Source of the DNA: Rhizobium sp. Q54
GTDB lineage: Bacteria; Pseudomonadota; Alphaproteobacteria; Reyranellales; Reyranellaceae
Direction of reading: 5' to 3'
Length of the DNA: 55,605 bases
NCBI GenBank assembly: GCA_945903635.1
Contig: CAMDOT010000010.1
Span: forward strand, 1-55,605
Part shown: positions 1 through 55,605 of the stretch, one piece after another
Layout: each line of letters opens with the position of its first letter
Position numbering within the stretch: the stretch's first letter is position 1
Translations under genes and position numbers: made by a program
Notes under the pieces: model-generated
Told to the model about the DNA's origin: nothing
Databases searched by the model: none
Seen by the model: the letters and a program-made list of their open reading frames with translations, nothing else

Positions 1-280
1 CGGCGCGGAACGAGACCAGCAGCAGCAGGCCCAAGGGCGCCAGGGTCGCGACCCAGCCCATCATGGTGAGGCCGACGACATAGCCGCCGTTCACCTGGAA
101 GAAGACCGAGGCGAGCTGGGGCGAGCTGAACAGGCCGAAGGCCACGATGCCCGACAGCGCGAGCCCCGAGGCCATGTAATTGTAGACGCGGATCATGTGG
201 GCGCGCAGGCCGACATCGAATGTCGCCTGGTCGGCAACGGTGCCGGCCCTGTTGAAGGCGTTGAAGTTCTGGTTCGCCAT
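1..280 (-). CDS. Bax inhibitor-1/YccA family membrane protein (N-terminal part)
   Basis: The first 93 residues are visible and the rest runs off the window. The N-terminus (MANQNFNAFN...) is followed by two hydrophobic stretches, near residues 36-52 and 62-92. This matches the start of Bax inhibitor-1/YccA inner-membrane proteins, which are seven-helix proteins linked to stress and FtsH control in the few cases studied. A strong ribosome-binding site (GGAGG) lies 9 nt before the ATG at 280. The gene is divergent from the XRE regulator at 479. The family call rests on the N-terminus only. Confidence 0.75.
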   Translation of the reverse strand, partial: MANQNFNAFNRAGTVADQATFDVGLRAHMIRVYNYMASGLALSGIVAFGLFSSPQLASVFFQVNGGYVVGLTMMGWVATLAPLGLLLLVSFRA

Positions 281-478
281 TTCGGTCAACCTCCACGGGA
301 TCTGAGTTCCTTGAGCCCCGTCGCCCGACAGTGTGGTGACTCAGCCCGTATGAATCAATAGCGACAGCGAAATCCCTCCGCTCGCGACAGCAGCTCTGCC
401 TCAGAATCGCCCAAGTCCGCCGGATAGAGTGACTTGCGATCGACTTAGTCCAAATCAATCCTGTTGGAGTGCTTAAGA

Positions 479-976
479 ATGGCGTCACATGCCGTCGATA
501 TCCATGTCGGGACGCGCCTGCGTCAACGACGCACCCTGCTCGGCATGAGCCAGACCAAGCTCGCAGGCTCTGTGGACCTGACATTTCAGCAGATCCAGAA
601 GTACGAGCGCGGCTCCAACCGGATGGGCTCGAGCCGGTTGTTCGAATTCTCCAAGGTGCTGGACGTGCCGGTGTCGTATTTCTTCGACGAGATGCCGGCC
701 AATGCCCAGGCCGCGCGGCCGACGCAGGGCCGCGGGCGCAAGGGCTTTGCCGAAGCCGGCATGCCGTTCGAGCAGGAAAAGGACCCCCTGATCAAGCGCG
801 AGACCCTTGAGCTGGTACGCGCCTACTACAAGATCCGGGCAGCCGGCGTGCGCGGTGGCGTCGCCAAGATGATCAAGGCCATCGCGGCCGCCGAGTCGAC
901 GCCCATTCCGACAAAATCTGGCGCGACGACATCTGTCGCGAAGAAAAAGCGCAAGGCGCCGACGACCCGGCGATAG
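479..976 (+). CDS. XRE-family helix-turn-helix transcriptional regulator
   Basis: The protein is 165 aa. Residues about 8-70 form a Cro/C1-type helix-turn-helix (VGTRLRQRR, GMSQTKLA, LTFQQIQKYERG), followed by a short tail ending in a lysine/arginine-rich stretch. The FDEMP segment after the HTH is typical of a common alphaproteobacterial XRE subfamily. I chose the ATG at 479 because GGAG lies 9 nt upstream; an in-frame TTG at 464 is less likely. The DNA target is unknown. The gene is monocistronic, between a divergent membrane-protein gene and a convergent DUF1993 gene. Confidence 0.88.
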   Translation: MASHAVDIHVGTRLRQRRTLLGMSQTKLAGSVDLTFQQIQKYERGSNRMGSSRLFEFSKVLDVPVSYFFDEMPANAQAARPTQGRGRKGFAEAGMPFEQEKDPLIKRETLELVRAYYKIRAAGVRGGVAKMIKAIAAAESTPIPTKSGATTSVAKKKRKAPTTRR

Positions 977-1001
977 TGGCGCGCCGATAGACGCCTCTCC
1001 C

Positions 1002-1520
1002 TCAGGCGGCGTCGCGGTAGGGCATATCGCCGAGGTAGTTCCTCTTGCCGATGCCGACGCCGTTGTGGCGCAGGATCGCGTAGGCCGTCGTCACATGAAA
1101 ATAGAAATTGGGAATGACGTGCTGGATCAGGAATTCCTGGCCTGACAGCGACTTGCCGTTCCAGCGGGGCTGGGTGATCCGCCGCTCGGCTGACGCGGCG
1201 AAGGCATCGGGCGAAAATCCCTTCAGGTAAGCGATCACACTTTCGATGCGCGCCCTGACCTCGGCCAGCGTCTGCTCCGTATCGGCATGCACCGGCACGT
1301 CCTTCTCGCGATCAGCGAGGCGGGCGGCACCGAGCTTTGCCGTGTCGCAGGCGGTGCGGATCTGCTGCACCAGACTGAACTGGTCGGGCGAGAGGCGCGA
1401 CTGCAGCAGGACGCCCATGTCGAACTTCTTCTCGGCCGCGAACTTTTCCGCCTCGCCCAGGATGGCGAGCAGGTTGGTCAGCATTTTGCTGGACTGGGTG
1501 ACGACGATGGCGTGGATCAT
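1002..1520 (-). CDS. DUF1993 domain-containing protein
   Basis: The 172-aa soluble protein spans the full DUF1993 length. Family-like segments include the N-terminal SSKMLTNL helix, RLSPDQF, and a C-terminal region with FLIQHVIPNFYFHVTTAYAI. The helical fold is related to DinB-like four-helix bundles. No enzymatic role is established for the family. There is no signal peptide or membrane segment. The gene stands alone and converges on the XRE regulator. Confidence 0.85.
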   Translation of the reverse strand: MIHAIVVTQSSKMLTNLLAILGEAEKFAAEKKFDMGVLLQSRLSPDQFSLVQQIRTACDTAKLGAARLADREKDVPVHADTEQTLAEVRARIESVIAYLKGFSPDAFAASAERRITQPRWNGKSLSGQEFLIQHVIPNFYFHVTTAYAILRHNGVGIGKRNYLGDMPYRDAA

Positions 1521-1673
1521 GGAGACCTCTGGTTGGGGGTGGTTCGGATGGGGGCGTGGCTATAGCAGCTATCGCGGCGGGCTGCCTGCCCTCACTCGTC
1601 CTGGTATTCTCGCCGGGCGTAATTCGCCTGTAAGTTGGCTCTGGCTCATTGCAGCTGAGGAAAGAATGGTCAC

Positions 1674-1931
1674 ATGGTGGCTTACAAATACCTCGTCTGG
1701 GCAGTCTTGCTGATCTTCGGCGTTGCCGGAGGTTGGTTCGCCTGGTGGCACGTCTCGAAATCGCTCTATCTCCGCGCTGCCGGCTCGGAAGTGTTCGGCG
1801 AAGCGACAATAAGGCCAGGCGTTCTCAGGCGACGGCAGGTATGGCGAATCATCTGGACTGTGGCTGGCGTGGCCGGCGGCGTGATCATGGGGATGATAGC
1901 CCTCACGATGCTGACCCGATTCCAGACTTGA
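1674..1931 (+). CDS. Small two-helix membrane protein, hypothetical
   Basis: This 85-aa ORF fills the gap between two convergently placed neighbours. Residues about 6-25 (LVWAVLLIFGVAGGWFAWW) and 57-80 (VWRIIWTVAGVAGGVIMGMI) are hydrophobic, with a charged loop between them, so an inner-membrane hairpin is likely. No family is recognised. It has no strong ribosome-binding site and could be a chance ORF, but the paired helices make a real small protein plausible. Confidence 0.45.
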   Translation: MVAYKYLVWAVLLIFGVAGGWFAWWHVSKSLYLRAAGSEVFGEATIRPGVLRRRQVWRIIWTVAGVAGGVIMGMIALTMLTRFQT

Positions 1932-1961
1932 TCTTTGCCGATCCGGCTGCCGGCGCCGCGC

Positions 1962-3185
1962 TCAGATCCTTCGCCACAGCGGCCAGGTCGCGGCGAGCGC
2001 CAGCAGCCCCATCACCCCGGTGATCGCCGTGGCCTCCGGTGCGCCGAGCAGGTCCGCGAGCCAGCCCAGCCAGAGGAAGCCGATCGGTCCGGTGCCGATG
2101 CAGACGCTGAGGACACCCAGGATACGCGAGCGCATGTCGACCGGGGCCGCAAGATAGACCAGCGTCGCCTGCAAGGTGGAAAAGGCTGCTCCGCTGAACC
2201 CAGTCACCAATAGCGCGGCGCCGGCCAGCAGAGGCGTGGGGGCGAGCGCAAAGCAGATCAGCCCCACCAGGTAAGCAGCCACGCCGCCGACATAGACGCG
2301 GGCATGCCAGCCCTGACTGAGCCACAGCGCCAGCACGAGCGCGCCGGTGAAGGCACCGACGCCGTCGACGCTGGTGAGGAGGCCGACGCCTTCGGGACCG
2401 AGCAGCAGCCGGTCACGCCCGATCACGGGGATCATGCTGGTGAAGGGCCAGGCGAAGACGTTGTAGATGACGGTCACCGCCATGATGGCGCCGAGGCGCC
2501 GGTCGGTGAAGACGATCGCCACGCCCTCCCAGGTGCGAGCGAGCACCGCGCCCGATCCGGGCGCGGACGGGATGCGGCTCCGGACCAGCAGTATGGCCGC
2601 GACGGCCGACGCGTACATCAACACGCTCAGGACGAAGGCGCCCTCGATGCCGACGCCTGCCAGCAGCAAGCCGCCGACGGCGGGACCAACCATGCGGCTG
2701 GCATTGCCGGCGCCGACATCGAGCGCCATGGCCGTGGCCATGCGATCGCGGCCCATGACTTCGCCCATCATCACCCGTCGCAGGGGATTGTCGGTGGCCC
2801 AGCCGCAACCATTGATGAAACTGGCGACGGCGAAGTGCCAGACCTCGAGCGTCCCCGTCCAGGCAACGACGGCGAGCAGGGCCGAGGTGACGGCCATCAG
2901 GCCGACGACGCCGACCAGGGTCAGGCGCCGGTCGAACCGTTCGGCGAAGGCCCCGAGGAAGGCGCCGAACAGGCCCATGGGAACCAGGCGGAGCATGGTG
3001 ACCATGGCGACGACGAGGGCCGACCCGGTCTGCTGATAGACGACGATCCCCATGGCGACGGTCTCCAGCCAGCGCACGGTGGAGACGAGCATGCCGACAT
3101 ACCACAGACGCCAGAAATCCATCGGACTGGTGCGCAGCACGTGGCCGAACGAACCGTCGGTTTGCCTGTTCTCGTTGTCGCTCAT
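1962..3185 (-). CDS. MFS transporter (EntS/MFS_3-like)
   Basis: This 407-aa integral membrane protein has about 12 hydrophobic segments and the MFS inter-helix motif near residue 63 (GAFAERFDRR). Layout and length resemble MFS_3 efflux carriers related to EntS. The substrate is not predictable. The start is set at the ATG at 3185 (MSDNENRQ), because the in-frame extension upstream is low-complexity and lacks transporter character. The next gene on the same strand (TVP38-like) ends 111 nt upstream, so the two may be co-transcribed. Confidence 0.85.
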   Translation of the reverse strand: MSDNENRQTDGSFGHVLRTSPMDFWRLWYVGMLVSTVRWLETVAMGIVVYQQTGSALVVAMVTMLRLVPMGLFGAFLGAFAERFDRRLTLVGVVGLMAVTSALLAVVAWTGTLEVWHFAVASFINGCGWATDNPLRRVMMGEVMGRDRMATAMALDVGAGNASRMVGPAVGGLLLAGVGIEGAFVLSVLMYASAVAAILLVRSRIPSAPGSGAVLARTWEGVAIVFTDRRLGAIMAVTVIYNVFAWPFTSMIPVIGRDRLLLGPEGVGLLTSVDGVGAFTGALVLALWLSQGWHARVYVGGVAAYLVGLICFALAPTPLLAGAALLVTGFSGAAFSTLQATLVYLAAPVDMRSRILGVLSVCIGTGPIGFLWLGWLADLLGAPEATAITGVMGLLALAATWPLWRRI

Positions 3186-3296
3186 TCGGCTTTTGCCGCT
3201 GTCGTTTCGGTCGCCGTGACCCGGCGAGCCCTCCCGGCACCGACTGTCCCCCACCGCAGCGTCAAAGTCTTGCGCCGCGGCGGCGGCGTTCCGCAC

Positions 3297-3968
3297 CTAG
3301 CGGCGGCGATGCCGGGACAACAGCACCTGCATCCCGAACACGAAGGCGAGGTAGGCCGCCATGCACAGTACCAGCACGCCCACCTCGCCGAGGGTCGGCT
3401 CGGTGATGAAGGCTGCAAGGCGGTCGCCGACGATAGACACGAGCAGCAGGCCCGGCGTCATACCGACCACCGAGCCGGCGACGAAGTCAGCGGTACGGAT
3501 ACCGCTCACGCCGAGACCGAGATTGATCACGGTGCCAGGCGCCACCGGCACCACCCTGAAGGCGACGACGACCACGAAGCCACGCGTCCTGGCCGCATCG
3601 AGAACGCGCTGCAACCTCGGGCCGAACAGGCGCGCCAGGGTCGTCTTTCCGAGCCAAGCGCCCACGAAGTACATCAGGAGCGCGCTGGTGAAGGCGCCGA
3701 GCGCCGAATAGGCGAAGCCGAGCCAGGGCCCAAAAACCGCCGCCGTGGCAAGAATGAGCACATTGACGGGAAACGCCACCACCCCGCCGACCAGAAACGC
3801 CGCCAGGACGAGAGCGGGCGCCCACGGATGATCCCTGGCCTCGGCCAGGAGGCGCCGGATCTTGTCCGCGGTCACGATATCGGTGGTGCCGGCAACCCAC
3901 CACGCGACGGCAAGCCCCAGCATCCCGAGCAGGAGGGCAACGGCGATCAGCACGGGCTTGGTCTGCAT
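3297..3968 (-). CDS. TVP38/TMEM64 family membrane protein
   Basis: The 223-aa protein has an N-terminal helix and further hydrophobic segments of the DedA/VTT (SNARE-associated) superfamily. The diagnostic region is FRVVPVAPGTVINLGLG near residues 137-153, with the preceding AFPVNVLILATAAVFGP loop. The family acts in membrane lipid handling or as a transporter; the precise role is unknown. It lies directly upstream of the MFS gene on the same strand. Confidence 0.85.
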   Translation of the reverse strand: MQTKPVLIAVALLLGMLGLAVAWWVAGTTDIVTADKIRRLLAEARDHPWAPALVLAAFLVGGVVAFPVNVLILATAAVFGPWLGFAYSALGAFTSALLMYFVGAWLGKTTLARLFGPRLQRVLDAARTRGFVVVVAFRVVPVAPGTVINLGLGVSGIRTADFVAGSVVGMTPGLLLVSIVGDRLAAFITEPTLGEVGVLVLCMAAYLAFVFGMQVLLSRHRRR

Positions 3969-4050
3969 GGCGGCGCACAGTAGGGCAGGGCGGGTGGCGC
4001 GGCGAGAGCATGCCGCGTGCGACGAGGCGGGATCACGCTACACTCCTGCC

Positions 4051-4530
4051 ATGACCAACTCCCTCCTCCCCTCCTCCTGGCGGCCATCGCTCGCGGCGCT
4101 GTTGCCGGCCGACCCCGCGACCTATTCGGGTCCGCGCCTCGCGGTGTGGGGCGCGCTGGCATGGCTAATGGTCATCACAGTGCGGAGCTGTATCCACTTG
4201 CTGGCACCGGACGGCGGCGCGCACTCGATCGCGACCATCGACATCTCGGTCCCGGGCGGCTCCGATATCGTGGCGCTGTTCGGCCAGTGGGGCGCCTCAC
4301 AACTCCTGCTGGCGGGACTGCTGTGGGTGCTGGTCCTGCGCTGGCGCGGCCTGGTGCCACTCACGCTCCTGGTCTTCTCGGCCGAGCCGTGCCTGCGCGG
4401 CTTCGCCGGCCACCTCAAGCACCTGACGACGGTGGGCACAGCGCCGGGTGCAGCACTCAACTGGGTGGTGCTGCCGGTACTCGTGGCACTGCTGTGGCTG
4501 TCGCTCTGTCCGGCGCGACGTGACGCATGA
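4051..4530 (+). CDS. Hypothetical four-helix membrane protein
   Basis: The 159-aa protein has four likely membrane helices, near residues 27-50, 72-98, 103-120 and 135-155. I recognise no family. The ATG at 4051 is the first start that gives a protein of consistent composition. The gene is divergent from the TVP38-like gene and convergent with the NTF2-like gene. It is probably real given its length and regular helices, but its function is unknown. Confidence 0.6.
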   Translation: MTNSLLPSSWRPSLAALLPADPATYSGPRLAVWGALAWLMVITVRSCIHLLAPDGGAHSIATIDISVPGGSDIVALFGQWGASQLLLAGLLWVLVLRWRGLVPLTLLVFSAEPCLRGFAGHLKHLTTVGTAPGAALNWVVLPVLVALLWLSLCPARRDA

Positions 4531-4639
4531 GGCGAGCATAACGGCGTCCGGCACCACCACCTTCGATGACCACCGACTCGAGACTGCCACGGGCGCCCTA
4601 CACTGCACCTGTGGCTGAAGGGGATCAGACCTAGAAGGT

Positions 4640-5101
4640 CTAGACCTTGAAAGCCTGGCGGGCGAGCAGTCGCCAGCCCGAGGCCTGCTTCTGCCAGACC
4701 TGCAGGACGCCGATCTTCGAGACGTTCCACTTGCCGTCGCCCGTGCCGCTCTCGCTCTCCCAGGCATGACGCACGATGGCATCGTTGCCGGCGACCACGA
4801 CGGTCTGCTTGGAAAGCTCGATGGATTTGTAGACCGTCTTCTTCGAGGCGACGACGTCGACGAAGGTCGCCTTGTCCTCGATCTTGCCGCTCGAATGGCC
4901 ATAGCTCAGCTGGTCGGCGGTGAGCACCTCGAGCTTGGCCTTGTCGGGCGTGAGCATGGCTTTGGTGAGGGCGGCGACCGCCTCGGCGACGGCAGCGGCG
5001 TCAGGACCTTCGGCACGCGCGGGCGCGGCGGACGAAACAGCAAGCACGGAAACGCCCGAAGCAACAAGCGCAGCGGCAGTGAGACGGCGGCTGATGGTCA
5101 T
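4640..5101 (-). CDS. Secreted NTF2-like (SnoaL/DUF4440-type) protein
   Basis: The 153-aa protein has a Sec signal peptide (residues 1-30, cleavage after APARA). The NTF2-like cone domain is recognised from the spacing of KAMLTPDKAKLEVLTADQLSYGHSSG and the last strands GVLQVWQKQASGWRLLARQAF. This fold binds small molecules or acts as an isomerase-like scaffold; no catalytic residues can be assigned here. The start is supported by AGGAGG upstream of the ATG at 5101. A periplasmic location is expected. Confidence 0.8.
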   Translation of the reverse strand: MTISRRLTAAALVASGVSVLAVSSAAPARAEGPDAAAVAEAVAALTKAMLTPDKAKLEVLTADQLSYGHSSGKIEDKATFVDVVASKKTVYKSIELSKQTVVVAGNDAIVRHAWESESGTGDGKWNVSKIGVLQVWQKQASGWRLLARQAFKV

Positions 5102-5264
5102 GGTTTCCTCCTGGGTTCTTCCCGCGTCCTTTTTCGTCGGCGCGGGATAGAGCAAAAGGCTAGCACCGTGTGCCGAGGCGCGGAACCGGAGGTTGCAGCA
5201 CCCGGTGTGAAGACAGGGTAGTCTGGAACCCCAAAGCTTGCGTCCTCTTCGCCGGAGCCCCCCA

Positions 5265-5996
5265 ATGTATGTGCTGTATCATGGCTGGAGATCGTCGGCG
5301 TCGCGTCGGGTGCGTCTCTGCCTTGCCGAGAAGGGCCAAGCCTTCGAGAGCAGGATCATCGACCTCACGAAGATGGAACACCATGCTCCCGCCTTCCTGA
5401 AGCTCAATCCCAACGGCGTCATTCCGCTGCTGATCCTGGAGGACGGACGCTCGCTCTACGAGAGCGGCACGATCTGCGAATATCTCGACGAGACGCATCC
5501 CGAGCTGCCGCTTCGTCCCGCCGACGCCTTCGGGCGCGCCGAGATGCGCAACTGGATCCGCCATGTCGATGGGCTGATCGGCAATCTTATCATCTTCAAC
5601 TGGGCGCATTCGATGGCGAAGGTCGCCACACAATGGTCCGACGCGGAGCTCGCGGAGAAACTCAAGGCTGTGCCCAGCAAGGAGCGGCGCGAAGCCTGGA
5701 TGCGCACCGCGCGAAAACCCTACACCGAGGAGGAGCGTCAGGAGGCGCGCGACAAGCTGCGCGTCGGGTTGCTCGACCGGATGGAGGCGATGCTGGCCCA
5801 AGGCGCCTGGCTTCTGGGCGAACGCTATTCGATCGCCGACATCGCGGCAGTGCCGTTCGTGAAGCGCATCGACGAGGAAATCGCACCCGACGAGATGACC
5901 GCGGCACGCCATCCGCGCGTCCACGACTGGTGGAAGGCGATCCAGGCGCGGCCGGCGTTCGCGGTGGCTAAGATCGGGCCATTCACCGATGCCTGA
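5265..5996 (+). CDS. Glutathione S-transferase family protein
   Basis: The protein is 243 aa. Residues 1-78 form the thioredoxin-like GST_N domain: MYVLYHGWRSSASRRVRLCL holds the likely catalytic serine at S10/S11, LNPNGVIPLLI the cis-proline, and ESGTICEYLDE the glutathione-binding Glu-Ser pair. The remainder is the helical GST_C domain with the SIADIAAVPF N-capping motif. The substrate is unknown. A charged insert after the N-domain (about 120-165) makes it longer than a typical 200-220 aa GST. Confidence 0.9.
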   Translation: MYVLYHGWRSSASRRVRLCLAEKGQAFESRIIDLTKMEHHAPAFLKLNPNGVIPLLILEDGRSLYESGTICEYLDETHPELPLRPADAFGRAEMRNWIRHVDGLIGNLIIFNWAHSMAKVATQWSDAELAEKLKAVPSKERREAWMRTARKPYTEEERQEARDKLRVGLLDRMEAMLAQGAWLLGERYSIADIAAVPFVKRIDEEIAPDEMTAARHPRVHDWWKAIQARPAFAVAKIGPFTDA

Positions 5997-6017
5997 TGGA
6001 CACCGGAGCCGAGCGGT

Positions 6018-6407
6018 CTATTTCGGGACCAGACGATAGCCGCAGGGATGGCTCTGCTGCAGGGTGGTAATCGGGCGCGGGCCGGTGCCGGCGGGAACCG
6101 TGATCTGCGCGCCGTTCGGATCGGCATAGCTCGGCACCACGGCATTGAAGCTGCCGTCCGGCGCGAGGGTCACCGTCCAGATCGGCTGAGGGAAGGCCGC
6201 GAACCTGAGCGACATGGCGCCGCCGGCAACCCGGATGATCGGATCGCCGGCGCCAGGTGCGCAGGTCGAGGCGTTGCCCGGCGCGTGTTCGATGACGATG
6301 GGCCATTCCTGGGAGGCCTTGGCCTGGGGAACCTGGGCCTGAACGGAGGAGGTGACAGCAGCTCCCGAAGCGAACGCGACGATCGCTGCAACAGTACGAA
6401 CTTTCAT
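6018..6407 (-). CDS. Secreted hypothetical protein
   Basis: The 129-aa protein has a signal peptide (residues 1-24, ending SSVQA-QV). The mature part is small and beta-rich, with cysteines at about residues 49 and 122 that could form a disulphide. I recognise no family. The start at 6407 is supported by GGGGAG upstream. It converges on the GST gene, and the next gene on its strand upstream is the universal stress protein. Confidence 0.65.
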   Translation of the reverse strand: MKVRTVAAIVAFASGAAVTSSVQAQVPQAKASQEWPIVIEHAPGNASTCAPGAGDPIIRVAGGAMSLRFAAFPQPIWTVTLAPDGSFNAVVPSYADPNGAQITVPAGTGPRPITTLQQSHPCGYRLVPK

Positions 6408-6489
6408 GTCCTCCCCTTCTCCCGATACCGACCCCTGACATCGGCGACGGTGGCAGGCATGCGAAACAGGGTCAATCTGGCGGCGGCAC

Positions 6490-7308
6490 CTAGTGCGCCA
6501 GCAGGACCGGCACCGGACAGGAGGAGATGACCTTGCCGGTGGCGCCCCCGAGGCCGAGAAAACCGCTGAGCTGGCCGCGGCCGTAGGCACCCATGACCAG
6601 GAGATCGACGTTCTTGTCACTGGTGTAACCCAGCAGGGCGCGGCCGCGGGCCCGACCCGACGCGGCGCCGGGATCGATGGCATCGACGGTCGCCGCGATG
6701 CCGTGCCGGCCGAGGTGGCGCACCAGCAGTGGCGCGCTCACCGCATCGGGCGTGGCGCCGGCGACCAGGATCGTCACCTTGTCGGCACGCACGAGAAACG
6801 GCAGAGCATATTCGATGGCGCGCGCCGCCTGGGCGCTGCCGTTCCAGGCGATGACGACCGAGGACAGGCGGCGGGCGCGGGGATCTGGCGGGGCCACCAT
6901 CACCGGGCGGGCGCAGTCGTGGATCGCGGCATGGATGGTCGCGGGAGCCGCGTTCTCGGGGTCCGCTCCCGGCCGACCGAGGACCAGGAGATCGGCTGAG
7001 CGGCCCATCTCGACCAGCGTGTCGAGCGTCGTGTCCCAACCGGCGCGCAGAGTGCCGCCCACGATGCCAGCCGCGTGCTCGCGCCAGGCGCCTTCCGTAT
7101 TGTGCAGACGTCCGTTCAGCCGGCTCCTGTCCTGGTCCCTGAGGAAAGGCATGGCTTGGGCGGCGATATTGATGTCGTCCAGCCGCCCGTGCGGAAAGTG
7201 CAGGCCGTCGACGATGGCGCCGAAATCGGCGGCGATTTGGGCGGCGAGCCGGAAGGCCATCGCAGCGTCGGGACCGCCTTCGGAAATCGCCAGAACGGAT
7301 TTCACCAT
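6490..7308 (-). CDS. Universal stress protein (tandem UspA domains)
   Basis: The 272-aa cytoplasmic protein has two Usp domains. The first (about 1-140) starts MVKSVLAISEGGPDAA. The second (about 148-272) contains VVIAWNGSAQAARAI and ends with the nucleotide-binding loop MGAYGRGQLSGFLGLGGAT and the CPVPVLL strand. The second domain keeps the G-x2-G glycine pattern of ATP-binding Usp proteins; the first looks degenerate (LGRPG). Such proteins act in stress survival, but partners are unknown. Confidence 0.9.
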   Translation of the reverse strand: MVKSVLAISEGGPDAAMAFRLAAQIAADFGAIVDGLHFPHGRLDDINIAAQAMPFLRDQDRSRLNGRLHNTEGAWREHAAGIVGGTLRAGWDTTLDTLVEMGRSADLLVLGRPGADPENAAPATIHAAIHDCARPVMVAPPDPRARRLSSVVIAWNGSAQAARAIEYALPFLVRADKVTILVAGATPDAVSAPLLVRHLGRHGIAATVDAIDPGAASGRARGRALLGYTSDKNVDLLVMGAYGRGQLSGFLGLGGATGKVISSCPVPVLLAH

Positions 7309-7359
7309 CGTCGAGATCTCCGGGATCAGCTCAGCATGGCGACAGGAACTTCCGCCGGA

Positions 7360-7644
7360 TCACTTCGCCAGCTTCATGCATTCGCCGGCGGCTTCCGCCG
7401 CGTCGCGCGCGGTGGCGCGCGACATGGTTCCGTTCATCACCAGGGGCCGGGCAACAGAGGTCAGCGCCTCCTTGATGTCGTTGGTCGGCGTCACCTTCGG
7501 CGATGCCTGGTTGAAGAGCATCTGGCCCTCCGGCGAGAGCTTGGCCGCACAGGCGGCGGCGGCGGCCTGATCGGCCTGGACCGCGCCCGGGAGCATCGCC
7601 AAGCCGAGGAGAGACAGCAAAGAGAGCGGAAGGCGCATACGCAT
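7360..7644 (-). CDS. Small secreted hypothetical protein
   Basis: The 94-aa protein has a signal peptide (residues 1-24, ending PGAVQA). The mature part is about 70 aa, mostly helical, with two cysteines (about residues 32 and 89) that could pair in the periplasm. It resembles small uncharacterised proteobacterial proteins with a C-x-many-C-x-K ending, but I assign no named family. It sits upstream of the universal stress gene on the same strand. Confidence 0.6.
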   Translation of the reverse strand: MRMRLPLSLLSLLGLAMLPGAVQADQAAAAACAAKLSPEGQMLFNQASPKVTPTNDIKEALTSVARPLVMNGTMSRATARDAAEAAGECMKLAK

Positions 7645-7721
7645 GGTCGGTCTCCGTTAAGTCCTGTTGTGCATTCCAAGTACTGGCCCATCGGCTGCCC
7701 TGCTGGCAAGGTAGCATCCGC

Positions 7722-8093
7722 ATGCCGCTTCACTGGACGATAGATTCGACGGAAAAACTGGTCACCGCAACCGCGGACGGTGGGGTCACGCGCGCCGAGT
7801 TCGAGGCCTTTCTCGATGCCGTCGGCGGCGCCGGCGCCCACGGCTATCGCAAGCTGTTCGATGGCGCGCACGGCGAACCGGACATGAAACCACACGATAT
7901 CCTGGCGTTGGGCGTGCGCATGCGCGCCACCCACGCGGAGGGTCCGATCGGCGCGTTGGCCGCGGTCGTGCCGGGCAACATGGCCGACGAACTCAATCGC
8001 GTGCTGGGGATACTGGCCGCGGCCAAGCGGCCGATGCGGGTCTTCCGCGAGGTCGGGCCGGCGCGCAAATGGATCGCCAGCCAACCGGCGTAA
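7722..8093 (+). CDS. SpoIIAA/STAS-like protein, paralogue A
   Basis: The 123-aa protein has the layout of SpoIIAA-like/STAS domain proteins: beta-hairpin (LHWTIDSTEKLVTATADGG), helix, then YRKLFDG and LGVRMRATHAE. It is a clear paralogue of the protein at 15272-15643: same length, both with YRKLFDG, LGVR, RVLGILA and RPMRVFR. Such domains commonly act as anti-anti-sigma or lipid-binding modules, but no partner kinase is seen here. It is followed on the same strand, 35 nt away, by the broken TetR gene. Confidence 0.75.
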   Translation: MPLHWTIDSTEKLVTATADGGVTRAEFEAFLDAVGGAGAHGYRKLFDGAHGEPDMKPHDILALGVRMRATHAEGPIGALAAVVPGNMADELNRVLGILAAAKRPMRVFREVGPARKWIASQPA

Positions 8094-8128
8094 CGCCACC
8101 TGACGCGCGGCCGGGAGCATTTTCAGAA

Positions 8129-8767
8129 ATGGTCGATAATTCCGTTGTGACCCAGGCCCCCGCCACGAAGCGCCGGATCGACGGCCGCCGCCTGCGGAGC
8201 GAGCGGACCCGGCAATTGATCATCGAGGCCTATCTCGATCTCCTGCGCGAAAACCCGCAACCACCGACGGCGTCCCAAATCGCCAAACGTGCCGGCTACT
8301 CCGTCCGTTCCGTGTTCGAGCGCTTTGCGGATCTTCTCGCGCTGAGCTTTGCCGCCGCCGACCACGCCTTCGCCCAGGGCATGGCCTAGGCCGTGATCCG
8401 CCATGCCGACGCCGACCGGCAGACCCGGCTCCGATCCCAGGTCGAGACGCGCGCCGGCGTCTGCGAGCGATGGCTGCCGCTGTGGCGCGCGCTGCTGTAC
8501 AACCAGAGCGAATCGGAACTGCTCAAGGTGCGGATCGGGCACATGCGCGACGTCGTCGCCGCCCGCCTGCAGTTGATGTACCGGCCGGAACTTTCGACCC
8601 TGCCGGAAGCCGAACGGGCGCAGCTCGTGATCGCCCTCGAGGCGCTGACCGATTTCGAAAGCTGGGGGCGCATGCGCGAACGTCACGGCCTGTCGATCGA
8701 GGCCGCGCGCGAAGTCTGGATCAGCGCTATCGATCGGATGCTGCCGCCGACTCCATCGCCTTCCTAA
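8129..8767 (+). pseudogene. TetR-family regulator interrupted by an in-frame TAG
   Basis: Read through a TAG at 8387-8389, this is a complete 639-nt TetR-family gene. It has the N-terminal HTH (RRLRSERTRQLIIEAYLDLL, then AGYSVRSVFERFADL) and a full ligand-binding half ending WISAIDRMLPPTP. The intact paralogue at 9333-9971 is also 639 nt. Aligned to it, the TAG falls exactly on a GAG (Glu) codon (MA-stop-AV versus QAEAV), so one G-to-T change explains it. The 5' open part (86 codons) keeps only the DNA-binding half. It is either a recent pseudogene or a base-call error. Confidence 0.88.
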
Positions 8768-9007
8768 AGCCGCATCCAGGCACGGGCCGCTGTCGGGGCG
8801 GCAGACTGGCGCATTTTTGCAGCGGTCAGAAACCGGAGCCCTCGAAGCGTGTTGATCTCATCCGACACTCGCGCAATCACGGGCCGCCGCCGGGGCCGGC
8901 CTGATCGGCGATCTCCTCGTTGGGATTGCGAGCGCATTGGCGGCAGATGGGCGACCGCGGCCATATCGTCTACGATCGCAGCGGGATGGACACGGCGCTC
9001 CGCAACG

Positions 9008-9232
9008 CTACTGGCCGGCGGCGCGCTCCAGGCTCTTGATGGCGAGCGGCGCCTTGCCCGATTTCTCCGCGACTTCGAGATCCTGCGCCTCGATGATGGC
9101 GCGGGCAGGCAGGTCCTTTTCGAGACCTTCGAGGGCGTCGAGCGGCACCCGGCGGTTGGAGCGCTGACTGCCGTCCTCGTAGATCACGTTGAACAGGACA
9201 TATTCCGTCCGCTTTCCGGGCTTCTTGGCCAT
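9008..9232 (-). CDS. Small conserved hypothetical protein
   Basis: The 74-aa soluble protein begins MAKKPGKRTEYVLFNVIYEDG and contains SNRRVPLDALEGL. I recall similar small ORFs with this N-terminus in other alphaproteobacteria, but their function is unknown. The fold looks beta-hairpin then helix, with a charged C-terminus. It lies between the broken TetR gene and the intact TetR gene. The 240 bp to its left (8768-9007) hold nothing I can support. Confidence 0.65.
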   Translation of the reverse strand: MAKKPGKRTEYVLFNVIYEDGSQRSNRRVPLDALEGLEKDLPARAIIEAQDLEVAEKSGKAPLAIKSLERAAGQ

Positions 9233-9332
9233 GGCGGCCTCCGATCTGGGTTTGGGACGTCGATTGCGAGGCGCCCCATACGGCTTTCACGGCCGAAGCG
9301 CGAGGAGATTCGGCCGCCGTGGCGCCGAACCC

Positions 9333-9971
9333 TTATCGTGGCGGCGGCGGCGGCAGCATCCGGTCGATCGTACTGCACCAGACGTCCTGGGCGGCTTCCG
9401 GCGACAGGCCGAAATGGTCGCGCATCTGGTCCCAGCTCTCGAAGCTGATCAGCGTGACCAGCGCGATCAGCAATTGATCGTGCGCCGGAGCCTCCAGGGT
9501 CGACAGCTCCCGCGCGTACATCAGCTTCAACCGGGTCATGTTGCCCTGGCGCGCGAGGGCCATGCGAGGCTTGAGGTCCGGGACCTTGCTCTGGATGCCG
9601 ACGAGGATGCGCCACAGCGGCAGCCACTTCTCGCAGGCGTATGCCCGGGTTTCGACATGGGATCTGATCCGGGCCGAGCGATCACCCTCGACATCGCGCG
9701 CCACTGCCTCGGCCTGGCCCACGGCAAGCGCATAATCCGCCGCCGCGAGGCTGAGGGCGTCGAGATCGGAAAAACGCTCGAAGATCGACCGCACCGAATA
9801 GCCGGCATGCTCGGCAATCTGTCCTGCGGTCGGCATCCCCGGACCACAGCGCAGGAGATCGAGATAGGCCTCGATGATCAGATGCCGGGTCCGCTCGCTG
9901 CGCAGGCGCCGGCCGTCCACCTGATGGCGCTTGCGGTGAGGGTCGGTCAACGATGGGGCATGCAGCGACAC
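9333..9971 (-). CDS. TetR-family transcriptional regulator (intact paralogue)
   Basis: The 212-aa protein has an N-terminal TetR HTH (RRLRSERTRHLIIEAYLDLL, AGYSVRSIFERFSDL) and a helical ligand/dimer domain ending WCSTIDRMLPPPPPR. I chose the GTG at 9971 because GGGAG lies 8 nt before it and the length then equals the paralogue at 8129-8767; a longer in-frame ORF reaching 10079 has no TetR character upstream. It is divergent from the nuclease gene at 10157. An 18-bp perfect palindrome at 10041-10058 is a candidate operator. Confidence 0.88.
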   Translation of the reverse strand: MSLHAPSLTDPHRKRHQVDGRRLRSERTRHLIIEAYLDLLRCGPGMPTAGQIAEHAGYSVRSIFERFSDLDALSLAAADYALAVGQAEAVARDVEGDRSARIRSHVETRAYACEKWLPLWRILVGIQSKVPDLKPRMALARQGNMTRLKLMYARELSTLEAPAHDQLLIALVTLISFESWDQMRDHFGLSPEAAQDVWCSTIDRMLPPPPPR

Positions 9972-10040
9972 AAGGATAGCTCCCGATATGCCGTCGCCCG
10001 CGACGGCGTGAGGGACAGTTGCCGGCCGCCGAAAGCAACA

Positions 10041-10058
10041 CATCGCGTCGACGCGATG
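10041..10058. promoter_or_regulatory. 18-bp perfect palindrome, candidate TetR operator
   Basis: CATCGCGTCGACGCGATG is identical to its reverse complement. It lies 69 bp upstream of the TetR start (9971) and 98 bp upstream of the divergent nuclease start (10157). Size and position fit TetR autoregulatory operators. That TetR binds here is inference. Confidence 0.5.
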
Positions 10059-10156
10059 GCTATTCCCGAAACGGCTCAACCATGGATCAACTATAGCTGC
10101 GAACCTTCTTTTCCCCTAACTGCCGCATTGCGCCGGCAGGCGGCAGGCGACAGGCT

Positions 10157-10768
10157 ATGGCCATGATCGAACGCCCGACAGCCGCCAGCGGCGCCGGCAA
10201 CGCCCTGCTTCTCGCGATCGTTCTCGTCCTTGTCGCGGCCACCGGTACGGCCGATGCCCAGCCGCGGCGCCCGCCGGACAGCGACAAGGGGAGCGACAAG
10301 CCGACCGATTGCACCACGACCCTGGGCGCCTTGCCCAAGGAATGGCTGGGCGAGGCCTTCGCCATCGACGGCATCACGCTGGGCGGCGCCGGGTTGAAGC
10401 CGCAGCTGCGGCTATGGGGCGTCCAGACGGGCGAGCTGCGCGACCGGCAGAGCGGCCTCGAAACGATCGCAGGCATGCGGGCGCGCGCCGCGCTCGAGGA
10501 CATGCTCGAAAAGGCCGAGCACAAGGTGAAGTGCCGGGCGGCACGCTGGGACCGCGACTGCCACGTCGTGGCGCAGTGCACCGTCGAGGCGGCGCCGGCG
10601 CCGCTCGATCTCGGCGGCTACATGATCGCGAGCGGCCTGGCCTACGGTTTCCGGCTCGAGGAAGTACTGCCGTGGGAGCCACGCGCCAGTCAGCGCTATG
10701 CCGGCGCCGAGGCCGAGGCACGCAAGGTCAGGCGCGGCTTGTGGCCGATCTGGCTGGGCGAGAAGTAG
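10157..10768 (+). CDS. Thermonuclease (SNase)-like secreted protein
   Basis: The 203-aa protein has an N-terminal membrane/signal segment (about residues 15-35). The SNase-like core starts near residue 60: AFAIDGITLGG, then LRLWGVQTGELRD (the Arg and Glu expected in the staphylococcal-nuclease active site), MRARAALEDML, and the usual ending MIASGLAYGF then AEAEARKVRRGLW. Cysteines in the middle could form disulphides. The role would be exported phosphodiesterase or a binding-only relative. It is divergent from the TetR gene. Confidence 0.8.
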   Translation: MAMIERPTAASGAGNALLLAIVLVLVAATGTADAQPRRPPDSDKGSDKPTDCTTTLGALPKEWLGEAFAIDGITLGGAGLKPQLRLWGVQTGELRDRQSGLETIAGMRARAALEDMLEKAEHKVKCRAARWDRDCHVVAQCTVEAAPAPLDLGGYMIASGLAYGFRLEEVLPWEPRASQRYAGAEAEARKVRRGLWPIWLGEK

Positions 10769-10795
10769 GGCGGCCGACGCCGCCCGACGGATACT

Positions 10796-11740
10796 CTAGC
10801 GCCCGATATCCGCGGCGATCCGCCGGTCGCGAGCGATGGTCTCCAGGACAGCCGAAGGACCATCGATTTGCACGGGAATGTCGGCAAGGCGCGCCTGGGA
10901 GTGCAGCGACTTGTTGTCCCGCATGCCGAGCAGGGCTGCCGTCAATCGGGTGGCCACCGTCGAAGCAGTCGTGGCCGGCGCGAAGACGCCATAGCTGATC
11001 GTGTACGCGAGCTTCGGATCGCCGACGAGTTCTGCGAGGGTCGGGACTTGGGGCAATTCGGGCGAACGCCGGGCGCCGGAGGTCGCGATCACCCGAAGCT
11101 TGGTGGAGTCGCGCCTGCCGTACAGGAGCGCCAGGCGCGTATCGACGGCCGCGACGTCGGCGCGTCGCGTCAGCAGTAGATCGGCAGCGGCCTTCGTGCT
11201 CACGGTCTCGACCAGATCGAACGACAGCTTCATCCGCTGCTCGATCAGTGCCAGCAGGAGGCCGACGGTGGAATCTCGGCCGGTTGTCGCCGCCTTCAGC
11301 GGGCTGGTCCGCGCAGCCGCGAGCAGTCCGGCCCAATCGGCAATACCGGAATATTGATTGACCACGATCGCCGTCGAGAAACCGCGGGTGATCTTGGCGA
11401 TCGGCAGGAGGCGTGACAGGAGTGGATCCGCTGGGGTGTCCTGCAGGACCAGGTTCAGCACCTCGGCGATCAACAGCGTCTTTCCATCGGGCTTCGAGTC
11501 GATCACATGACGGGCGGCCACCCGCCCGGCGTCACCCAGCGCATAGTCGAATTCGACCGGCTCATCGAGTGCCGCGGAAAGACCGTCCTGGATGAGTTGG
11601 GCGCAAAGATCGGTAGGATTGCCGACACCATAGCCGCACATCAGGCGGACGGTCTCGGCCGCCGCCGCCCGCCACGGCAGCAACCCCAGCCCGCCGACGG
11701 CAACAGCCTTCAGAAGAACGTCGCGTCGCTGGAACGTCAT
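10796..11740 (-). CDS. Bug-type (TctC-like) tripartite transporter binding protein
   Basis: The 314-aa protein has an N-terminal signal with twin arginine (QRRDVLLKAVAVGGLG), ending near residue 29. The mature part follows the Bug/TctC plan: AETVRLMCGYGVGNPTD, PDGKTLLIA, LPQVPTLAEL. It is divergent from typical Bug proteins, since the usual first-strand IVPF is replaced by MCGY. It would bind a small carboxylate in the periplasm. No TctA/TctB membrane genes are nearby, so it is an orphan receptor. Confidence 0.82.
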   Translation of the reverse strand: MTFQRRDVLLKAVAVGGLGLLPWRAAAAETVRLMCGYGVGNPTDLCAQLIQDGLSAALDEPVEFDYALGDAGRVAARHVIDSKPDGKTLLIAEVLNLVLQDTPADPLLSRLLPIAKITRGFSTAIVVNQYSGIADWAGLLAAARTSPLKAATTGRDSTVGLLLALIEQRMKLSFDLVETVSTKAAADLLLTRRADVAAVDTRLALLYGRRDSTKLRVIATSGARRSPELPQVPTLAELVGDPKLAYTISYGVFAPATTASTVATRLTAALLGMRDNKSLHSQARLADIPVQIDGPSAVLETIARDRRIAADIGR

Positions 11741-11852
11741 GAGGAGAGGATACAGAGCCGGCGGCCGGGCATCCAGTGTGTCCTGCCAATGTCAGCGCAT
11801 CCCAACGTCAGCACATTGGCCACAGGAAAGCGCCGGCCTGCCCGCCCTGGCG

Positions 11853-12320
11853 TCAGCGCGCAGCTCGCTTTTTCCGGGGGACCTTGCCGTGCGGCCGCTT
11901 GGCCGGAGCCGTCGGTGGGACGGCGACGTCGCGCTGGAGATTGTCATACACGTCGTCCATGAGACGATAGTCGATCGTGAGTTCCTCACCGGCCGGAATG
12001 TCGCGCACGGCGTGATAAGTCACATCGCCGTCGTCGGAGCCCAAGTTGGGATCGGCGGCATGGTTCATGTACCAGCCGGTCGAGATGCGCAGGAAATCGA
12101 GCGGCACCCAGTAGCCGCCGGTGCTGCGAATGCCGAACTTCTTGTAGAGGGCGACATGGCGCGAGGCGTCGACCTGCCGGGTCGTGACCCAACGACTGTC
12201 CTCACCGTCCCAGACGCGGACGACCTCTCCCTTTTTGATGTCCTGATCGGCAAAACAGCCGATGCCGTGAACGCCGGAGGCGCCGAGATAGACGAATGCC
12301 TTGCTGGTCTTGCGCTTCAT
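11853..12320 (-). CDS. SET domain-containing protein
   Basis: The 155-aa protein consists of a SET fold plus a basic tail. Motifs are GVHGIGCFADQDIKKGEVV (N-SET), WYMNHAADPN (the NHS-like AdoMet-binding asparagine-histidine), and DIPAGEELTIDYRLMDD (the GEELTIDY catalytic tyrosine). This is the signature of protein lysine methyltransferases. The C-terminus (KRPHGKVPRKKRAAR) is strongly basic. No post-SET cysteines are seen. The target is unknown. Confidence 0.85.
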   Translation of the reverse strand: MKRKTSKAFVYLGASGVHGIGCFADQDIKKGEVVRVWDGEDSRWVTTRQVDASRHVALYKKFGIRSTGGYWVPLDFLRISTGWYMNHAADPNLGSDDGDVTYHAVRDIPAGEELTIDYRLMDDVYDNLQRDVAVPPTAPAKRPHGKVPRKKRAAR

Positions 12321-12563
12321 GAAAACTCTTACTCGTGATCGCCGGTACCGTACGGCCCGCGTGCTTACCCTGCCCCTCGCGCCTCTTCAATCGTGCCAAT
12401 GCCACAGCCTGGGGGTGGCTGGTTCCGCCGCCAGAACGGCGCTAGGCTCTTTCACTTTCAAGCGGGGAGAAGTCTAGACCGAGCACAAGCCAAGGCCGCA
12501 CGCGACAAGCCGCAGCACAAGCGGACAGCGCGTCGACCGTATACGTCACTGGGAGGACGCACC

Positions 12564-14171
12564 ATGAAAAGCCGAACCGATCGCTTTGCGTTGGCGTGTT
12601 TTGCGTTGGTAAGCGTGGCCGCATTGACGATGGCAACGACCGGCCCCGCCCGGGCGCAGAAATCCGGCGGCGTTCTCAAGATCCAGCACATGGATACGCC
12701 ACCCAGTGCCTCGATCCACGAGGAGGCGACCGTCTCGACGGCAGTGCCGTTCATGGGTTTGTTCAACAACCTGGTCATGTTCGACCAGCACGTGGCCAAG
12801 AACAGCTTCGAATCGATCATCCCGGATCTCGCCCTGAGTTGGACATGGGGTGCTGACGGCAAGACGCTTGCCTTCAAGCTGCGCCAGGGCGTGCGCTGGC
12901 ACGACGGCAAGCCGTTCACGGCCAAGGACGTCGCCTGCACCTTCGATCTGCTGCTCAGCGCCGAAAACAAGCTCCGGCGCAATCCGCGCGGGGCCTGGTA
13001 CGGCAATGTCGAGAAGGTGACGGCCGACGGCGATTTCGACGCAACCTTCCACCTCAAGGCGCCGCAGCTCTCGCTGCTGGCACTGCTGGCCTCCGGCTAT
13101 ACGCCGATCTACCCCTGCCATATTCCCATCGCGGACATGCGCCGCAAGCCGATCGGCACCGGGCCATTCAAGTTCGTCGAACTCAAGATGAACGAGGGCA
13201 TCAAGCTCACCAAGAACACCGATTACTGGAAGCCGGGGCGGCCTTATCTCGACGGCATCGAATACACCATCATCGCCGACAGATCGACGCGCATGCTGTC
13301 GTTCGTCAGCGGCAAATTCGACATGACCTTCCCGACCGACGTCACCGTGCCTCTCCTGAAGAACATCAAGAAGGACGCCCCGCAGGCGCAATGCACCATG
13401 CGCGCCACCGGCGTCAGTACCAACCTGATCGTCAATCGCGAGATGCCGCCGTTCGACGATCCGAAGATCCGCCGCGCCATGGCACTGACGCTCGACCGGC
13501 AGGCCTTCATCGACATCCTGAGCGAAGGCCAGAGCACGATGGGTGGAGCCATGCTGGCACCGCCGGACGGCGTCTGGGGTCTGCCACCGGAAAAATTGAA
13601 GACCATCATCGGCTACGGCGACGTCGCCAAGAGCCGCGAAGAGGCGCGCGAGCTGATGAAGCAGGCGGGTTATGGCCCCGACAAGCGGCTGAAGCTGAAA
13701 GTCAGCACGCGCAACATCGCCACCTTCCGCGATCCGGCGGTGATCCTGCTCGACCAGCTCAAGCAGATCTACATCGATGCCGAGCTCGAGGTCATCGACA
13801 CCAGCGTCTACTACAACCGCGTGTTCAAGAAGGACTACGTGGTGGCACTGAACCTCACCGGGTCGGCGGTCGACGATCCCGACGTCACCTTCTTCGAGGG
13901 CTATGCCTGCGGCTCGCTGCGCAACTACAACAACTACTGCAACCCCGAGATGACCAAGCTGTTCGAGGCGCAGTCGCGCGAGCCCGACCAGAAGAAGCGC
14001 CTGAAGATGGTGTGGGAGATCGACGCCAAGCTGCAGGAGGACATCGCCCGGCCGATCATTTCGAATGGCAAGGCGGCGGGTTGCTGGCAGCCTTACGTCA
14101 AGGGTGTGACCTTGCACACCAACAGCATCTACAACGGCACGCGCTACGAGGACGTCTGGCTTGACCGCTAG
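12564..14171 (+). CDS. Peptide/nickel-type ABC transporter substrate-binding protein
   Basis: The 535-aa periplasmic protein of the SBP_bac_5 (DppA/OppA) family has a signal peptide (residues 1-32, ending GPARAQ). Family features are LALSWTWGADGKTLAFKLR, GVRWHDGKPFTAKDV, KPIGTGPFKFVE and DPKIRRAMALTLDRQAF. A GGGAGG ribosome-binding site precedes the ATG at 12564. No cognate permease or ATPase genes flank it, so it stands alone. The ligand is unknown; peptides or other oligomeric solutes are usual for the family. Confidence 0.9.
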   Translation: MKSRTDRFALACFALVSVAALTMATTGPARAQKSGGVLKIQHMDTPPSASIHEEATVSTAVPFMGLFNNLVMFDQHVAKNSFESIIPDLALSWTWGADGKTLAFKLRQGVRWHDGKPFTAKDVACTFDLLLSAENKLRRNPRGAWYGNVEKVTADGDFDATFHLKAPQLSLLALLASGYTPIYPCHIPIADMRRKPIGTGPFKFVELKMNEGIKLTKNTDYWKPGRPYLDGIEYTIIADRSTRMLSFVSGKFDMTFPTDVTVPLLKNIKKDAPQAQCTMRATGVSTNLIVNREMPPFDDPKIRRAMALTLDRQAFIDILSEGQSTMGGAMLAPPDGVWGLPPEKLKTIIGYGDVAKSREEARELMKQAGYGPDKRLKLKVSTRNIATFRDPAVILLDQLKQIYIDAELEVIDTSVYYNRVFKKDYVVALNLTGSAVDDPDVTFFEGYACGSLRNYNNYCNPEMTKLFEAQSREPDQKKRLKMVWEIDAKLQEDIARPIISNGKAAGCWQPYVKGVTLHTNSIYNGTRYEDVWLDR

Positions 14172-14183
14172 GCCCGTGCCTGC

Positions 14184-15167
14184 TCATGCGCTGGTGCGCA
14201 GCAACAGCTTGCCAGCGACATGCCTGCCTTCGAGCCGCCGATGCATTTCCGCGGCCTTGGCCAATGGAAAGACGCCCTCGATCGGAACCTTGAGCCAACC
14301 CGCAAGGATGCCGTCCACCACATGCTCGATGCCCGCACTCCATTCAGGCGAGCTGTGGTCGACGTGGCCGAGATGAAGCCGGGTGAAGGTCTGCGAGCGC
14401 GGCAGGATGCGCTCGCGGATGTTCTTGAAGGGCTGGCCCTCGGCCTCACCGATGCTGATCACGTGGCCGAGCTTCTTCACCACGCCGAAGGTGCGGTCGA
14501 GCATCGTGGCGCCGTAGGAATCGATGGCGAGATCGACGCCCTTGCCTTTAGTGAAGTCGAGCACCGCGGCCTCGAAATCCTCCGTCTTCGTCAGCACGAC
14601 GCGGGCCGCGCCGTACTCGAGCGCACGCGCCTCCTTGCCCGGCGTGCCCGTGGTGCCGATGATCGTCGCACCGGCATGCACGGCAAGCTGGCTACACATG
14701 AGGCCGACACCGCCGCCGATGGCGTTGACCAGGACAACATCGCTGGGACCAACCCCGCCGTAGATCGTCCAAAGCATGTGATATGCCGTCAGCGCCTGAA
14801 TCGGGAAAGCAGCGGCAATGTCGAGCCCGATACTGTCCGGCAGCGCGATGAGGCCGGCCGCCGGCGCCACGCATTTTTCTGCATAGGCACCGCCCTTCTC
14901 CGGAAAGGCGGCGACGCGGTCTCCGACCTTCACGCCCGAGACGCCCGGGCCGAGCACGGCGACGGTACCGGAAACCTCGAAACCCAGGACCATCGGGTAG
15001 GTCATGGCATGCGGATAGATGCCCAGCCGGACCTGCGTGTCTGCCCAGTTGCAGCCGGCGTAGGCCACATCGAGCAGCACTTCGCCAGGGCCGGGAACCG
15101 GGTCGGGCAGTTCGGCCAGGGAGAGCTGCTCGGGCCCGCCCGTGGCATGGATGACGACGGCTTTCAT
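14184..15167 (-). CDS. Zinc-independent quinone oxidoreductase (MDR family)
   Basis: The 327-aa NADPH-dependent quinone oxidoreductase-like protein has a GroES-like N-domain (MKAVVIHATGGPEQL, PGPGEVLLDVAYAGCNWADT, GFEVSGTV). The Rossmann domain has the nucleotide loop NAIGGGVGLMCSQLA and GTTGTPGKEA. The catalytic zinc cysteine/histidine set of alcohol dehydrogenases is absent. The likely role is one- or two-electron reduction of quinones or enones. The gene converges on the ABC binding protein. Confidence 0.88.
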   Translation of the reverse strand: MKAVVIHATGGPEQLSLAELPDPVPGPGEVLLDVAYAGCNWADTQVRLGIYPHAMTYPMVLGFEVSGTVAVLGPGVSGVKVGDRVAAFPEKGGAYAEKCVAPAAGLIALPDSIGLDIAAAFPIQALTAYHMLWTIYGGVGPSDVVLVNAIGGGVGLMCSQLAVHAGATIIGTTGTPGKEARALEYGAARVVLTKTEDFEAAVLDFTKGKGVDLAIDSYGATMLDRTFGVVKKLGHVISIGEAEGQPFKNIRERILPRSQTFTRLHLGHVDHSSPEWSAGIEHVVDGILAGWLKVPIEGVFPLAKAAEMHRRLEGRHVAGKLLLRTSA

Positions 15168-15271
15168 GACCTTCTCCGCAGCGATGGGACCGCCGCGAGG
15201 CCTTGCAACTTCAGCGCCAGCGAGGCCGCGGGAACGGCCGGACGACCCGGCCCCCTGCCTGGCTCTCCCGG

Positions 15272-15643
15272 CTATTTGGCCAGCGACTCGAGCCAGCGAC
15301 GCGCCAGCGCGGGCGCGCGGAAGACACGCATTGGCCGGTCGGCGACGGCGAGAATGCCCAGCACCCGCGCGACAAGTTCGGCCCTGTGGTCCGGCACGAC
15401 GACGGCCAGCGGCCCCATGCGCTCCTGAGCATGGATGGCGCGGAAGCGCACGCCCAGCATAAGCAGGTCTTCCGCCCCCATCGAGGTATCGCCCCGACTG
15501 CCGTCGAACAGCTTTCGGTAGGCCATCGCTCCACTCGACGCCAAGTCATCGAGCAATGTCTCCATGTCTCCACGCGTAAAGTCGCCATCCGCCACGATGA
15601 CGACCAAATGGGCCTCGGCATCAATTGTCCAATCGAGCGACAT
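15272..15643 (-). CDS. SpoIIAA/STAS-like protein, paralogue B
   Basis: This 123-aa protein has the same length as the protein at 7722-8093 and aligns without gaps over most of it (LDWTID, AYRKLFDG, LMLGVRFRAIHAQ, RVLGILAVADRPMRVFRAP). Members of this SpoIIAA-like group are small cytoplasmic domains of uncertain role. The ATG at 15643 gives the paralogue-matched length, although the frame is open well upstream, over the GST gene on the other strand. It is divergent from that GST gene. Confidence 0.75.
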   Translation of the reverse strand: MSLDWTIDAEAHLVVIVADGDFTRGDMETLLDDLASSGAMAYRKLFDGSRGDTSMGAEDLLMLGVRFRAIHAQERMGPLAVVVPDHRAELVARVLGILAVADRPMRVFRAPALARRWLESLAK

Positions 15644-15799
15644 ACTGCAGGTGACATCCTTTGCGCGAACGAAGAGGCTTGTCTGCCACCGTGATGGAGC
15701 GAAGGCCAGCGCCATCGCACCGCGCCAAACCGTATAGCGCCGTGGGCAGGCGTGGCCGCTGGCGCTAGAGTGATGACCCAACCGAGGAGGCTGCCCCGT

Positions 15800-16384
15800 A
15801 TGCTCACACTCTATTTTGCCCCCGGCTCGAGTTCGATGGCGCCCCATATCGCCCTGCACGAGACTGGCGCGTCGTTCGAGGGCAAACCGCTGTCCCTGGC
15901 AAAGAAGGACACGCGGACGCCGGCGTTCCTCGCGATGAATCCCGCCGGGAAAGTGCCGGTGCTGATGGTGGACGACCGCATGCTCACCGAGGTGGCGGGG
16001 ATCCTGTTCTATCTCGCGCGGATGTTTCCCGCGGCGGGGTTGCTGCCGCAGGGCGACGTCGAGGCCGAAGCCCAGGTGGTCTCCTGGATGTCCTATATTG
16101 CCTCGACCATCCATCCGGCACGACGCCAGGGACTGGAACACGCACGCGAAGTCTATGCGGTGGCCGACAAGCGTCTGGGCAAGAACGATTGGGCGGTGGG
16201 TGGGCGATACTCGATCGCCGACATCCATCTGTTCCGTCTCTACTGGCGCTTCCGCAGCTCGCTCGAGCCCGAGCCGGGAGCCTTCCCCAATATCGAGGCG
16301 CACTATGCGCGCATGATGGCGCGACCGGCCGTACAGCAAACGATCGAGATCGAGACGCAGATCGGCTACGACCCGCCAGCGTAA
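15800..16384 (+). CDS. Glutathione S-transferase family protein
   Basis: The protein is 194 aa. The GST_N domain (1-75) holds LYFAPGSSSMAPHIALHE, with serines where the catalytic residue sits, MNPAGKVPVLMVDD with the cis-proline, and LTEVAGILFYLA, where the usual Glu-Ser pair is replaced by Glu-Val. The GST_C domain (90-194) has YSIADIHLFRLY. It resembles the beta-like GSTs of Proteobacteria. GAGGAGG lies before the start at 15800. Confidence 0.88.
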   Translation: MLTLYFAPGSSSMAPHIALHETGASFEGKPLSLAKKDTRTPAFLAMNPAGKVPVLMVDDRMLTEVAGILFYLARMFPAAGLLPQGDVEAEAQVVSWMSYIASTIHPARRQGLEHAREVYAVADKRLGKNDWAVGGRYSIADIHLFRLYWRFRSSLEPEPGAFPNIEAHYARMMARPAVQQTIEIETQIGYDPPA

Positions 16385-16391
16385 CGGCCGG

Positions 16392-18734
16392 CTATTCGCG
16401 GTTCAGCACTCGCCACACCTTTTCAGGGGTTGCCGGCATGTCGATGTGATTGACGCCGTGTTCGGCGAGCGCATCGACCACCGCATTCATCACGGAAGGC
16501 AGCGCGCCGGCACATCCCGCCTCGCCGCAGCCCTTGATGCCCAGCCGGTTGGTCTTGCACGGCACGGACTGGTTCTCGATCGAGAAGTCTGGCGCGTCAG
16601 ACGCACGCGGCATGGCGTAGTCCATGAAGGAGCCAGCCACCGGCTGGCCCTGCTGGTCGTAGACCGTGCGCTCCATCAACGCCTGGCCGATGCCTTGGAT
16701 GACACCGCCATGCGCCTGGCCTGCGACCAACATCGGATTGATGACCGTGCCGAAGTCGTTGACCATGAAATAGCGCACCACCTCGATTACGCCGGTGTCA
16801 CGGTCGATCTCGACTTCGGCGACGTGGCAGCCGTTGGGGAAGGAGAAGGGTGGATTGTCCGAGATGTGGCTGACATCGAGCGACTGCGGCAGGTCTGCCG
16901 GCAGCTTGAGGCCACCACGCAGCTTGTCAGCCAGCTCCAGGATGCTGATGCCACGATCTGTGCCGGCGATCACGAAGCGGCCATGCGCGAATTCCATGTC
17001 TACCGCCGAGGCTTCGAGCACATGGGCCGCGATCTGCTTGCCCTGCGCGATCAGTATGTCTCCGGCCTCCAGGAAGGCTTGGCTGGCAACCAGCGCCGAC
17101 TTCGACCCACCGGTGCCGCCACCCACCTTGAGCTGGTCGCTGTCGCCCTGCAGCAGGCGGAAACGCTCCAAAGGAATGCCGAGCTGGCTGCCCAGCACCT
17201 GCGCGAAGGGCGTGGCGTGACCCTGCCCGTAGTCGAGCGTGCCGCTCAGCATGGTGATCGTGCCGTCGTCCTCGAAGCGGACGCCGCCATACTCCTTGGC
17301 GGGCGGTCCCGTGACCTCGAGATACGAGCCGATGCCGCGGCCGCGCAGCTTGTTGCGCGCGGCACTCTCCTGCTTGCGCGCCTCGAAGCCCGACCAGTCC
17401 GCGGCCTTCAGGGCCTTGTCGAGCACCGACGTGAACTCGCCCGAATCGTAGTTCATGCCCGACGGCGCCTTATAGGGCATCTGCTCCGGCGCGATGTGAT
17501 TGCGCCGGCGCAAGTCGATGCGATCGATGCCCATCTCACGCGCTGCCGTGTCGATCAGGCGCTCCATGTAGTAATTGCCTTCGGGCCGTCCGGCGCCGCG
17601 GTAGGCGCCGACCGGCGTCGTGTTGGTGAACACGACCCTGGAATTCACCTCCATCGCCGGCGTCTTGTAGACGTCGATGACGTTCTTGACCGCGTTGGTC
17701 GTGGCCGGCATCGGCGGATAGATGTAGGCGCCGGCGTTGCCGGTGCCGCTCAGCCGCACGGCGAGGAACCTGCCGTCCTCGTCGAGTGCCAGCTCGGCAA
17801 TGCGTTGGTGATCGCGACCGGCATGGTCGCTCAGGAAGCTTTCGGAGCGTTCGTCGGTCCACTTCACCGGGCGGCCGAGCAGCTTGCCGCCCAGCAGCAG
17901 CGGCGCGTACTCGGGATAGACCTGCGACTTCATGCCGAACGAACCGCCGACATTGCCGGTCAGCACACGCAGCTTGTTCGGCGGCACGTTGAGCACGTCC
18001 TTGGCGAGGCTGCCGCGCAGGCCCATCACGCCCTGGCAACCGACATGCAAGGTCCAGCGCTCGGTCTTGGCATCATAGGAACCGATCGCCGAGCGCGGCT
18101 CCATGGCATTCACCACGATCCGGTTGGAGGCGATTTCGAGCCGGGTCACGTGCGCCGCCTCGGCGAAAGCCTTCTTCACCGCTTCGGCATCACCGTAGTG
18201 GAAATCGAGCACCAGGTTGCCGGGAGCGTCCTCGTGGATCTGCGGCGCGCCAGGTTTCAGGGCGTCGGCCGGGGTGGTGACGGCGGGCAGTTCCTCGATG
18301 TCGAGTTCGACGGCTTCGGCGGCATCCTTGGCCTGCACGGCCGTTTCAGCCACGACACAGGCCACGGCCTCGCCCACGAAGCGCACGCGGCCTTTGGCCA
18401 GCGACGGCCGGGGCGGTGTCTTCATCGGCTTGCCGTCGCGGTCGGGAATGTTGAGGCCGCATCGCATCGGCCCGAATCCTGCCGCTTCGAGATCGGCATT
18501 GGTGTAGATGGCAAGCACACCCGGCATCGCCTTCGCGGCGGATGCATCGATACCCTTCAGCACGCCGTGCGCGATCCTGCTGCGCACCATCACGGCATAG
18601 GCCTGGCCCGGCGGATTGATGTCGTCGGTGTAGCGTCCCTGGCCGCGTAGCAGCTTGGGATCCTCGGAGCGCGGCACGGACTGGCCAACGCCGAATTTCA
18701 TCAAGGCAAGACCGGTGTCGTCGAACGAGTCCAT
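16392..18734 (-). CDS. Xanthine dehydrogenase-family molybdopterin-binding subunit (form II CoxL-like)
   Basis: The 780-aa protein carries the a/b-hammerhead domain (GRYTDDINPPGQAYAVMVRS) and the MoCo-binding domains. Cofactor and active-site marks are GGSFGMK near residue 270, AYRGAGRPEG (the form II CoxL-type loop, not the form I AYRCSFR of true CO dehydrogenase) and GIKGCGEAG, with the catalytic glutamate near residue 743. It should be the large subunit of an aldehyde, aromatic or purine hydroxylase. The FAD and 2Fe-2S subunit genes are absent from the neighbourhood. It follows the NIPSNAP gene 79 nt away on the same strand. Confidence 0.92.
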   Translation of the reverse strand: MDSFDDTGLALMKFGVGQSVPRSEDPKLLRGQGRYTDDINPPGQAYAVMVRSRIAHGVLKGIDASAAKAMPGVLAIYTNADLEAAGFGPMRCGLNIPDRDGKPMKTPPRPSLAKGRVRFVGEAVACVVAETAVQAKDAAEAVELDIEELPAVTTPADALKPGAPQIHEDAPGNLVLDFHYGDAEAVKKAFAEAAHVTRLEIASNRIVVNAMEPRSAIGSYDAKTERWTLHVGCQGVMGLRGSLAKDVLNVPPNKLRVLTGNVGGSFGMKSQVYPEYAPLLLGGKLLGRPVKWTDERSESFLSDHAGRDHQRIAELALDEDGRFLAVRLSGTGNAGAYIYPPMPATTNAVKNVIDVYKTPAMEVNSRVVFTNTTPVGAYRGAGRPEGNYYMERLIDTAAREMGIDRIDLRRRNHIAPEQMPYKAPSGMNYDSGEFTSVLDKALKAADWSGFEARKQESAARNKLRGRGIGSYLEVTGPPAKEYGGVRFEDDGTITMLSGTLDYGQGHATPFAQVLGSQLGIPLERFRLLQGDSDQLKVGGGTGGSKSALVASQAFLEAGDILIAQGKQIAAHVLEASAVDMEFAHGRFVIAGTDRGISILELADKLRGGLKLPADLPQSLDVSHISDNPPFSFPNGCHVAEVEIDRDTGVIEVVRYFMVNDFGTVINPMLVAGQAHGGVIQGIGQALMERTVYDQQGQPVAGSFMDYAMPRASDAPDFSIENQSVPCKTNRLGIKGCGEAGCAGALPSVMNAVVDALAEHGVNHIDMPATPEKVWRVLNRE

Positions 18735-18761
18735 ACGCTAACCCCCGCAAATTCCAAGCCA

Positions 18762-18793
18762 CCTCACCCCGAGGATCTCTCCTCGGGGTGAGG
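18762..18793. repeat. Perfect 14-bp stem-loop between NIPSNAP and molybdoenzyme genes
   Basis: CCTCACCCCGAGGA at 18762-18775 is followed by the loop TCTC and then its exact reverse complement at 18780-18793. No T-run follows on either strand, so a Rho-independent terminator is unlikely. The sequence resembles short dispersed palindromes found between genes in alphaproteobacteria. It could adjust expression between the two genes of the unit. Confidence 0.75.
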
Positions 18794-18813
18794 CAGTCCG
18801 TTCCTGATCGATC

Positions 18814-19452
18814 CTACTTCAGCGGCGAGTAATTCGTCGGCAGCAGCAAGGTCGAATGCATCGCCTGTAGTTTCACCGGACCCTTGGCGAGATAGGCCTG
18901 CCACGCCGGATCCTTCATCGCCGCACCGCGCGCCTCGAAGCGCTCCTGCAGGTTCTTGTAGCGCCAGAGGTGGATCCACTCGTTGGGCTGCGGGAACTCG
19001 CCCGTCCAGGCACCCCAGATCGGCGAGTACTTCTCACGCGCGGCCTGCACCTCCTTGAAGTCTTTGCCGTACTGGACGGCGCCACCCATGTTGCAAAGAT
19101 AGACGCGCAGCTCGTAGATGTTGCCGCTGGTGCCGTCGTCCGGGCGAATATCGACCACAGGATTCATGAGCCGCAGGTCCTGGCGCTCGATCAGCGGGCG
19201 GATCACCGGCACATAGCCTTCGGTCCACGGCTTGTGCTTGCCGAGCTCACCGCGCAGTCGCGTGCGTTCTTCGTAGCTGTCGTACTTCCACAGATGCCAG
19301 ATCTGATTCAGCGCGCCGAACTCGGCCGTCCAGTAGCCGTGGTTCACGCCAAAATTCTGGCCGCGCGCCGGCCGGCCGATCGTCTCGGCAGCCTTGAGAT
19401 ATTCCGGCATCTTGCCGGGCTTCAGCGTGTAGGTACGAAGCTCGTAGACCAT
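18814..19452 (-). CDS. NIPSNAP family protein
   Basis: The 212-aa protein is made of two dimeric alpha/beta-barrel repeats: residues about 1-105 (VYELRTYTLKPGKMPEYL, IWHLWKYDSYEERTRLR) and 112-212 (IYELRVYLCNMGG, WIHLWRYKNLQERFEAR). NIPSNAP domains are often found with catabolic enzymes in bacteria, with no fixed reaction. It sits 11 nt after the enolase-superfamily gene and before the molybdoenzyme gene, so the three probably form one transcript. Confidence 0.88.
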   Translation of the reverse strand: MVYELRTYTLKPGKMPEYLKAAETIGRPARGQNFGVNHGYWTAEFGALNQIWHLWKYDSYEERTRLRGELGKHKPWTEGYVPVIRPLIERQDLRLMNPVVDIRPDDGTSGNIYELRVYLCNMGGAVQYGKDFKEVQAAREKYSPIWGAWTGEFPQPNEWIHLWRYKNLQERFEARGAAMKDPAWQAYLAKGPVKLQAMHSTLLLPTNYSPLK

Positions 19453-19463
19453 GTCATTTCCTC

Positions 19464-20648
19464 TCAGGGATGGGGATTCTTGGGCGGATGCGCGCGCACC
19501 GCCTCCTCGTTGATGTCAGCGCCCCAGCCCGGCCGGGTGGGCACGATCAGCTCACCATTCTGGATGACCGGGGGATGCGTGACCAGATCGTCCTTCCACG
19601 GTACGTCGTCGATATCGATTTCCATGATGCGGAAGTTGGGCATGGCGGCGCACAGGTGCGCGCTCATCAAGGTCGACATGTGGCCGTAGAAATTGTGCGG
19701 CGCGCAGTTGATCTCGTAGGCTTCCGCCATGGTCGAGATCTTGAAGGACTCGGCTAGCCCGTTCCACGGCACATCGATGATCGACACATCGATCGAGCGA
19801 TTCTCGAAGAACGGCCGGAATTGGCGGCGGCCGAACAGCGATTCGCAGGAGGCGATCGGCATCGAGGCGCGGTCGCGGATCAGCCGCAGTCCTTCGGGAT
19901 CGTAGGAATCGATCTCCAGCCAGAAGAGATTGTAGGGCTCGCAGGTGCGCGCGACCTTGATGTAGCCCTCGGTCTTGAAGTTGAAGTTGGTGTCGAGAAG
20001 GATGCCCATGTCGTGGCCGGCGCCCTGGCGGAAAGCCGCCAGCCCGTCGGAGATCGCGGCCAGCGTCGCACCATCGGCGTTGAGCTCGGGTCCGCCTGCG
20101 GTGCGGCCAAATCCCGGCTGGTGCATGTTGGGCGGATCGAGATCGAAGCGGAAGATGTTGGTTTTCAGCGCCTTGAACCCACGCTCTTTCACATGCTTGC
20201 CGAGCTTCACCACGTCGTCGAACGAGCGCACCGGCTCGACGCCCATCACCTCGGCATTGCGGAAACGGTAGCTGCCGCAATGCGACCAGTAGAGCGGCAG
20301 GCGGTCACGCACCGGACCGCCGAACAGGGCGCAGACCGGAATGCCGAGGGCTTTCGCCTTCACATCCAGAAGGGCGTTCTCGATCGCCGCCATCGCCTGC
20401 TGGTTGATGCCGCCCGGCGCCTGGCGCGTGATGGCATAGAAGGTCGTCATGATGCGCTCGATCGGCCGCGGATCCTGGCCGACGAGGCTTGCCGCCATAC
20501 GGCGAATTACGGCGGTAAGGCCGGCGCTGCCGTAGCCTTCGTTGTATTCCGACCAGCCGACCAGGCCATCGTCGGTCGTGATCTTGAGAAAGGAGAAGTC
20601 ACGCCAGCCGGCGTCGCAATGCAAATCCTCGATTTTGACGATTTTCAT
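19464..20648 (-). CDS. Mandelate racemase/muconate lactonizing enzyme family protein
   Basis: The 394-aa protein has an enolase-superfamily capping domain (1-125) and a barrel domain. Metal ligands are seen as D219 (ILLDTNFN), E245 (FWLEIDS) and E269 (ASCESLF). An Asp-His dyad fits D292 (IIDVPWNG) and H318 (CAPHNFYGH). The usual Lys-x-Lys base pair reads Lys162-Thr-Asn164, so only one lysine is kept, implying dehydratase or one-sided chemistry on an acid sugar or related acid. GGGAGGAA precedes the ATG at 20648. Confidence 0.88.
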   Translation of the reverse strand: MKIVKIEDLHCDAGWRDFSFLKITTDDGLVGWSEYNEGYGSAGLTAVIRRMAASLVGQDPRPIERIMTTFYAITRQAPGGINQQAMAAIENALLDVKAKALGIPVCALFGGPVRDRLPLYWSHCGSYRFRNAEVMGVEPVRSFDDVVKLGKHVKERGFKALKTNIFRFDLDPPNMHQPGFGRTAGGPELNADGATLAAISDGLAAFRQGAGHDMGILLDTNFNFKTEGYIKVARTCEPYNLFWLEIDSYDPEGLRLIRDRASMPIASCESLFGRRQFRPFFENRSIDVSIIDVPWNGLAESFKISTMAEAYEINCAPHNFYGHMSTLMSAHLCAAMPNFRIMEIDIDDVPWKDDLVTHPPVIQNGELIVPTRPGWGADINEEAVRAHPPKNPHP

Positions 20649-20709
20649 GATGGTTCCTCCCGAGCTTGCCTCAGCATAGACTAGGCAGCAGCCACCGCGG
20701 GATGAATCA

Positions 20710-21387
20710 ATGCCCCTATTCGGCAAAGGAATGCTGGTCGTCTTTTCCGAGGTGAAGGCGCGCGATGAGCGTGACTTCAACGAGTGGTACAATCGCGAGC
20801 ACATCGACGAGCGGATCAACCTGCCGGGTTTCCATCGCGCCCGCCGCTACGTTGCGGTCAGCGGCTCGCCCAAATACCTCGCCACTTACGAATGCGACAG
20901 CGTCGGCGACCTCGCGACGCCGGGCTACCTGCAGTTGCTGGCCAACCAGACGCCGTGGACCCAGGCGGTGATGGCCAAGTTCACTCAGTTTCGCCGGCTG
21001 ACGCTCCGCACCCAGGTCGACCTGACGCACGGTGTCGGCGGCATGGTCGCCTGCATCCGGTTCGTCCCCGACCCGCGCGAACGCAAGCCGCTGGTCGCCT
21101 GGCTGCAGGAGACCGTCCTGCCGCGCATCATCGCCCGGCCCGGCCTGCTGGGCGCGTTCGCGGCCGAAACCGATCTGGAGGTCACCAATGCCCCGCTGCA
21201 GGCAAAGAGCATGGACCATCCCAAGGCCGACGAAGCAGAATGGGTGGTGATGCTCGAAGGCGCCGACGCAGCCTCGGTGGGCGCCGCCGCGCGGGCCCAT
21301 TTCAAGCTTGCGACCCTGAAGCCGTTCGGCGTCACCTCGGCGCCGACGATCGGCACCTATCGCCTGCTCTTCGGCAATCAGAGATGA
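20710..21387 (+). CDS. EthD/DUF4286-like dimeric alpha-beta barrel protein
   Basis: The 225-aa protein has an N-terminal ferredoxin-like half (GMLVVFSEVKARDERDFNEWYNREHIDERI, LPGFHRARRYVAV) and a similar second half. This resembles EthD-like or DUF4286 proteins, which accompany degradation pathways. It starts 61 bp from the divergent enolase-superfamily gene, so a shared promoter region and pathway are possible. Its stop codon lies in the first copy of a 17-bp tandem repeat. Confidence 0.7.
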   Translation: MPLFGKGMLVVFSEVKARDERDFNEWYNREHIDERINLPGFHRARRYVAVSGSPKYLATYECDSVGDLATPGYLQLLANQTPWTQAVMAKFTQFRRLTLRTQVDLTHGVGGMVACIRFVPDPRERKPLVAWLQETVLPRIIARPGLLGAFAAETDLEVTNAPLQAKSMDHPKADEAEWVVMLEGADAASVGAAARAHFKLATLKPFGVTSAPTIGTYRLLFGNQR

Positions 21388-21424
21388 GGGGCAATCAGAG
21401 ATGAGGGGCAACCAGAGATGAGGC
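21374..21424 (+). repeat. Three tandem copies of a 17-bp unit
   Basis: GCAATCAGAGATGAGGG occurs at 21374-21390 and 21391-21407, with a third copy at 21408-21424 changed at two positions. The first copy supplies the last codons and TGA of the upstream gene. This looks like recent slippage or duplication at a gene end. Confidence 0.9.
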
Positions 21425-21491
21425 GCCGTGACGCGCTTTGATGACGGAACTTTGACCTTCCGTTGATCGGACCATGACGTAGGTTGACCTC

Positions 21492-22343
21492 GTGTCCACC
21501 CAACGAAAGATCTTCTGGCTACGGCTCGTCACGCTGATCGGTCTTTGCCTGCCTGCGCTGGAGCTCGCGTGGCGCTGGTACGCCGACGAACTGGGGCCTC
21601 GCCCGGTCACCGTGGCGACGCACGCCACCGGCGACTGGGCCGTCATCTTCCTGCTGCTGTCGCTGGCGATGACGCCGCTTCGGGCGACGCTCGACTGGAT
21701 GCCGCTGGTGCACATCCGTCGCCGCATCGGCGTCGCCGCGGCGCTCTATGCCGGCGCCCATCTCCTGATCTATGTGCTCGACCAGAAATGGAACCTGATC
21801 GTCGTCGCGACGGAGATCGCCAAGCGCTTCTACCTGACAATCGGCTTCGTGGCGTTGCTGGCGCTTGTGGCGCTCGCCGTCACCTCGACCGACGGCTGGC
21901 AAAAGCGGCTCAAGCGCAACTGGAAGCGCCTGCACTGGCTGATCTATCCGGCGGCGCTGCTGGCGATCGTGCACTTCTTCATCCAGTCCAAGGTCAAGAT
22001 CGGCGAAGCGGCTTTCGCCGCAGGCCTGCTCGCCTGGCTGATGCTGTGGCGCGCCCTGCCGCCGCGCCTGCGCACGCGCTACCTTGGCCTCCTGCTGCTG
22101 GCGACCGGCGCCACGCTGGCCACCGTCGTCTTCGAGGCGGCCTGGTACGGCCTGGTGAACAACATCGATCCCGTGCGCGTGCTGGCCGCCAACATCGATC
22201 CCGACCTGGCACCGCGGCCGGCGCAGAAGGTGCTCGTGGCCTCCCTCGCGGTCGTGGCGATCGTGGCGGTCCGCCGCGGCTTCGCCATCGCCAATAGGCT
22301 CTGGACGAAGCGCTATATCCAACGGACTATACCGACTTCCTGA
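21492..22343 (+). CDS. msrQ: MsrQ, haem-binding membrane subunit of methionine sulfoxide reductase
   Basis: The 283-aa integral membrane protein is of the ferric-reductase-like transmembrane type (YedZ/MsrQ). Haem-ligand histidines fit the helices with LVHIRRRIGVAAALYAGAHLLIYV and RLHWLIYPAALLAIVHFF. The C-terminal part (about 190-283) is longer than in E. coli MsrQ. MsrQ passes electrons from the quinone pool to periplasmic MsrP, a molybdopterin enzyme. No msrP is visible here. The start is a GTG at 21492. The gene is followed 12 nt later by modB. Confidence 0.8.
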   Translation: MSTQRKIFWLRLVTLIGLCLPALELAWRWYADELGPRPVTVATHATGDWAVIFLLLSLAMTPLRATLDWMPLVHIRRRIGVAAALYAGAHLLIYVLDQKWNLIVVATEIAKRFYLTIGFVALLALVALAVTSTDGWQKRLKRNWKRLHWLIYPAALLAIVHFFIQSKVKIGEAAFAAGLLAWLMLWRALPPRLRTRYLGLLLLATGATLATVVFEAAWYGLVNNIDPVRVLAANIDPDLAPRPAQKVLVASLAVVAIVAVRRGFAIANRLWTKRYIQRTIPTS

Positions 22344-22355
22344 ACGGAAGAAGGC

Positions 22356-23045
22356 ATGACAGCGGAAGAGTGGACGGCGGTACGACTAAGCCTGCTGGTC
22401 GCGACCACGGCGACGGCGGCCAGCCTGCCGCTGGGCATCGCCGTTGCCTGGCTGCTGGCGCGCGGGCGTTTCTGGGGCAAGAGCCTGGTCGACACGCTGG
22501 TCCACCTGCCGCTCATCATGCCGCCCGTGGTGACGGGCTACCTGCTGCTGCTCACCTTCGGCCGGCGCACGCCGATCGGCGCCTTCCTGGCCGATGAATT
22601 GGGCATCGTCTTCTCGTTCCGCTGGACCGGCGCGGCGCTCGCCTGCGCGGTCATGGGCTTTCCGCTGCTGGTGCGGGCCGTCCGGCTCTCGATCGAGGCG
22701 GTGGATGCACGGCTCGAGGCGGCGGCCGGAACGCTCGGCGCCAACCCGCTGTGGGTGTTCGCCACCGTTACCCTGCCGCTCAGCCTGCCCGGGGTAATTG
22801 CCGGCGCCATCCTGTGCTTCGCCAAGGCGATGGGCGAGTTCGGCGCCACCATCACCTTCGTGTCGAACATCCCGGGCGAGACGCAGACCCTGCCCTCGAT
22901 GATCTACACGCTCACCCAGATTCCCGGCGGCGATGCCGGCGCGCTTCGCCTGACGCTGATATCGATTGCCCTGTCGATGCTGGCCCTGCTGGGGTCCGAA
23001 TTGCTCGCGCGCCGGATCGGCGCCCGGCGGACAGCCGTCGCGTGA
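22356..23045 (+). CDS. modB: Molybdate ABC transporter permease ModB
   Basis: The 229-aa inner-membrane permease has about five or six helices. It has the coupling-loop (EAA) motif EAAAGTLGANPLWVFATVTLPLSLPGVIAG, split here across the conserved Gly, and the ModB-type segments LPLIMPPVVTGYLLL and AMGEFGATITFVSNIPGETQTLP. It pairs with ModC, whose GTG start overlaps the TGA of modB by 4 nt (GTGA). A modA binding-protein gene is not adjacent. Confidence 0.93.
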   Translation: MTAEEWTAVRLSLLVATTATAASLPLGIAVAWLLARGRFWGKSLVDTLVHLPLIMPPVVTGYLLLLTFGRRTPIGAFLADELGIVFSFRWTGAALACAVMGFPLLVRAVRLSIEAVDARLEAAAGTLGANPLWVFATVTLPLSLPGVIAGAILCFAKAMGEFGATITFVSNIPGETQTLPSMIYTLTQIPGGDAGALRLTLISIALSMLALLGSELLARRIGARRTAVA

Positions 23046-24106
23046 GCCTGGACGTCGACGTCGATCACGTCCGCGAGCACTTCCGGCTCACGGCACGCTT
23101 CTCGTCCGCACCAGGACTCACGGCGCTGTTCGGCCGCTCAGGCTCGGGCAAGTCGACGCTGGTCGACATTATCGGTGGCCTCGTGCGGCCGACGCGCGGC
23201 CGGGTCGCGATCGACGGCCAGGTGCTGGTCGACACCGAACGCGGCGTCTTCGTGCCCAAGCATCGCCGCCGTGTCGGTTATGTCTTCCAGGACAGCCGGC
23301 TCTTCCCCCACCTCAGCGTCCGCAACAACCTCCTGTATGGCCGCTGGTTCGCGCGGCCGGACGGCGGCGCGTCGAGCGATCTGGCGTCGGTGGTAAAGCT
23401 GCTGGACATCGGCCCCCTGCTCGACCGCCGCCCCGACTCGCTTTCGGGCGGCGAGAAGCAGCGGGTCGCCATCGGCCGCGCACTGCTCGCCCATCCACGC
23501 CTGCTCCTGATGGATGAGCCGCTGGCCTCGCTCGATGAGGCACGGCGGGCGGAAGTCCTGCCCTACATCGAGCGGCTACGCGACGACGCCGGCGTGCCGG
23601 TCGTCTACGTCAGCCACTCCGTGGCCGAAGTGGCGCGGCTCGCGACCACCGTGGTGATCCTGACCGAGGGCAAAGTAACGGCCGTGGGGCCGGTGCTCGA
23701 CATCCTGCCTTTGGCCGATACGGGCGACGCCGGCGGCGTGCTCGACGCCACGGTGGCGCGCCACGACGAGGCCTTCCAGCTCACGGTCCTGGCATCCGAT
23801 GCCGGCGAACTGCAGGTGCCGAGGCTGACCGCCCCGGTCGGGGCCCCGGTGCGCGCCTATATCCGCGCCCGCGACGTGATGATCTCGCTCAGGCCGCCCG
23901 AGGAGATCAGCGCGCTCAACGTGCTGGCCGGCCGCATCGCCTCGATCGCGCCCAGTCCGAATGGCGCGCAGGCTGATGTGCGGCTCGACTGCAACGGCGC
24001 CACGCTGATGGCGCGCGTCACAGCCAAGTCGGTGCAGCGCCTCGCGCTGGCGCCCGGTCGGCCGGTGTTCGCCGTCATCAAGAGTGTCTCCTTCGAGCGC
24101 AGCTAG
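23042..24106 (+). CDS. modC: Molybdate ABC transporter ATP-binding protein ModC
   Basis: The 354-aa ATPase has Walker A FGRSGSGKSTL (residues about 31-41), Q-loop YVFQDSRLFPHL, signature LSGGEKQRVAIGRAL, Walker B LLLMDEPLASLD and the switch His in YVSHSV. The C-terminal TOBE/MOP molybdate-binding domain starts near residue 290 (LNVLAGRIASIAPSPNGAQ). I chose the GTG at 23042, overlapping modB, because the open frame further upstream lies inside modB and is not conserved in character. Confidence 0.93.
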   Translation: MSLDVDVDHVREHFRLTARFSSAPGLTALFGRSGSGKSTLVDIIGGLVRPTRGRVAIDGQVLVDTERGVFVPKHRRRVGYVFQDSRLFPHLSVRNNLLYGRWFARPDGGASSDLASVVKLLDIGPLLDRRPDSLSGGEKQRVAIGRALLAHPRLLLMDEPLASLDEARRAEVLPYIERLRDDAGVPVVYVSHSVAEVARLATTVVILTEGKVTAVGPVLDILPLADTGDAGGVLDATVARHDEAFQLTVLASDAGELQVPRLTAPVGAPVRAYIRARDVMISLRPPEEISALNVLAGRIASIAPSPNGAQADVRLDCNGATLMARVTAKSVQRLALAPGRPVFAVIKSVSFERS

Positions 24107-24198
24107 ACGCGGATCATGACGATCTCAAGACGTTGCAGGCGATTTCCCGGCGTCGCCAAAGAGGCTAGGAGTGTAGTCCGCTCCCGACGAGGCTGCCT

Positions 24199-25821
24199 AT
24201 GTCACCCTTGATGCTGCCCTTCTCGCCCCGCTTCATCACCCTGACGCTCGCGGCGCTTGCGGCCGTGGCCTTTGGCATCGCCTGGGCGGAAGAGCCCAGG
24301 TTCTCGCTGCTCGGGATCCTCTTCGGTATTGCCGCGGTGCTGACCATCATCGGCATCCACGACCTCATCCAGACGCGACATGCGGTGCTGCGCAACTACC
24401 CGATCGCGGCGCACCTGCGCTTCATCTTCGAAGCCATCCGGCCGGAGATGCGCCAGTACTTCTTCGAGGACGACAAGGACGGCATGCCGTTCAGCCGCGA
24501 CCGGCGCGCCGTCGTCTATCAGCGCGCCAAGATGGTGCTCGACATGCGGCCCTTCGGCACCAAGCACGACGTCTATGCCAGCGGTTTCGAGTGGATGAGC
24601 CACTCGATCGCGCCACGGCCGGTCGCCGACGATCATTTCAGGATCACCGTCGGCGGCCCCGACTGCACCAAGCCCTACTCGGCCTCGGTGTTCAACATTT
24701 CGGCCATGAGCTTCGGGGCGCTCAGCGCCAACGCCATCCGGGCGCTGAACAACGGCGCCCGCCTCGGCGGCTTTGCCCACGACACCGGCGAGGGCGGCTA
24801 CAGCCCCTATCACCGCGAAGGCGGTGGCGACATCATCTGGGAGATCGGCTCCGGCTATTTCGGTGCCCGCAATCCCGACGGCACCTTCTCGCCCGAGAAG
24901 TTCGCCGCCGCAGCCGCCAATGAACAGGTCAAGATGGTCGAGCTGAAGCTCAGCCAGGGCGCCAAGCCCGGCCACGGCGGCGTTCTGCCGGCCCCCAAGG
25001 TGAGCCCGGAGATCTCCCTGACCCGCGGCGTGCCGCAGGGCGAGGACTGCATCTCGCCGTCCCATCACACCGCCTTCTCGACACCGGTCGAGATGATGCA
25101 GTTCATCGCCGAGATGCGCCGGCTGTCGGGCGGCAAACCGGCTGGCTTCAAGCTCTGCATCGGCCACGAGTGGGAATTCCTCGCCATCTGCAAGGCGATG
25201 CTGGAGACCGGGATCTATCCCGACTTCATCGTCGTCGACGGCAAGGAAGGCGGCACCGGTGCCGCGCCAATGGAGTTCGTCGACCATGTCGGCAAGCCGA
25301 TGCGCCAGGGTCTCTTCTTCGTGCACAACGCCCTCGTCGGCATCGGCGCGCGTCACCGCATCAAGATCGGCGCCGCCGGCAAGATCATCACCGCCTTCGA
25401 CATCGTGCGTACGATGGCGCTGGGCGCGGACTGGTGCAATTCGGCGCGCGGCTTCATGTTTGCGGTCGGCTGCATCCAGTCGCAATCCTGCCATACCGAC
25501 CGCTGCCCGACCGGCGTCGCCACCCAGGACCCGACGCGCCAGCGCGCGCTTGTCGTGACCGACAAGATGCAGCGCGTGGTCAATTTCCACCACGCGACGC
25601 TGCGCGAGCTGGCCGAGCTGACGGCGGCGGCCGGGCTCGACCACCCGGCCGAATTCAAGGCGATACACATTTCGCGCCGCATCTCGCCGAACGAGGTCGT
25701 CACCTACGCCGACGTCTATCCGGCGCTGGCCGAGGGCGAGCTGGTGGCGGGCACGGGAAATCTGCGCTGGCGCCAGCCCTGGGACATGGCCCAGGCCCAT
25801 TCGTTCCGCGCCGTGGGCTAG
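24199..25821 (+). CDS. FMN-binding glutamate synthase-family protein
   Basis: The 540-aa protein has two N-terminal membrane helices (about 10-55), then a glutamate-synthase central barrel. FMN-barrel marks are FNISAMSFGALSANAIRALN, GGYSPYHREGGGDIIWEIGSGYFG and VVDGKEGGTGAAP. A cysteine cluster C-x5-C-x4-C near residue 428 (CIQSQSCHTDRC) matches the 3Fe-4S site of the GltS barrel, followed by PTGVATQ. Glutaminase and amidotransferase domains are missing. These short, membrane-anchored forms are common but of uncertain reaction. Confidence 0.9.
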   Translation: MSPLMLPFSPRFITLTLAALAAVAFGIAWAEEPRFSLLGILFGIAAVLTIIGIHDLIQTRHAVLRNYPIAAHLRFIFEAIRPEMRQYFFEDDKDGMPFSRDRRAVVYQRAKMVLDMRPFGTKHDVYASGFEWMSHSIAPRPVADDHFRITVGGPDCTKPYSASVFNISAMSFGALSANAIRALNNGARLGGFAHDTGEGGYSPYHREGGGDIIWEIGSGYFGARNPDGTFSPEKFAAAAANEQVKMVELKLSQGAKPGHGGVLPAPKVSPEISLTRGVPQGEDCISPSHHTAFSTPVEMMQFIAEMRRLSGGKPAGFKLCIGHEWEFLAICKAMLETGIYPDFIVVDGKEGGTGAAPMEFVDHVGKPMRQGLFFVHNALVGIGARHRIKIGAAGKIITAFDIVRTMALGADWCNSARGFMFAVGCIQSQSCHTDRCPTGVATQDPTRQRALVVTDKMQRVVNFHHATLRELAELTAAAGLDHPAEFKAIHISRRISPNEVVTYADVYPALAEGELVAGTGNLRWRQPWDMAQAHSFRAVG

Positions 25822-25841
25822 AAACGGCCAAACCTGTTGCG

Positions 25842-25900
25842 CCTCGGCCCGTCTTGGCTCAGCAATTGGGCTCAGCCGCCTGAACCAAGAAAAGCCGAGG
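25842..25900 (+). promoter_or_regulatory. Nested stem-loop that includes the aminotransferase ribosome-binding site
   Basis: Outer stem CCTCGGC (25842-25848) pairs perfectly with GCCGAGG (25894-25900). Inside a 4x4 internal loop, CTTGGCTCAG (25853-25862) pairs with CTGAACCAAG (25880-25889) with a single C-A mismatch. The apical loop is 17 nt. The 3' strand of the outer stem carries the GAGG that serves the ATG at 25908. This could be a translational switch or an attenuator-like leader. No known riboswitch class is recognised. Confidence 0.5.
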
Positions 25901-25907
25901 AAACGCC

Positions 25908-27137
25908 ATGACCGCTCCGTTCGACTTTGCGCCACTGCTGGCCCCCGGCACGCCCGCACCCGCCGTCCCATGGAAGGGCTTTCCCAAGTACAATTTCATC
26001 GGCGGCCACAACGACGCCAAGCACGTGCCGGTCGACGCCCTGATCGCGGCCGCGACGGCGGTGCTGCAGCGCGAGGGCGCGACGCTCGCCACCTATGGCC
26101 TGAACAGCGGCCCCCAGGGCTACCGGCCGCTGCGCGAGTTCCTGGCGAAGAAGCTCAAGGACCATGCCGGGCTCGGCTGCTCGCCCGACGAGATCCTGAT
26201 CACCTCGGGCTCGATGCAGGGCCTCGACCTGGTCAACAGCCTGCTGCTCTCCCGAGGCGACACCGTGCTGGTCGAACAGGAGAGCTATGGCGGCGCGCTC
26301 ACCAAGCTCACCAAGCTCGGCGTCAACACAATCGGCATTCCGCTCGACGAGGAAGGGCTGCGTCTCGACGTCGTGCGGCAGACGCTCGAGGAGCTGAAGA
26401 ACAAGGGTATCAAGCCCAAGTACATCTACACTATCCCGACGATTCAGAATCCGACCGGCGCCATCATGGGTGAGAAGCGCCGCGCCGAGCTCATCAAGCT
26501 CGCGGCCGAGTACGGCGTCATGATCTTCGAGGACGAGTGCTACTCCGACCTGATCTGGAACGGCGAGCGTCCGCGCTCGATCTATTCCATGGCCAACGGC
26601 GAGGGCGTGATCTTCATCGGCTCCTTCTCCAAGTCGATCGCACCGGCGCTGCGGGTCGGCTACCTCGTCGCCAAATGGGACATCCTGGGCCGCATTCTCG
26701 GGCTGAAGCAGGACGCGGGGTCCGGCGCGCTCGAACAGATGATCCTGGCCGAGTTCTGCACCAAGCATTTCGCCACCCATGTGCCCAAGCTCAACAAGAC
26801 GCTGCACGCCAAGCTGCAGGTGCTGCGCGAGGCGCTGGCCGAACAGTTCGGCACGGCCGCCGAATTCGGCGACCCGGCCGGCGGCATCTATCTCTGGATC
26901 AAGCTTCCGGATGTCGTCGACACCCAGAAGCTGGCGCAATCGGCGCTCGCCGCCGGCGTGTCGCTCAATCCCGGGCCGGAATGGTCGACCAACAAGGCCT
27001 ACGCCAGGAACCGGCTGCGGCTCTGCTTCGCCAATCCCGATCCCGAGACGATCAAGCAAGGCGTCGCGGTGCTGGCCGAGGTCTGCCGCCGCGAGTTCGG
27101 CGTTCCCCTGCGCAGCGCCAACATCGACAAGGGGTGA
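25908..27137 (+). CDS. PLP-dependent class I/II aminotransferase (LysN/MocR-like)
   Basis: The 409-aa fold-type I aminotransferase has the Schiff-base lysine K242 (GSFSKSIAPALRVGY), N181 (IQNPTG), D209 (IFEDECYSD) and the carboxylate-binding R249 region. ATYGLNSGPQGYRPLREFLA is typical of the 2-aminoadipate/aromatic aminotransferase group. The amino-donor specificity cannot be read from sequence. It lies 86 nt after the glutamate-synthase-like gene, with a structured leader that could separate their expression. Confidence 0.9.
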   Translation: MTAPFDFAPLLAPGTPAPAVPWKGFPKYNFIGGHNDAKHVPVDALIAAATAVLQREGATLATYGLNSGPQGYRPLREFLAKKLKDHAGLGCSPDEILITSGSMQGLDLVNSLLLSRGDTVLVEQESYGGALTKLTKLGVNTIGIPLDEEGLRLDVVRQTLEELKNKGIKPKYIYTIPTIQNPTGAIMGEKRRAELIKLAAEYGVMIFEDECYSDLIWNGERPRSIYSMANGEGVIFIGSFSKSIAPALRVGYLVAKWDILGRILGLKQDAGSGALEQMILAEFCTKHFATHVPKLNKTLHAKLQVLREALAEQFGTAAEFGDPAGGIYLWIKLPDVVDTQKLAQSALAAGVSLNPGPEWSTNKAYARNRLRLCFANPDPETIKQGVAVLAEVCRREFGVPLRSANIDKG

Positions 27138-27298
27138 GCGGCACACGGAATGTGCCGCAAAACACCGCCAGCTGTGCCTGAGCGTGTGCCGCTGCGATCA
27201 AATCGCGCCGATTCCTCAATGGCTTGGCCGAAACTGCGGCACAGGCCCGACGTCTTCGCGGCACAGTCCCGAATCGCGGAGCTGTCCCAGCCGCCAAC
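27138..27298 (+). repeat. 161-nt structured intergenic repeat, copy A
   Basis: This sequence is homologous over its whole length to 43270-43430. It begins right after the aminotransferase stop and ends just before the convergent VOC gene. It holds repeated 8-nt words: GCGGCACA at 27138, 27236 and 27258, TGTGCCGC at 27151 and 27185. The first pair forms an 8-bp stem with a 5-nt loop. No coding role is seen. Confidence 0.85.
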
Positions 27299-27305
27299 AA
27301 CCCGG

Positions 27306-27719
27306 TCAGGTCGCGACCATCACCATCCAGTTCACGCCGAACTTGTCGCGGAGCATGCCGAACTTGGGGGAGAAGAACGTCTTGGTGAGCGGCATGCTCG
27401 CCTCGCCGCCCTTGGCGAGCGCTGCGTAGGTCTTGTCAGCCTCGGCCTCATCCTTGACGCTGATCGCCAGCGAAAAGCCGTCGAACTTGGGCTTGCCCGT
27501 GCAATGGCCGTCCGACGGCAGGATCATGGTGTCGCCGATCTTGATGGAGGCATGCATCACCTTGTCGGCTGCACCCGGCGGCTCCATGCTGCCGTCGCCG
27601 CGGTCGGGGTTTTCCTTGTAGCGCATCAGCATCTCGACCTTGGCGCCGGCTGCAGCCTTGTAAAAATCCAGCGCCTCTTCGCAACGACCGTCGAAGAACA
27701 GGTAGGGTTGGATCTGCAT
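27306..27719 (-). CDS. VOC (PhnB-like) family protein, copy 1
   Basis: The 137-aa protein is a PhnB/3-demethylubiquinone-like vicinal-oxygen-chelate protein (MQIQPYLFFDGRCEEALDFYK, ADKVMHASIKIGDTMILPSD, FGMLRDKFGVNWMVM). Metal-binding residues are only partly kept, as in other PhnB-like proteins. The neighbour at 27743-28156 is a same-length paralogue, so this is a tandem duplication. AGGAG precedes the ATG at 27719. It is the last gene of the leftward SRPBCC/VOC cluster. Confidence 0.88.
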   Translation of the reverse strand: MQIQPYLFFDGRCEEALDFYKAAAGAKVEMLMRYKENPDRGDGSMEPPGAADKVMHASIKIGDTMILPSDGHCTGKPKFDGFSLAISVKDEAEADKTYAALAKGGEASMPLTKTFFSPKFGMLRDKFGVNWMVMVAT

Positions 27720-27742
27720 CGCTCTCTCCTTTGGTTGGTCGT

Positions 27743-28156
27743 CTAGCTCTTCGGGTTCAGCACCATCCAGTGCACGCCGAACTTGTCGTCGACCATGCCG
27801 AAGCGCGTGGCGAAGAAGGTCTCGGCCATCGGCATCGTCACCTGTCCGCCCTTGCCGAGTGCCGCGAAGAGCTGGTCCGCCTCGCCATCGCTGGACGTGT
27901 TGATCGTGAGCGTGACGCCCGAGAAGTTCGCCTTGCCGCCGCATTGGCCGTCCGACAAGAACACATCGGACTCACCAATCCTGATGCAGGCATGCATGAC
28001 CTTGTCGCCCATGCCGGGTGAAATCTGCGCCTGCACGTCGGGCGGTGCGTCCTTGAAGAGCATGACGACATTTTCCGAGGCGCCGACGGCGCCCTTGTAG
28101 AAGTCGATCGCCTCCTGGGCTCGGCCTTCGAAAGACAAGTATGGCTGGATGTTCAC
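27743..28156 (-). CDS. VOC (PhnB-like) family protein, copy 2
   Basis: The 137-aa protein is paralogous to the gene downstream at 27306-27719 (shared IQPYLxFxGRxxEAxDFYK, GDKVMHAxIxIG, FGMVDDKFGVHWMV). I chose the GTG at 28156 since it matches the ATG position of the paralogue and follows AAGGGA. VOC proteins of this type are small dioxygenase- or glyoxalase-like folds with unknown substrates. It is followed by copy 1 after 23 nt and preceded by the AHSA1 gene. Confidence 0.87.
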   Translation of the reverse strand: MNIQPYLSFEGRAQEAIDFYKGAVGASENVVMLFKDAPPDVQAQISPGMGDKVMHACIRIGESDVFLSDGQCGGKANFSGVTLTINTSSDGEADQLFAALGKGGQVTMPMAETFFATRFGMVDDKFGVHWMVLNPKS

Positions 28157-28175
28157 TTTCGTCCCTTTCTGCTGC

Positions 28176-28637
28176 TCAGGTCTTTTCGATGAAATCCGCG
28201 AACCGCTCGAGGCAGCCAGTCCAGCCGCCGCGATGATCGTCGCGGGAAATCTCGGTCTCGAAGGCGGTGTGCCACAGCGTGAGCCGGGTCCGGCCGCCGC
28301 CGAGATCGGCGAGGGTGACCGACACCAACGTCTCGGGATCGATAACGCCGGCGGCATTCTCGGTGATGTAGGTGAAGACCAGGCGTTCGGGGGCGGCGAC
28401 TTCGCGATAGACCCCATGCTTCAAGATGACGTCGCCGTTGGGCGACCGCATGCGACGGCGCCAGATGCCGCCCGGCCGCACGTCCATCTCGCAGGACAAC
28501 GGCGTGAAATCCCGCGGCACCCACCACAGCGACGCCTGCTCGACGTCGATCCAGGCCGCAAACACCCGCTCGCGCGGCGCCTTGAGCTCGCGCGTGAGGA
28601 CGAGCTCGGTTCCGGCCGGCTTCACCATGACATTCAT
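28176..28637 (-). CDS. SRPBCC (AHSA1-like) domain protein
   Basis: The 153-aa protein is a single START/AHSA1-type ligand-binding domain: LVLTRELKAPRERVFAAWIDVEQASLWW at the start, WRRRMRSPNGDVILKHGVYREVAAPERLVFTY in the middle, GGWTGCLERFADFI at the end. This combination with PhnB-type VOC proteins is common in proteobacteria, usually under an ArsR regulator. Its ATG overlaps the stop of the yceI-like gene (ATGA, 28634-28637), so translation is coupled. Confidence 0.9.
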   Translation of the reverse strand: MNVMVKPAGTELVLTRELKAPRERVFAAWIDVEQASLWWVPRDFTPLSCEMDVRPGGIWRRRMRSPNGDVILKHGVYREVAAPERLVFTYITENAAGVIDPETLVSVTLADLGGGRTRLTLWHTAFETEISRDDHRGGWTGCLERFADFIEKT

Positions 28638-29287
28638 GGGTTCCTCGTGAACTCGCCGTCGATGACGATTTCCATGGGCTCGGAGAACATCGCCGGCATG
28701 CCGAAGTCCTGCGGCTTGATCCAGGTGCTGGCATGAACGCCGAGGCGCGGCTGTCCACCGAAACCCTTGCCGGCGCCGACCAGAGTCACGTCGAAGGTGA
28801 CAGGCGCGGTCTTACCCATCAGCGTGAGATTGCCATCGACCTTGCCGCTGGTGGCATCGGTCTGGCGAAAGGCCGTGGACACGAACGTCACTTCGGGAAA
28901 ACGAGGCGCGTTCAGGAACTGGTCGCCGGCAAGCTGGCTGGCGAACCCCTTGACGTTGGACGTGATCGATTCGGTCACCACCTGGGCCGACAGGGTCGAC
29001 CGCGCGACCGCATCGGGGTTCCACACCAGCGTGCCGCTCAGGCGATCGAAGCGGAAGACGCTGTAGGAATAGCCAACGTGCGAGACGCGTACCAGAACCG
29101 CCGAATGATCGGGGTCGAGCGCGTAGGTTCCCGCCGTCGCATGCGCGATGTTGCGCTCGCCGCAGAACACGCCGGGCGGCATGCCGGGCGGGCACGTGCC
29201 CTGCGCCAGGCCGTCGACGAGGGGGACTTGGGACAAGGCAACGCCCAACAACAAGGCACGCGCGATCGAGGGAATTGCGATCTTCAT
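28634..29287 (-). CDS. YceI family periplasmic lipid-binding protein
   Basis: The 217-aa protein has a signal peptide (residues 1-29, ending DGLAQG). The YceI lipocalin-like barrel begins with AGTYALDPDHSAVLVRVSHVGYSYSVFRFDRLSG and runs through FLNAPRFPEVTFVSTAF to the C-terminus. YceI proteins bind isoprenoid or amphiphilic ligands in a hydrophobic pocket. Between the start and the barrel there is a cysteine pair (C32, C42) not found in most YceI proteins. It lies 21 nt after the SRPBCC gene. Confidence 0.9.
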   Translation of the reverse strand: MKIAIPSIARALLLGVALSQVPLVDGLAQGTCPPGMPPGVFCGERNIAHATAGTYALDPDHSAVLVRVSHVGYSYSVFRFDRLSGTLVWNPDAVARSTLSAQVVTESITSNVKGFASQLAGDQFLNAPRFPEVTFVSTAFRQTDATSGKVDGNLTLMGKTAPVTFDVTLVGAGKGFGGQPRLGVHASTWIKPQDFGMPAMFSEPMEIVIDGEFTRNP

Positions 29288-29308
29288 GACGTTCTCCGAA
29301 AGCGGTAG

Positions 29309-29857
29309 TTATTTTTCAGCGACGGCCTTCAGATTGGCGAGGCCCACCGCGAAGTCGTTGCCGATCATGTTGTCCATGTTCATGAAAATGCCCATCACCT
29401 TCATCATGAGGGAGGCGGAGCCATACATCGCCCAGGTGACAACCGTGCTGTCGCCCCCAGGACCCTTGGCCGGTTCCAGAGTGAACTCGGCGGTGTTGTG
29501 GCCCTCGAACGGCTTGATGAAATCCAGCTTGATGACCACCTTCGAAGCTGGCGCCGTATCGGTGATTTCCATTCGTCCTTTGCCGACATTGTTGTTGCCA
29601 TCCCATTCATAGATGGCGCCCTTGCCACTGGCCGCACCACTGAAGGTGCGCTTCATGGCCGGATCCTTCTTCTCGTAAGGCGACCAGCCGCTCCAGAGGC
29701 GCAGATCGTCGATCAGGGCGTAGATCTTATCCGGCGGCGCCTTGATGCTGACGCTGCGCTGGACGCGGAAGGCGTCGGGCCGGGTCGCGGCATAGATCAG
29801 GATGCCGGCGACGATGACCACGAGAACGGCAACAATGTAGGCGATCGTCTTCAGCAT
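29309..29857 (-). CDS. SRPBCC (polyketide cyclase-like) protein with N-terminal anchor
   Basis: The 182-aa protein has one N-terminal membrane helix (residues 6-27). The SRPBCC domain follows: VQRSVSIKAPPDKIYALIDDLRLWSGWSPYEKKDP, then IYEWDGNNNVGKGRMEI and the C-terminal GNDFAVGLANLKAVAEK. It appears to be membrane-anchored with the domain outside. It is the first gene of the leftward cluster, and its ATG lies 15 nt downstream of a 14-bp inverted repeat likely to be an operator. Confidence 0.88.
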   Translation of the reverse strand: MLKTIAYIVAVLVVIVAGILIYAATRPDAFRVQRSVSIKAPPDKIYALIDDLRLWSGWSPYEKKDPAMKRTFSGAASGKGAIYEWDGNNNVGKGRMEITDTAPASKVVIKLDFIKPFEGHNTAEFTLEPAKGPGGDSTVVTWAMYGSASLMMKVMGIFMNMDNMIGNDFAVGLANLKAVAEK

Positions 29858-29872
29858 GGCCTAGCCCTTCCG

Positions 29873-29902
29873 ATAACACTTAACTCTTGAGTTAAGTGTT
29901 AT
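29873..29902. promoter_or_regulatory. 14-bp perfect inverted repeat, candidate ArsR-type operator
   Basis: ATAACACTTAACTC (29873-29886) and its exact reverse complement (29889-29902) are separated by TT. It sits between divergent genes, 15 nt from the SRPBCC start and 51 nt from the gamma-glutamyltransferase start. It is AT-rich in a GC-rich region. Long AT-rich dyads of this kind fit ArsR/SmtB winged-helix regulators, which commonly control AHSA1/VOC genes. No regulator gene is nearby. Confidence 0.65.
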
Positions 29903-29953
29903 GAACTTCGCGACGCACTGTCAACCGCGGACAAAACGACCTAAGAAAACCTC

Positions 29954-31561
29954 ATGGTAGACATACGCACCGGCCGTCCGGCCACCCTCGCGCCGAACGG
30001 CATGGTGACTTCTCCGCATTCGCTGGCCTCGCAGGCCGGCGTCGACGTGCTGCGTGCCGGCGGATCGGCGGTCGATGCCGCCGTCGCCACCAGTGCCGCG
30101 CTCTCGGTGCTGTATCCACACATGACCGGCGTGGGCGGCGACGCCTTCTGGCTGATCCATGACAACAGGACTGGCGGCGTGCGCTACATCGATGGCGGTG
30201 GCCGCGCCACGGCGGGCGGCACGATCGAGGCGTTCACCCGGCGCGGCCTCACCGAGGTGCCCTATCGCGGCGCGCTCCCCGGAACACTCACCGTCCCCGG
30301 CGCGGTCGCGAGCTGGGCCGAGGCCCATGCCGCGTATGGCCGCCTGCCGCTGAAACGCTGCCTCGAAAGCGCCATCGGCTATGCGCGCCACGGCTTTCCG
30401 GTGACGGCGCGGCTCGCCTACTGGCGCGAACTGGCGCGCGAGGAGCTGGCCAAGAGCCCCGAGGCCACGGCGATCTTCCTGAAAGAGGGCGCGGTCCTCA
30501 CCAACCCGGATCTCGCTCAGACACTCGAGGCGATCGCCAGCGACGGCTGGAGCGGCTTCTACGAGGGCGAGGTGGCGCGCGAACTCGTGCGCTGGTCGGC
30601 GGCCAACGACGGCTTCTTCACGCCGGACGACCTCGAGGCGCAGGTCGCGCGCTGGGGCGAGCCGCTAAAAGGCAGCTATCGCGGCGTCACGATCTACGAA
30701 ACGCCGGCGCCGACGCAGGGCTTTGCCGTGCTGGAGATGCTGAACCTGCTCGAGCCGTTGGAGATGCACGAGAAGCCGTTCCTCGGCCCCGACTACGTGC
30801 ACTTCATGGTGCAGGCCAAGCAGCTCGCCTATCACGACCGCGACCGTCATCTGGCCGACCCACGTTTTGCCGATGTGCCGATGGACCGCCTGATCTCGAA
30901 GAAATACGCCGACGAGCGGCGCGCCTTGATGGACCCGGCGCGCGCCGTTCCGTGGGACCGCATCCCCTCCTACGGCAGCCTGGCCGGCGACACGGTCTAC
31001 ATCGCCGTGGTCGATGCCGAGGGTAATGCGGTGTCGCTGATCCACTCGCTCTATGGCGGCTTTGGCGCCGCCGTCGTGGCGGGCCGCACCGGCGTGGTGC
31101 TGCAGAACCGCTCGGCCTATTTCTCGCTCGATCCGAAGAACCCCAACCGGGTCGAGCCGGGCAAGACGCCGCTGCACACGCTGATCGCGTCGATGGCATT
31201 CCGCGACGACAAGCTATGGGCCGTGGTCGGCTGCATGGGGGCCGACGGCCAGCCACAGATCCACCTGCAGACCTATCTCGCCATGATCGACCACGGCCAG
31301 GACATCCAGGAAGCGCTGGAAACGCCGCGCTTCCTGTCCGGCCGCTTCGCCATCGGCGAGCCGCGTGACACGTTGCACATCGAAGGGCGTTTTCCGTCCG
31401 AGACCATCGCCGAGCTGGAGCGGCGCGGCCACCTGCTCAATCGCTGGGGCCCGTGGAACGAACTCGCGGGCCATGCCCACGGCATCACCATCGATCAGGC
31501 GAGCGGTCTGCGCGTGGGCGGCGCCGACCCACGCAGCGACGGTGCCGCGATCGGGTATTAG
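29954..31561 (+). CDS. Gamma-glutamyltransferase family protein
   Basis: The 535-aa Ntn-hydrolase proenzyme is expected to cleave itself before Thr347 (GSLAGDTVYIAVVDAEGNAV) into large and small subunits. Large-subunit marks are MVTSPHSLASQAGVDVLRAGGSAVDAAVA and TGVGGDAFWLIH. There is no signal peptide, so unlike E. coli Ggt it is probably cytoplasmic. The reaction is hydrolysis or transfer of gamma-glutamyl groups, although some relatives act on other acyl groups. It is monocistronic, followed by a structured inverted-repeat element. Confidence 0.92.
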   Translation: MVDIRTGRPATLAPNGMVTSPHSLASQAGVDVLRAGGSAVDAAVATSAALSVLYPHMTGVGGDAFWLIHDNRTGGVRYIDGGGRATAGGTIEAFTRRGLTEVPYRGALPGTLTVPGAVASWAEAHAAYGRLPLKRCLESAIGYARHGFPVTARLAYWRELAREELAKSPEATAIFLKEGAVLTNPDLAQTLEAIASDGWSGFYEGEVARELVRWSAANDGFFTPDDLEAQVARWGEPLKGSYRGVTIYETPAPTQGFAVLEMLNLLEPLEMHEKPFLGPDYVHFMVQAKQLAYHDRDRHLADPRFADVPMDRLISKKYADERRALMDPARAVPWDRIPSYGSLAGDTVYIAVVDAEGNAVSLIHSLYGGFGAAVVAGRTGVVLQNRSAYFSLDPKNPNRVEPGKTPLHTLIASMAFRDDKLWAVVGCMGADGQPQIHLQTYLAMIDHGQDIQEALETPRFLSGRFAIGEPRDTLHIEGRFPSETIAELERRGHLLNRWGPWNELAGHAHGITIDQASGLRVGGADPRSDGAAIGY

Positions 31562-31568
31562 CTCATAT

Positions 31569-31664
31569 GGACCGCGGGCCTCCAGGCCCGCTCATGAAAG
31601 GTGCGCAACTGGAGTTGCGCGCGCCCAGCAAAGACAAAGAAGCGGGCCTGGAGGCCCGCGGTCC
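31569..31664. repeat. Inverted-repeat element with 24-bp arms and inner hairpin
   Basis: Left arm 31569-31592 and right arm 31641-31664 are exact reverse complements over 24 bp. Each arm is itself a small hairpin (CGGGCCT-CC-AGGCCCG type). A third hairpin (GCGCAACT-GG-AGTTGCGC) lies at 31603-31620. The element fills the gap between two convergent genes. It resembles a BIME/REP-like intergenic element. No coding potential is supported. Confidence 0.92.
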
Positions 31665-31670
31665 GTCTGA

Positions 31671-33260
31671 CTAAGCCAGCGCAAATCCCTCGTAGTCGTT
31701 CTTCACCACGGTCTCGCAGGCGGCGATGTAGGCTGGCAGGCCACCGATGTACGGCATGAACACGCGCGGTTTGCCGGGAATGTTGGCACCGACGTACCAG
31801 GAGCTGCAGGTCGAGCGCAGCGTGATGTTGGCGAAATCGCCGACCTGGCCGACCCAGGCTTCCTGCGCCTCGTCGACCGGCTCGATCACGTTCACGCCCT
31901 TGGCGCGCAACGCGTCGAGGCAATCGGCGATGAAATCGACGTGCTGCTCGATCGAGGGAAGCATGTTGGTCAGCACCGACGGGCTGCCCGGTCCGGTGAT
32001 GGTGAAGAGATTGGGGAAACCCACGACCGTTAGGCCGAGATAGGACTTCGGCCCCTCGCACCATTTGTCCTTGAGGGCGACACCGCCACGGCCACGGATA
32101 TCGACCTTCAGCAGCGCGCCGGTCATGGCGTCGAAGCCGGTGGCCAGCACCAGGCAATCGAAACTGTAGTCCTGGCCCTTGGCGCGCAGGCCTGATGCGG
32201 TGATGCGCTCGATCGGCTGGTCGCTGATGTCGACCAGCGTCACGTTGGGACGGTTGAAGGTCTCCCAATAGCCGGTATCGACGCACAGCCGCTTGCAGCC
32301 GATGATGTTCTTCGGCGTCAGGATTTCGGCGGTCTCAGGATCCTTCACCACTTCGCGGATCTTGGCGCGCACGAAGTCAGCCGCGGTCTTGTTGGAGTCG
32401 TCGTTCAGCAACAAATCCGAGAACGACGCCATGAACCCCAGCCCGCCATAGGTCCAGCGCTCTTCGAACAGGCGGCGGCGTTCGGCCTCGGGCGTCTCGA
32501 TCGCCGAGGCCATGTTGATCACGAAATCGATGCCGGACGGCTTGGTCTTGGCGCGCTTGCGCATCTCGGGGTAGTGCGCCTTGACCTTGGCGACATAGGC
32601 CGGGTCGAGCGGCTTGTTGTGCGCCGGCACGGTGTAGTTGGCGGTGCGCTGGAACACCGTAAGGTGCTTGGCCTGCTGCGCCATGACCGGGATCGACTGG
32701 ATGGCAGAGGAGCCCGTGCCGATCACGCCCACGGTCTTGCCGGTGAAATCGACACCTTCGTGCGGCCAGTTGCCGGTGTGATAGGTCGGGCCCTTGAAAT
32801 CCGCGAGACCTTCGATCCTGGGTGTGTTGGGCGACGACAGGCAGCCCATGGCGGTGATGACGAAACGCGCCACCACTGTATCTCCCTTGTCGGTCTCGAC
32901 CCGCCAGACGTTCGCCGCCTCGTCGAAAACAGCCGCGGTGATCCGGGTTTCGAAGCGGATATCGCGCCGCAGGTCGAAGCGGTCGGCGACGTGGTTGGCA
33001 TAGCGCAGGATCTCGGGCTGGGTGGCGTACCGCTCGGTCCACTCCCATTCCTGTTCCAGCTCGGCCGAGAACTGGTAGGAGTACTGCACGCTCTCGACGT
33101 CGCAGCGCGCGCCGGGATAGCGGTTCCAGTACCAGGTGCCACCAACGCCCTTGCCGGCCTCGATCACGCGCGCCGTAAAACCCTTCTGGCGCAGGCGGTG
33201 CAGCATATACATGCCGCCAAAGCCCGCGCCGACGATCACCGCATCGAAATCCGTCGACAT
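31671..33260 (-). CDS. Flavin-containing monooxygenase (Baeyer-Villiger type)
   Basis: The 529-aa type I Baeyer-Villiger monooxygenase-like protein has the FAD motif VGAGFGGMYML at residues 10-20, the NADPH motif VGVIGTGSSAIQS and, between them, the fingerprint FKGPTYHTGNWP (F-x-G-x3-H-x3-W-P). CDVESVQYSYQF and GGTWYWNRYPGA are also typical of cyclohexanone and phenylacetone-type enzymes. The reaction would be oxidation of a ketone to an ester. GGAGGG precedes the ATG at 33260. The substrate is unknown. Confidence 0.92.
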   Translation of the reverse strand: MSTDFDAVIVGAGFGGMYMLHRLRQKGFTARVIEAGKGVGGTWYWNRYPGARCDVESVQYSYQFSAELEQEWEWTERYATQPEILRYANHVADRFDLRRDIRFETRITAAVFDEAANVWRVETDKGDTVVARFVITAMGCLSSPNTPRIEGLADFKGPTYHTGNWPHEGVDFTGKTVGVIGTGSSAIQSIPVMAQQAKHLTVFQRTANYTVPAHNKPLDPAYVAKVKAHYPEMRKRAKTKPSGIDFVINMASAIETPEAERRRLFEERWTYGGLGFMASFSDLLLNDDSNKTAADFVRAKIREVVKDPETAEILTPKNIIGCKRLCVDTGYWETFNRPNVTLVDISDQPIERITASGLRAKGQDYSFDCLVLATGFDAMTGALLKVDIRGRGGVALKDKWCEGPKSYLGLTVVGFPNLFTITGPGSPSVLTNMLPSIEQHVDFIADCLDALRAKGVNVIEPVDEAQEAWVGQVGDFANITLRSTCSSWYVGANIPGKPRVFMPYIGGLPAYIAACETVVKNDYEGFALA

Positions 33261-33367
33261 ACGCCCTCCGGCAACCACATGAATCCGTGACAAACTTACT
33301 GCGACAGGGGACGTGACCGCGCAAGCCTTCCCGTGCCACCTGTTTCGAGCAGGAATTGAGGAGAGGA

Positions 33368-34705
33368 ATGCGACCGATGGGCGACAGCGCCTACCCGGCA
33401 AGCTGGTATGCCGCCACGCGAGACGCGAGCGCCGACCGTCCGCCCCTCGCGGCGCGGATCGAGGCCGATATCGCCGTCGTGGGCGGCGGCTTCGCCGGCC
33501 TGCACAGCGCGCGGCTGCTTGCCCTGCAGGGCAAGCGCGTGGCGCTCGTCGAGCGTCGCCGCATCGGCTGGGGCGCGTCAGGCCGCAACGGCGGCTTCGT
33601 CGGGCCGGGTTTCGCCGCGCGATCAGGGGCACTGATCGACAAGCTCGGCCTCGAGCATGCGCGACGACTCTACGCCCAGTCGCAGCGCGGCGTCGCCATT
33701 GTGCGCGAGGCCATCGATGGGCTGGGCCGACCCGACATCTGCATGGGGCCTCTCCTCATGGGGTCTGGCAAGCTCAGCGTCTCGCGCACCGACCAGGGTC
33801 CGGGCTTCGCCGACCGCACGCGCGCCTTGGCCCAGAAGCTCGGAGCGACATTCGAGCCGTGGGATTCCGCCCGCGTGCGCGCCCTGCTCGATACGTCGCG
33901 CTACCATCAGGGGATCCACGATCCGTCATCGTTTCACATTCATCCTTTGAACTTCGCGTTGGCATTGGCCGCCGACATCGAAGCAGCCGGCGGCGCCATC
34001 CATGAAGAAACCGAAGCGGTCGAACTGTCCCGCGAGGGCACGGTCTGGCGACTGCGGACGCCGCGCGGCGAGATCGCGGCACCTCACGTCGTGCTGGCAG
34101 GCAACGCCGATCTCGGCCGTGTCCAGCCGCGGATCGCACGCGCCGTGCTGCCGGTTGCCACCTACGTCGCCGTCACCGAAAAGGTCGGACCTGGACTTGC
34201 CGAGGCGATCCGCTGGGCAGGCGCGATCTCCGATACACGCCGCGCCGGCGACTATTACCGCGTGATCGACGGCGACCGGCTGCTGTGGGGTGGCCGCATC
34301 ACCACCGACACGCGCGAGCCGCCGCGCCTGCGCGAGATGATGCGCGGCGATATTCTCTCCGTGTATCCGCAGCTCGGCGACATCCGGATCGCGTACGCCT
34401 GGCCCGGCATCATGGGCTATGCGCCACACAAGATGCCCCAGGTCGGCGAGATCGAGCCCGGGCTCTGGATCTGCTCGGCCTTCGGTGGTCATGGGCTTGC
34501 CCAGACGGCGGCCGGCGCCGACGCCGTCGCCGCCGGCATCCTGGGCGACGATGCGCGCTGGCGCCTGTTCGCTCCATTCGGCACAAGATGGGCCGGCGGG
34601 CCGTTCGGGCGGACCGCCACGCAGCTCGTCTACTGGAACCTTCAGGCGCGCGACTGGTGGGACGAGAAGCGACAGGCCGAGAACGCGGAGACCTTGCGGA
34701 CATGA
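33368..34705 (+). CDS. FAD-dependent oxidoreductase (DAO/PuuB-like)
   Basis: The 445-aa protein has the N-terminal dinucleotide-binding motif IAVVGGGFAGLHSARLLALQG and the RIGWGASGRNGGFVGPGF segment of gamma-glutamylputrescine oxidase-like (PuuB/OrdL) flavoproteins. The C-terminal FAD motif is GLWICSAFGGHGLAQT. It probably oxidises an amino or iminium compound. Two ATGs (33368, 33377) follow GAGGAGAGGA; I took the first. Its TGA overlaps the ATG of the molybdoenzyme gene by 4 nt. Confidence 0.9.
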   Translation: MRPMGDSAYPASWYAATRDASADRPPLAARIEADIAVVGGGFAGLHSARLLALQGKRVALVERRRIGWGASGRNGGFVGPGFAARSGALIDKLGLEHARRLYAQSQRGVAIVREAIDGLGRPDICMGPLLMGSGKLSVSRTDQGPGFADRTRALAQKLGATFEPWDSARVRALLDTSRYHQGIHDPSSFHIHPLNFALALAADIEAAGGAIHEETEAVELSREGTVWRLRTPRGEIAAPHVVLAGNADLGRVQPRIARAVLPVATYVAVTEKVGPGLAEAIRWAGAISDTRRAGDYYRVIDGDRLLWGGRITTDTREPPRLREMMRGDILSVYPQLGDIRIAYAWPGIMGYAPHKMPQVGEIEPGLWICSAFGGHGLAQTAAGADAVAAGILGDDARWRLFAPFGTRWAGGPFGRTATQLVYWNLQARDWWDEKRQAENAETLRT

Positions 34706-37002
34706 CCACGTCGACGATCGGCGATTCACCCAGGCGACGCGAGGATGCGCGTTTCGTCACCGGCGGCGGCGCCTACCTCGACGACCTGCGCTTCGACCGC
34801 ACGGCGCACGCCGTCGTCCTGCGTTCGCCGCACGCCCATGCGCTGATCACGTCCATCGACACGACCGTGGCGGCAAGCGCCCCCGGTGTGCTCGCCGTCC
34901 TGACGGCGGCCGATGCCGACGCCGACGGGCTGAAGCCGTTGCGCCCCTACGTCGAGGCGAACGTCCTGACCGGCGAACGGTTTACCTTCGCCCTGCAGCC
35001 GCTGCTGGCGACCGGCAAGGTCCGCTTCGCAGGCGAACCGGTGGCGCTGATCGTGGCGGAAACGCACGCCGAGGCGCTCGACGCGGCCGAACTGGTAACG
35101 GTCGACTACACGCCGCTGGCCGCCGTCACGACGGCAGACGCCGCACGCGCAGCAGGCGCGCCGACGCTGTCGCCGGAAGTGCCGGGCAATGTCTGCGTCG
35201 ACTGGCGGACCAGCGACACCCCGGGCGCCGACAAGGCCTTCGCAGAGGCCGCCCATGTCGTCACCCTGCAGCTCGACAATCATCGCATCGTCATGAATCC
35301 GATGGAGCCGCGGGGCGGCGTTGGCCAGTTCGATCCGGCGAGCGGCCGCTACACACTCCATGTCTCGAGCCAGAACATCCACATCAACCGCAACCATGTC
35401 GCCCGCGCGCTCGGCGTCGATGCGAGCGACGTCCGCTTCGTGGCGCCCGATGTCGGCGGCGGCTTCGGCGCCAAGAACTTCGCCTATGCCGAACACGCGC
35501 TGATCCTGTGGGCGGCGCGGCGCACGGGCCGGCCGGTGAAGTGGATCGCGAGTCGCAGCGAGGTGTTCCTGTCGGACCATGCCGCGCGCGACATGTGGGC
35601 CGAGGCCACACTCGCCCTCGACGTCGAGGGGAAATTCCTGGCGCTCAAAGTTTCGAGCGTCGCCAATCTCGGCGCCTATATGGCCGGCGCCGGCGGCGGC
35701 GTGCCGACGTATCAGTATGTCCACCTGCAGGGCACGGTGTATCGGCTGCCCGCGATCTCGCTGCACATCGTGGCCGTCCTCACCAACACCGCGCCGATGG
35801 GCGTCACGCGCGGCCCTGGCTTCGCCGAAACCGTGAACATCCTCGAACGGCTGATCGACGCGGCGGCACGACAGGGCGGGTTCGACCGGGCTGAACTGCG
35901 CCGCCGCAACATGGTGCCGCCCGAGGCGATGCCGATGACCAATGCCTTCGGCTTCCAGGTCGACAGCGGCACCTTCGCGCAGACCCTCGATCACGCGCTC
36001 GCCCGCGCCGACACGGGCGGCTTCACCGAGCGGCGGCGGCAGAGCGAGGCGTCAGGGCGGCTGCGCGGCCTGGGCTTCGCCTACCACATCAAGGGCACGG
36101 GTGGCCCGCCCGACGAGAACGTCGACATACGTTTCGAAGCAGACGGCACGGTGTCGCTGATCACCGGCACGCAGCATATCGGCCAGGGCCACGAGACGAC
36201 TTTCCCGCAGATCCTCAGCACGCGCCTTGGCGTGCCCAACGACCGCATTCGGCTCTGCCAGGGCGATACCGACCTGATTGCCGCAGGCGGCGGCCACGGC
36301 AGCTCGCGCGCCACCTACATGGGCGGCACGGCGATGTGGCGGGCCTCGGACGAGATCATCGCCAAGGGAACGGCGCTCGCCGCCGATGCGCTGGAAGCAT
36401 CGGAGGCCGACATCCGCTTCGAGGATGGGCGCTTCGTCGTCTCCGGTACCGACCGGTCCATCCCGCTGCTCGAGGTCGCGGCGCTGGGCCGCGACACGGG
36501 CAAGCCGCTCGACACGTTTCATGCCTGGACCCGCGAGCACATGACTTTTCCCAACGGCGCGCACGTCGTCGAGGTCGAGATCGATCGCGACACCGGACGC
36601 ACGAGCCTCGCACGCTACACCGCGGTCGACGACTATGGCGTCCTGGTCAACCCCATGATCGCCACGGGCCAGGCGCATGGCGCGATGGCCCAGGGTGTGG
36701 GCCAGGCCCTGCTCGAACACGCGACCTACGATCCACGTTCCGGCCAGATGATTGCCGGCTCGTTCATGGACTACGCCCTGCCGCGCGCCGACGACCTGCC
36801 GTCGTTCGATCTCGGCTTCAACCCCACGCCCTGCACGACCAACCCGCTGGGCGTGAAAGGCTGCGGCGAAGCCGGCGCCATCGCGGCCTTCCCCGCCATC
36901 GCCAACGCGATCCTCGATGCGCTGGCGCCCCTTGGCGTCAATGGCTTCGACGGGCCGGCCAGTCCGGCGCGCATCTGGCAGGCGATGCAGGCAGCCCGAT
37001 GA
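34702..37002 (+). CDS. Xanthine dehydrogenase-family molybdopterin-binding subunit, divergent active-site loop
   Basis: The 766-aa large subunit has the hammerhead domain (GGGAYLDDLRFDRTAHAVVLRS), GGGFGAK, and the C-terminal GVKGCGEAG with the catalytic glutamate. The loop that reads AYRGAGR in form II enzymes reads GVTRGPGFAE here, so two to three residues at the substrate site are changed. No FAD or 2Fe-2S subunit gene is linked. The ATG at 34702 overlaps the stop of the FAD oxidase and its own stop overlaps the DUF938 start, giving a coupled three-gene unit. Confidence 0.9.
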   Translation: MTTSTIGDSPRRREDARFVTGGGAYLDDLRFDRTAHAVVLRSPHAHALITSIDTTVAASAPGVLAVLTAADADADGLKPLRPYVEANVLTGERFTFALQPLLATGKVRFAGEPVALIVAETHAEALDAAELVTVDYTPLAAVTTADAARAAGAPTLSPEVPGNVCVDWRTSDTPGADKAFAEAAHVVTLQLDNHRIVMNPMEPRGGVGQFDPASGRYTLHVSSQNIHINRNHVARALGVDASDVRFVAPDVGGGFGAKNFAYAEHALILWAARRTGRPVKWIASRSEVFLSDHAARDMWAEATLALDVEGKFLALKVSSVANLGAYMAGAGGGVPTYQYVHLQGTVYRLPAISLHIVAVLTNTAPMGVTRGPGFAETVNILERLIDAAARQGGFDRAELRRRNMVPPEAMPMTNAFGFQVDSGTFAQTLDHALARADTGGFTERRRQSEASGRLRGLGFAYHIKGTGGPPDENVDIRFEADGTVSLITGTQHIGQGHETTFPQILSTRLGVPNDRIRLCQGDTDLIAAGGGHGSSRATYMGGTAMWRASDEIIAKGTALAADALEASEADIRFEDGRFVVSGTDRSIPLLEVAALGRDTGKPLDTFHAWTREHMTFPNGAHVVEVEIDRDTGRTSLARYTAVDDYGVLVNPMIATGQAHGAMAQGVGQALLEHATYDPRSGQMIAGSFMDYALPRADDLPSFDLGFNPTPCTTNPLGVKGCGEAGAIAAFPAIANAILDALAPLGVNGFDGPASPARIWQAMQAAR

Positions 37003-37592
37003 AACGCCATGCGCCCGCGACGGCCCGCAACCGCCAACCCATCCTCGACGTCCTGCGGCCACGCTTGCCGGCCGAGGGTGTCGTGCTCGAGATCGCGAGC
37101 GGCTCGGGCGAGCACATCGTCCATTTCGCCGCAGCGCTGCCCGGTCTCGTCTTCCAGCCGAGCGATCCCAACGCCGAGGCGCGCGCCAGCATCGACGACT
37201 GGATACAGTCCGAGGGCCTCGGCAATGTCCGGCCGGCCCTGGCGCTCGATGCGACCGGCGATGCCTGGCCGATCGAGCGGGCCGACGCCGTGCTCTGCTG
37301 CAACATGATCCACATTGCCCCGTGGGAGGCAGCGGTCGGGCTGATCTCCGGCGCGGCACGCATCCTGGCCGAGGGTGGGATACTCTATCTCTATGGCCCC
37401 TACCGCCGGGACGGCCGGCACACGGCGCCCAGCAATGAGGCATTCGACCGCGACCTGCGGCAGCGCAATACGGCCTGGGGCGTGCGCGACCTCGAGACCG
37501 TGGCAAAAATCGCCGCGGCACAGGGCTTCACCTCGCCCGAAATCATCGACATGCCGGCCAACAACCTGTCGCTGCTGTTCAAGCGGACGTGA
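36999..37592 (+). CDS. DUF938 SAM-dependent methyltransferase-like protein
   Basis: The 197-aa class I methyltransferase-like protein has motif I at VVLEIASGSGEHIVHFA and a DUF938-typical ADAVLCCNMIHIAPWEAA followed by LYGPYRRDGRHTAPSNEAFD and NNLSLLFKR. The family is uncharacterised. The ATG at 36999 overlaps the TGA of the preceding molybdoenzyme gene, so the two are translationally coupled. A role in modifying a cofactor or substrate of that enzyme is possible but not shown. Confidence 0.9.
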   Translation: MKRHAPATARNRQPILDVLRPRLPAEGVVLEIASGSGEHIVHFAAALPGLVFQPSDPNAEARASIDDWIQSEGLGNVRPALALDATGDAWPIERADAVLCCNMIHIAPWEAAVGLISGAARILAEGGILYLYGPYRRDGRHTAPSNEAFDRDLRQRNTAWGVRDLETVAKIAAAQGFTSPEIIDMPANNLSLLFKRT

Positions 37593-37671
37593 CGGACCGC
37601 CAAGGTGGCATTCGGCCGGGGGATGCGGTAACGCTTGGACCGTCAGAACCTCGGGGAGCGTTGCCGGAACC

Positions 37672-38835
37672 ATGCTGAATCGCAGCCTTAAGGGTTGGAT
37701 CGCGCTGCCCCTGCTGGCGGTGTCGCTGTCGGCCTGCAAGCCCGAGAACAAGTTCATGCCGCCGCCGCCGGCCGAGATCAGCGTCGCCGTGCCGCTGCAG
37801 CAGCAGGTGGCGCCGTTCGAGGTCCTGACGGGCAATACGGTTGCCTTCGCCTTCGTCGACCTCGTCGCCCGCGTCGAGGGCTTCCTCACCGCGATCCAGT
37901 ATGTCGACGGCGCCTTGGTAAAGAAGGGCGACACGTTGTTCGTGATCGAACAGACGATGTACAAGGCCAAGGTCAAGGAGGCCGAAGCAGGCGGCGCCGC
38001 GGCCAAGGCGGTGCTGGTGCAGGCGGAAGCCGAATTCGTCCGCCAGGAGACGCTGCTGAGGCAGAACGTGTCGTCTCAGGCGACCTACGACACCGCTAAG
38101 GCCAAGCGCGACAGCGCGCGCGCCAATGTCGAAAGCAACGAAGGCAATCTCACCGTCGCCCAGACCAACCTCGGCTACACGACGGTGCAGGCGCCGTTCG
38201 ACGGCATCGTCTCCAAGCATCTCATCACCGTCGGCGAGCTTGTCGGCAACGGCGTCGCCACCAAGCTGGCGACGATCGTGCAGCTCGATCCGATGTACGT
38301 CACGTTCAACATGAGCGAACAGGACGTCCTGCAGATCCGCGAGAACCTCAAGGAGCGTCGCCTCGATGTCGAGGAACTCAGCAAGATCCCGCTCAGCATC
38401 GGCCTGATGAACGAGGACGGCTTTCCCCACGAAGGCTTCCTCAACTACGTCTCGCCGGAGATCGATGCCACGACCGGCACGATCCTGGTGCGCGGCCTGT
38501 TCAAAAATCCGAACCGGAACCTGATCCCCGGCTTTTTCGTGCGCGTGAAGGTGCCGAAGGGCCTCGCCGCGGCGACCGCGCTGCTGGTACCCAACCGGGT
38601 GTTGGCCGAGGACCAGGCCGGCAAGTACCTGCTGGTCGTCAACAAGGACAACGTCGTCGAGCAGGTGCGCGTGACCACGGGCCAGCTGCTTCCCGGCGGC
38701 CTCAGGGTGATCGCCACCGGCCTCAAGGCCGACGACCGGGTCGTGCTCAGCACCAACAGCCGCGCGATCCCGGGCGGCAAGGTGGTTCCCAAGCTGACCA
38801 CCATCGCCGCCGATACCTCTGCTCCGACGAAGTAG
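37672..38835 (+). CDS. RND efflux periplasmic adaptor (membrane fusion protein)
   Basis: The 387-aa lipoprotein has the lipobox VSLSAC, with the acylated cysteine near residue 21. It has the biotinyl-lipoyl-like half motifs (LVARVEGFLTAIQYVDGALVKKGDTLFVIE and LGYTTVQAPFDGIVSKHL), an intervening coiled-coil hairpin (about 95-150) and a beta-barrel domain. It links the inner-membrane pump to an outer-membrane channel. The RND gene begins 18 nt downstream. No outer-membrane factor gene is present in the window. Confidence 0.92.
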   Translation: MLNRSLKGWIALPLLAVSLSACKPENKFMPPPPAEISVAVPLQQQVAPFEVLTGNTVAFAFVDLVARVEGFLTAIQYVDGALVKKGDTLFVIEQTMYKAKVKEAEAGGAAAKAVLVQAEAEFVRQETLLRQNVSSQATYDTAKAKRDSARANVESNEGNLTVAQTNLGYTTVQAPFDGIVSKHLITVGELVGNGVATKLATIVQLDPMYVTFNMSEQDVLQIRENLKERRLDVEELSKIPLSIGLMNEDGFPHEGFLNYVSPEIDATTGTILVRGLFKNPNRNLIPGFFVRVKVPKGLAAATALLVPNRVLAEDQAGKYLLVVNKDNVVEQVRVTTGQLLPGGLRVIATGLKADDRVVLSTNSRAIPGGKVVPKLTTIAADTSAPTK

Positions 38836-38853
38836 CCGGGCTGGACCGCAGCG

Positions 38854-41800
38854 ATGATCTCGGAATTCTTCATCAACCGGCCGGTTCTGGCCAACGTTCT
38901 CGCCATCGTCATCGTGCTGATCGGCGGCGTTGCGTTGTTTACCCTGCCGGTCTCGCAATATCCCAACATCGTGCCGCCGACGGTGCAGGTCACCACGACC
39001 TACCCCGGCGCCAGCGCCAAGGTCGTCGTCGACAATGTCGCCCTGCCGGTCGAGCTGCAGGTCAACGGCGTCGAGAAGATGATCTACATGCAGTCCTACA
39101 GCACGGACGCCGGCACCTATGCGCTGACCGTCACATTCGAGATCGGCACCGATCTCAACTTTGCCCAGGTGCTGGTGCAGAACAAGGTGAGCGCGGCGCT
39201 GGCGTCGCTGCCTCCATCGGTCCAGGCGCAGGGCCTGATCGTCGAGAAGAAGTCGACGTCGATCCTGCAGATCATATCGCTGACGTCGCCGGACGAACGC
39301 TACAACAGCCTCTATCTCAGCAACTACGCGACCATCAACCTGGTCAACGAACTGTCGCGACTGCCCGGCGTCGGCAACGTCAACGTGCTGGGCGTCGGCC
39401 AGTATTCGATGCGCGTCTGGCTCGACCCGGAGAAGCTCTACACCTACGGCCTCACGCCGTCGGACGTCAGCAAGGTCATCCAGCAGCAGAGCCAGGACGT
39501 GAGCGCGGGCCAGGTCGGCATGCCGCCGGCGCCCAAGGGGCTGGACTTCCAGTACACGATCGACGTTCTCGGCCGGCTGAGCACGCCCGAGGAGTTCAGC
39601 AACATCATCGTCAAGGCCGACCAGGGCAACGGCGGCCGGATCGTCCGGGTGAAGGACATCGGCCGCGTCGAGCTAGGCGCCCAGACCTACGCCCAGACCT
39701 CCCAGATCAACGGCAAGCCCAACTCCGGCATCGCCATCTACCAGCTTCCCGACGCCAACGCCCTCGACGTCGCCAATTCCGTCAAGGCCAAGATGGCGCA
39801 ACTGGCCAAGGAGTTCCCGCCGGGCCTGGTCTATGACGTGCCGTTCGACACCACCCGCTTCGTGACGGCGTCGATCAACGAGGTCTTCATGACCTTGCTC
39901 GAGGCCGGCGTCCTGGTGCTGATCGTGATCGTGATCTTCCTGCAGGACTGGCGCGCGATGCTGGTGCCGGCCACGACGATCCCGGTGACGATCATCGGCG
40001 CCTTCGCCGCCATGGCGGCAATGGGTTTCACCATCAACACGACGACGATGTTCGGCATCGTGCTGGCGATCGGCATCGTGGTCGACGACGCCATCGTGAT
40101 CGTGGAAGGCGTCGCCCGCCACATCGAGCGCGGCATGTCGAGCCACGACGCCGCGATCCAGGCGATGAAGGAGCTGTTCGGCCCGGTCATCGGCATCACG
40201 CTGGTGCTGATGTCGGTGTTCATCCCGGCCGCCTTCGTGCCCGGCCTGACCGGCAAGATGTTCGCCCAGTTCGCCCTGGTCATCGCCGCCACGGCCCTGA
40301 TCAGCGCCGTCAATGCCGCCACGCTGAAGCCGACGCAGTGCGCCATGTGGCTGCGGCCCTCGGTGCCGCCGGAAAAGCGCAACATCTTCTTCCGCAGCTT
40401 CAACAAGGTCTACGACAAGCTCGAGAACGCCTATGCGGCCCTGGTCGGCGCGATGGTCAAGCGCGCCGGCCTGATGGTCCTTCTCGCCCTGGTGCTGGCC
40501 GGTATCGGCGGCTGGGGTGTCGCCCGCCTGCCGACCGCCTTCAGTCCCACCGAGGACCAGGGCTATCTGATGATCGGCGTGCAATTGCCGGACGGCGCCT
40601 CGCTGGAGCGCACCGGCGCGACACTCGATCAGGCGGCGAAAATCGCCATGGCCATGCCGGGCGTCGAGAACGTGGTGGCGCTGGGCGGCATGTCGGTGCT
40701 CGACAGCAATTCGGCGCTGGCGAACGCCGCCGTCTCCTACGTCATCCTGAAGGACTGGGGCGTGCGCTTGAAAGCCGGGGGCCAGGACCTTCGTACCATC
40801 GTGACGAATCTCATGAAGGAGTTGCAGGTCCTGCAGGACGGCCGGGCCTTCGTCATCGTCCCGCCCGCCATCCAGGGCATCGGCAATGCCGGCGGCTTCC
40901 AGATGCAGGTCGAGCAGAAGGACGGCAGCTTCGACTACGGCAAGCTGCAGCGCGTGACCGACGCCCTGCTCGAGCAGGCCGGGACGCAGTCCGCGCTCAC
41001 CAACCTCGTCACCTCGTTCCGCGCCAGCGCCCCGCACGTCCGCGTCGAGGTCGATCGCGTCAAGGCGGAGTCGCTCAGGGTCCCGGTCGGCGAGGTGTTC
41101 ACGACGCTCTCGTCCTACATGGGCGCCGGCTATGTGAACCGTTTCAACAAGTTTGGCCTCAGCCTCCAGGTCTACATCCAGGCCGATTCGCAGTACCGCA
41201 CGCGGCCCGAGGATATCCTGAGGCTGCAGGTGAAGAACCTCGACGGGCAGATGGTGCCGATCGGCGCCATCGCCGAGCTGCGCGAAGCCCAGGGTTCGCC
41301 GCTGATCAGCCTCTACAATCTCTATCCGTCGGCGGCGATCGTAGGCGCCCCGGCGGCCGGCTTCAGCTCGGGCGAGGGCATCGCGCTGATGGACGAGATC
41401 GCCAACGTGATCCTGCCGCCCGGCACCGGCTATGAATGGACGGCCATGGCCTACCAGGAGAACGTCGTGGGCAACCAGCTCATGTACGTGTTCGCCCTGG
41501 CCATCCTGCTGGTCTATCTCTGCCTCGCCGGCCAGTACGAGAGCTGGATCGCGCCGCTTGCCGTGATCCTGGCGGTGCCGCTGGCGCTGAGCGGCCCGGC
41601 CATCGCGCTCACCGCCGTCGGTCTCGCCAACAACATCTACACCCAGATCGGCCTGATGCTGCTGATCGCGCTCGGCGCCAAGAACGCGATCCTGATCGTC
41701 GAAGTCGCGCGCGAAGCCCGACTGGTCGAAGGCAAGGACATCGCCCATGCCGCCGTCGAGGCGGCCCGCACCCGCTTCCGCCCCATCCTGATGACCTCCT

Positions 41801-42021
41801 TCGCCTTCATCCTGGGCGTCGTGCCGCTGGTGACGGCGACGGGCGCGGGCGCCAACTCGCGCATCTCGCTCGGCCTCTGCGTGTTCAGCGGCATGATCGC
41901 CTCGACCTGCCTCGCCGTCCTGTTCGTGCCGTCGTTCTTCACGGTGCTGCAGCGCTTCGAGGAACGCAGGAAGCCGGCTCCCAAGGCAGCCCCGCCGGCC
42001 GAGGTTGCCGCGGCGTCATGA
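38854..42021 (+). CDS. RND efflux pump permease (AcrB/HAE1 family)
   Basis: The 1055-aa inner-membrane trimeric pump has the start MISEFFINRPVLANVLAIVIVLIGGVALF. The proton-relay aspartates are in GIVVDDAIVIVEG (helix 4) and the essential lysine in ALGAKNAILIVEVA (helix 10), so it should be active. Two large periplasmic loops flank a central duplication, as expected for drug or hydrophobe efflux. It is translationally coupled to the patatin gene (ATGA overlap at 42018-42021). The substrate is unknown. Confidence 0.95.
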   Translation: MISEFFINRPVLANVLAIVIVLIGGVALFTLPVSQYPNIVPPTVQVTTTYPGASAKVVVDNVALPVELQVNGVEKMIYMQSYSTDAGTYALTVTFEIGTDLNFAQVLVQNKVSAALASLPPSVQAQGLIVEKKSTSILQIISLTSPDERYNSLYLSNYATINLVNELSRLPGVGNVNVLGVGQYSMRVWLDPEKLYTYGLTPSDVSKVIQQQSQDVSAGQVGMPPAPKGLDFQYTIDVLGRLSTPEEFSNIIVKADQGNGGRIVRVKDIGRVELGAQTYAQTSQINGKPNSGIAIYQLPDANALDVANSVKAKMAQLAKEFPPGLVYDVPFDTTRFVTASINEVFMTLLEAGVLVLIVIVIFLQDWRAMLVPATTIPVTIIGAFAAMAAMGFTINTTTMFGIVLAIGIVVDDAIVIVEGVARHIERGMSSHDAAIQAMKELFGPVIGITLVLMSVFIPAAFVPGLTGKMFAQFALVIAATALISAVNAATLKPTQCAMWLRPSVPPEKRNIFFRSFNKVYDKLENAYAALVGAMVKRAGLMVLLALVLAGIGGWGVARLPTAFSPTEDQGYLMIGVQLPDGASLERTGATLDQAAKIAMAMPGVENVVALGGMSVLDSNSALANAAVSYVILKDWGVRLKAGGQDLRTIVTNLMKELQVLQDGRAFVIVPPAIQGIGNAGGFQMQVEQKDGSFDYGKLQRVTDALLEQAGTQSALTNLVTSFRASAPHVRVEVDRVKAESLRVPVGEVFTTLSSYMGAGYVNRFNKFGLSLQVYIQADSQYRTRPEDILRLQVKNLDGQMVPIGAIAELREAQGSPLISLYNLYPSAAIVGAPAAGFSSGEGIALMDEIANVILPPGTGYEWTAMAYQENVVGNQLMYVFALAILLVYLCLAGQYESWIAPLAVILAVPLALSGPAIALTAVGLANNIYTQIGLMLLIALGAKNAILIVEVAREARLVEGKDIAHAAVEAARTRFRPILMTSFAFILGVVPLVTATGAGANSRISLGLCVFSGMIASTCLAVLFVPSFFTVLQRFEERRKPAPKAAPPAEVAAAS

Positions 42022-43256
42022 TCGCGGGAGGGATCGCGGGAATGAGCCTGGACCTGCGCAAGATCCTGCTTCTCGCGACGCTGTCGTTCGGCGTCCTCTT
42101 TCTCGGCGCCTGCTCGATCCCGGAGCGCGGCCCCGGCGTGCCGGCCGTCGATACCGCCCGCGCCCTGCCGCTGGGCATTCCCAATGCCCGGTTCTTCGCC
42201 GACGGCGATCCCACGCCCATGATCGACGAAGGCACGCGCGCCTTCGAGCGCGAGCAGGCGGCCTTGCGCGCCGAAGGCAAATCGACGACGCGCCTGCCGC
42301 CCGTCTACTACCTGGCCGTCTCCGGCGGCGGCGACAACGGCGCCTTCGGCGCCGGCCTGATCAACGGCTGGACCGCGCTCGGCACGCGGCCCGAGTTCAA
42401 GATGGTGACCGGCGTCAGCACCGGCGCGCTGATCGCGCCCTTCGCCTTCCTCGGGCCGGACTACGACGAGGGCCTGCGCGACGTCTACACCAACATGACT
42501 CCCGACAAGGTCTTCAAGCCGCGCGGCCTTGCCGCGGCGCTGTTCAACGATGCCATGGCCGACACCGGCCCGTTGTCCGAGGTGATCGCGACCCATGCCG
42601 ACCAGAAGATGCTCGAGGCCATCGCGCGCGAATACCAGAAGGGCCGCCTGCTGCTGATCGGCACGACCTATCTCGATGCCCAGCGGCCGACCATCTGGAA
42701 CATCGGCGCCATCGCCGCCAGCGGCCATCCCGGCAGCCTGGCGCTGTTCCGCAATATCCTGCGCGCCTCGGCCGCGATCCCCGGCCTGTTCCAGCCGGTC
42801 CTGTTCGACGTCGAGATCGACGGCAAGAAATACCAGGAGATGCATGTCGACGGCGGCGCGATCGCCCAGCTCTTCCTCTATCCGCCGTCGATCAACCTCT
42901 CGGCCAGCGGGGTCCGCCGCGAGCGGCATGCCTACGTCATCCGCAACGCCCGCCTCGATCCGGACTATGCGGCGAGCGAGCGGCGCACCATCTCGATCGC
43001 CGGCCGCGCCATCAACACCATGCTGGCGGCGAGCGGCCAGAACGACGTGCTGCGCACCTATTTCGTCTCCCAGCGCGACGGCGTCGACTACAACCTGGCC
43101 TACATAGGCGCGGACTTCAGCGCCCCCAAGGCCGGCGAGTTCGACCAGGCTTATATGCGCGCGCTCTACGCCTACGGTTACCAGGAAGGCCGGGACGGCC
43201 GCGCCTGGCACAAGCTGCCGCCCGGCCTGCAGCCGGCCACCGCCGGCACGCGCTAG
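42018..43256 (+). CDS. Patatin-like phospholipase, lipoprotein
   Basis: The 412-aa protein has an N-terminal lipobox (LFLGAC, cysteine near residue 32). Patatin marks are the oxyanion loop SGGGDNGAFGAGLINGW, nucleophile GVSTGAL and catalytic aspartate motif DGGAIAQ. This is the Ser-Asp dyad of bacterial patatins, here tethered to a membrane. The ATG at 42018 overlaps the RND stop; a second ATG at 42042, preceded by GGGAGGG, is an equally good start. Linkage to the RND pump suggests a joint envelope role. Confidence 0.9.
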   Translation: MIAGGIAGMSLDLRKILLLATLSFGVLFLGACSIPERGPGVPAVDTARALPLGIPNARFFADGDPTPMIDEGTRAFEREQAALRAEGKSTTRLPPVYYLAVSGGGDNGAFGAGLINGWTALGTRPEFKMVTGVSTGALIAPFAFLGPDYDEGLRDVYTNMTPDKVFKPRGLAAALFNDAMADTGPLSEVIATHADQKMLEAIAREYQKGRLLLIGTTYLDAQRPTIWNIGAIAASGHPGSLALFRNILRASAAIPGLFQPVLFDVEIDGKKYQEMHVDGGAIAQLFLYPPSINLSASGVRRERHAYVIRNARLDPDYAASERRTISIAGRAINTMLAASGQNDVLRTYFVSQRDGVDYNLAYIGADFSAPKAGEFDQAYMRALYAYGYQEGRDGRAWHKLPPGLQPATAGTR

Positions 43257-43269
43257 CGAAGGCCGGGCA

Positions 43270-43430
43270 GCGGCACACGAACTGTGCCGCAACACGGCGC
43301 CAGCTGTGCCGCTGCGTGTGCCGCCAGGCCGTAATCCGACAGCCGTTTCAACGGCTTGGCCACTTCCCGCGGCACAATGCCAGCGCGTTTCCGGGTCGGT
43401 TCCGAATCTCGGCGTTGTGCCGCCGCGAAC
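43270..43430 (+). repeat. 161-nt structured intergenic repeat, copy B
   Basis: The copy is of the same length as that at 27138-27298, with conserved blocks GCCAGCTGTGCC, CGGCTTGGCC and CCGAATC in the same order. The 8-bp stem GCGGCACA/TGTGCCGC at 43270-43290 is kept although its 5-nt loop differs (CGAAC here, CGGAA in copy A). It sits just after the patatin stop. The 313-nt gap 43257-43569 holds this repeat and a leftward terminator. Confidence 0.85.
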
Positions 43431-43456
43431 ACCATGACTGCAGCCACCGGCCCACG

Positions 43457-43491
43457 AAAAAGGCCGCTCCGGGCAAGTGACCCGGGCGGCC
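43457..43491 (-). terminator. Rho-independent terminator for the glutaminase-fusion gene
   Basis: Read on the minus strand, a GC-rich hairpin (GGCCGCCCGGG paired with CCCGGAGCGGCC, one bulged/mismatched position) is followed by TTTTT at 43461-43457. It lies about 80 nt beyond the stop of the glutaminase gene. Confidence 0.7.
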
Positions 43492-43569
43492 CGCGCATTA
43501 CGCACGTCGTGGCAACGTATCAAAAATATAGCATAAAACCTGCGCAACCTGCAAGTATTTCTTTCGCCG

Positions 43570-45405
43570 TCAGAACGAGGCCAATGCCTCGATCTTGTTG
43601 TTGGCGACGATCAGCCTCTTGGAAAGCAGCCGGGCCAGATTGGCCATGACATGTTCAGCCGCCCGCGGGTGACGCTCGCGGAAACCGGCGAAGTCCTCCA
43701 GGGAAAGCTCGAGACAGGTCACGGACGTATCGGCCCAGACATCCGCCGACCGGCGTGTTTCGAGCAGTGCCATCTCGCCGACGGCCATGCCCGCTGACAG
43801 GGTCGCGAGGCGGATGCCGCTGGGAAGCCTGACGCTCACCACGCCGCTGCCGACGAACAGCAGTGACGTCGCCGGATCCCCCGAGCCGATCATGCGATCG
43901 CCGGCGTCATAATCCCGTGTCGCCATCAGGCCGGCGAGATCGGAGAGCTCGTCCTGGGAGAGGTCGGTCAGCAATTGCTGTTCGGCGAGAATCGTCGGCT
44001 TCTGAAGATCGAGATGTCCCCCCAGCCGCTGGATGATCCGGTCTTCCGCCCACTCGATGGCCTCGTCGAGCGGGGCGATGCCGCGCACGCCATGCTTTCC
44101 GCCCAGCCAGCCGGCAAGGGAAGCCTCGAGCGACGTTCCCTTGGCAACACCGGAGAAGACGACTTCGACGCCGTGCGTCACGAGGCCGTCCAGGGCGCCC
44201 GTCAGCAAGTGGGAGGCCGCCTCGCTGATCGACGACACGCGCCGGAAATCGAGGACGAGATGGCTGAGGTGCGGTTGCAGGTCCTGGATGCGACGCGACA
44301 CATATTCGACATTGGCGAAGCTCAGCGCGCCCGCCAGTTCGAGGACGATGCCCGCGGCGTGATGCGCCTCCAGGATGGCGAGTTCCTCCGGGCGCCGGGC
44401 GCGGCGCGAGGAAACGCTTCCAACGTCGTAGCTGGCCGCGATGCAGGTGCGGACATCGCCTATCCGGTTGAGCATGTGGAGGCCGAAGTGCGACGACAGG
44501 GCCTCGCACGAGCGCAGACCGCGCACGCTGTTTCCCTGGTCGTCGATCCTGGGCGAGTAGGTGCCGAGACCCAGTTGCGACGGCAGCGACGCCACGATGC
44601 CGCCGGCCACGCCGCTCTTGGCGGGAATGCCGACGTTATAGACCCAGCGACCTGCCGAATCGTACATGCCCGAGCTGGTCATCACCGAGAGCGTGCGCGC
44701 GACGGCATAGCTCGACGCGACCTGCTCGCCGGTCAACGGATTGATACCCTTGTTCGCGAGGGTGGCCGCCATGACCGACAGGTCGCGCGCCGTCACCTTC
44801 ACGGCGCACTGGCGAAAGTAGACGTCGAGAACCTCGTCGACATTGCCTTTCAGGACGCCGTGCGTTCGCAGGAGATAGGCGATCGCGCGGTTGCGGTCGC
44901 CCGTCACCCGCTCCGACTCGAAGGTCGCTTCGTCGACCTCGAGCCGGTGTCCGGCAAAGCGGCTGAACGCGTCGGTCAGGCGCTCGCCCATGCCGGCACC
45001 CTCGATCTCGCAAAGCAGGCTGGTGCAGGCGATCGCGCCGGCGTTGACCATCGCGTTGAACGGCCGGTTGTCGGCCCCCAGCCTGATGGAATTGAAGGCG
45101 TCGCCGCTCGGCTCGACGCCCACGACGGCTTCCACCCGGTCGGGGCCCACGATGTCGAGCGCCAGGGCGAACACGAAAGCCTTGGAGATCGACTGGAGGG
45201 TGAAGGCGACGTTGCTGTCGCCGACCTCATAGACGAACCCGTCGACCGTGGTGACCGCGATGCCGAAATCGGAAGGGTTGGCGAGGGCCAGCTCCGGGAT
45301 GTAGGTCGCCACTTCGCCGCTGTGATCCGCGGAAAATTCCGCGTGGCAGCGGGCCAGAAAGCGCGCCAGGGGCAGCTCGACGACAGAGTCTTGAGCCGAA
45401 ACCAT
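43570..45405 (-). CDS. glsA: Glutaminase A fused to STAS and cyclic-nucleotide-binding domains
   Basis: The 611-aa protein carries three domains. Residues 8-315 are a serine-type glutaminase: S72-x-x-K75 (QSISKAF), N121 (MVNAGAIA) and VGIPAKSGVAGGI are kept. Residues about 350-432 are a STAS domain (GIVLELAGALSFANVE, LVLDFRRVSSISEAA). Residues about 472-600 are a cNMP-binding domain with the phosphate-binding cassette GEMALLETRRSADV. The activity would be glutamine to glutamate plus ammonia, with regulation by a nucleotide and by partner binding. The start is the ATG at 45405. Confidence 0.92.
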   Translation of the reverse strand: MVSAQDSVVELPLARFLARCHAEFSADHSGEVATYIPELALANPSDFGIAVTTVDGFVYEVGDSNVAFTLQSISKAFVFALALDIVGPDRVEAVVGVEPSGDAFNSIRLGADNRPFNAMVNAGAIACTSLLCEIEGAGMGERLTDAFSRFAGHRLEVDEATFESERVTGDRNRAIAYLLRTHGVLKGNVDEVLDVYFRQCAVKVTARDLSVMAATLANKGINPLTGEQVASSYAVARTLSVMTSSGMYDSAGRWVYNVGIPAKSGVAGGIVASLPSQLGLGTYSPRIDDQGNSVRGLRSCEALSSHFGLHMLNRIGDVRTCIAASYDVGSVSSRRARRPEELAILEAHHAAGIVLELAGALSFANVEYVSRRIQDLQPHLSHLVLDFRRVSSISEAASHLLTGALDGLVTHGVEVVFSGVAKGTSLEASLAGWLGGKHGVRGIAPLDEAIEWAEDRIIQRLGGHLDLQKPTILAEQQLLTDLSQDELSDLAGLMATRDYDAGDRMIGSGDPATSLLFVGSGVVSVRLPSGIRLATLSAGMAVGEMALLETRRSADVWADTSVTCLELSLEDFAGFRERHPRAAEHVMANLARLLSKRLIVANNKIEALASF

Positions 45406-45429
45406 ATGCTTACACCTATGCTTACACTG
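45406..45429. repeat. Tandem 12-bp direct repeat just upstream of the glutaminase start
   Basis: ATGCTTACAC occurs at 45406-45415 and 45418-45427, a 12-bp period, directly before the start codon (minus strand). It replaces a normal ribosome-binding site region, so slippage here would change the leader. Confidence 0.75.
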
Positions 45430-45599
45430 ACGACTTGAGGGGTTGTGGGGCGATTCGCAGATCAGCAGCAATCTTCATACCATAGAGCCGATCGACGATT
45501 CCGATCGTGTTGCGCTACTCGTAAGGTGGAGCCGGTCCGCGCGACCTCGAAGACAGCGGGACTCCGCGTCATCGGAGGCATACTCCAGCAGCGACGACC

Positions 45600-45944
45600 C
45601 TACCGCAGGTCCGCCTTCACGCCGTCGAGCCTCAGGCGGAGCCGCGCCACCGTGTAGCGCTGGGGGTTCCTCTTCATCTGGTCCTCCCGCCAGCTCGGAC
45701 CCTTGCCCGCCGGAATAGCGCAGCTGTCCAGTTCGATCCGTGCGCGGGCGTAGACCCCTGCCTCCATGAAGCTGAGAGCGTGGACCAGGCAGGTCTCCTC
45801 CCAGTGGTCGGGCTGCCGCTGCATCTCGTCGAGCCGGTTGAGGACCGCCTCGAACATCGCGTGCACCGCGACCTTCATCTCGACCGAGTACCTGCCCTCG
45901 TCGAGGGCCCCCGTCGTCGGGAGAATGTCGTCCCGCTGTGTCAT
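45600..45944 (-). CDS. Hypothetical protein
   Basis: The 114-aa soluble protein has no family I recognise. It looks helical: MKVAVHAMFEAVLNRLDEMQ, then a region with WEETCLVHALSFMEAGVYARARIELDSC, and a basic C-terminus. The gene lies upstream of the glutaminase fusion on the same strand, with 194 bp between them that holds no other gene. Its normal composition supports a real gene. The 207 bp to its right (45945-46151) hold nothing I can support. Confidence 0.6.
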   Translation of the reverse strand: MTQRDDILPTTGALDEGRYSVEMKVAVHAMFEAVLNRLDEMQRQPDHWEETCLVHALSFMEAGVYARARIELDSCAIPAGKGPSWREDQMKRNPQRYTVARLRLRLDGVKADLR

Positions 45945-46151
45945 ATCGTCGAGGATAGCACGCTGCGGGACGGCCGTTCAGTGTCATGAGGCTACTTTGG
46001 CTTCGCCTTTTTTCGCCTCCCGAAGATCGCGCCAAGCCCCAGGCAGGTAGGGATAACGTGAATCGGCGGAGATCTTTCAACCACAACCAGTTGAGTCAGA
46101 TCACAATCCACGATGGCCGGGTTCTGACCTCAGAGCATTTGGGGGGATGCT

Positions 46152-48356
46152 TCAGGTGCCGACCATGAAATCGGCCAGAGCGAGGTCGCTGGCCCGGTCG
46201 ATGACCAGGAACCCGACATTGCACTGCGTGGTGACGGTGTCTTTTCCCGTCTTACCATTGATCCTGAGGGGCGAGAATTCGAGGTCGATCCTGTAGAACT
46301 CCTTGGCCTTGGTGCGCAGTTCGTCGAGTTCTATCTGTGACGCCACCAGCGATGGGACATAATAGGCGAACTGTTGGGCGTCTTCGGTGACATAAAATCG
46401 CCACTGTCCCGCCGTCGAGTTTCCCAAAGAGTCGGCGAGGAATTTTCTGTTACCCTCGGGGCTGTTCTTGGTGGCGCTGCTGTTGAACAGCTGGAAGCAA
46501 AAAGCCTTTGGCTCGTCGTAAACGACCGCTCCGGCGACACTAAAGGCATAGTGCACATCTCCCGACAGCATGATCACTTTCGTCAGGTTGGCTGATTTCA
46601 GGACCTGCATCAGCCGCATGAAGCTATGCTTGTTCGTCATCCAAGCTTCGACGTCCGTCTCGGGAACGGAGGTCGCTTCATTAAAGGTGCCTGCTTTCCA
46701 AGCGGCGGTCGTTTTGCGAACGAGCGTTTTGCCGACTTCGAGGAGCGGCAGATCGAAAACCGGACCAGGCGTGACGAGCATCAAGCGCCGGCCCGTCACG
46801 GCATCAAGCAAAATCTCCAGATGCTTCATCGTCGCCGGACCGATCAGGCTCGGCACAAAACCGTCCCGCCGGTCACCCTTCCATTTTTGCGGAGACGCTG
46901 GAATGTATTCCGGCAAAGCGACGGGTTCAGGCAGGTAGTCGCGCTCGCCCAAGGACTTCTGAAACTCAAACTCATAGTCATGCGGCGCGCGTGTCCGCCG
47001 CGTCCTCGAATCGACGAACAATGTCGGCGGCGCCGTTGGCGCCAGGAACGACCATTTTCCGAACGCCAGCAAGGTCGTTTCGTAGCTCGCGATCGTCGAA
47101 GCGGACACGTCGCGTTTGGCGAACCGTGCCTCGATGCAGTCGAGCACTGTGCCGTCCGCGAATGAGTCCGGATCGTTGCCCCAGCCCTGGAATACCGTAT
47201 AGGCGGCCAGGGCGTTGCTCACGATCCTGCGACCAAGCGGGTTTTTCTTTTCGACCGCGTCCTGCCACGCTGGAGTGATGTTCCAGTCGTCCGTCACGTC
47301 GTGATCGTCGAAGATCATGTAGGTCGGTGTATTGGCGAGGATACGACGCAGCGCCCGGGTGCCCTTGTACGCATCGAGAAGATTGATGATCTCGCGAAGT
47401 CCCTCTTCTGCTTCCGTCTTTGCGCTGCTGATGGTTCCCGCTTCCCAGCGTGCCTGCCCGGTGTCGAGAAACTTCCGGCTCTTTTCTTTGAGACTATCCA
47501 GCGGCCAGAAATAGTCGTCGCGCGACCACGACATGAGGTACATCGCCGCGAACTCGCCGAACCGAGCGAGGTGATTGGCCCCTTCCGTCGTCGTGAAGCC
47601 CGCCGCCTCGGCGATCGGTTTCTGCCTTTGCCTTGCCGAGTACTTCCAGTCCGACAGCGTGCTTCCGTCGCGGTCGGGAACGTCCTCCTTGAAGCCGATC
47701 AGCAGCCGGGAAACCATCGCCAGCCGGTCCAGGATCAGGGCCGAAACGTCGTCGGCATAGATCTGGTCGCCCATCAGCAGCAGCGCATTGGGGCGGCCGG
47801 CGATATAGGGAAACCTGTAGCGGCTCTTCAGGGTCTTGACGAAGGCGTCCTTGCCCGGACCGTGGAGCTTGCGGCAGGAAGCGAACAGTGCGCGCAAGTC
47901 GGTCTCGGAATCCCGCTGCAGGACGACCGTCGGCAGATCGGCCTCGCCGGACAATGAAATTTCCGTGAGGACGGCCGGCGTCAGGATGCTGGAGCCGAGC
48001 TTGGCCGGCGTCGCGGTAGTCAGCTCGCGGATGTCGTAGGAGAGCAATGCTCCCGTCGGGAAAAAGCTTGCGGTGTTCGCTTTGGATTTTACCGGCACCG
48101 CCTTCAACAGATGGACATAGAGTCTTTCGCCCAGCCGCACACGCCGCAGCGCCCGCCCTGTGCCGATCGGCCCCGGCATGACAATAGGCTTCTTGTCCTT
48201 GCCAAACGTGGTCGCGAAAACCACCATTCCAAGGTCGAGAGGTTTGCTGGTGCAGATCCAGACATGGATGGCCTTCGCGTCGGACCGGCGCACGATCGGT
48301 CCGGCCAATATCTCGGGCATCTGCCCGGCCAATATATCGGGTATCGACAAGGTCAT
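46152..48356 (-). CDS. PhoD-like metallophosphatase
   Basis: The 734-aa protein has a PhoD-type metallophosphatase core: MGDQIYADD (residues 195-203), FDDHDVTDDW (349-358) and LSGDVHYAF near 620. It is much longer than classical PhoD (about 550 aa) and shows no Tat or Sec signal, so a cytoplasmic place is likely. The N-terminus starts with a duplicated octapeptide (PDILAGQM/PEILAGPI). It lies 39 nt downstream of the 1020-residue gene on the same strand, suggesting one transcript. GC is lower than in neighbours. Confidence 0.85.
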   Translation of the reverse strand: MTLSIPDILAGQMPEILAGPIVRRSDAKAIHVWICTSKPLDLGMVVFATTFGKDKKPIVMPGPIGTGRALRRVRLGERLYVHLLKAVPVKSKANTASFFPTGALLSYDIRELTTATPAKLGSSILTPAVLTEISLSGEADLPTVVLQRDSETDLRALFASCRKLHGPGKDAFVKTLKSRYRFPYIAGRPNALLLMGDQIYADDVSALILDRLAMVSRLLIGFKEDVPDRDGSTLSDWKYSARQRQKPIAEAAGFTTTEGANHLARFGEFAAMYLMSWSRDDYFWPLDSLKEKSRKFLDTGQARWEAGTISSAKTEAEEGLREIINLLDAYKGTRALRRILANTPTYMIFDDHDVTDDWNITPAWQDAVEKKNPLGRRIVSNALAAYTVFQGWGNDPDSFADGTVLDCIEARFAKRDVSASTIASYETTLLAFGKWSFLAPTAPPTLFVDSRTRRTRAPHDYEFEFQKSLGERDYLPEPVALPEYIPASPQKWKGDRRDGFVPSLIGPATMKHLEILLDAVTGRRLMLVTPGPVFDLPLLEVGKTLVRKTTAAWKAGTFNEATSVPETDVEAWMTNKHSFMRLMQVLKSANLTKVIMLSGDVHYAFSVAGAVVYDEPKAFCFQLFNSSATKNSPEGNRKFLADSLGNSTAGQWRFYVTEDAQQFAYYVPSLVASQIELDELRTKAKEFYRIDLEFSPLRINGKTGKDTVTTQCNVGFLVIDRASDLALADFMVGT
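48302..48349. repeat. 24-bp tandem duplication in the phosphatase N-terminus
   Basis: CGGCCAATATCTCGGG at 48302 recurs with one change at 48326, a period of 24 bp. It encodes two (D/E)ILAG octapeptides at the protein start. Confidence 0.75.
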
Positions 48357-48395
48357 GCGGTCAGCCGCTCGACGGACATGGCGTCGGCCTCCGGC

Positions 48396-51300
48396 TCAAA
48401 TTGCCATCGGCAGGGGGGTATCCTGGAAGATCTGGAGACTGGTCGTCACCGGCGTTCCGCCCGAGCCAACGGCCGATACCGTGTAGGTGCCGGGATTGAC
48501 CAGGAATTCGTAGACGCCGAGAGCGCTGCCGACCGTCAACTGAACCTGATGGGACAAGCCTTGCGAATCCAGGCACCTCAGGGTGACGGTCGCGTTCGAC
48601 ACCGACGCGCCAGCCGATGTCACGGCAACAGAGAGGCGCCACAGGGTGATCGCGACCTCGGCATTCTGCGACATTTCGACGACGGCCGTTCCACGGGTCG
48701 GCAGCGACAGGCCGCCGACCACATCGGCCGCCTCGACCTTGTAGGTCCCCTCGTCCACCAGGAAGTCGTAGGCGCCGGCCACCGTACCGTTGGCGCTGGT
48801 CAGCTCGTCTGTCTGCTCCAATCCCGAGGCATCCAGCCAGCTCAACGTCACCTTCGCGCCAGGCACGGGGGCCGCCGCTGAGTCCACGACGATGACCCGC
48901 AGCCTCGGCTTCCACCAGAGCTGCTTGGTATAGTCGGGCAGGGTCGTGTTCGGATTCTCCAGGTAGACCAGGGTTGTCGGAACCTTGACGACCCAGCGCT
49001 CCGGCTCGACCCGCTTGCCGGGAAAGATGCCGGCCTGTTCCTTCAGTTCCTCGACGATCGAGACGTAGCGCGGATCGGCGATGGTGATGAAGGCATGCTG
49101 CATGCCGTGCCAGCCGAACGAAAAGAAGTCGAGCACGTCCTTCTCGTAGCCCGGACGGACCGGCACCACGACACGTGCCGAGCCGGCGCGCAGGAAATTC
49201 TCGAATAGCGGATCGACGTCGGCAATCTTCAGCGTATCCAGCCAGCGGTCCTTCCGGCCCCAGAAATAGGGCGCGAAACTGTAGGTCATGTTGACCCACT
49301 CAAATGCCTTTTCGAAAAACTGGATATAGCTTCCCTCATTGCGGGCCTCGGAGAACGAAAACTCCGGATAGCCGAAGTGTCCCGGCGGCGGCGCCGTATC
49401 GCGCATCGCATCGATGCTCTCGAAGCGCTGGCCGGTGATGATCTCGAGGCAGGACTTCCGGAGCTCGAACTGCTCGGTCTGACGGTTGATGTCAGGGTTC
49501 ATTCCGAATAATGCATTTGTGCGATCTGCTGTCTGCTGTTGTACCTTGTCTTCATATTCACCCAATTGTCGCGCATACGCTTGCATGATCGCGCTAAAGA
49601 TTGCCATACGCCAGACGTCTAAGCCTGCCTTACTCAACTCACATCGAATTATGACATTAACGACATATACGGCAGTAGACATGAGGGCCGCCGGGATTTT
49701 CCCAGTCTTGTTTCCCATGTCATAAGGAGATTGGTTTCCCCCGTGATCGTCATAATACTTTCCCCCTAACCACGCGTTGGTCCAGGGAAGAGCAAAAGCA
49801 ACATTGTTCGACCAGGACATGCCACTAATATCAGCATCTTTAGCAACATAGCCCTCTGGTATCTCTATTAGGTCAGCCTCGGTTGTGAGTTGGAAACTAA
49901 CCCCACCCGATTTAGTCCATGACACGTAGTGTATTGGATCTGGTGGGGGCGTCGTTGACGTCGCACCGTACTTTGATATCCAAAACGTATAATTCTCCGG
50001 TGTTAGAGCCGACATGTCGGCCAAAGAGTGGGCGGTAATTGGTTTGCCTGCTTCATCGTTGCAATGCATTACGAATTCGCGTGGTGCGACTGGTTTAACC
50101 AGATCAGCTTCGTCTCGCTTCAGTTTTCCATAGCGAAAGAAAGCCGCCGGCTCCGGCACCGCAAATTCATACATAAGGCGTTGACCGTAATTTTCGACAT
50201 GGGCCAGGTAATATTTGTCGAGCCAGCGGTAGACGCCGGCGCGATGGTCCGCCGATTGGTTGTCGATCGTGTGCGTGGTCTTGTTTTCCTTTTCCGTCGT
50301 CGTCACCGTCGACCGCAGGCTACGCACGCGCTGGGTGAGCTTCGACGTGGCGCTGGCCACCACGTCCTTGGCGTATTTGGTGGCGGTCTTCTGGCTTTCG
50401 TCCTTGGTCGTCTTGCCCTGATAGTCGAGATAGCCGCTGGCCTTGGCCAGACCGGTGGTCTCGACAGTGCCGTACTCGTAGCTCGCGCTGACCCCGGCCT
50501 TGCGGTCGGTGGACTGCGAGCTCGCCCTCGAGACTTCCTGCTCGAAGGAGAATTTCTCGGTCGATTCGAGCGAACTCGACAACTCGCTCTGGTTTTCCGT
50601 CTCCAGCTCGTCCTTGGTTTCGCTGCGCCGCAAGTCGCGGAATTCGCGCACATGCGTCTCGCCCGCCAGGATATTCTCGACATGGGCGATTTCTCCTGCG
50701 GCATAGCGCAAGAGCGACGTCTTGATCATCTTCAGATCACCCCAGCCGAGCGGCTGGGCCTCGCCCCAGGTTTTCGGCCAGGGGACTGATACATTGCCGT
50801 CGCATGGCGGCGACGCGGGTGGCGCGACGCACAGGTCGTCGGTCTTCAGTTGAGAAAGAAAGATGGCCGGCAAAGCCACGGTCGCAGCAGCAACCCCCGC
50901 CATCGGGACGTGACGCAGGTTGGAGGGCTTGAGCGAGGCATAGTAGACGGCATTGGCGAGGCGAATGGCATCGGCCAGCGCGGGGACGAGGTCGAGATTG
51001 CGCTTCGACGCGGCACGATAGATCAAATTGTCCCAGAGGACGACGAGCGTCTCCTTCAGCCTGGTTCGCCGGACGTAGTCCGCCAGCGACTCCTTGCTGC
51101 CTTTCTCGAAAGCCGACACTGCATTGGCCAGGCTGCTGTTTGCCCGATAGGCCGCAAAATAGGGCGAGAGCGCATCGAGGCCAGGTTGCCGCGCCTTGAT
51201 CGCCGGCACCGAGGACAGGAAGGCAGGGCCGTTCGCGAAGGCCTGTAGCTTGGTTTCCGACAAGTCCCAGGCGGGAGTTGGAACGGCGGCCCCAGTCTGG

Positions 51301-51458
51301 GCCTTTGCGCCACCGACAGCGGGATGAAAGACCGACGCGGTCGTGTCGATGTGCAGGACCGGCGAGAACGGCGCCCCTGGCGTGGGCGCGCTTTCGGATG
51401 TGGCCGCGACAGGTCGCGTCACCACGAACCTGCTCAATTCCGTTGCCTGGACCGCCAT
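48396..51458 (-). CDS. Large protein of unknown function with C-terminal tandem beta-sandwich repeats
   Basis: The 1020-aa protein has no signal peptide. Residues 255-400 are highly charged, Ser/Thr/Glu/Lys-rich and coiled-coil-like (ENILAGETHVREFRDLRR, then ETKDELETENQSELSSS). Next comes YRWLDKYYLAHVENYGQRLM and VPEPAAFF (410-441). Residues 757-772 read LRAGSARVVVPVRPGY. Two similar domains of about 90 aa end it (about 851-940 and 941-1010), with AGAYDFLVDEGTYKVEA matching LGVYEFLVNPGTYTVSA, like carboxypeptidase-regulatory or Cna-B folds. I recall similar uncharacterised long bacterial proteins but cannot name a family. Residues about 413-653 are encoded by markedly AT-richer DNA. GGGAGGG precedes the start. 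Confidence 0.8.
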   Translation of the reverse strand: MAVQATELSRFVVTRPVAATSESAPTPGAPFSPVLHIDTTASVFHPAVGGAKAQTGAAVPTPAWDLSETKLQAFANGPAFLSSVPAIKARQPGLDALSPYFAAYRANSSLANAVSAFEKGSKESLADYVRRTRLKETLVVLWDNLIYRAASKRNLDLVPALADAIRLANAVYYASLKPSNLRHVPMAGVAAATVALPAIFLSQLKTDDLCVAPPASPPCDGNVSVPWPKTWGEAQPLGWGDLKMIKTSLLRYAAGEIAHVENILAGETHVREFRDLRRSETKDELETENQSELSSSLESTEKFSFEQEVSRASSQSTDRKAGVSASYEYGTVETTGLAKASGYLDYQGKTTKDESQKTATKYAKDVVASATSKLTQRVRSLRSTVTTTEKENKTTHTIDNQSADHRAGVYRWLDKYYLAHVENYGQRLMYEFAVPEPAAFFRYGKLKRDEADLVKPVAPREFVMHCNDEAGKPITAHSLADMSALTPENYTFWISKYGATSTTPPPDPIHYVSWTKSGGVSFQLTTEADLIEIPEGYVAKDADISGMSWSNNVAFALPWTNAWLGGKYYDDHGGNQSPYDMGNKTGKIPAALMSTAVYVVNVIIRCELSKAGLDVWRMAIFSAIMQAYARQLGEYEDKVQQQTADRTNALFGMNPDINRQTEQFELRKSCLEIITGQRFESIDAMRDTAPPPGHFGYPEFSFSEARNEGSYIQFFEKAFEWVNMTYSFAPYFWGRKDRWLDTLKIADVDPLFENFLRAGSARVVVPVRPGYEKDVLDFFSFGWHGMQHAFITIADPRYVSIVEELKEQAGIFPGKRVEPERWVVKVPTTLVYLENPNTTLPDYTKQLWWKPRLRVIVVDSAAAPVPGAKVTLSWLDASGLEQTDELTSANGTVAGAYDFLVDEGTYKVEAADVVGGLSLPTRGTAVVEMSQNAEVAITLWRLSVAVTSAGASVSNATVTLRCLDSQGLSHQVQLTVGSALGVYEFLVNPGTYTVSAVGSGGTPVTTSLQIFQDTPLPMAI

Positions 51459-51576
51459 CGAACCCTCCCCAAGAGATCGACACCGTAGGGGCCGCTACCT
51501 ATGATTGACAGGACAATCGGTTAGAAAACCTTTGCTGGAAAGCGTCTTGGGGCGCATCGGCCAGGAATCGAATGCG

Positions 51577-51734
51577 TTAGTTGCTTTGTGCTAATAGCTT
51601 CGCCGCCGCCCGGAGTACCGCACGACCTCTTGGCGTCGCGCCTCGTGGAGCCGGCAACGCCCGTTCGTCATTGCCGCCGACTTGCACAGTTTGGCGCTTC
51701 GTGTCTTCGCACCGCATCGCTTGCTCCGGTGCAT
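51577..51734 (-). pseudogene. Decayed HGGxSTG-type gene remnant
   Basis: The start MHRSKRCGAKTRSAKLCKSA and MTNGRCRLH matches the opening of small HGGxSTG-domain proteins of mobile-element context. The HGG-x-STG block itself is missing, and the sequence jumps to EARRQEV. A further frame change restores the expected tail (VLRAAAKLLAQSN and a stop at 51577). This indicates an internal deletion plus a frameshift, hence a dead remnant. Confidence 0.65.
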
Positions 51735-52018
51735 GGGTAATCTGCTTTGCGTGGGGTTGTTCCTCGCTTTCTGGTCTGATCCTTCCCCCGGGGTCTCGAC
51801 GGCACCAACGATGGCCTGGCTTCCGACGTGAACGTGAACATGCTCGATGGTCACTTCTTGCTGACCCTTGCCCGATGGCGGTTCAGCGCATCGATCAGCA
51901 TGGCGAAGGTGCGCAACAGCTTGTTGGCCTGACTGAGGTTTTCACTGCGCCCCGCGAAGGTCTGATCGCCGATCATGGCGCGCCTGAAGCACTCCATGCT
52001 CGCGTTGTGCGCGGCTAT
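51735..52018 (-). pseudogene. Frameshifted, 5'-truncated mobile-element-associated gene remnant
   Basis: One frame reads IAAHNASMECFRRAMIG to IDALNRHR (from 52018 down to about 51870). The expected continuation KGQQEVTIEHVHVHVGSQ is in another frame from about 51866. Restoring one G in a G-run (CGGGGCAAG) joins them. The 5' end meets a stop codon close to the tRNA, so the gene is truncated at the tRNA 3' side. From memory, proteins with these two blocks are frequent neighbours of HGGxSTG genes in alphaproteobacteria. Confidence 0.65.
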
Positions 52019-52033
52019 GAATATCTACAAAAT

Positions 52034-52110
52034 TGGCGTCCCCGAGAGGATTCGAACCTCCGACCTCCGGTTTAGGAAACCGCTGCTCTATCCGGCTGAG
52101 CTACGGGGAC
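52034..52110 (-). tRNA. tRNA-Arg (anticodon CCU)
   Basis: The 77-nt cloverleaf includes an encoded CCA. The acceptor stem GTCCCCG pairs with CGGGGAC, with D arm GCTC/GAGC, anticodon loop TTCCTAA with anticodon CCT, and T arm with GGTTCGAAT. Only the 27-43 anticodon-stem pair is G-G. It reads AGG codons. Its 3' end abuts the mobile-gene remnant. Confidence 0.97.
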
Positions 52111-52151
52111 GTGGCGGCGGATATAGCATTCGATGCAAATGGCGTCTGCCA

Positions 52152-52196
52152 TTTTTCGAGGTCCCCTTTTTCGAGGTCCCCATTTCCAAGGTCCCA
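52152..52196. repeat. Three tandem copies of a 15-bp unit upstream of tRNA-Arg
   Basis: TTTTTCGAGGTCCCC occurs at 52152-52166 and 52167-52181, with a degenerate third copy at 52182-52196. It lies about 40 bp upstream of the tRNA gene, in its promoter region. ATGGCGTCTGCCAT, a 5-bp dyad, is adjacent (52139-52152). Confidence 0.8.
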
Positions 52197-52234
52197 AGTA
52201 CACCATTCGATCCAGCCCCCATCCGGCCACGTCC

Positions 52235-53077
52235 TCAGCCGCCGACGACGTCGAGCAGGGCCGGCCTCACGCCGAGCTGTTCCACGAGTTGATCGAGCTT
52301 GCGTCGGGCGAGCGGGTTGCTCTTCTGGTGACGCGTGGCGAGGATCAGTTCGTTCTTGAGCGAATGCTCCAGGCCGGTGAACTCGGTCACACGCACCTTG
52401 TAGCCGTGCAGTTCCAGGACGAGGGAGCGAATGACGTTGGTAACGTGGGTGCCAAACTCGCGCCGATGGATGTTGTGGCGCCAAAGCTGTTCCAGGGGGC
52501 CGCTGCTGGCCCCCAACAGTGTCGCGACCTCCGCCTGGCAACAGGGGACGAGGGCGATGACCTTCGCCTCGTGATGCAGCGCGAACCGGATGGCATCGTC
52601 GGTCGCCGTGTCGCAGGCATGAAGAGCGGTCACCATGTCGGCGCGGCCACCGGGCAGCATCGTATCGGCGATCTCGCCGGCGGCGAACTTCATGCGCGTG
52701 AAATGGCTGTCCGCCGCAAGCTTTTGCGATCGTTCGACGAGTTCGGCGCGCACGTCGACGCCGAAAATGCTGCCGTGACCCAAGGGGCCGATCACCAGGT
52801 CATAGAGAATGAATCCCAGGTAGGACTTCCCGGTGCCGAGGTCCGCGATGACCGCGTCCGGTTGCCCGGCGAGCACTGAATCGAGCGACGGGCGGAGAAG
52901 CTGCACCAGGTGGAGAACCTGCTTGAGCTTGCGCCTGGCGTCGTGGTTCAGCGTGCCGTCGCGCGTCAGAATGTGCAGCGCTTTCAGGAGGGCGACAGAA
53001 TCCTCCTGCACCTGGCCCGGCCAGACATCGGCCAGGACCTTTTTCGCATCAAGAATATCGGCGCGCTCACGCGACAT
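52235..53077 (-). CDS. SAM-dependent methyltransferase (Methyltransf_32-like)
   Basis: The 280-aa class I methyltransferase has AdoMet motif I at AVIADLGTGKSYLGFIL (about residue 74), an acidic end of strand 2 in GVDVRAELVERS, LHACDTATDDAI and the VPCCQAEV segment. These are typical of the Methyltransf_32 domain, also found in tRNA-modifying TRM13-like enzymes. The target is unknown. GGAGG precedes the ATG at 53077. It is divergent from the broken acyl-CoA dehydrogenase gene. Confidence 0.88.
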   Translation of the reverse strand: MSRERADILDAKKVLADVWPGQVQEDSVALLKALHILTRDGTLNHDARRKLKQVLHLVQLLRPSLDSVLAGQPDAVIADLGTGKSYLGFILYDLVIGPLGHGSIFGVDVRAELVERSQKLAADSHFTRMKFAAGEIADTMLPGGRADMVTALHACDTATDDAIRFALHHEAKVIALVPCCQAEVATLLGASSGPLEQLWRHNIHRREFGTHVTNVIRSLVLELHGYKVRVTEFTGLEHSLKNELILATRHQKSNPLARRKLDQLVEQLGVRPALLDVVGG

Positions 53078-53248
53078 GTCGATCTGCCTCCGCCTGGCGT
53101 CGGACTCACCTAATCCATCGACGGCTCACGCGCCACCCACTATTGCCGGCGCGGCGTGACAGATGCATTGACCGCTTCTTCGGGCATGGGCACTAGTCTT
53201 TTCAGATAAACATTCGCCGCAGAGATCAGCCGTAGAGATCAATCGCCC

Positions 53249-54391
53249 ATGGACTTCTCCTTTTCGGAACAGCACGTCGCGGTACGCGATACGGTACGGC
53301 GCCTGTGCCAGTCGGAGCATCAGCGGCTCGTCATGGCGGCGGAGGAGAATGAGGTTCTGCCCCGCGAGGTGTTCGCGCGCTGGGGCGAACTCGGCCTGCT
53401 GGGCGTCCGCTAGCCCGAAAGCGACGGCGGCAGCGGGCTCGACAAGGTAAGCGACTGCATCGTGCGCGAAGAGCTGAGCTACATGAGCCAGGGATTCGCC
53501 TCGAGCTGGTCGGCGCACAGCCACCTCGGGATCTGGCCCATCTGGAAGGCCGGAACCGACCGGCAGCGCGAGCGCTTCTTCCGGCCCGCCGTCGCGGGCA
53601 AGAAGATCGCGGGCTTTGCCTTGAGCGAACCCGACGGCGGCTCCAACATCCGCGGCCTCAAAACCCGCGCCGAGCGCACCGCCGGCGGCTGGAAGCTCAA
53701 CGGCAGCAAGCTCTCCATCACCAACGCGCCGATCGCGGACTTCCTGCTGGTGGCAGCGCGGACCTCGCCCGAGCTCAGGAGCGACGCCATCAGCCTCTTC
53801 ATCGTGGAGCTTCCCGCCAAGGGCATGACGATCGAGAAGCTGCGCAAGGAGGGCATTCGCGCCTCCGAAACCGGCCTGATCCATATCGAGGACGTGTTCG
53901 TGCCTGACGAGAACGTCCTGGGCGAACGGCTGGGCACCTATCCGGTGATCCTCGACTCGCTCAGCGAGAACCGCGTGGGAGTTGCGGCCAATGCTCTCGG
54001 GATGGCACGGGCCGCTTTCGATGCCGCCACCGCGTATGCACGGGATCGCCTGGTGGCGGGCAAGCGCATCGGCGACTACCAGGCCATCGGACACAAGCTC
54101 GCGGAGATGTCGGCCCAGATCGAGGCCGCCCGTTGGCTCGTCTACTACGGCGCCTGGCGCGTCGATCAGAACTCGCTCGATTCCGCCACGGCGGCGCGCG
54201 TCAAGCTGATCGCGAGCGAGACCGCGGTGAGCGTGAGCGAACAGGCGATCCGCATTCACGGCGGCGCCGGGATCATGCGCGAGTACCCGGTGGGGCGCAT
54301 TCATCGCGACGCGCTGGTCTACGTGATCGGCGAAGGCACCAGCGAAATCCAGAAGAACATCATCGCGCGCGACCTGGGCTTCAAAGCCTGA
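53249..54391 (+). pseudogene. Acyl-CoA dehydrogenase gene interrupted by an in-frame TAG
   Basis: The frame from ATG 53249 to 54391 encodes a full 380-codon acyl-CoA dehydrogenase (glutaryl-CoA-like). It reads MDFSFSEQHVAVRD, FALSEPDGGSNIRGLKT for FAD binding, and IHGGAGIMREYPVGRIHRDA and GEGTSEIQKNIIAR at the end. Codon 55 (53411-53413) is TAG in GLLGVR-stop-PESDGGSG, where relatives usually have tyrosine (VRYPE), so a TAC/TAT-to-TAG change would explain it. Downstream a GTG at 53462 could start a shorter product lacking the first 71 residues. It is either a recent pseudogene or a sequence error. Confidence 0.88.
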
Positions 54392-54416
54392 CGCGAAGTG
54401 ACTCCAGGCCTTCGCT

Positions 54417-55391
54417 TCACTCGAGCTTGAGGTTCAGGTCCTTCACCATCTTCGTCCAGACCTGGAGCTGGTCCTTCTGATAGTCGACGGCCTGCTGCCG
54501 GGTCGACGGCGTGGGCACGATTCCGCTTTGCAGGAGCTTGGTCTGCACCGCCTCCGACTCGAGAACCTTCACGACCTCCTTGTTGAGACGGTCCAGGATC
54601 GCATCGGGCGTTCCGGCGGGGGCGACCAGGGCCCACCAGCCGTCCATGACGGGGGGCGTCGCGAGACCGCTTTCGGCGAAGGTCGGCACCTCGGGCAGCA
54701 GCACGTAGCGTTTTGCCGCCGGGACCCCGACCGGGCGGACCTTGTTGGCCCGGATCATGGCGAGCGACGCGGGGACATCCGCCACCATGATCTGCACGTG
54801 CCCGCTGATCAGGTCGGCAAGCCCCGGTGGGGTCGACTTGTAGGGAACGTGGGTCATGTCGAGCTGATGGGCGTTCTTGAAGTAGCCGCCGTAGGCGATG
54901 CCGCCGGTGTTGCCGCTGGCGTAATTGAACTTCCCGGGATTGGCCTTGACCAGCGTGACCAGTTCGCCCGCCGTCTTCGCGCCGACATCGGGATTGACGA
55001 GCAGGACATAATTCACCGACGCGACCATCGTGATGTAGGCGAGGTCCTTGACCGGGTCGTAGCGCACGCCTGATGTGAGACCGCCCGGGCTGGCGGCAAG
55101 GCCTGAGTTGGTCAGAAGCCCGAGCGTGTATCCGTCCGGCGCCGACTGCACGACGAGTTCGGTGCCGAGCGTCGTGTTGTTGCCGGGCTTGTTCTCGACG
55201 ACGATCGGCTGGCCCAGCGCCTGGGTCAGCGGCTCGGAGATGATGCGGGCGAGGATGTCGCTACCGGAACCGGGACCGAAGGGAACGATCAGCCTGATCG
55301 GCTTGCTGGGATAAGGCTGCGCCGAGGCGGCGCCCGCATAGGCGAGACCCGCCGCGACCGCGAGTGCTGCGAGCCATTGAACGATCTTCAT
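54417..55391 (-). CDS. Bug-type (TctC-like) tripartite tricarboxylate transporter binding protein
   Basis: The 324-aa periplasmic receptor has a signal peptide (residues 1-24, ending GAASA-QP). It then follows the standard Bug plan: YPSKPIRLIVPFGPGSGSDILAR, QPIVVENKPGNNTTLGTE, APDGYTLGLL, LPEVPTFAESG. This binds a small organic acid or amide. No TctA or TctB genes adjoin it. It converges on the acyl-CoA dehydrogenase remnant. Confidence 0.93.
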   Translation of the reverse strand: MKIVQWLAALAVAAGLAYAGAASAQPYPSKPIRLIVPFGPGSGSDILARIISEPLTQALGQPIVVENKPGNNTTLGTELVVQSAPDGYTLGLLTNSGLAASPGGLTSGVRYDPVKDLAYITMVASVNYVLLVNPDVGAKTAGELVTLVKANPGKFNYASGNTGGIAYGGYFKNAHQLDMTHVPYKSTPPGLADLISGHVQIMVADVPASLAMIRANKVRPVGVPAAKRYVLLPEVPTFAESGLATPPVMDGWWALVAPAGTPDAILDRLNKEVVKVLESEAVQTKLLQSGIVPTPSTRQQAVDYQKDQLQVWTKMVKDLNLKLE

Positions 55392-55559
55392 GGTGTTTCA
55401 CTTCCCTTTGCCGTCGTCATTTCTTGTTCGTTTCACAACATCATGCCGTGCTGCGAACCACAGGGTCAAAATGCTTATGCAAAGCCTGTCGCTGCGCAAA
55501 ACCAGCAGGGCGGGCAAAGTCAGCGCGTGAGTCAGGACCAGGGCCATCGCATATCCGTC

Positions 55560-55591
55560 GTCCTGAGCGGAGCGAAGCGTAGTCGAAGGAC
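55560..55591. repeat. Short dispersed palindromic repeat
   Basis: GTCCTGAGCGGAGCGAAGCG followed by TAGTCGAAGGAC has complementary ends (GTCCT/AGGAC). From memory, this sequence type recurs between genes in many proteobacterial genomes. Function unknown. The 214 bp from 55392 to the window end hold no other feature I can support. Confidence 0.7.
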
Positions 55592-55605
55592 CTCTCTTCC
55601 AGTCG

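What the first reader, a model, noticed from the sequence alone, without database searches (positions are those of the whole stretch)
46152..51458. Two-gene unit: PhoD-like phosphatase plus a 1020-residue unknown protein, in a low-GC island beside tRNA-Arg
The two genes are 39 nt apart on one strand, have lower GC than their surroundings, and are flanked on the upstream side by tRNA-Arg and mobile-gene debris. Neither protein shows an export signal. The large protein combines a charged coiled-coil-like segment, a conserved-looking central part and two C-terminal beta-sandwich repeats of the kind used for display or binding. A phosphatase with a large structural or binding partner could be a defence, toxin or surface-assembly module. 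The pairing is seen directly; the role is inference.
Basis: partly seen in the sequence, partly recalled or inferred. Interest (0 to 1): 0.75.

Follow-up and report, generated by a model that had tools for sequence, protein, structure and literature searches.

The report
Swappable two-gene toxin module beside tRNA-Arg
A large, unnamed bacterial protein family that looks like a membrane-piercing carrier sits directly upstream of a different enzyme in almost every genome (here a PhoD-type phosphatase; elsewhere phospholipases, peptidases or known toxins), which suggests a widespread, so far undescribed toxin-delivery pair with exchangeable cargo.

Summary
A 1020-residue gene (48396-51458, -) and a PhoD-like gene (46152-48356, -) lie 39 nt apart in a low-GC island between tRNA-Arg(CCT) and a glutaminase gene. 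The island is absent from nearly all genus-mates.

PhoD is not the constant partner; the large protein is. It belongs to an unnamed family (187 confirmed relatives in one scan, over ten phyla plus haloarchaea; no Pfam model or significant fold match). A same-strand gene follows it in 74 of 80 loci, within 100 nt in 63. The 74 partners fall into 40 unrelated clusters: patatin and PLD phospholipases, Het-C, M23 peptidase, arginine deiminase, amine oxidase, PT-TG pre-toxin, PhoD. Sister carriers carry different partners. In Chryseobacterium the downstream toxin has orphan tip cassettes (Tox-MPTase4, ADP-ribosyltransferase) interleaved with small immunity-like ORFs, a polymorphic-toxin hallmark.

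The carrier has a family-wide alternating beta-hairpin centred on a nearly invariant Tyr-Gly, between very long strands, like a beta-pore-former's membrane hairpin. Best reading: an AB-like toxin module, carrier/translocator plus swappable enzyme, here PhoD. Toxin cargo is well supported for the family. Pore, translocation and toxicity of this PhoD are inferred.

The parts
48396..51458 (-). Carrier gene: 1020-aa member of the unnamed 'GEIAHIENVL' family
50934..51329 (-). Carrier N-terminal helical domain (about residues 44-175), moderately to well predicted (pLDDT about 80-90)
48921..50777 (-). Conserved carrier core (about residues 228-846), aligned in all relatives
50421..50513 (-). Alternating (amphipathic) hairpin segment, about residues 316-346, candidate membrane-inserting hairpin
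   Evidence: lies in the low-confidence stretch between long strands in both models
48399..48914 (-). C-terminal extension (residues 849-1020), two CarboxypepD_reg-like beta-sandwich repeats; specific to this member among those scanned
46152..48356 (-). Cargo gene: PhoD-like metallophosphoesterase, 734 aa
47751..47771 (-). PhoD motif GDQIYAD (residues 196-202)
   Evidence: nearly all positions invariant in five relatives
47283..47318 (-). PhoD motif MIFDDHDVTDDW (residues 347-358)
46542..46568 (-). PhoD motif LSGDVHYAF (residues 597-605)
52034..52110 (-). tRNA-Arg(CCT); its 3' end (52034) is the upstream edge of the variable region
   Evidence: homology in many genus-mates starts at 52031-52034
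45472..52033 (.). Island: from the glutaminase gene start to the tRNA 3' end

Best explanation
The pair is one instance of a widespread two-gene toxin module. The first gene makes a constant carrier; the gene immediately downstream makes an exchangeable enzyme. The carrier most likely works like the B component of a binary (AB) toxin or a beta-pore-forming toxin. It binds a target cell with variable end domains (here two beta-sandwich repeats), oligomerises, and inserts its alternating Tyr-Gly-turn hairpin as a beta-barrel, letting the enzyme cross or attack the membrane. Here the enzyme is a PhoD-type metallophosphodiesterase, so the damage would be to phosphodiesters or phosphomonoesters (phospholipids, teichoic-acid-like polymers or nucleotides). 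Shown here: constant carrier, tight linkage, extreme partner diversity, partner exchange, toxin-type partners with orphan cassettes in Chryseobacterium, and the family-wide alternating hairpin. Inferred: pore formation, translocation, release without a classical signal, target type, and toxicity of this PhoD.
For: Linkage: downstream gene on the same strand in 74/80 loci and within 100 nt in 63/80, against 136/337 for other long ORFs in the same loci (Fisher P 4e-10) and 23/74 upstream of the carrier. Diversity: 74 partners in 40 unrelated clusters; named ones are patatin, PLD, M23, PAD, amine oxidase, Het-C, PT-TG, Rv2525c glycosidase and PhoD. Exchange: partner labels change 27 times on the carrier tree (minimum 16), sister carriers differ in partner, and phyla are mixed. 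Toxin hallmark: Chryseobacterium L134/L100 has a 744-aa partner whose junction recurs in downstream cassettes with different tips; tips in the array include Tox-MPTase4 (1.4e-14) and ADP-ribosyltransferase exoenzyme (3e-8), interleaved with small ORFs; a second case is L016. Hairpin: the strongest alternating stretches of the 612-aa core flank a nearly invariant YG, in phase in 96-97% of 67 members; spacing N32-G100 is 68 residues at both the 10th and 90th percentile; the modelled strands 37-61 and 138-162 are symmetric about it. Foldseek's weak top rows are mostly iota Ib, CDTb and aerolysin pores. Intact PhoD motifs.
Against: No structural match is significant: the binary-toxin and aerolysin rows have E 0.01-0.1 and TM about 0.1 or less, and may reflect long strands only; secretin rows rank among them. 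The hairpin region itself is low confidence in both models. No carrier of 90 has an export signal and no delivery machine is known. No immunity gene is evident in the window, and a PhoD phosphatase is not an established toxin. Orphan cassettes were found in only two loci, both Chryseobacterium. Many partners have no recognisable domain.
Confidence: 0.6

Rival explanations
1. The carrier is a cargo adaptor or structural piece of a phage-tail-like injector (T6SS or extracellular contractile injection system) and the downstream enzymes are its effectors.
For: Cargo list (patatin, PLD, M23, PT-TG, Het-C) is like T6SS/CIS effectors (PMC3482391 places Het-C with T6SS and PVC-type systems); a divergent locus has a phage tail-collar-type partner (L005; L007's partner clusters with it); a few carriers hit PHROG tail-fibre families weakly; no signal peptides.
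Against: gp25 (shared by T6SS, CIS and phage baseplates) is found in only 16 of 33 carrier genomes; it is absent from the window's genome, the three Legionella and the haloarchaeon, and sheath is absent from the window's genome. No third gene is conserved in the neighbourhoods. No match in the phage collection.
Confidence: 0.14
2. An intracellular defence (abortive infection) system: the large protein senses a phage and unleashes the polymorphic enzyme on the host's own membranes or metabolites.
For: Patchy island distribution; swappable effectors including phospholipases also occur in defence systems (established knowledge, not tested here); no export signal; Ensifer L019 lies beside SIR2-like and SMC-like ATPase genes.
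Against: No PADLOC match for either protein; the carrier has no ATPase, nucleotide-binding or sensor domain by Pfam; cargo includes an M23 peptidase, PT-TG pre-toxin and ADP-ribosyltransferase/Tox-MPTase4 tips with small partner ORFs, which fit exported toxins; an alternating membrane hairpin is unexpected for a sensor.
Confidence: 0.13
3. A metabolic or surface unit: a PhoD phosphodiesterase for phosphorus scavenging displayed or assembled by a large surface protein.
For: PhoD relatives elsewhere stand alone and are annotated as alkaline phosphatases; the window carrier has two beta-sandwich repeats.
Against: PhoD is only 2 of 74 partners; the same carrier family serves phospholipases, a deiminase, a peptidase, an amine oxidase and known toxins. 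No export signal. Island-borne and rare.
Confidence: 0.06

Closest known systems
Polymorphic toxin systems (Zhang et al. 2012, PMC3482391)
   Same: Constant carrier part with hugely variable toxin activities; recombining tips; orphan cassettes with small immunity-like ORFs in Chryseobacterium; toxin families of the same kind (Het-C, Tox-MPTase4, ART, PT-TG).
   Different: The constant part is a separate protein encoded upstream rather than the N-terminus of the toxin; whole partner genes of unrelated folds are exchanged; most loci, including this one, show no immunity gene or known trafficking domain.
Binary AB toxins with a beta-barrel translocase (iota Ib/Ia, CDTb/CDTa type)
   Same: Two adjacent genes, a large presumed pore subunit plus a separate enzyme; a conserved alternating hairpin between very long strands; weak top Foldseek rows include Ib and CDTb.
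   Different: No sequence match to any known translocase family, no significant structural match, no signal peptide; enzymes far more diverse; family spread over many phyla and archaea.
Aerolysin-type beta-pore-forming toxins
   Same: Long strands with an alternating insertion hairpin.
   Different: No sequence or significant fold match; has a separate enzymatic partner and a helical N-terminal domain.
PhoD-type alkaline phosphatases/phosphodiesterases (PF09423; PDB 2yeq)
   Same: Motifs GDQIY, DDHD, GDVHY and profile match to 2yeq (E 2e-7).
   Different: Divergent (best Pfam stretch covers only part of the model), no export signal, coupled to the carrier.

Membership tests
PhoD-like phosphatase (PF09423) | Match above the family's gathering score | tested here: met
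   43.4 bits against cut-off 27; profile of relatives matches 2yeq PhoD at 2e-7
PhoD-like phosphatase (PF09423) | Conserved metal-site motifs | tested here: met
   GDQIY, DDHD/E and GDVHY conserved across five relatives; assignment to metal binding rests on family knowledge
PhoD-like phosphatase (PF09423) | Export signal (Tat-type) in classical PhoD | tested here: not met
   No N-terminal hydrophobic stretch by hydropathy scan; not a dedicated Tat predictor
Polymorphic toxin system | Constant carrier with many unrelated toxin activities | tested here: met
   74 partners in 40 clusters; toxin-type Pfam families. Met at family level, with the constant part in a separate gene
Polymorphic toxin system | Orphan toxin-tip cassettes downstream | tested here: inconclusive
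   Present in two Chryseobacterium loci; not seen in the window
Polymorphic toxin system | Dedicated immunity gene | tested here: inconclusive
   Small interleaved ORFs in Chryseobacterium; those scanned match no curated immunity family; none evident in the window
Binary AB toxin translocase / aerolysin families | Sequence match to a curated translocase or pore-forming family | tested here: not met
   No such Pfam match in P0002 or the other carriers scanned
Binary AB toxin translocase / aerolysin families | Fold match | tested here: inconclusive
   Top Foldseek rows include Ib, CDTb and aerolysin but E 0.01-0.1 and TM about 0.1 or less; pdb_via rows cover only another domain
Binary AB toxin translocase / aerolysin families | Alternating membrane-inserting hairpin | tested here: met
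   Sequence pattern found, in phase in 96-97% of 67 members; insertion itself not testable here
Binary AB toxin translocase / aerolysin families | Oligomeric pore that passes the enzyme | not testable with these tools
   needs biochemistry or cryo-EM
T6SS / contractile injection system effector set | Contractile baseplate genes in the genome | tested here: not met
   gp25 in 16/33 carrier genomes, absent from the window's genome (91% complete); sheath absent
Known anti-phage defence system | Match to PADLOC models | tested here: not met
   no match at E <= 1 for either protein

The most novel reading that the evidence does not exclude
The carrier family is a new class of beta-barrel translocator, spread over more than ten bacterial phyla and haloarchaea, that delivers whichever enzyme is encoded directly downstream: a universal, modular AB toxin whose cargo slot accepts unrelated folds, with PhoD-type phosphodiesterases as a new cargo class.
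Probability: 0.4. Interest if true: 0.88.

Novelty: new variant of a known kind. Interest (0 to 1): 0.74.

Why it matters
If right, a large family of 'hypothetical proteins' is a modular toxin carrier whose partner gene reveals its cargo. It would give a general rule for finding new toxins (read the gene after the carrier), a natural translocator that tolerates very different enzymes, and a testable explanation for isolated phospholipases, deiminases, peptidases and phosphatases without export signals. Both halves can be tested with simple permeabilisation and killing assays.

Tried and rejected
PhoD as the constant partner: rejected, only 2 of 74 partners. Shared domain among partners as a docking tag: an all-against-all search found none across clusters. 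Carrier-enzyme fusions: long carriers show no Pfam enzyme domain. Duplicated tRNA 3' end as att site in the window: not found. Left and right flanks side by side in a relative as an empty site: not found; the flanks lie on different contigs or 417 kb apart, and the only syntenic contig (G021) ends inside the tRNA. PADLOC: nothing. PDB by sequence profile: only chance-level rows over the helical N-terminus. Fold search of the full model: only a jelly-roll-like subdomain at 507-609, Z under 8, uninformative. Papers: text searches found no description of this family, but word searches cannot find an unnamed family. Single-sequence scan of genome contigs found nothing; the alignment was needed.

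Full report
Observation. They have GC 0.598 against 0.658 for the rest of the window, with no equally long stretch elsewhere below 0.639, and lower GC3 than neighbouring genes. They lie between tRNA-Arg(CCT) (52034-52110) and a glutaminase gene. Homology in many genus-mates begins exactly at the tRNA 3' end (52031-52034), so this edge is a variable one throughout the genus. On the other side conservation stops at about 45473. Only one of 61 relatives has the large protein by single-sequence search, which is the window's own genome. A sensitive profile search finds two more distant carriers among 75 family members. In one of these (G467) the carrier and two other genes form a low-GC block flanked by a 125-bp direct repeat of 95% identity. 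The module is therefore probably island-borne.

What the large protein is. It has no Pfam family apart from two C-terminal CarboxypepD_reg-like repeats that the relatives scanned lack. tblastn and profile searches reveal a broad family: 14 plasmids from rhizobia to a haloarchaeon, 8 of 398 genomes of the phylum, and 187 confirmed relatives among 211 pattern stretches in genome contigs, of which 80 loci were kept. The tree holds Bacteroidota, Pseudomonadota, Actinomycetota, Chloroflexota, Myxococcota, Verrucomicrobiota, Acidobacteriota, Cyanobacteriota, Bacillota, Thermodesulfobacteriota and haloarchaea, thoroughly mixed. I call it the carrier.

What follows the carrier. In 74 of 80 loci the next gene is on the same strand, and in 63 it begins within 100 nt. 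This is far above other long ORFs of the same loci (136 of 337; Fisher P 4e-10) or the gene upstream of the carrier (23 of 74). The partners are unrelated to each other: 40 clusters among 74. Recognisable ones are patatin phospholipase, phospholipase D, Het-C, M23 peptidase, protein-arginine deiminase, amine oxidase, PT-TG pre-toxin, an Rv2525c-type glycosidase and PhoD. PhoD occurs twice, here and in Chitinophaga niastensis. On the carrier tree the partner label changes at least 27 times and sister carriers often differ in partner, for example amine oxidase against PhoD, and pre-toxin against an unknown cluster. So the partner slot is exchanged.

Toxin evidence. In Chryseobacterium sp. FH2 the 744-aa partner-type gene two positions after the carrier ends in a Tox-MPTase4-like tip. 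The junction before the tip recurs as a 224-nt repeat in downstream ORFs with different tips. Tips in this array include a clear Tox-MPTase4 and an ADP-ribosyltransferase exoenzyme, interleaved with small ORFs. A fish-isolate Chryseobacterium plasmid shows the same: residues 470-568 of the partner are 90% identical to the start of a 275-aa downstream ORF. This is the kind of arrangement described for polymorphic toxins (recombining tips with standalone toxin cassettes, PMC3482391 abstract). It makes toxin cargo well supported for the family, but only by homology of the carrier for the window.

Carrier anatomy. Two AlphaFold models (whole P0002, mean pLDDT 67; core of relative L088, pLDDT 74) show an N-terminal helical domain, four very long strands, a beta-sandwich subdomain and a long helical hairpin. 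Between the second and third long strands lies a stretch of very low confidence. Exactly there is the strongest alternating hydrophobic/polar pattern of the core, on both sides of a nearly invariant Tyr-Gly, in the same phase in 96-97% of 67 members. The distance from a conserved Asn to this Gly is 68 residues at both the 10th and 90th percentile. Strands 37-61 and 138-162 are symmetric about it. This is what a beta-barrel membrane hairpin looks like, and I formed this idea before the structural search of the core. Foldseek's top rows were then mostly iota-toxin Ib and C. difficile CDTb translocases and aerolysin, but with E 0.01-0.1 and TM about 0.1 or less, and with secretins among them. That is agreement, not proof. 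VIA-align covered only the beta-sandwich subdomain.

Mechanism. I commit to an AB-like toxin pair: carrier/pore plus exchangeable enzyme, the PhoD here acting on phosphodiester bonds. The PhoD motifs are intact and a profile of its relatives matches PhoD 2yeq. Several other cargos are phospholipases, so membrane lipids are a plausible substrate; this is inference. No carrier and few cargos have an export signal, so release would be by lysis or an unknown route.

Rivals. An injector adaptor is disfavoured because baseplate genes are missing from half of the carrier genomes, including this one, and no third gene is conserved. Intracellular defence is possible but has no model match, and the peptidase and toxin-tip cargos speak against it. 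A phosphorus-scavenging unit is unlikely because PhoD is only one of many partners.

Membership. PhoD: yes, divergent. Polymorphic toxin system: meets the diversity criterion at family level; cassettes and immunity-like ORFs only elsewhere. Binary toxin translocase or aerolysin family: no sequence membership; it may work like one.

Limits. Neighbour calls rest on longest-ORF gene finding with possible start-site errors. MAG binning errors exist (L026 and L027 have identical cores under different phyla). The hairpin is inferred from sequence pattern. No experiment is known to me, and the paper library could not be searched for an unnamed family.

Noticed in passing
window 45600-45944 (-): Small 114-aa ORF right after the PhoD gene is a repeated family in this genus (90% copy on G000 contig 36; copies in G021, G023, G458 and others). 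One copy lies a few kb from another carrier in G467.
   Followed up: partly
L113 (G021 contig 134) 5574-5611: In genome G021 homology to the window stops inside tRNA-Arg(CCT), in the anticodon-loop region, and foreign sequence follows up to the contig end, as if this tRNA were split by an insertion.
   Followed up: partly
L144 5688-5812 and 13379-13503: 125-bp direct repeat (95%) flanks the carrier plus two genes in G467, duplicating the 3' end of an amidohydrolase-like gene; looks like the footprint of a small integrated element without an obvious integrase.
   Followed up: partly
L134/L100 13631-21571: Array of orphan toxin-tip cassettes (Tox-MPTase4, ADP-ribosyltransferase) with small candidate immunity ORFs in Chryseobacterium.
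   Followed up: yes
L075, L076, L078, L079, L044, L050, L066, L089: Carrier split into two adjacent genes (about 350-415 aa plus 600-680 aa) in Legionella, Flavivirga and others; several are followed by a 110-aa ORF family.
   Followed up: no
window 43500-43564 and 55554-55605: Short interspersed repeats (about 50-64 nt, many copies at 80-100% in this and related genomes).
   Followed up: no
L136 2974-7773: Haloarchaeal PhoD-like gene directly followed by a very large DUF6603 protein: possibly another PhoD plus large-protein pairing.
   Followed up: no
L026 and L027: Identical carrier loci in MAGs labelled Planctomycetota and Flavobacteriales: probable binning contamination.
   Followed up: no
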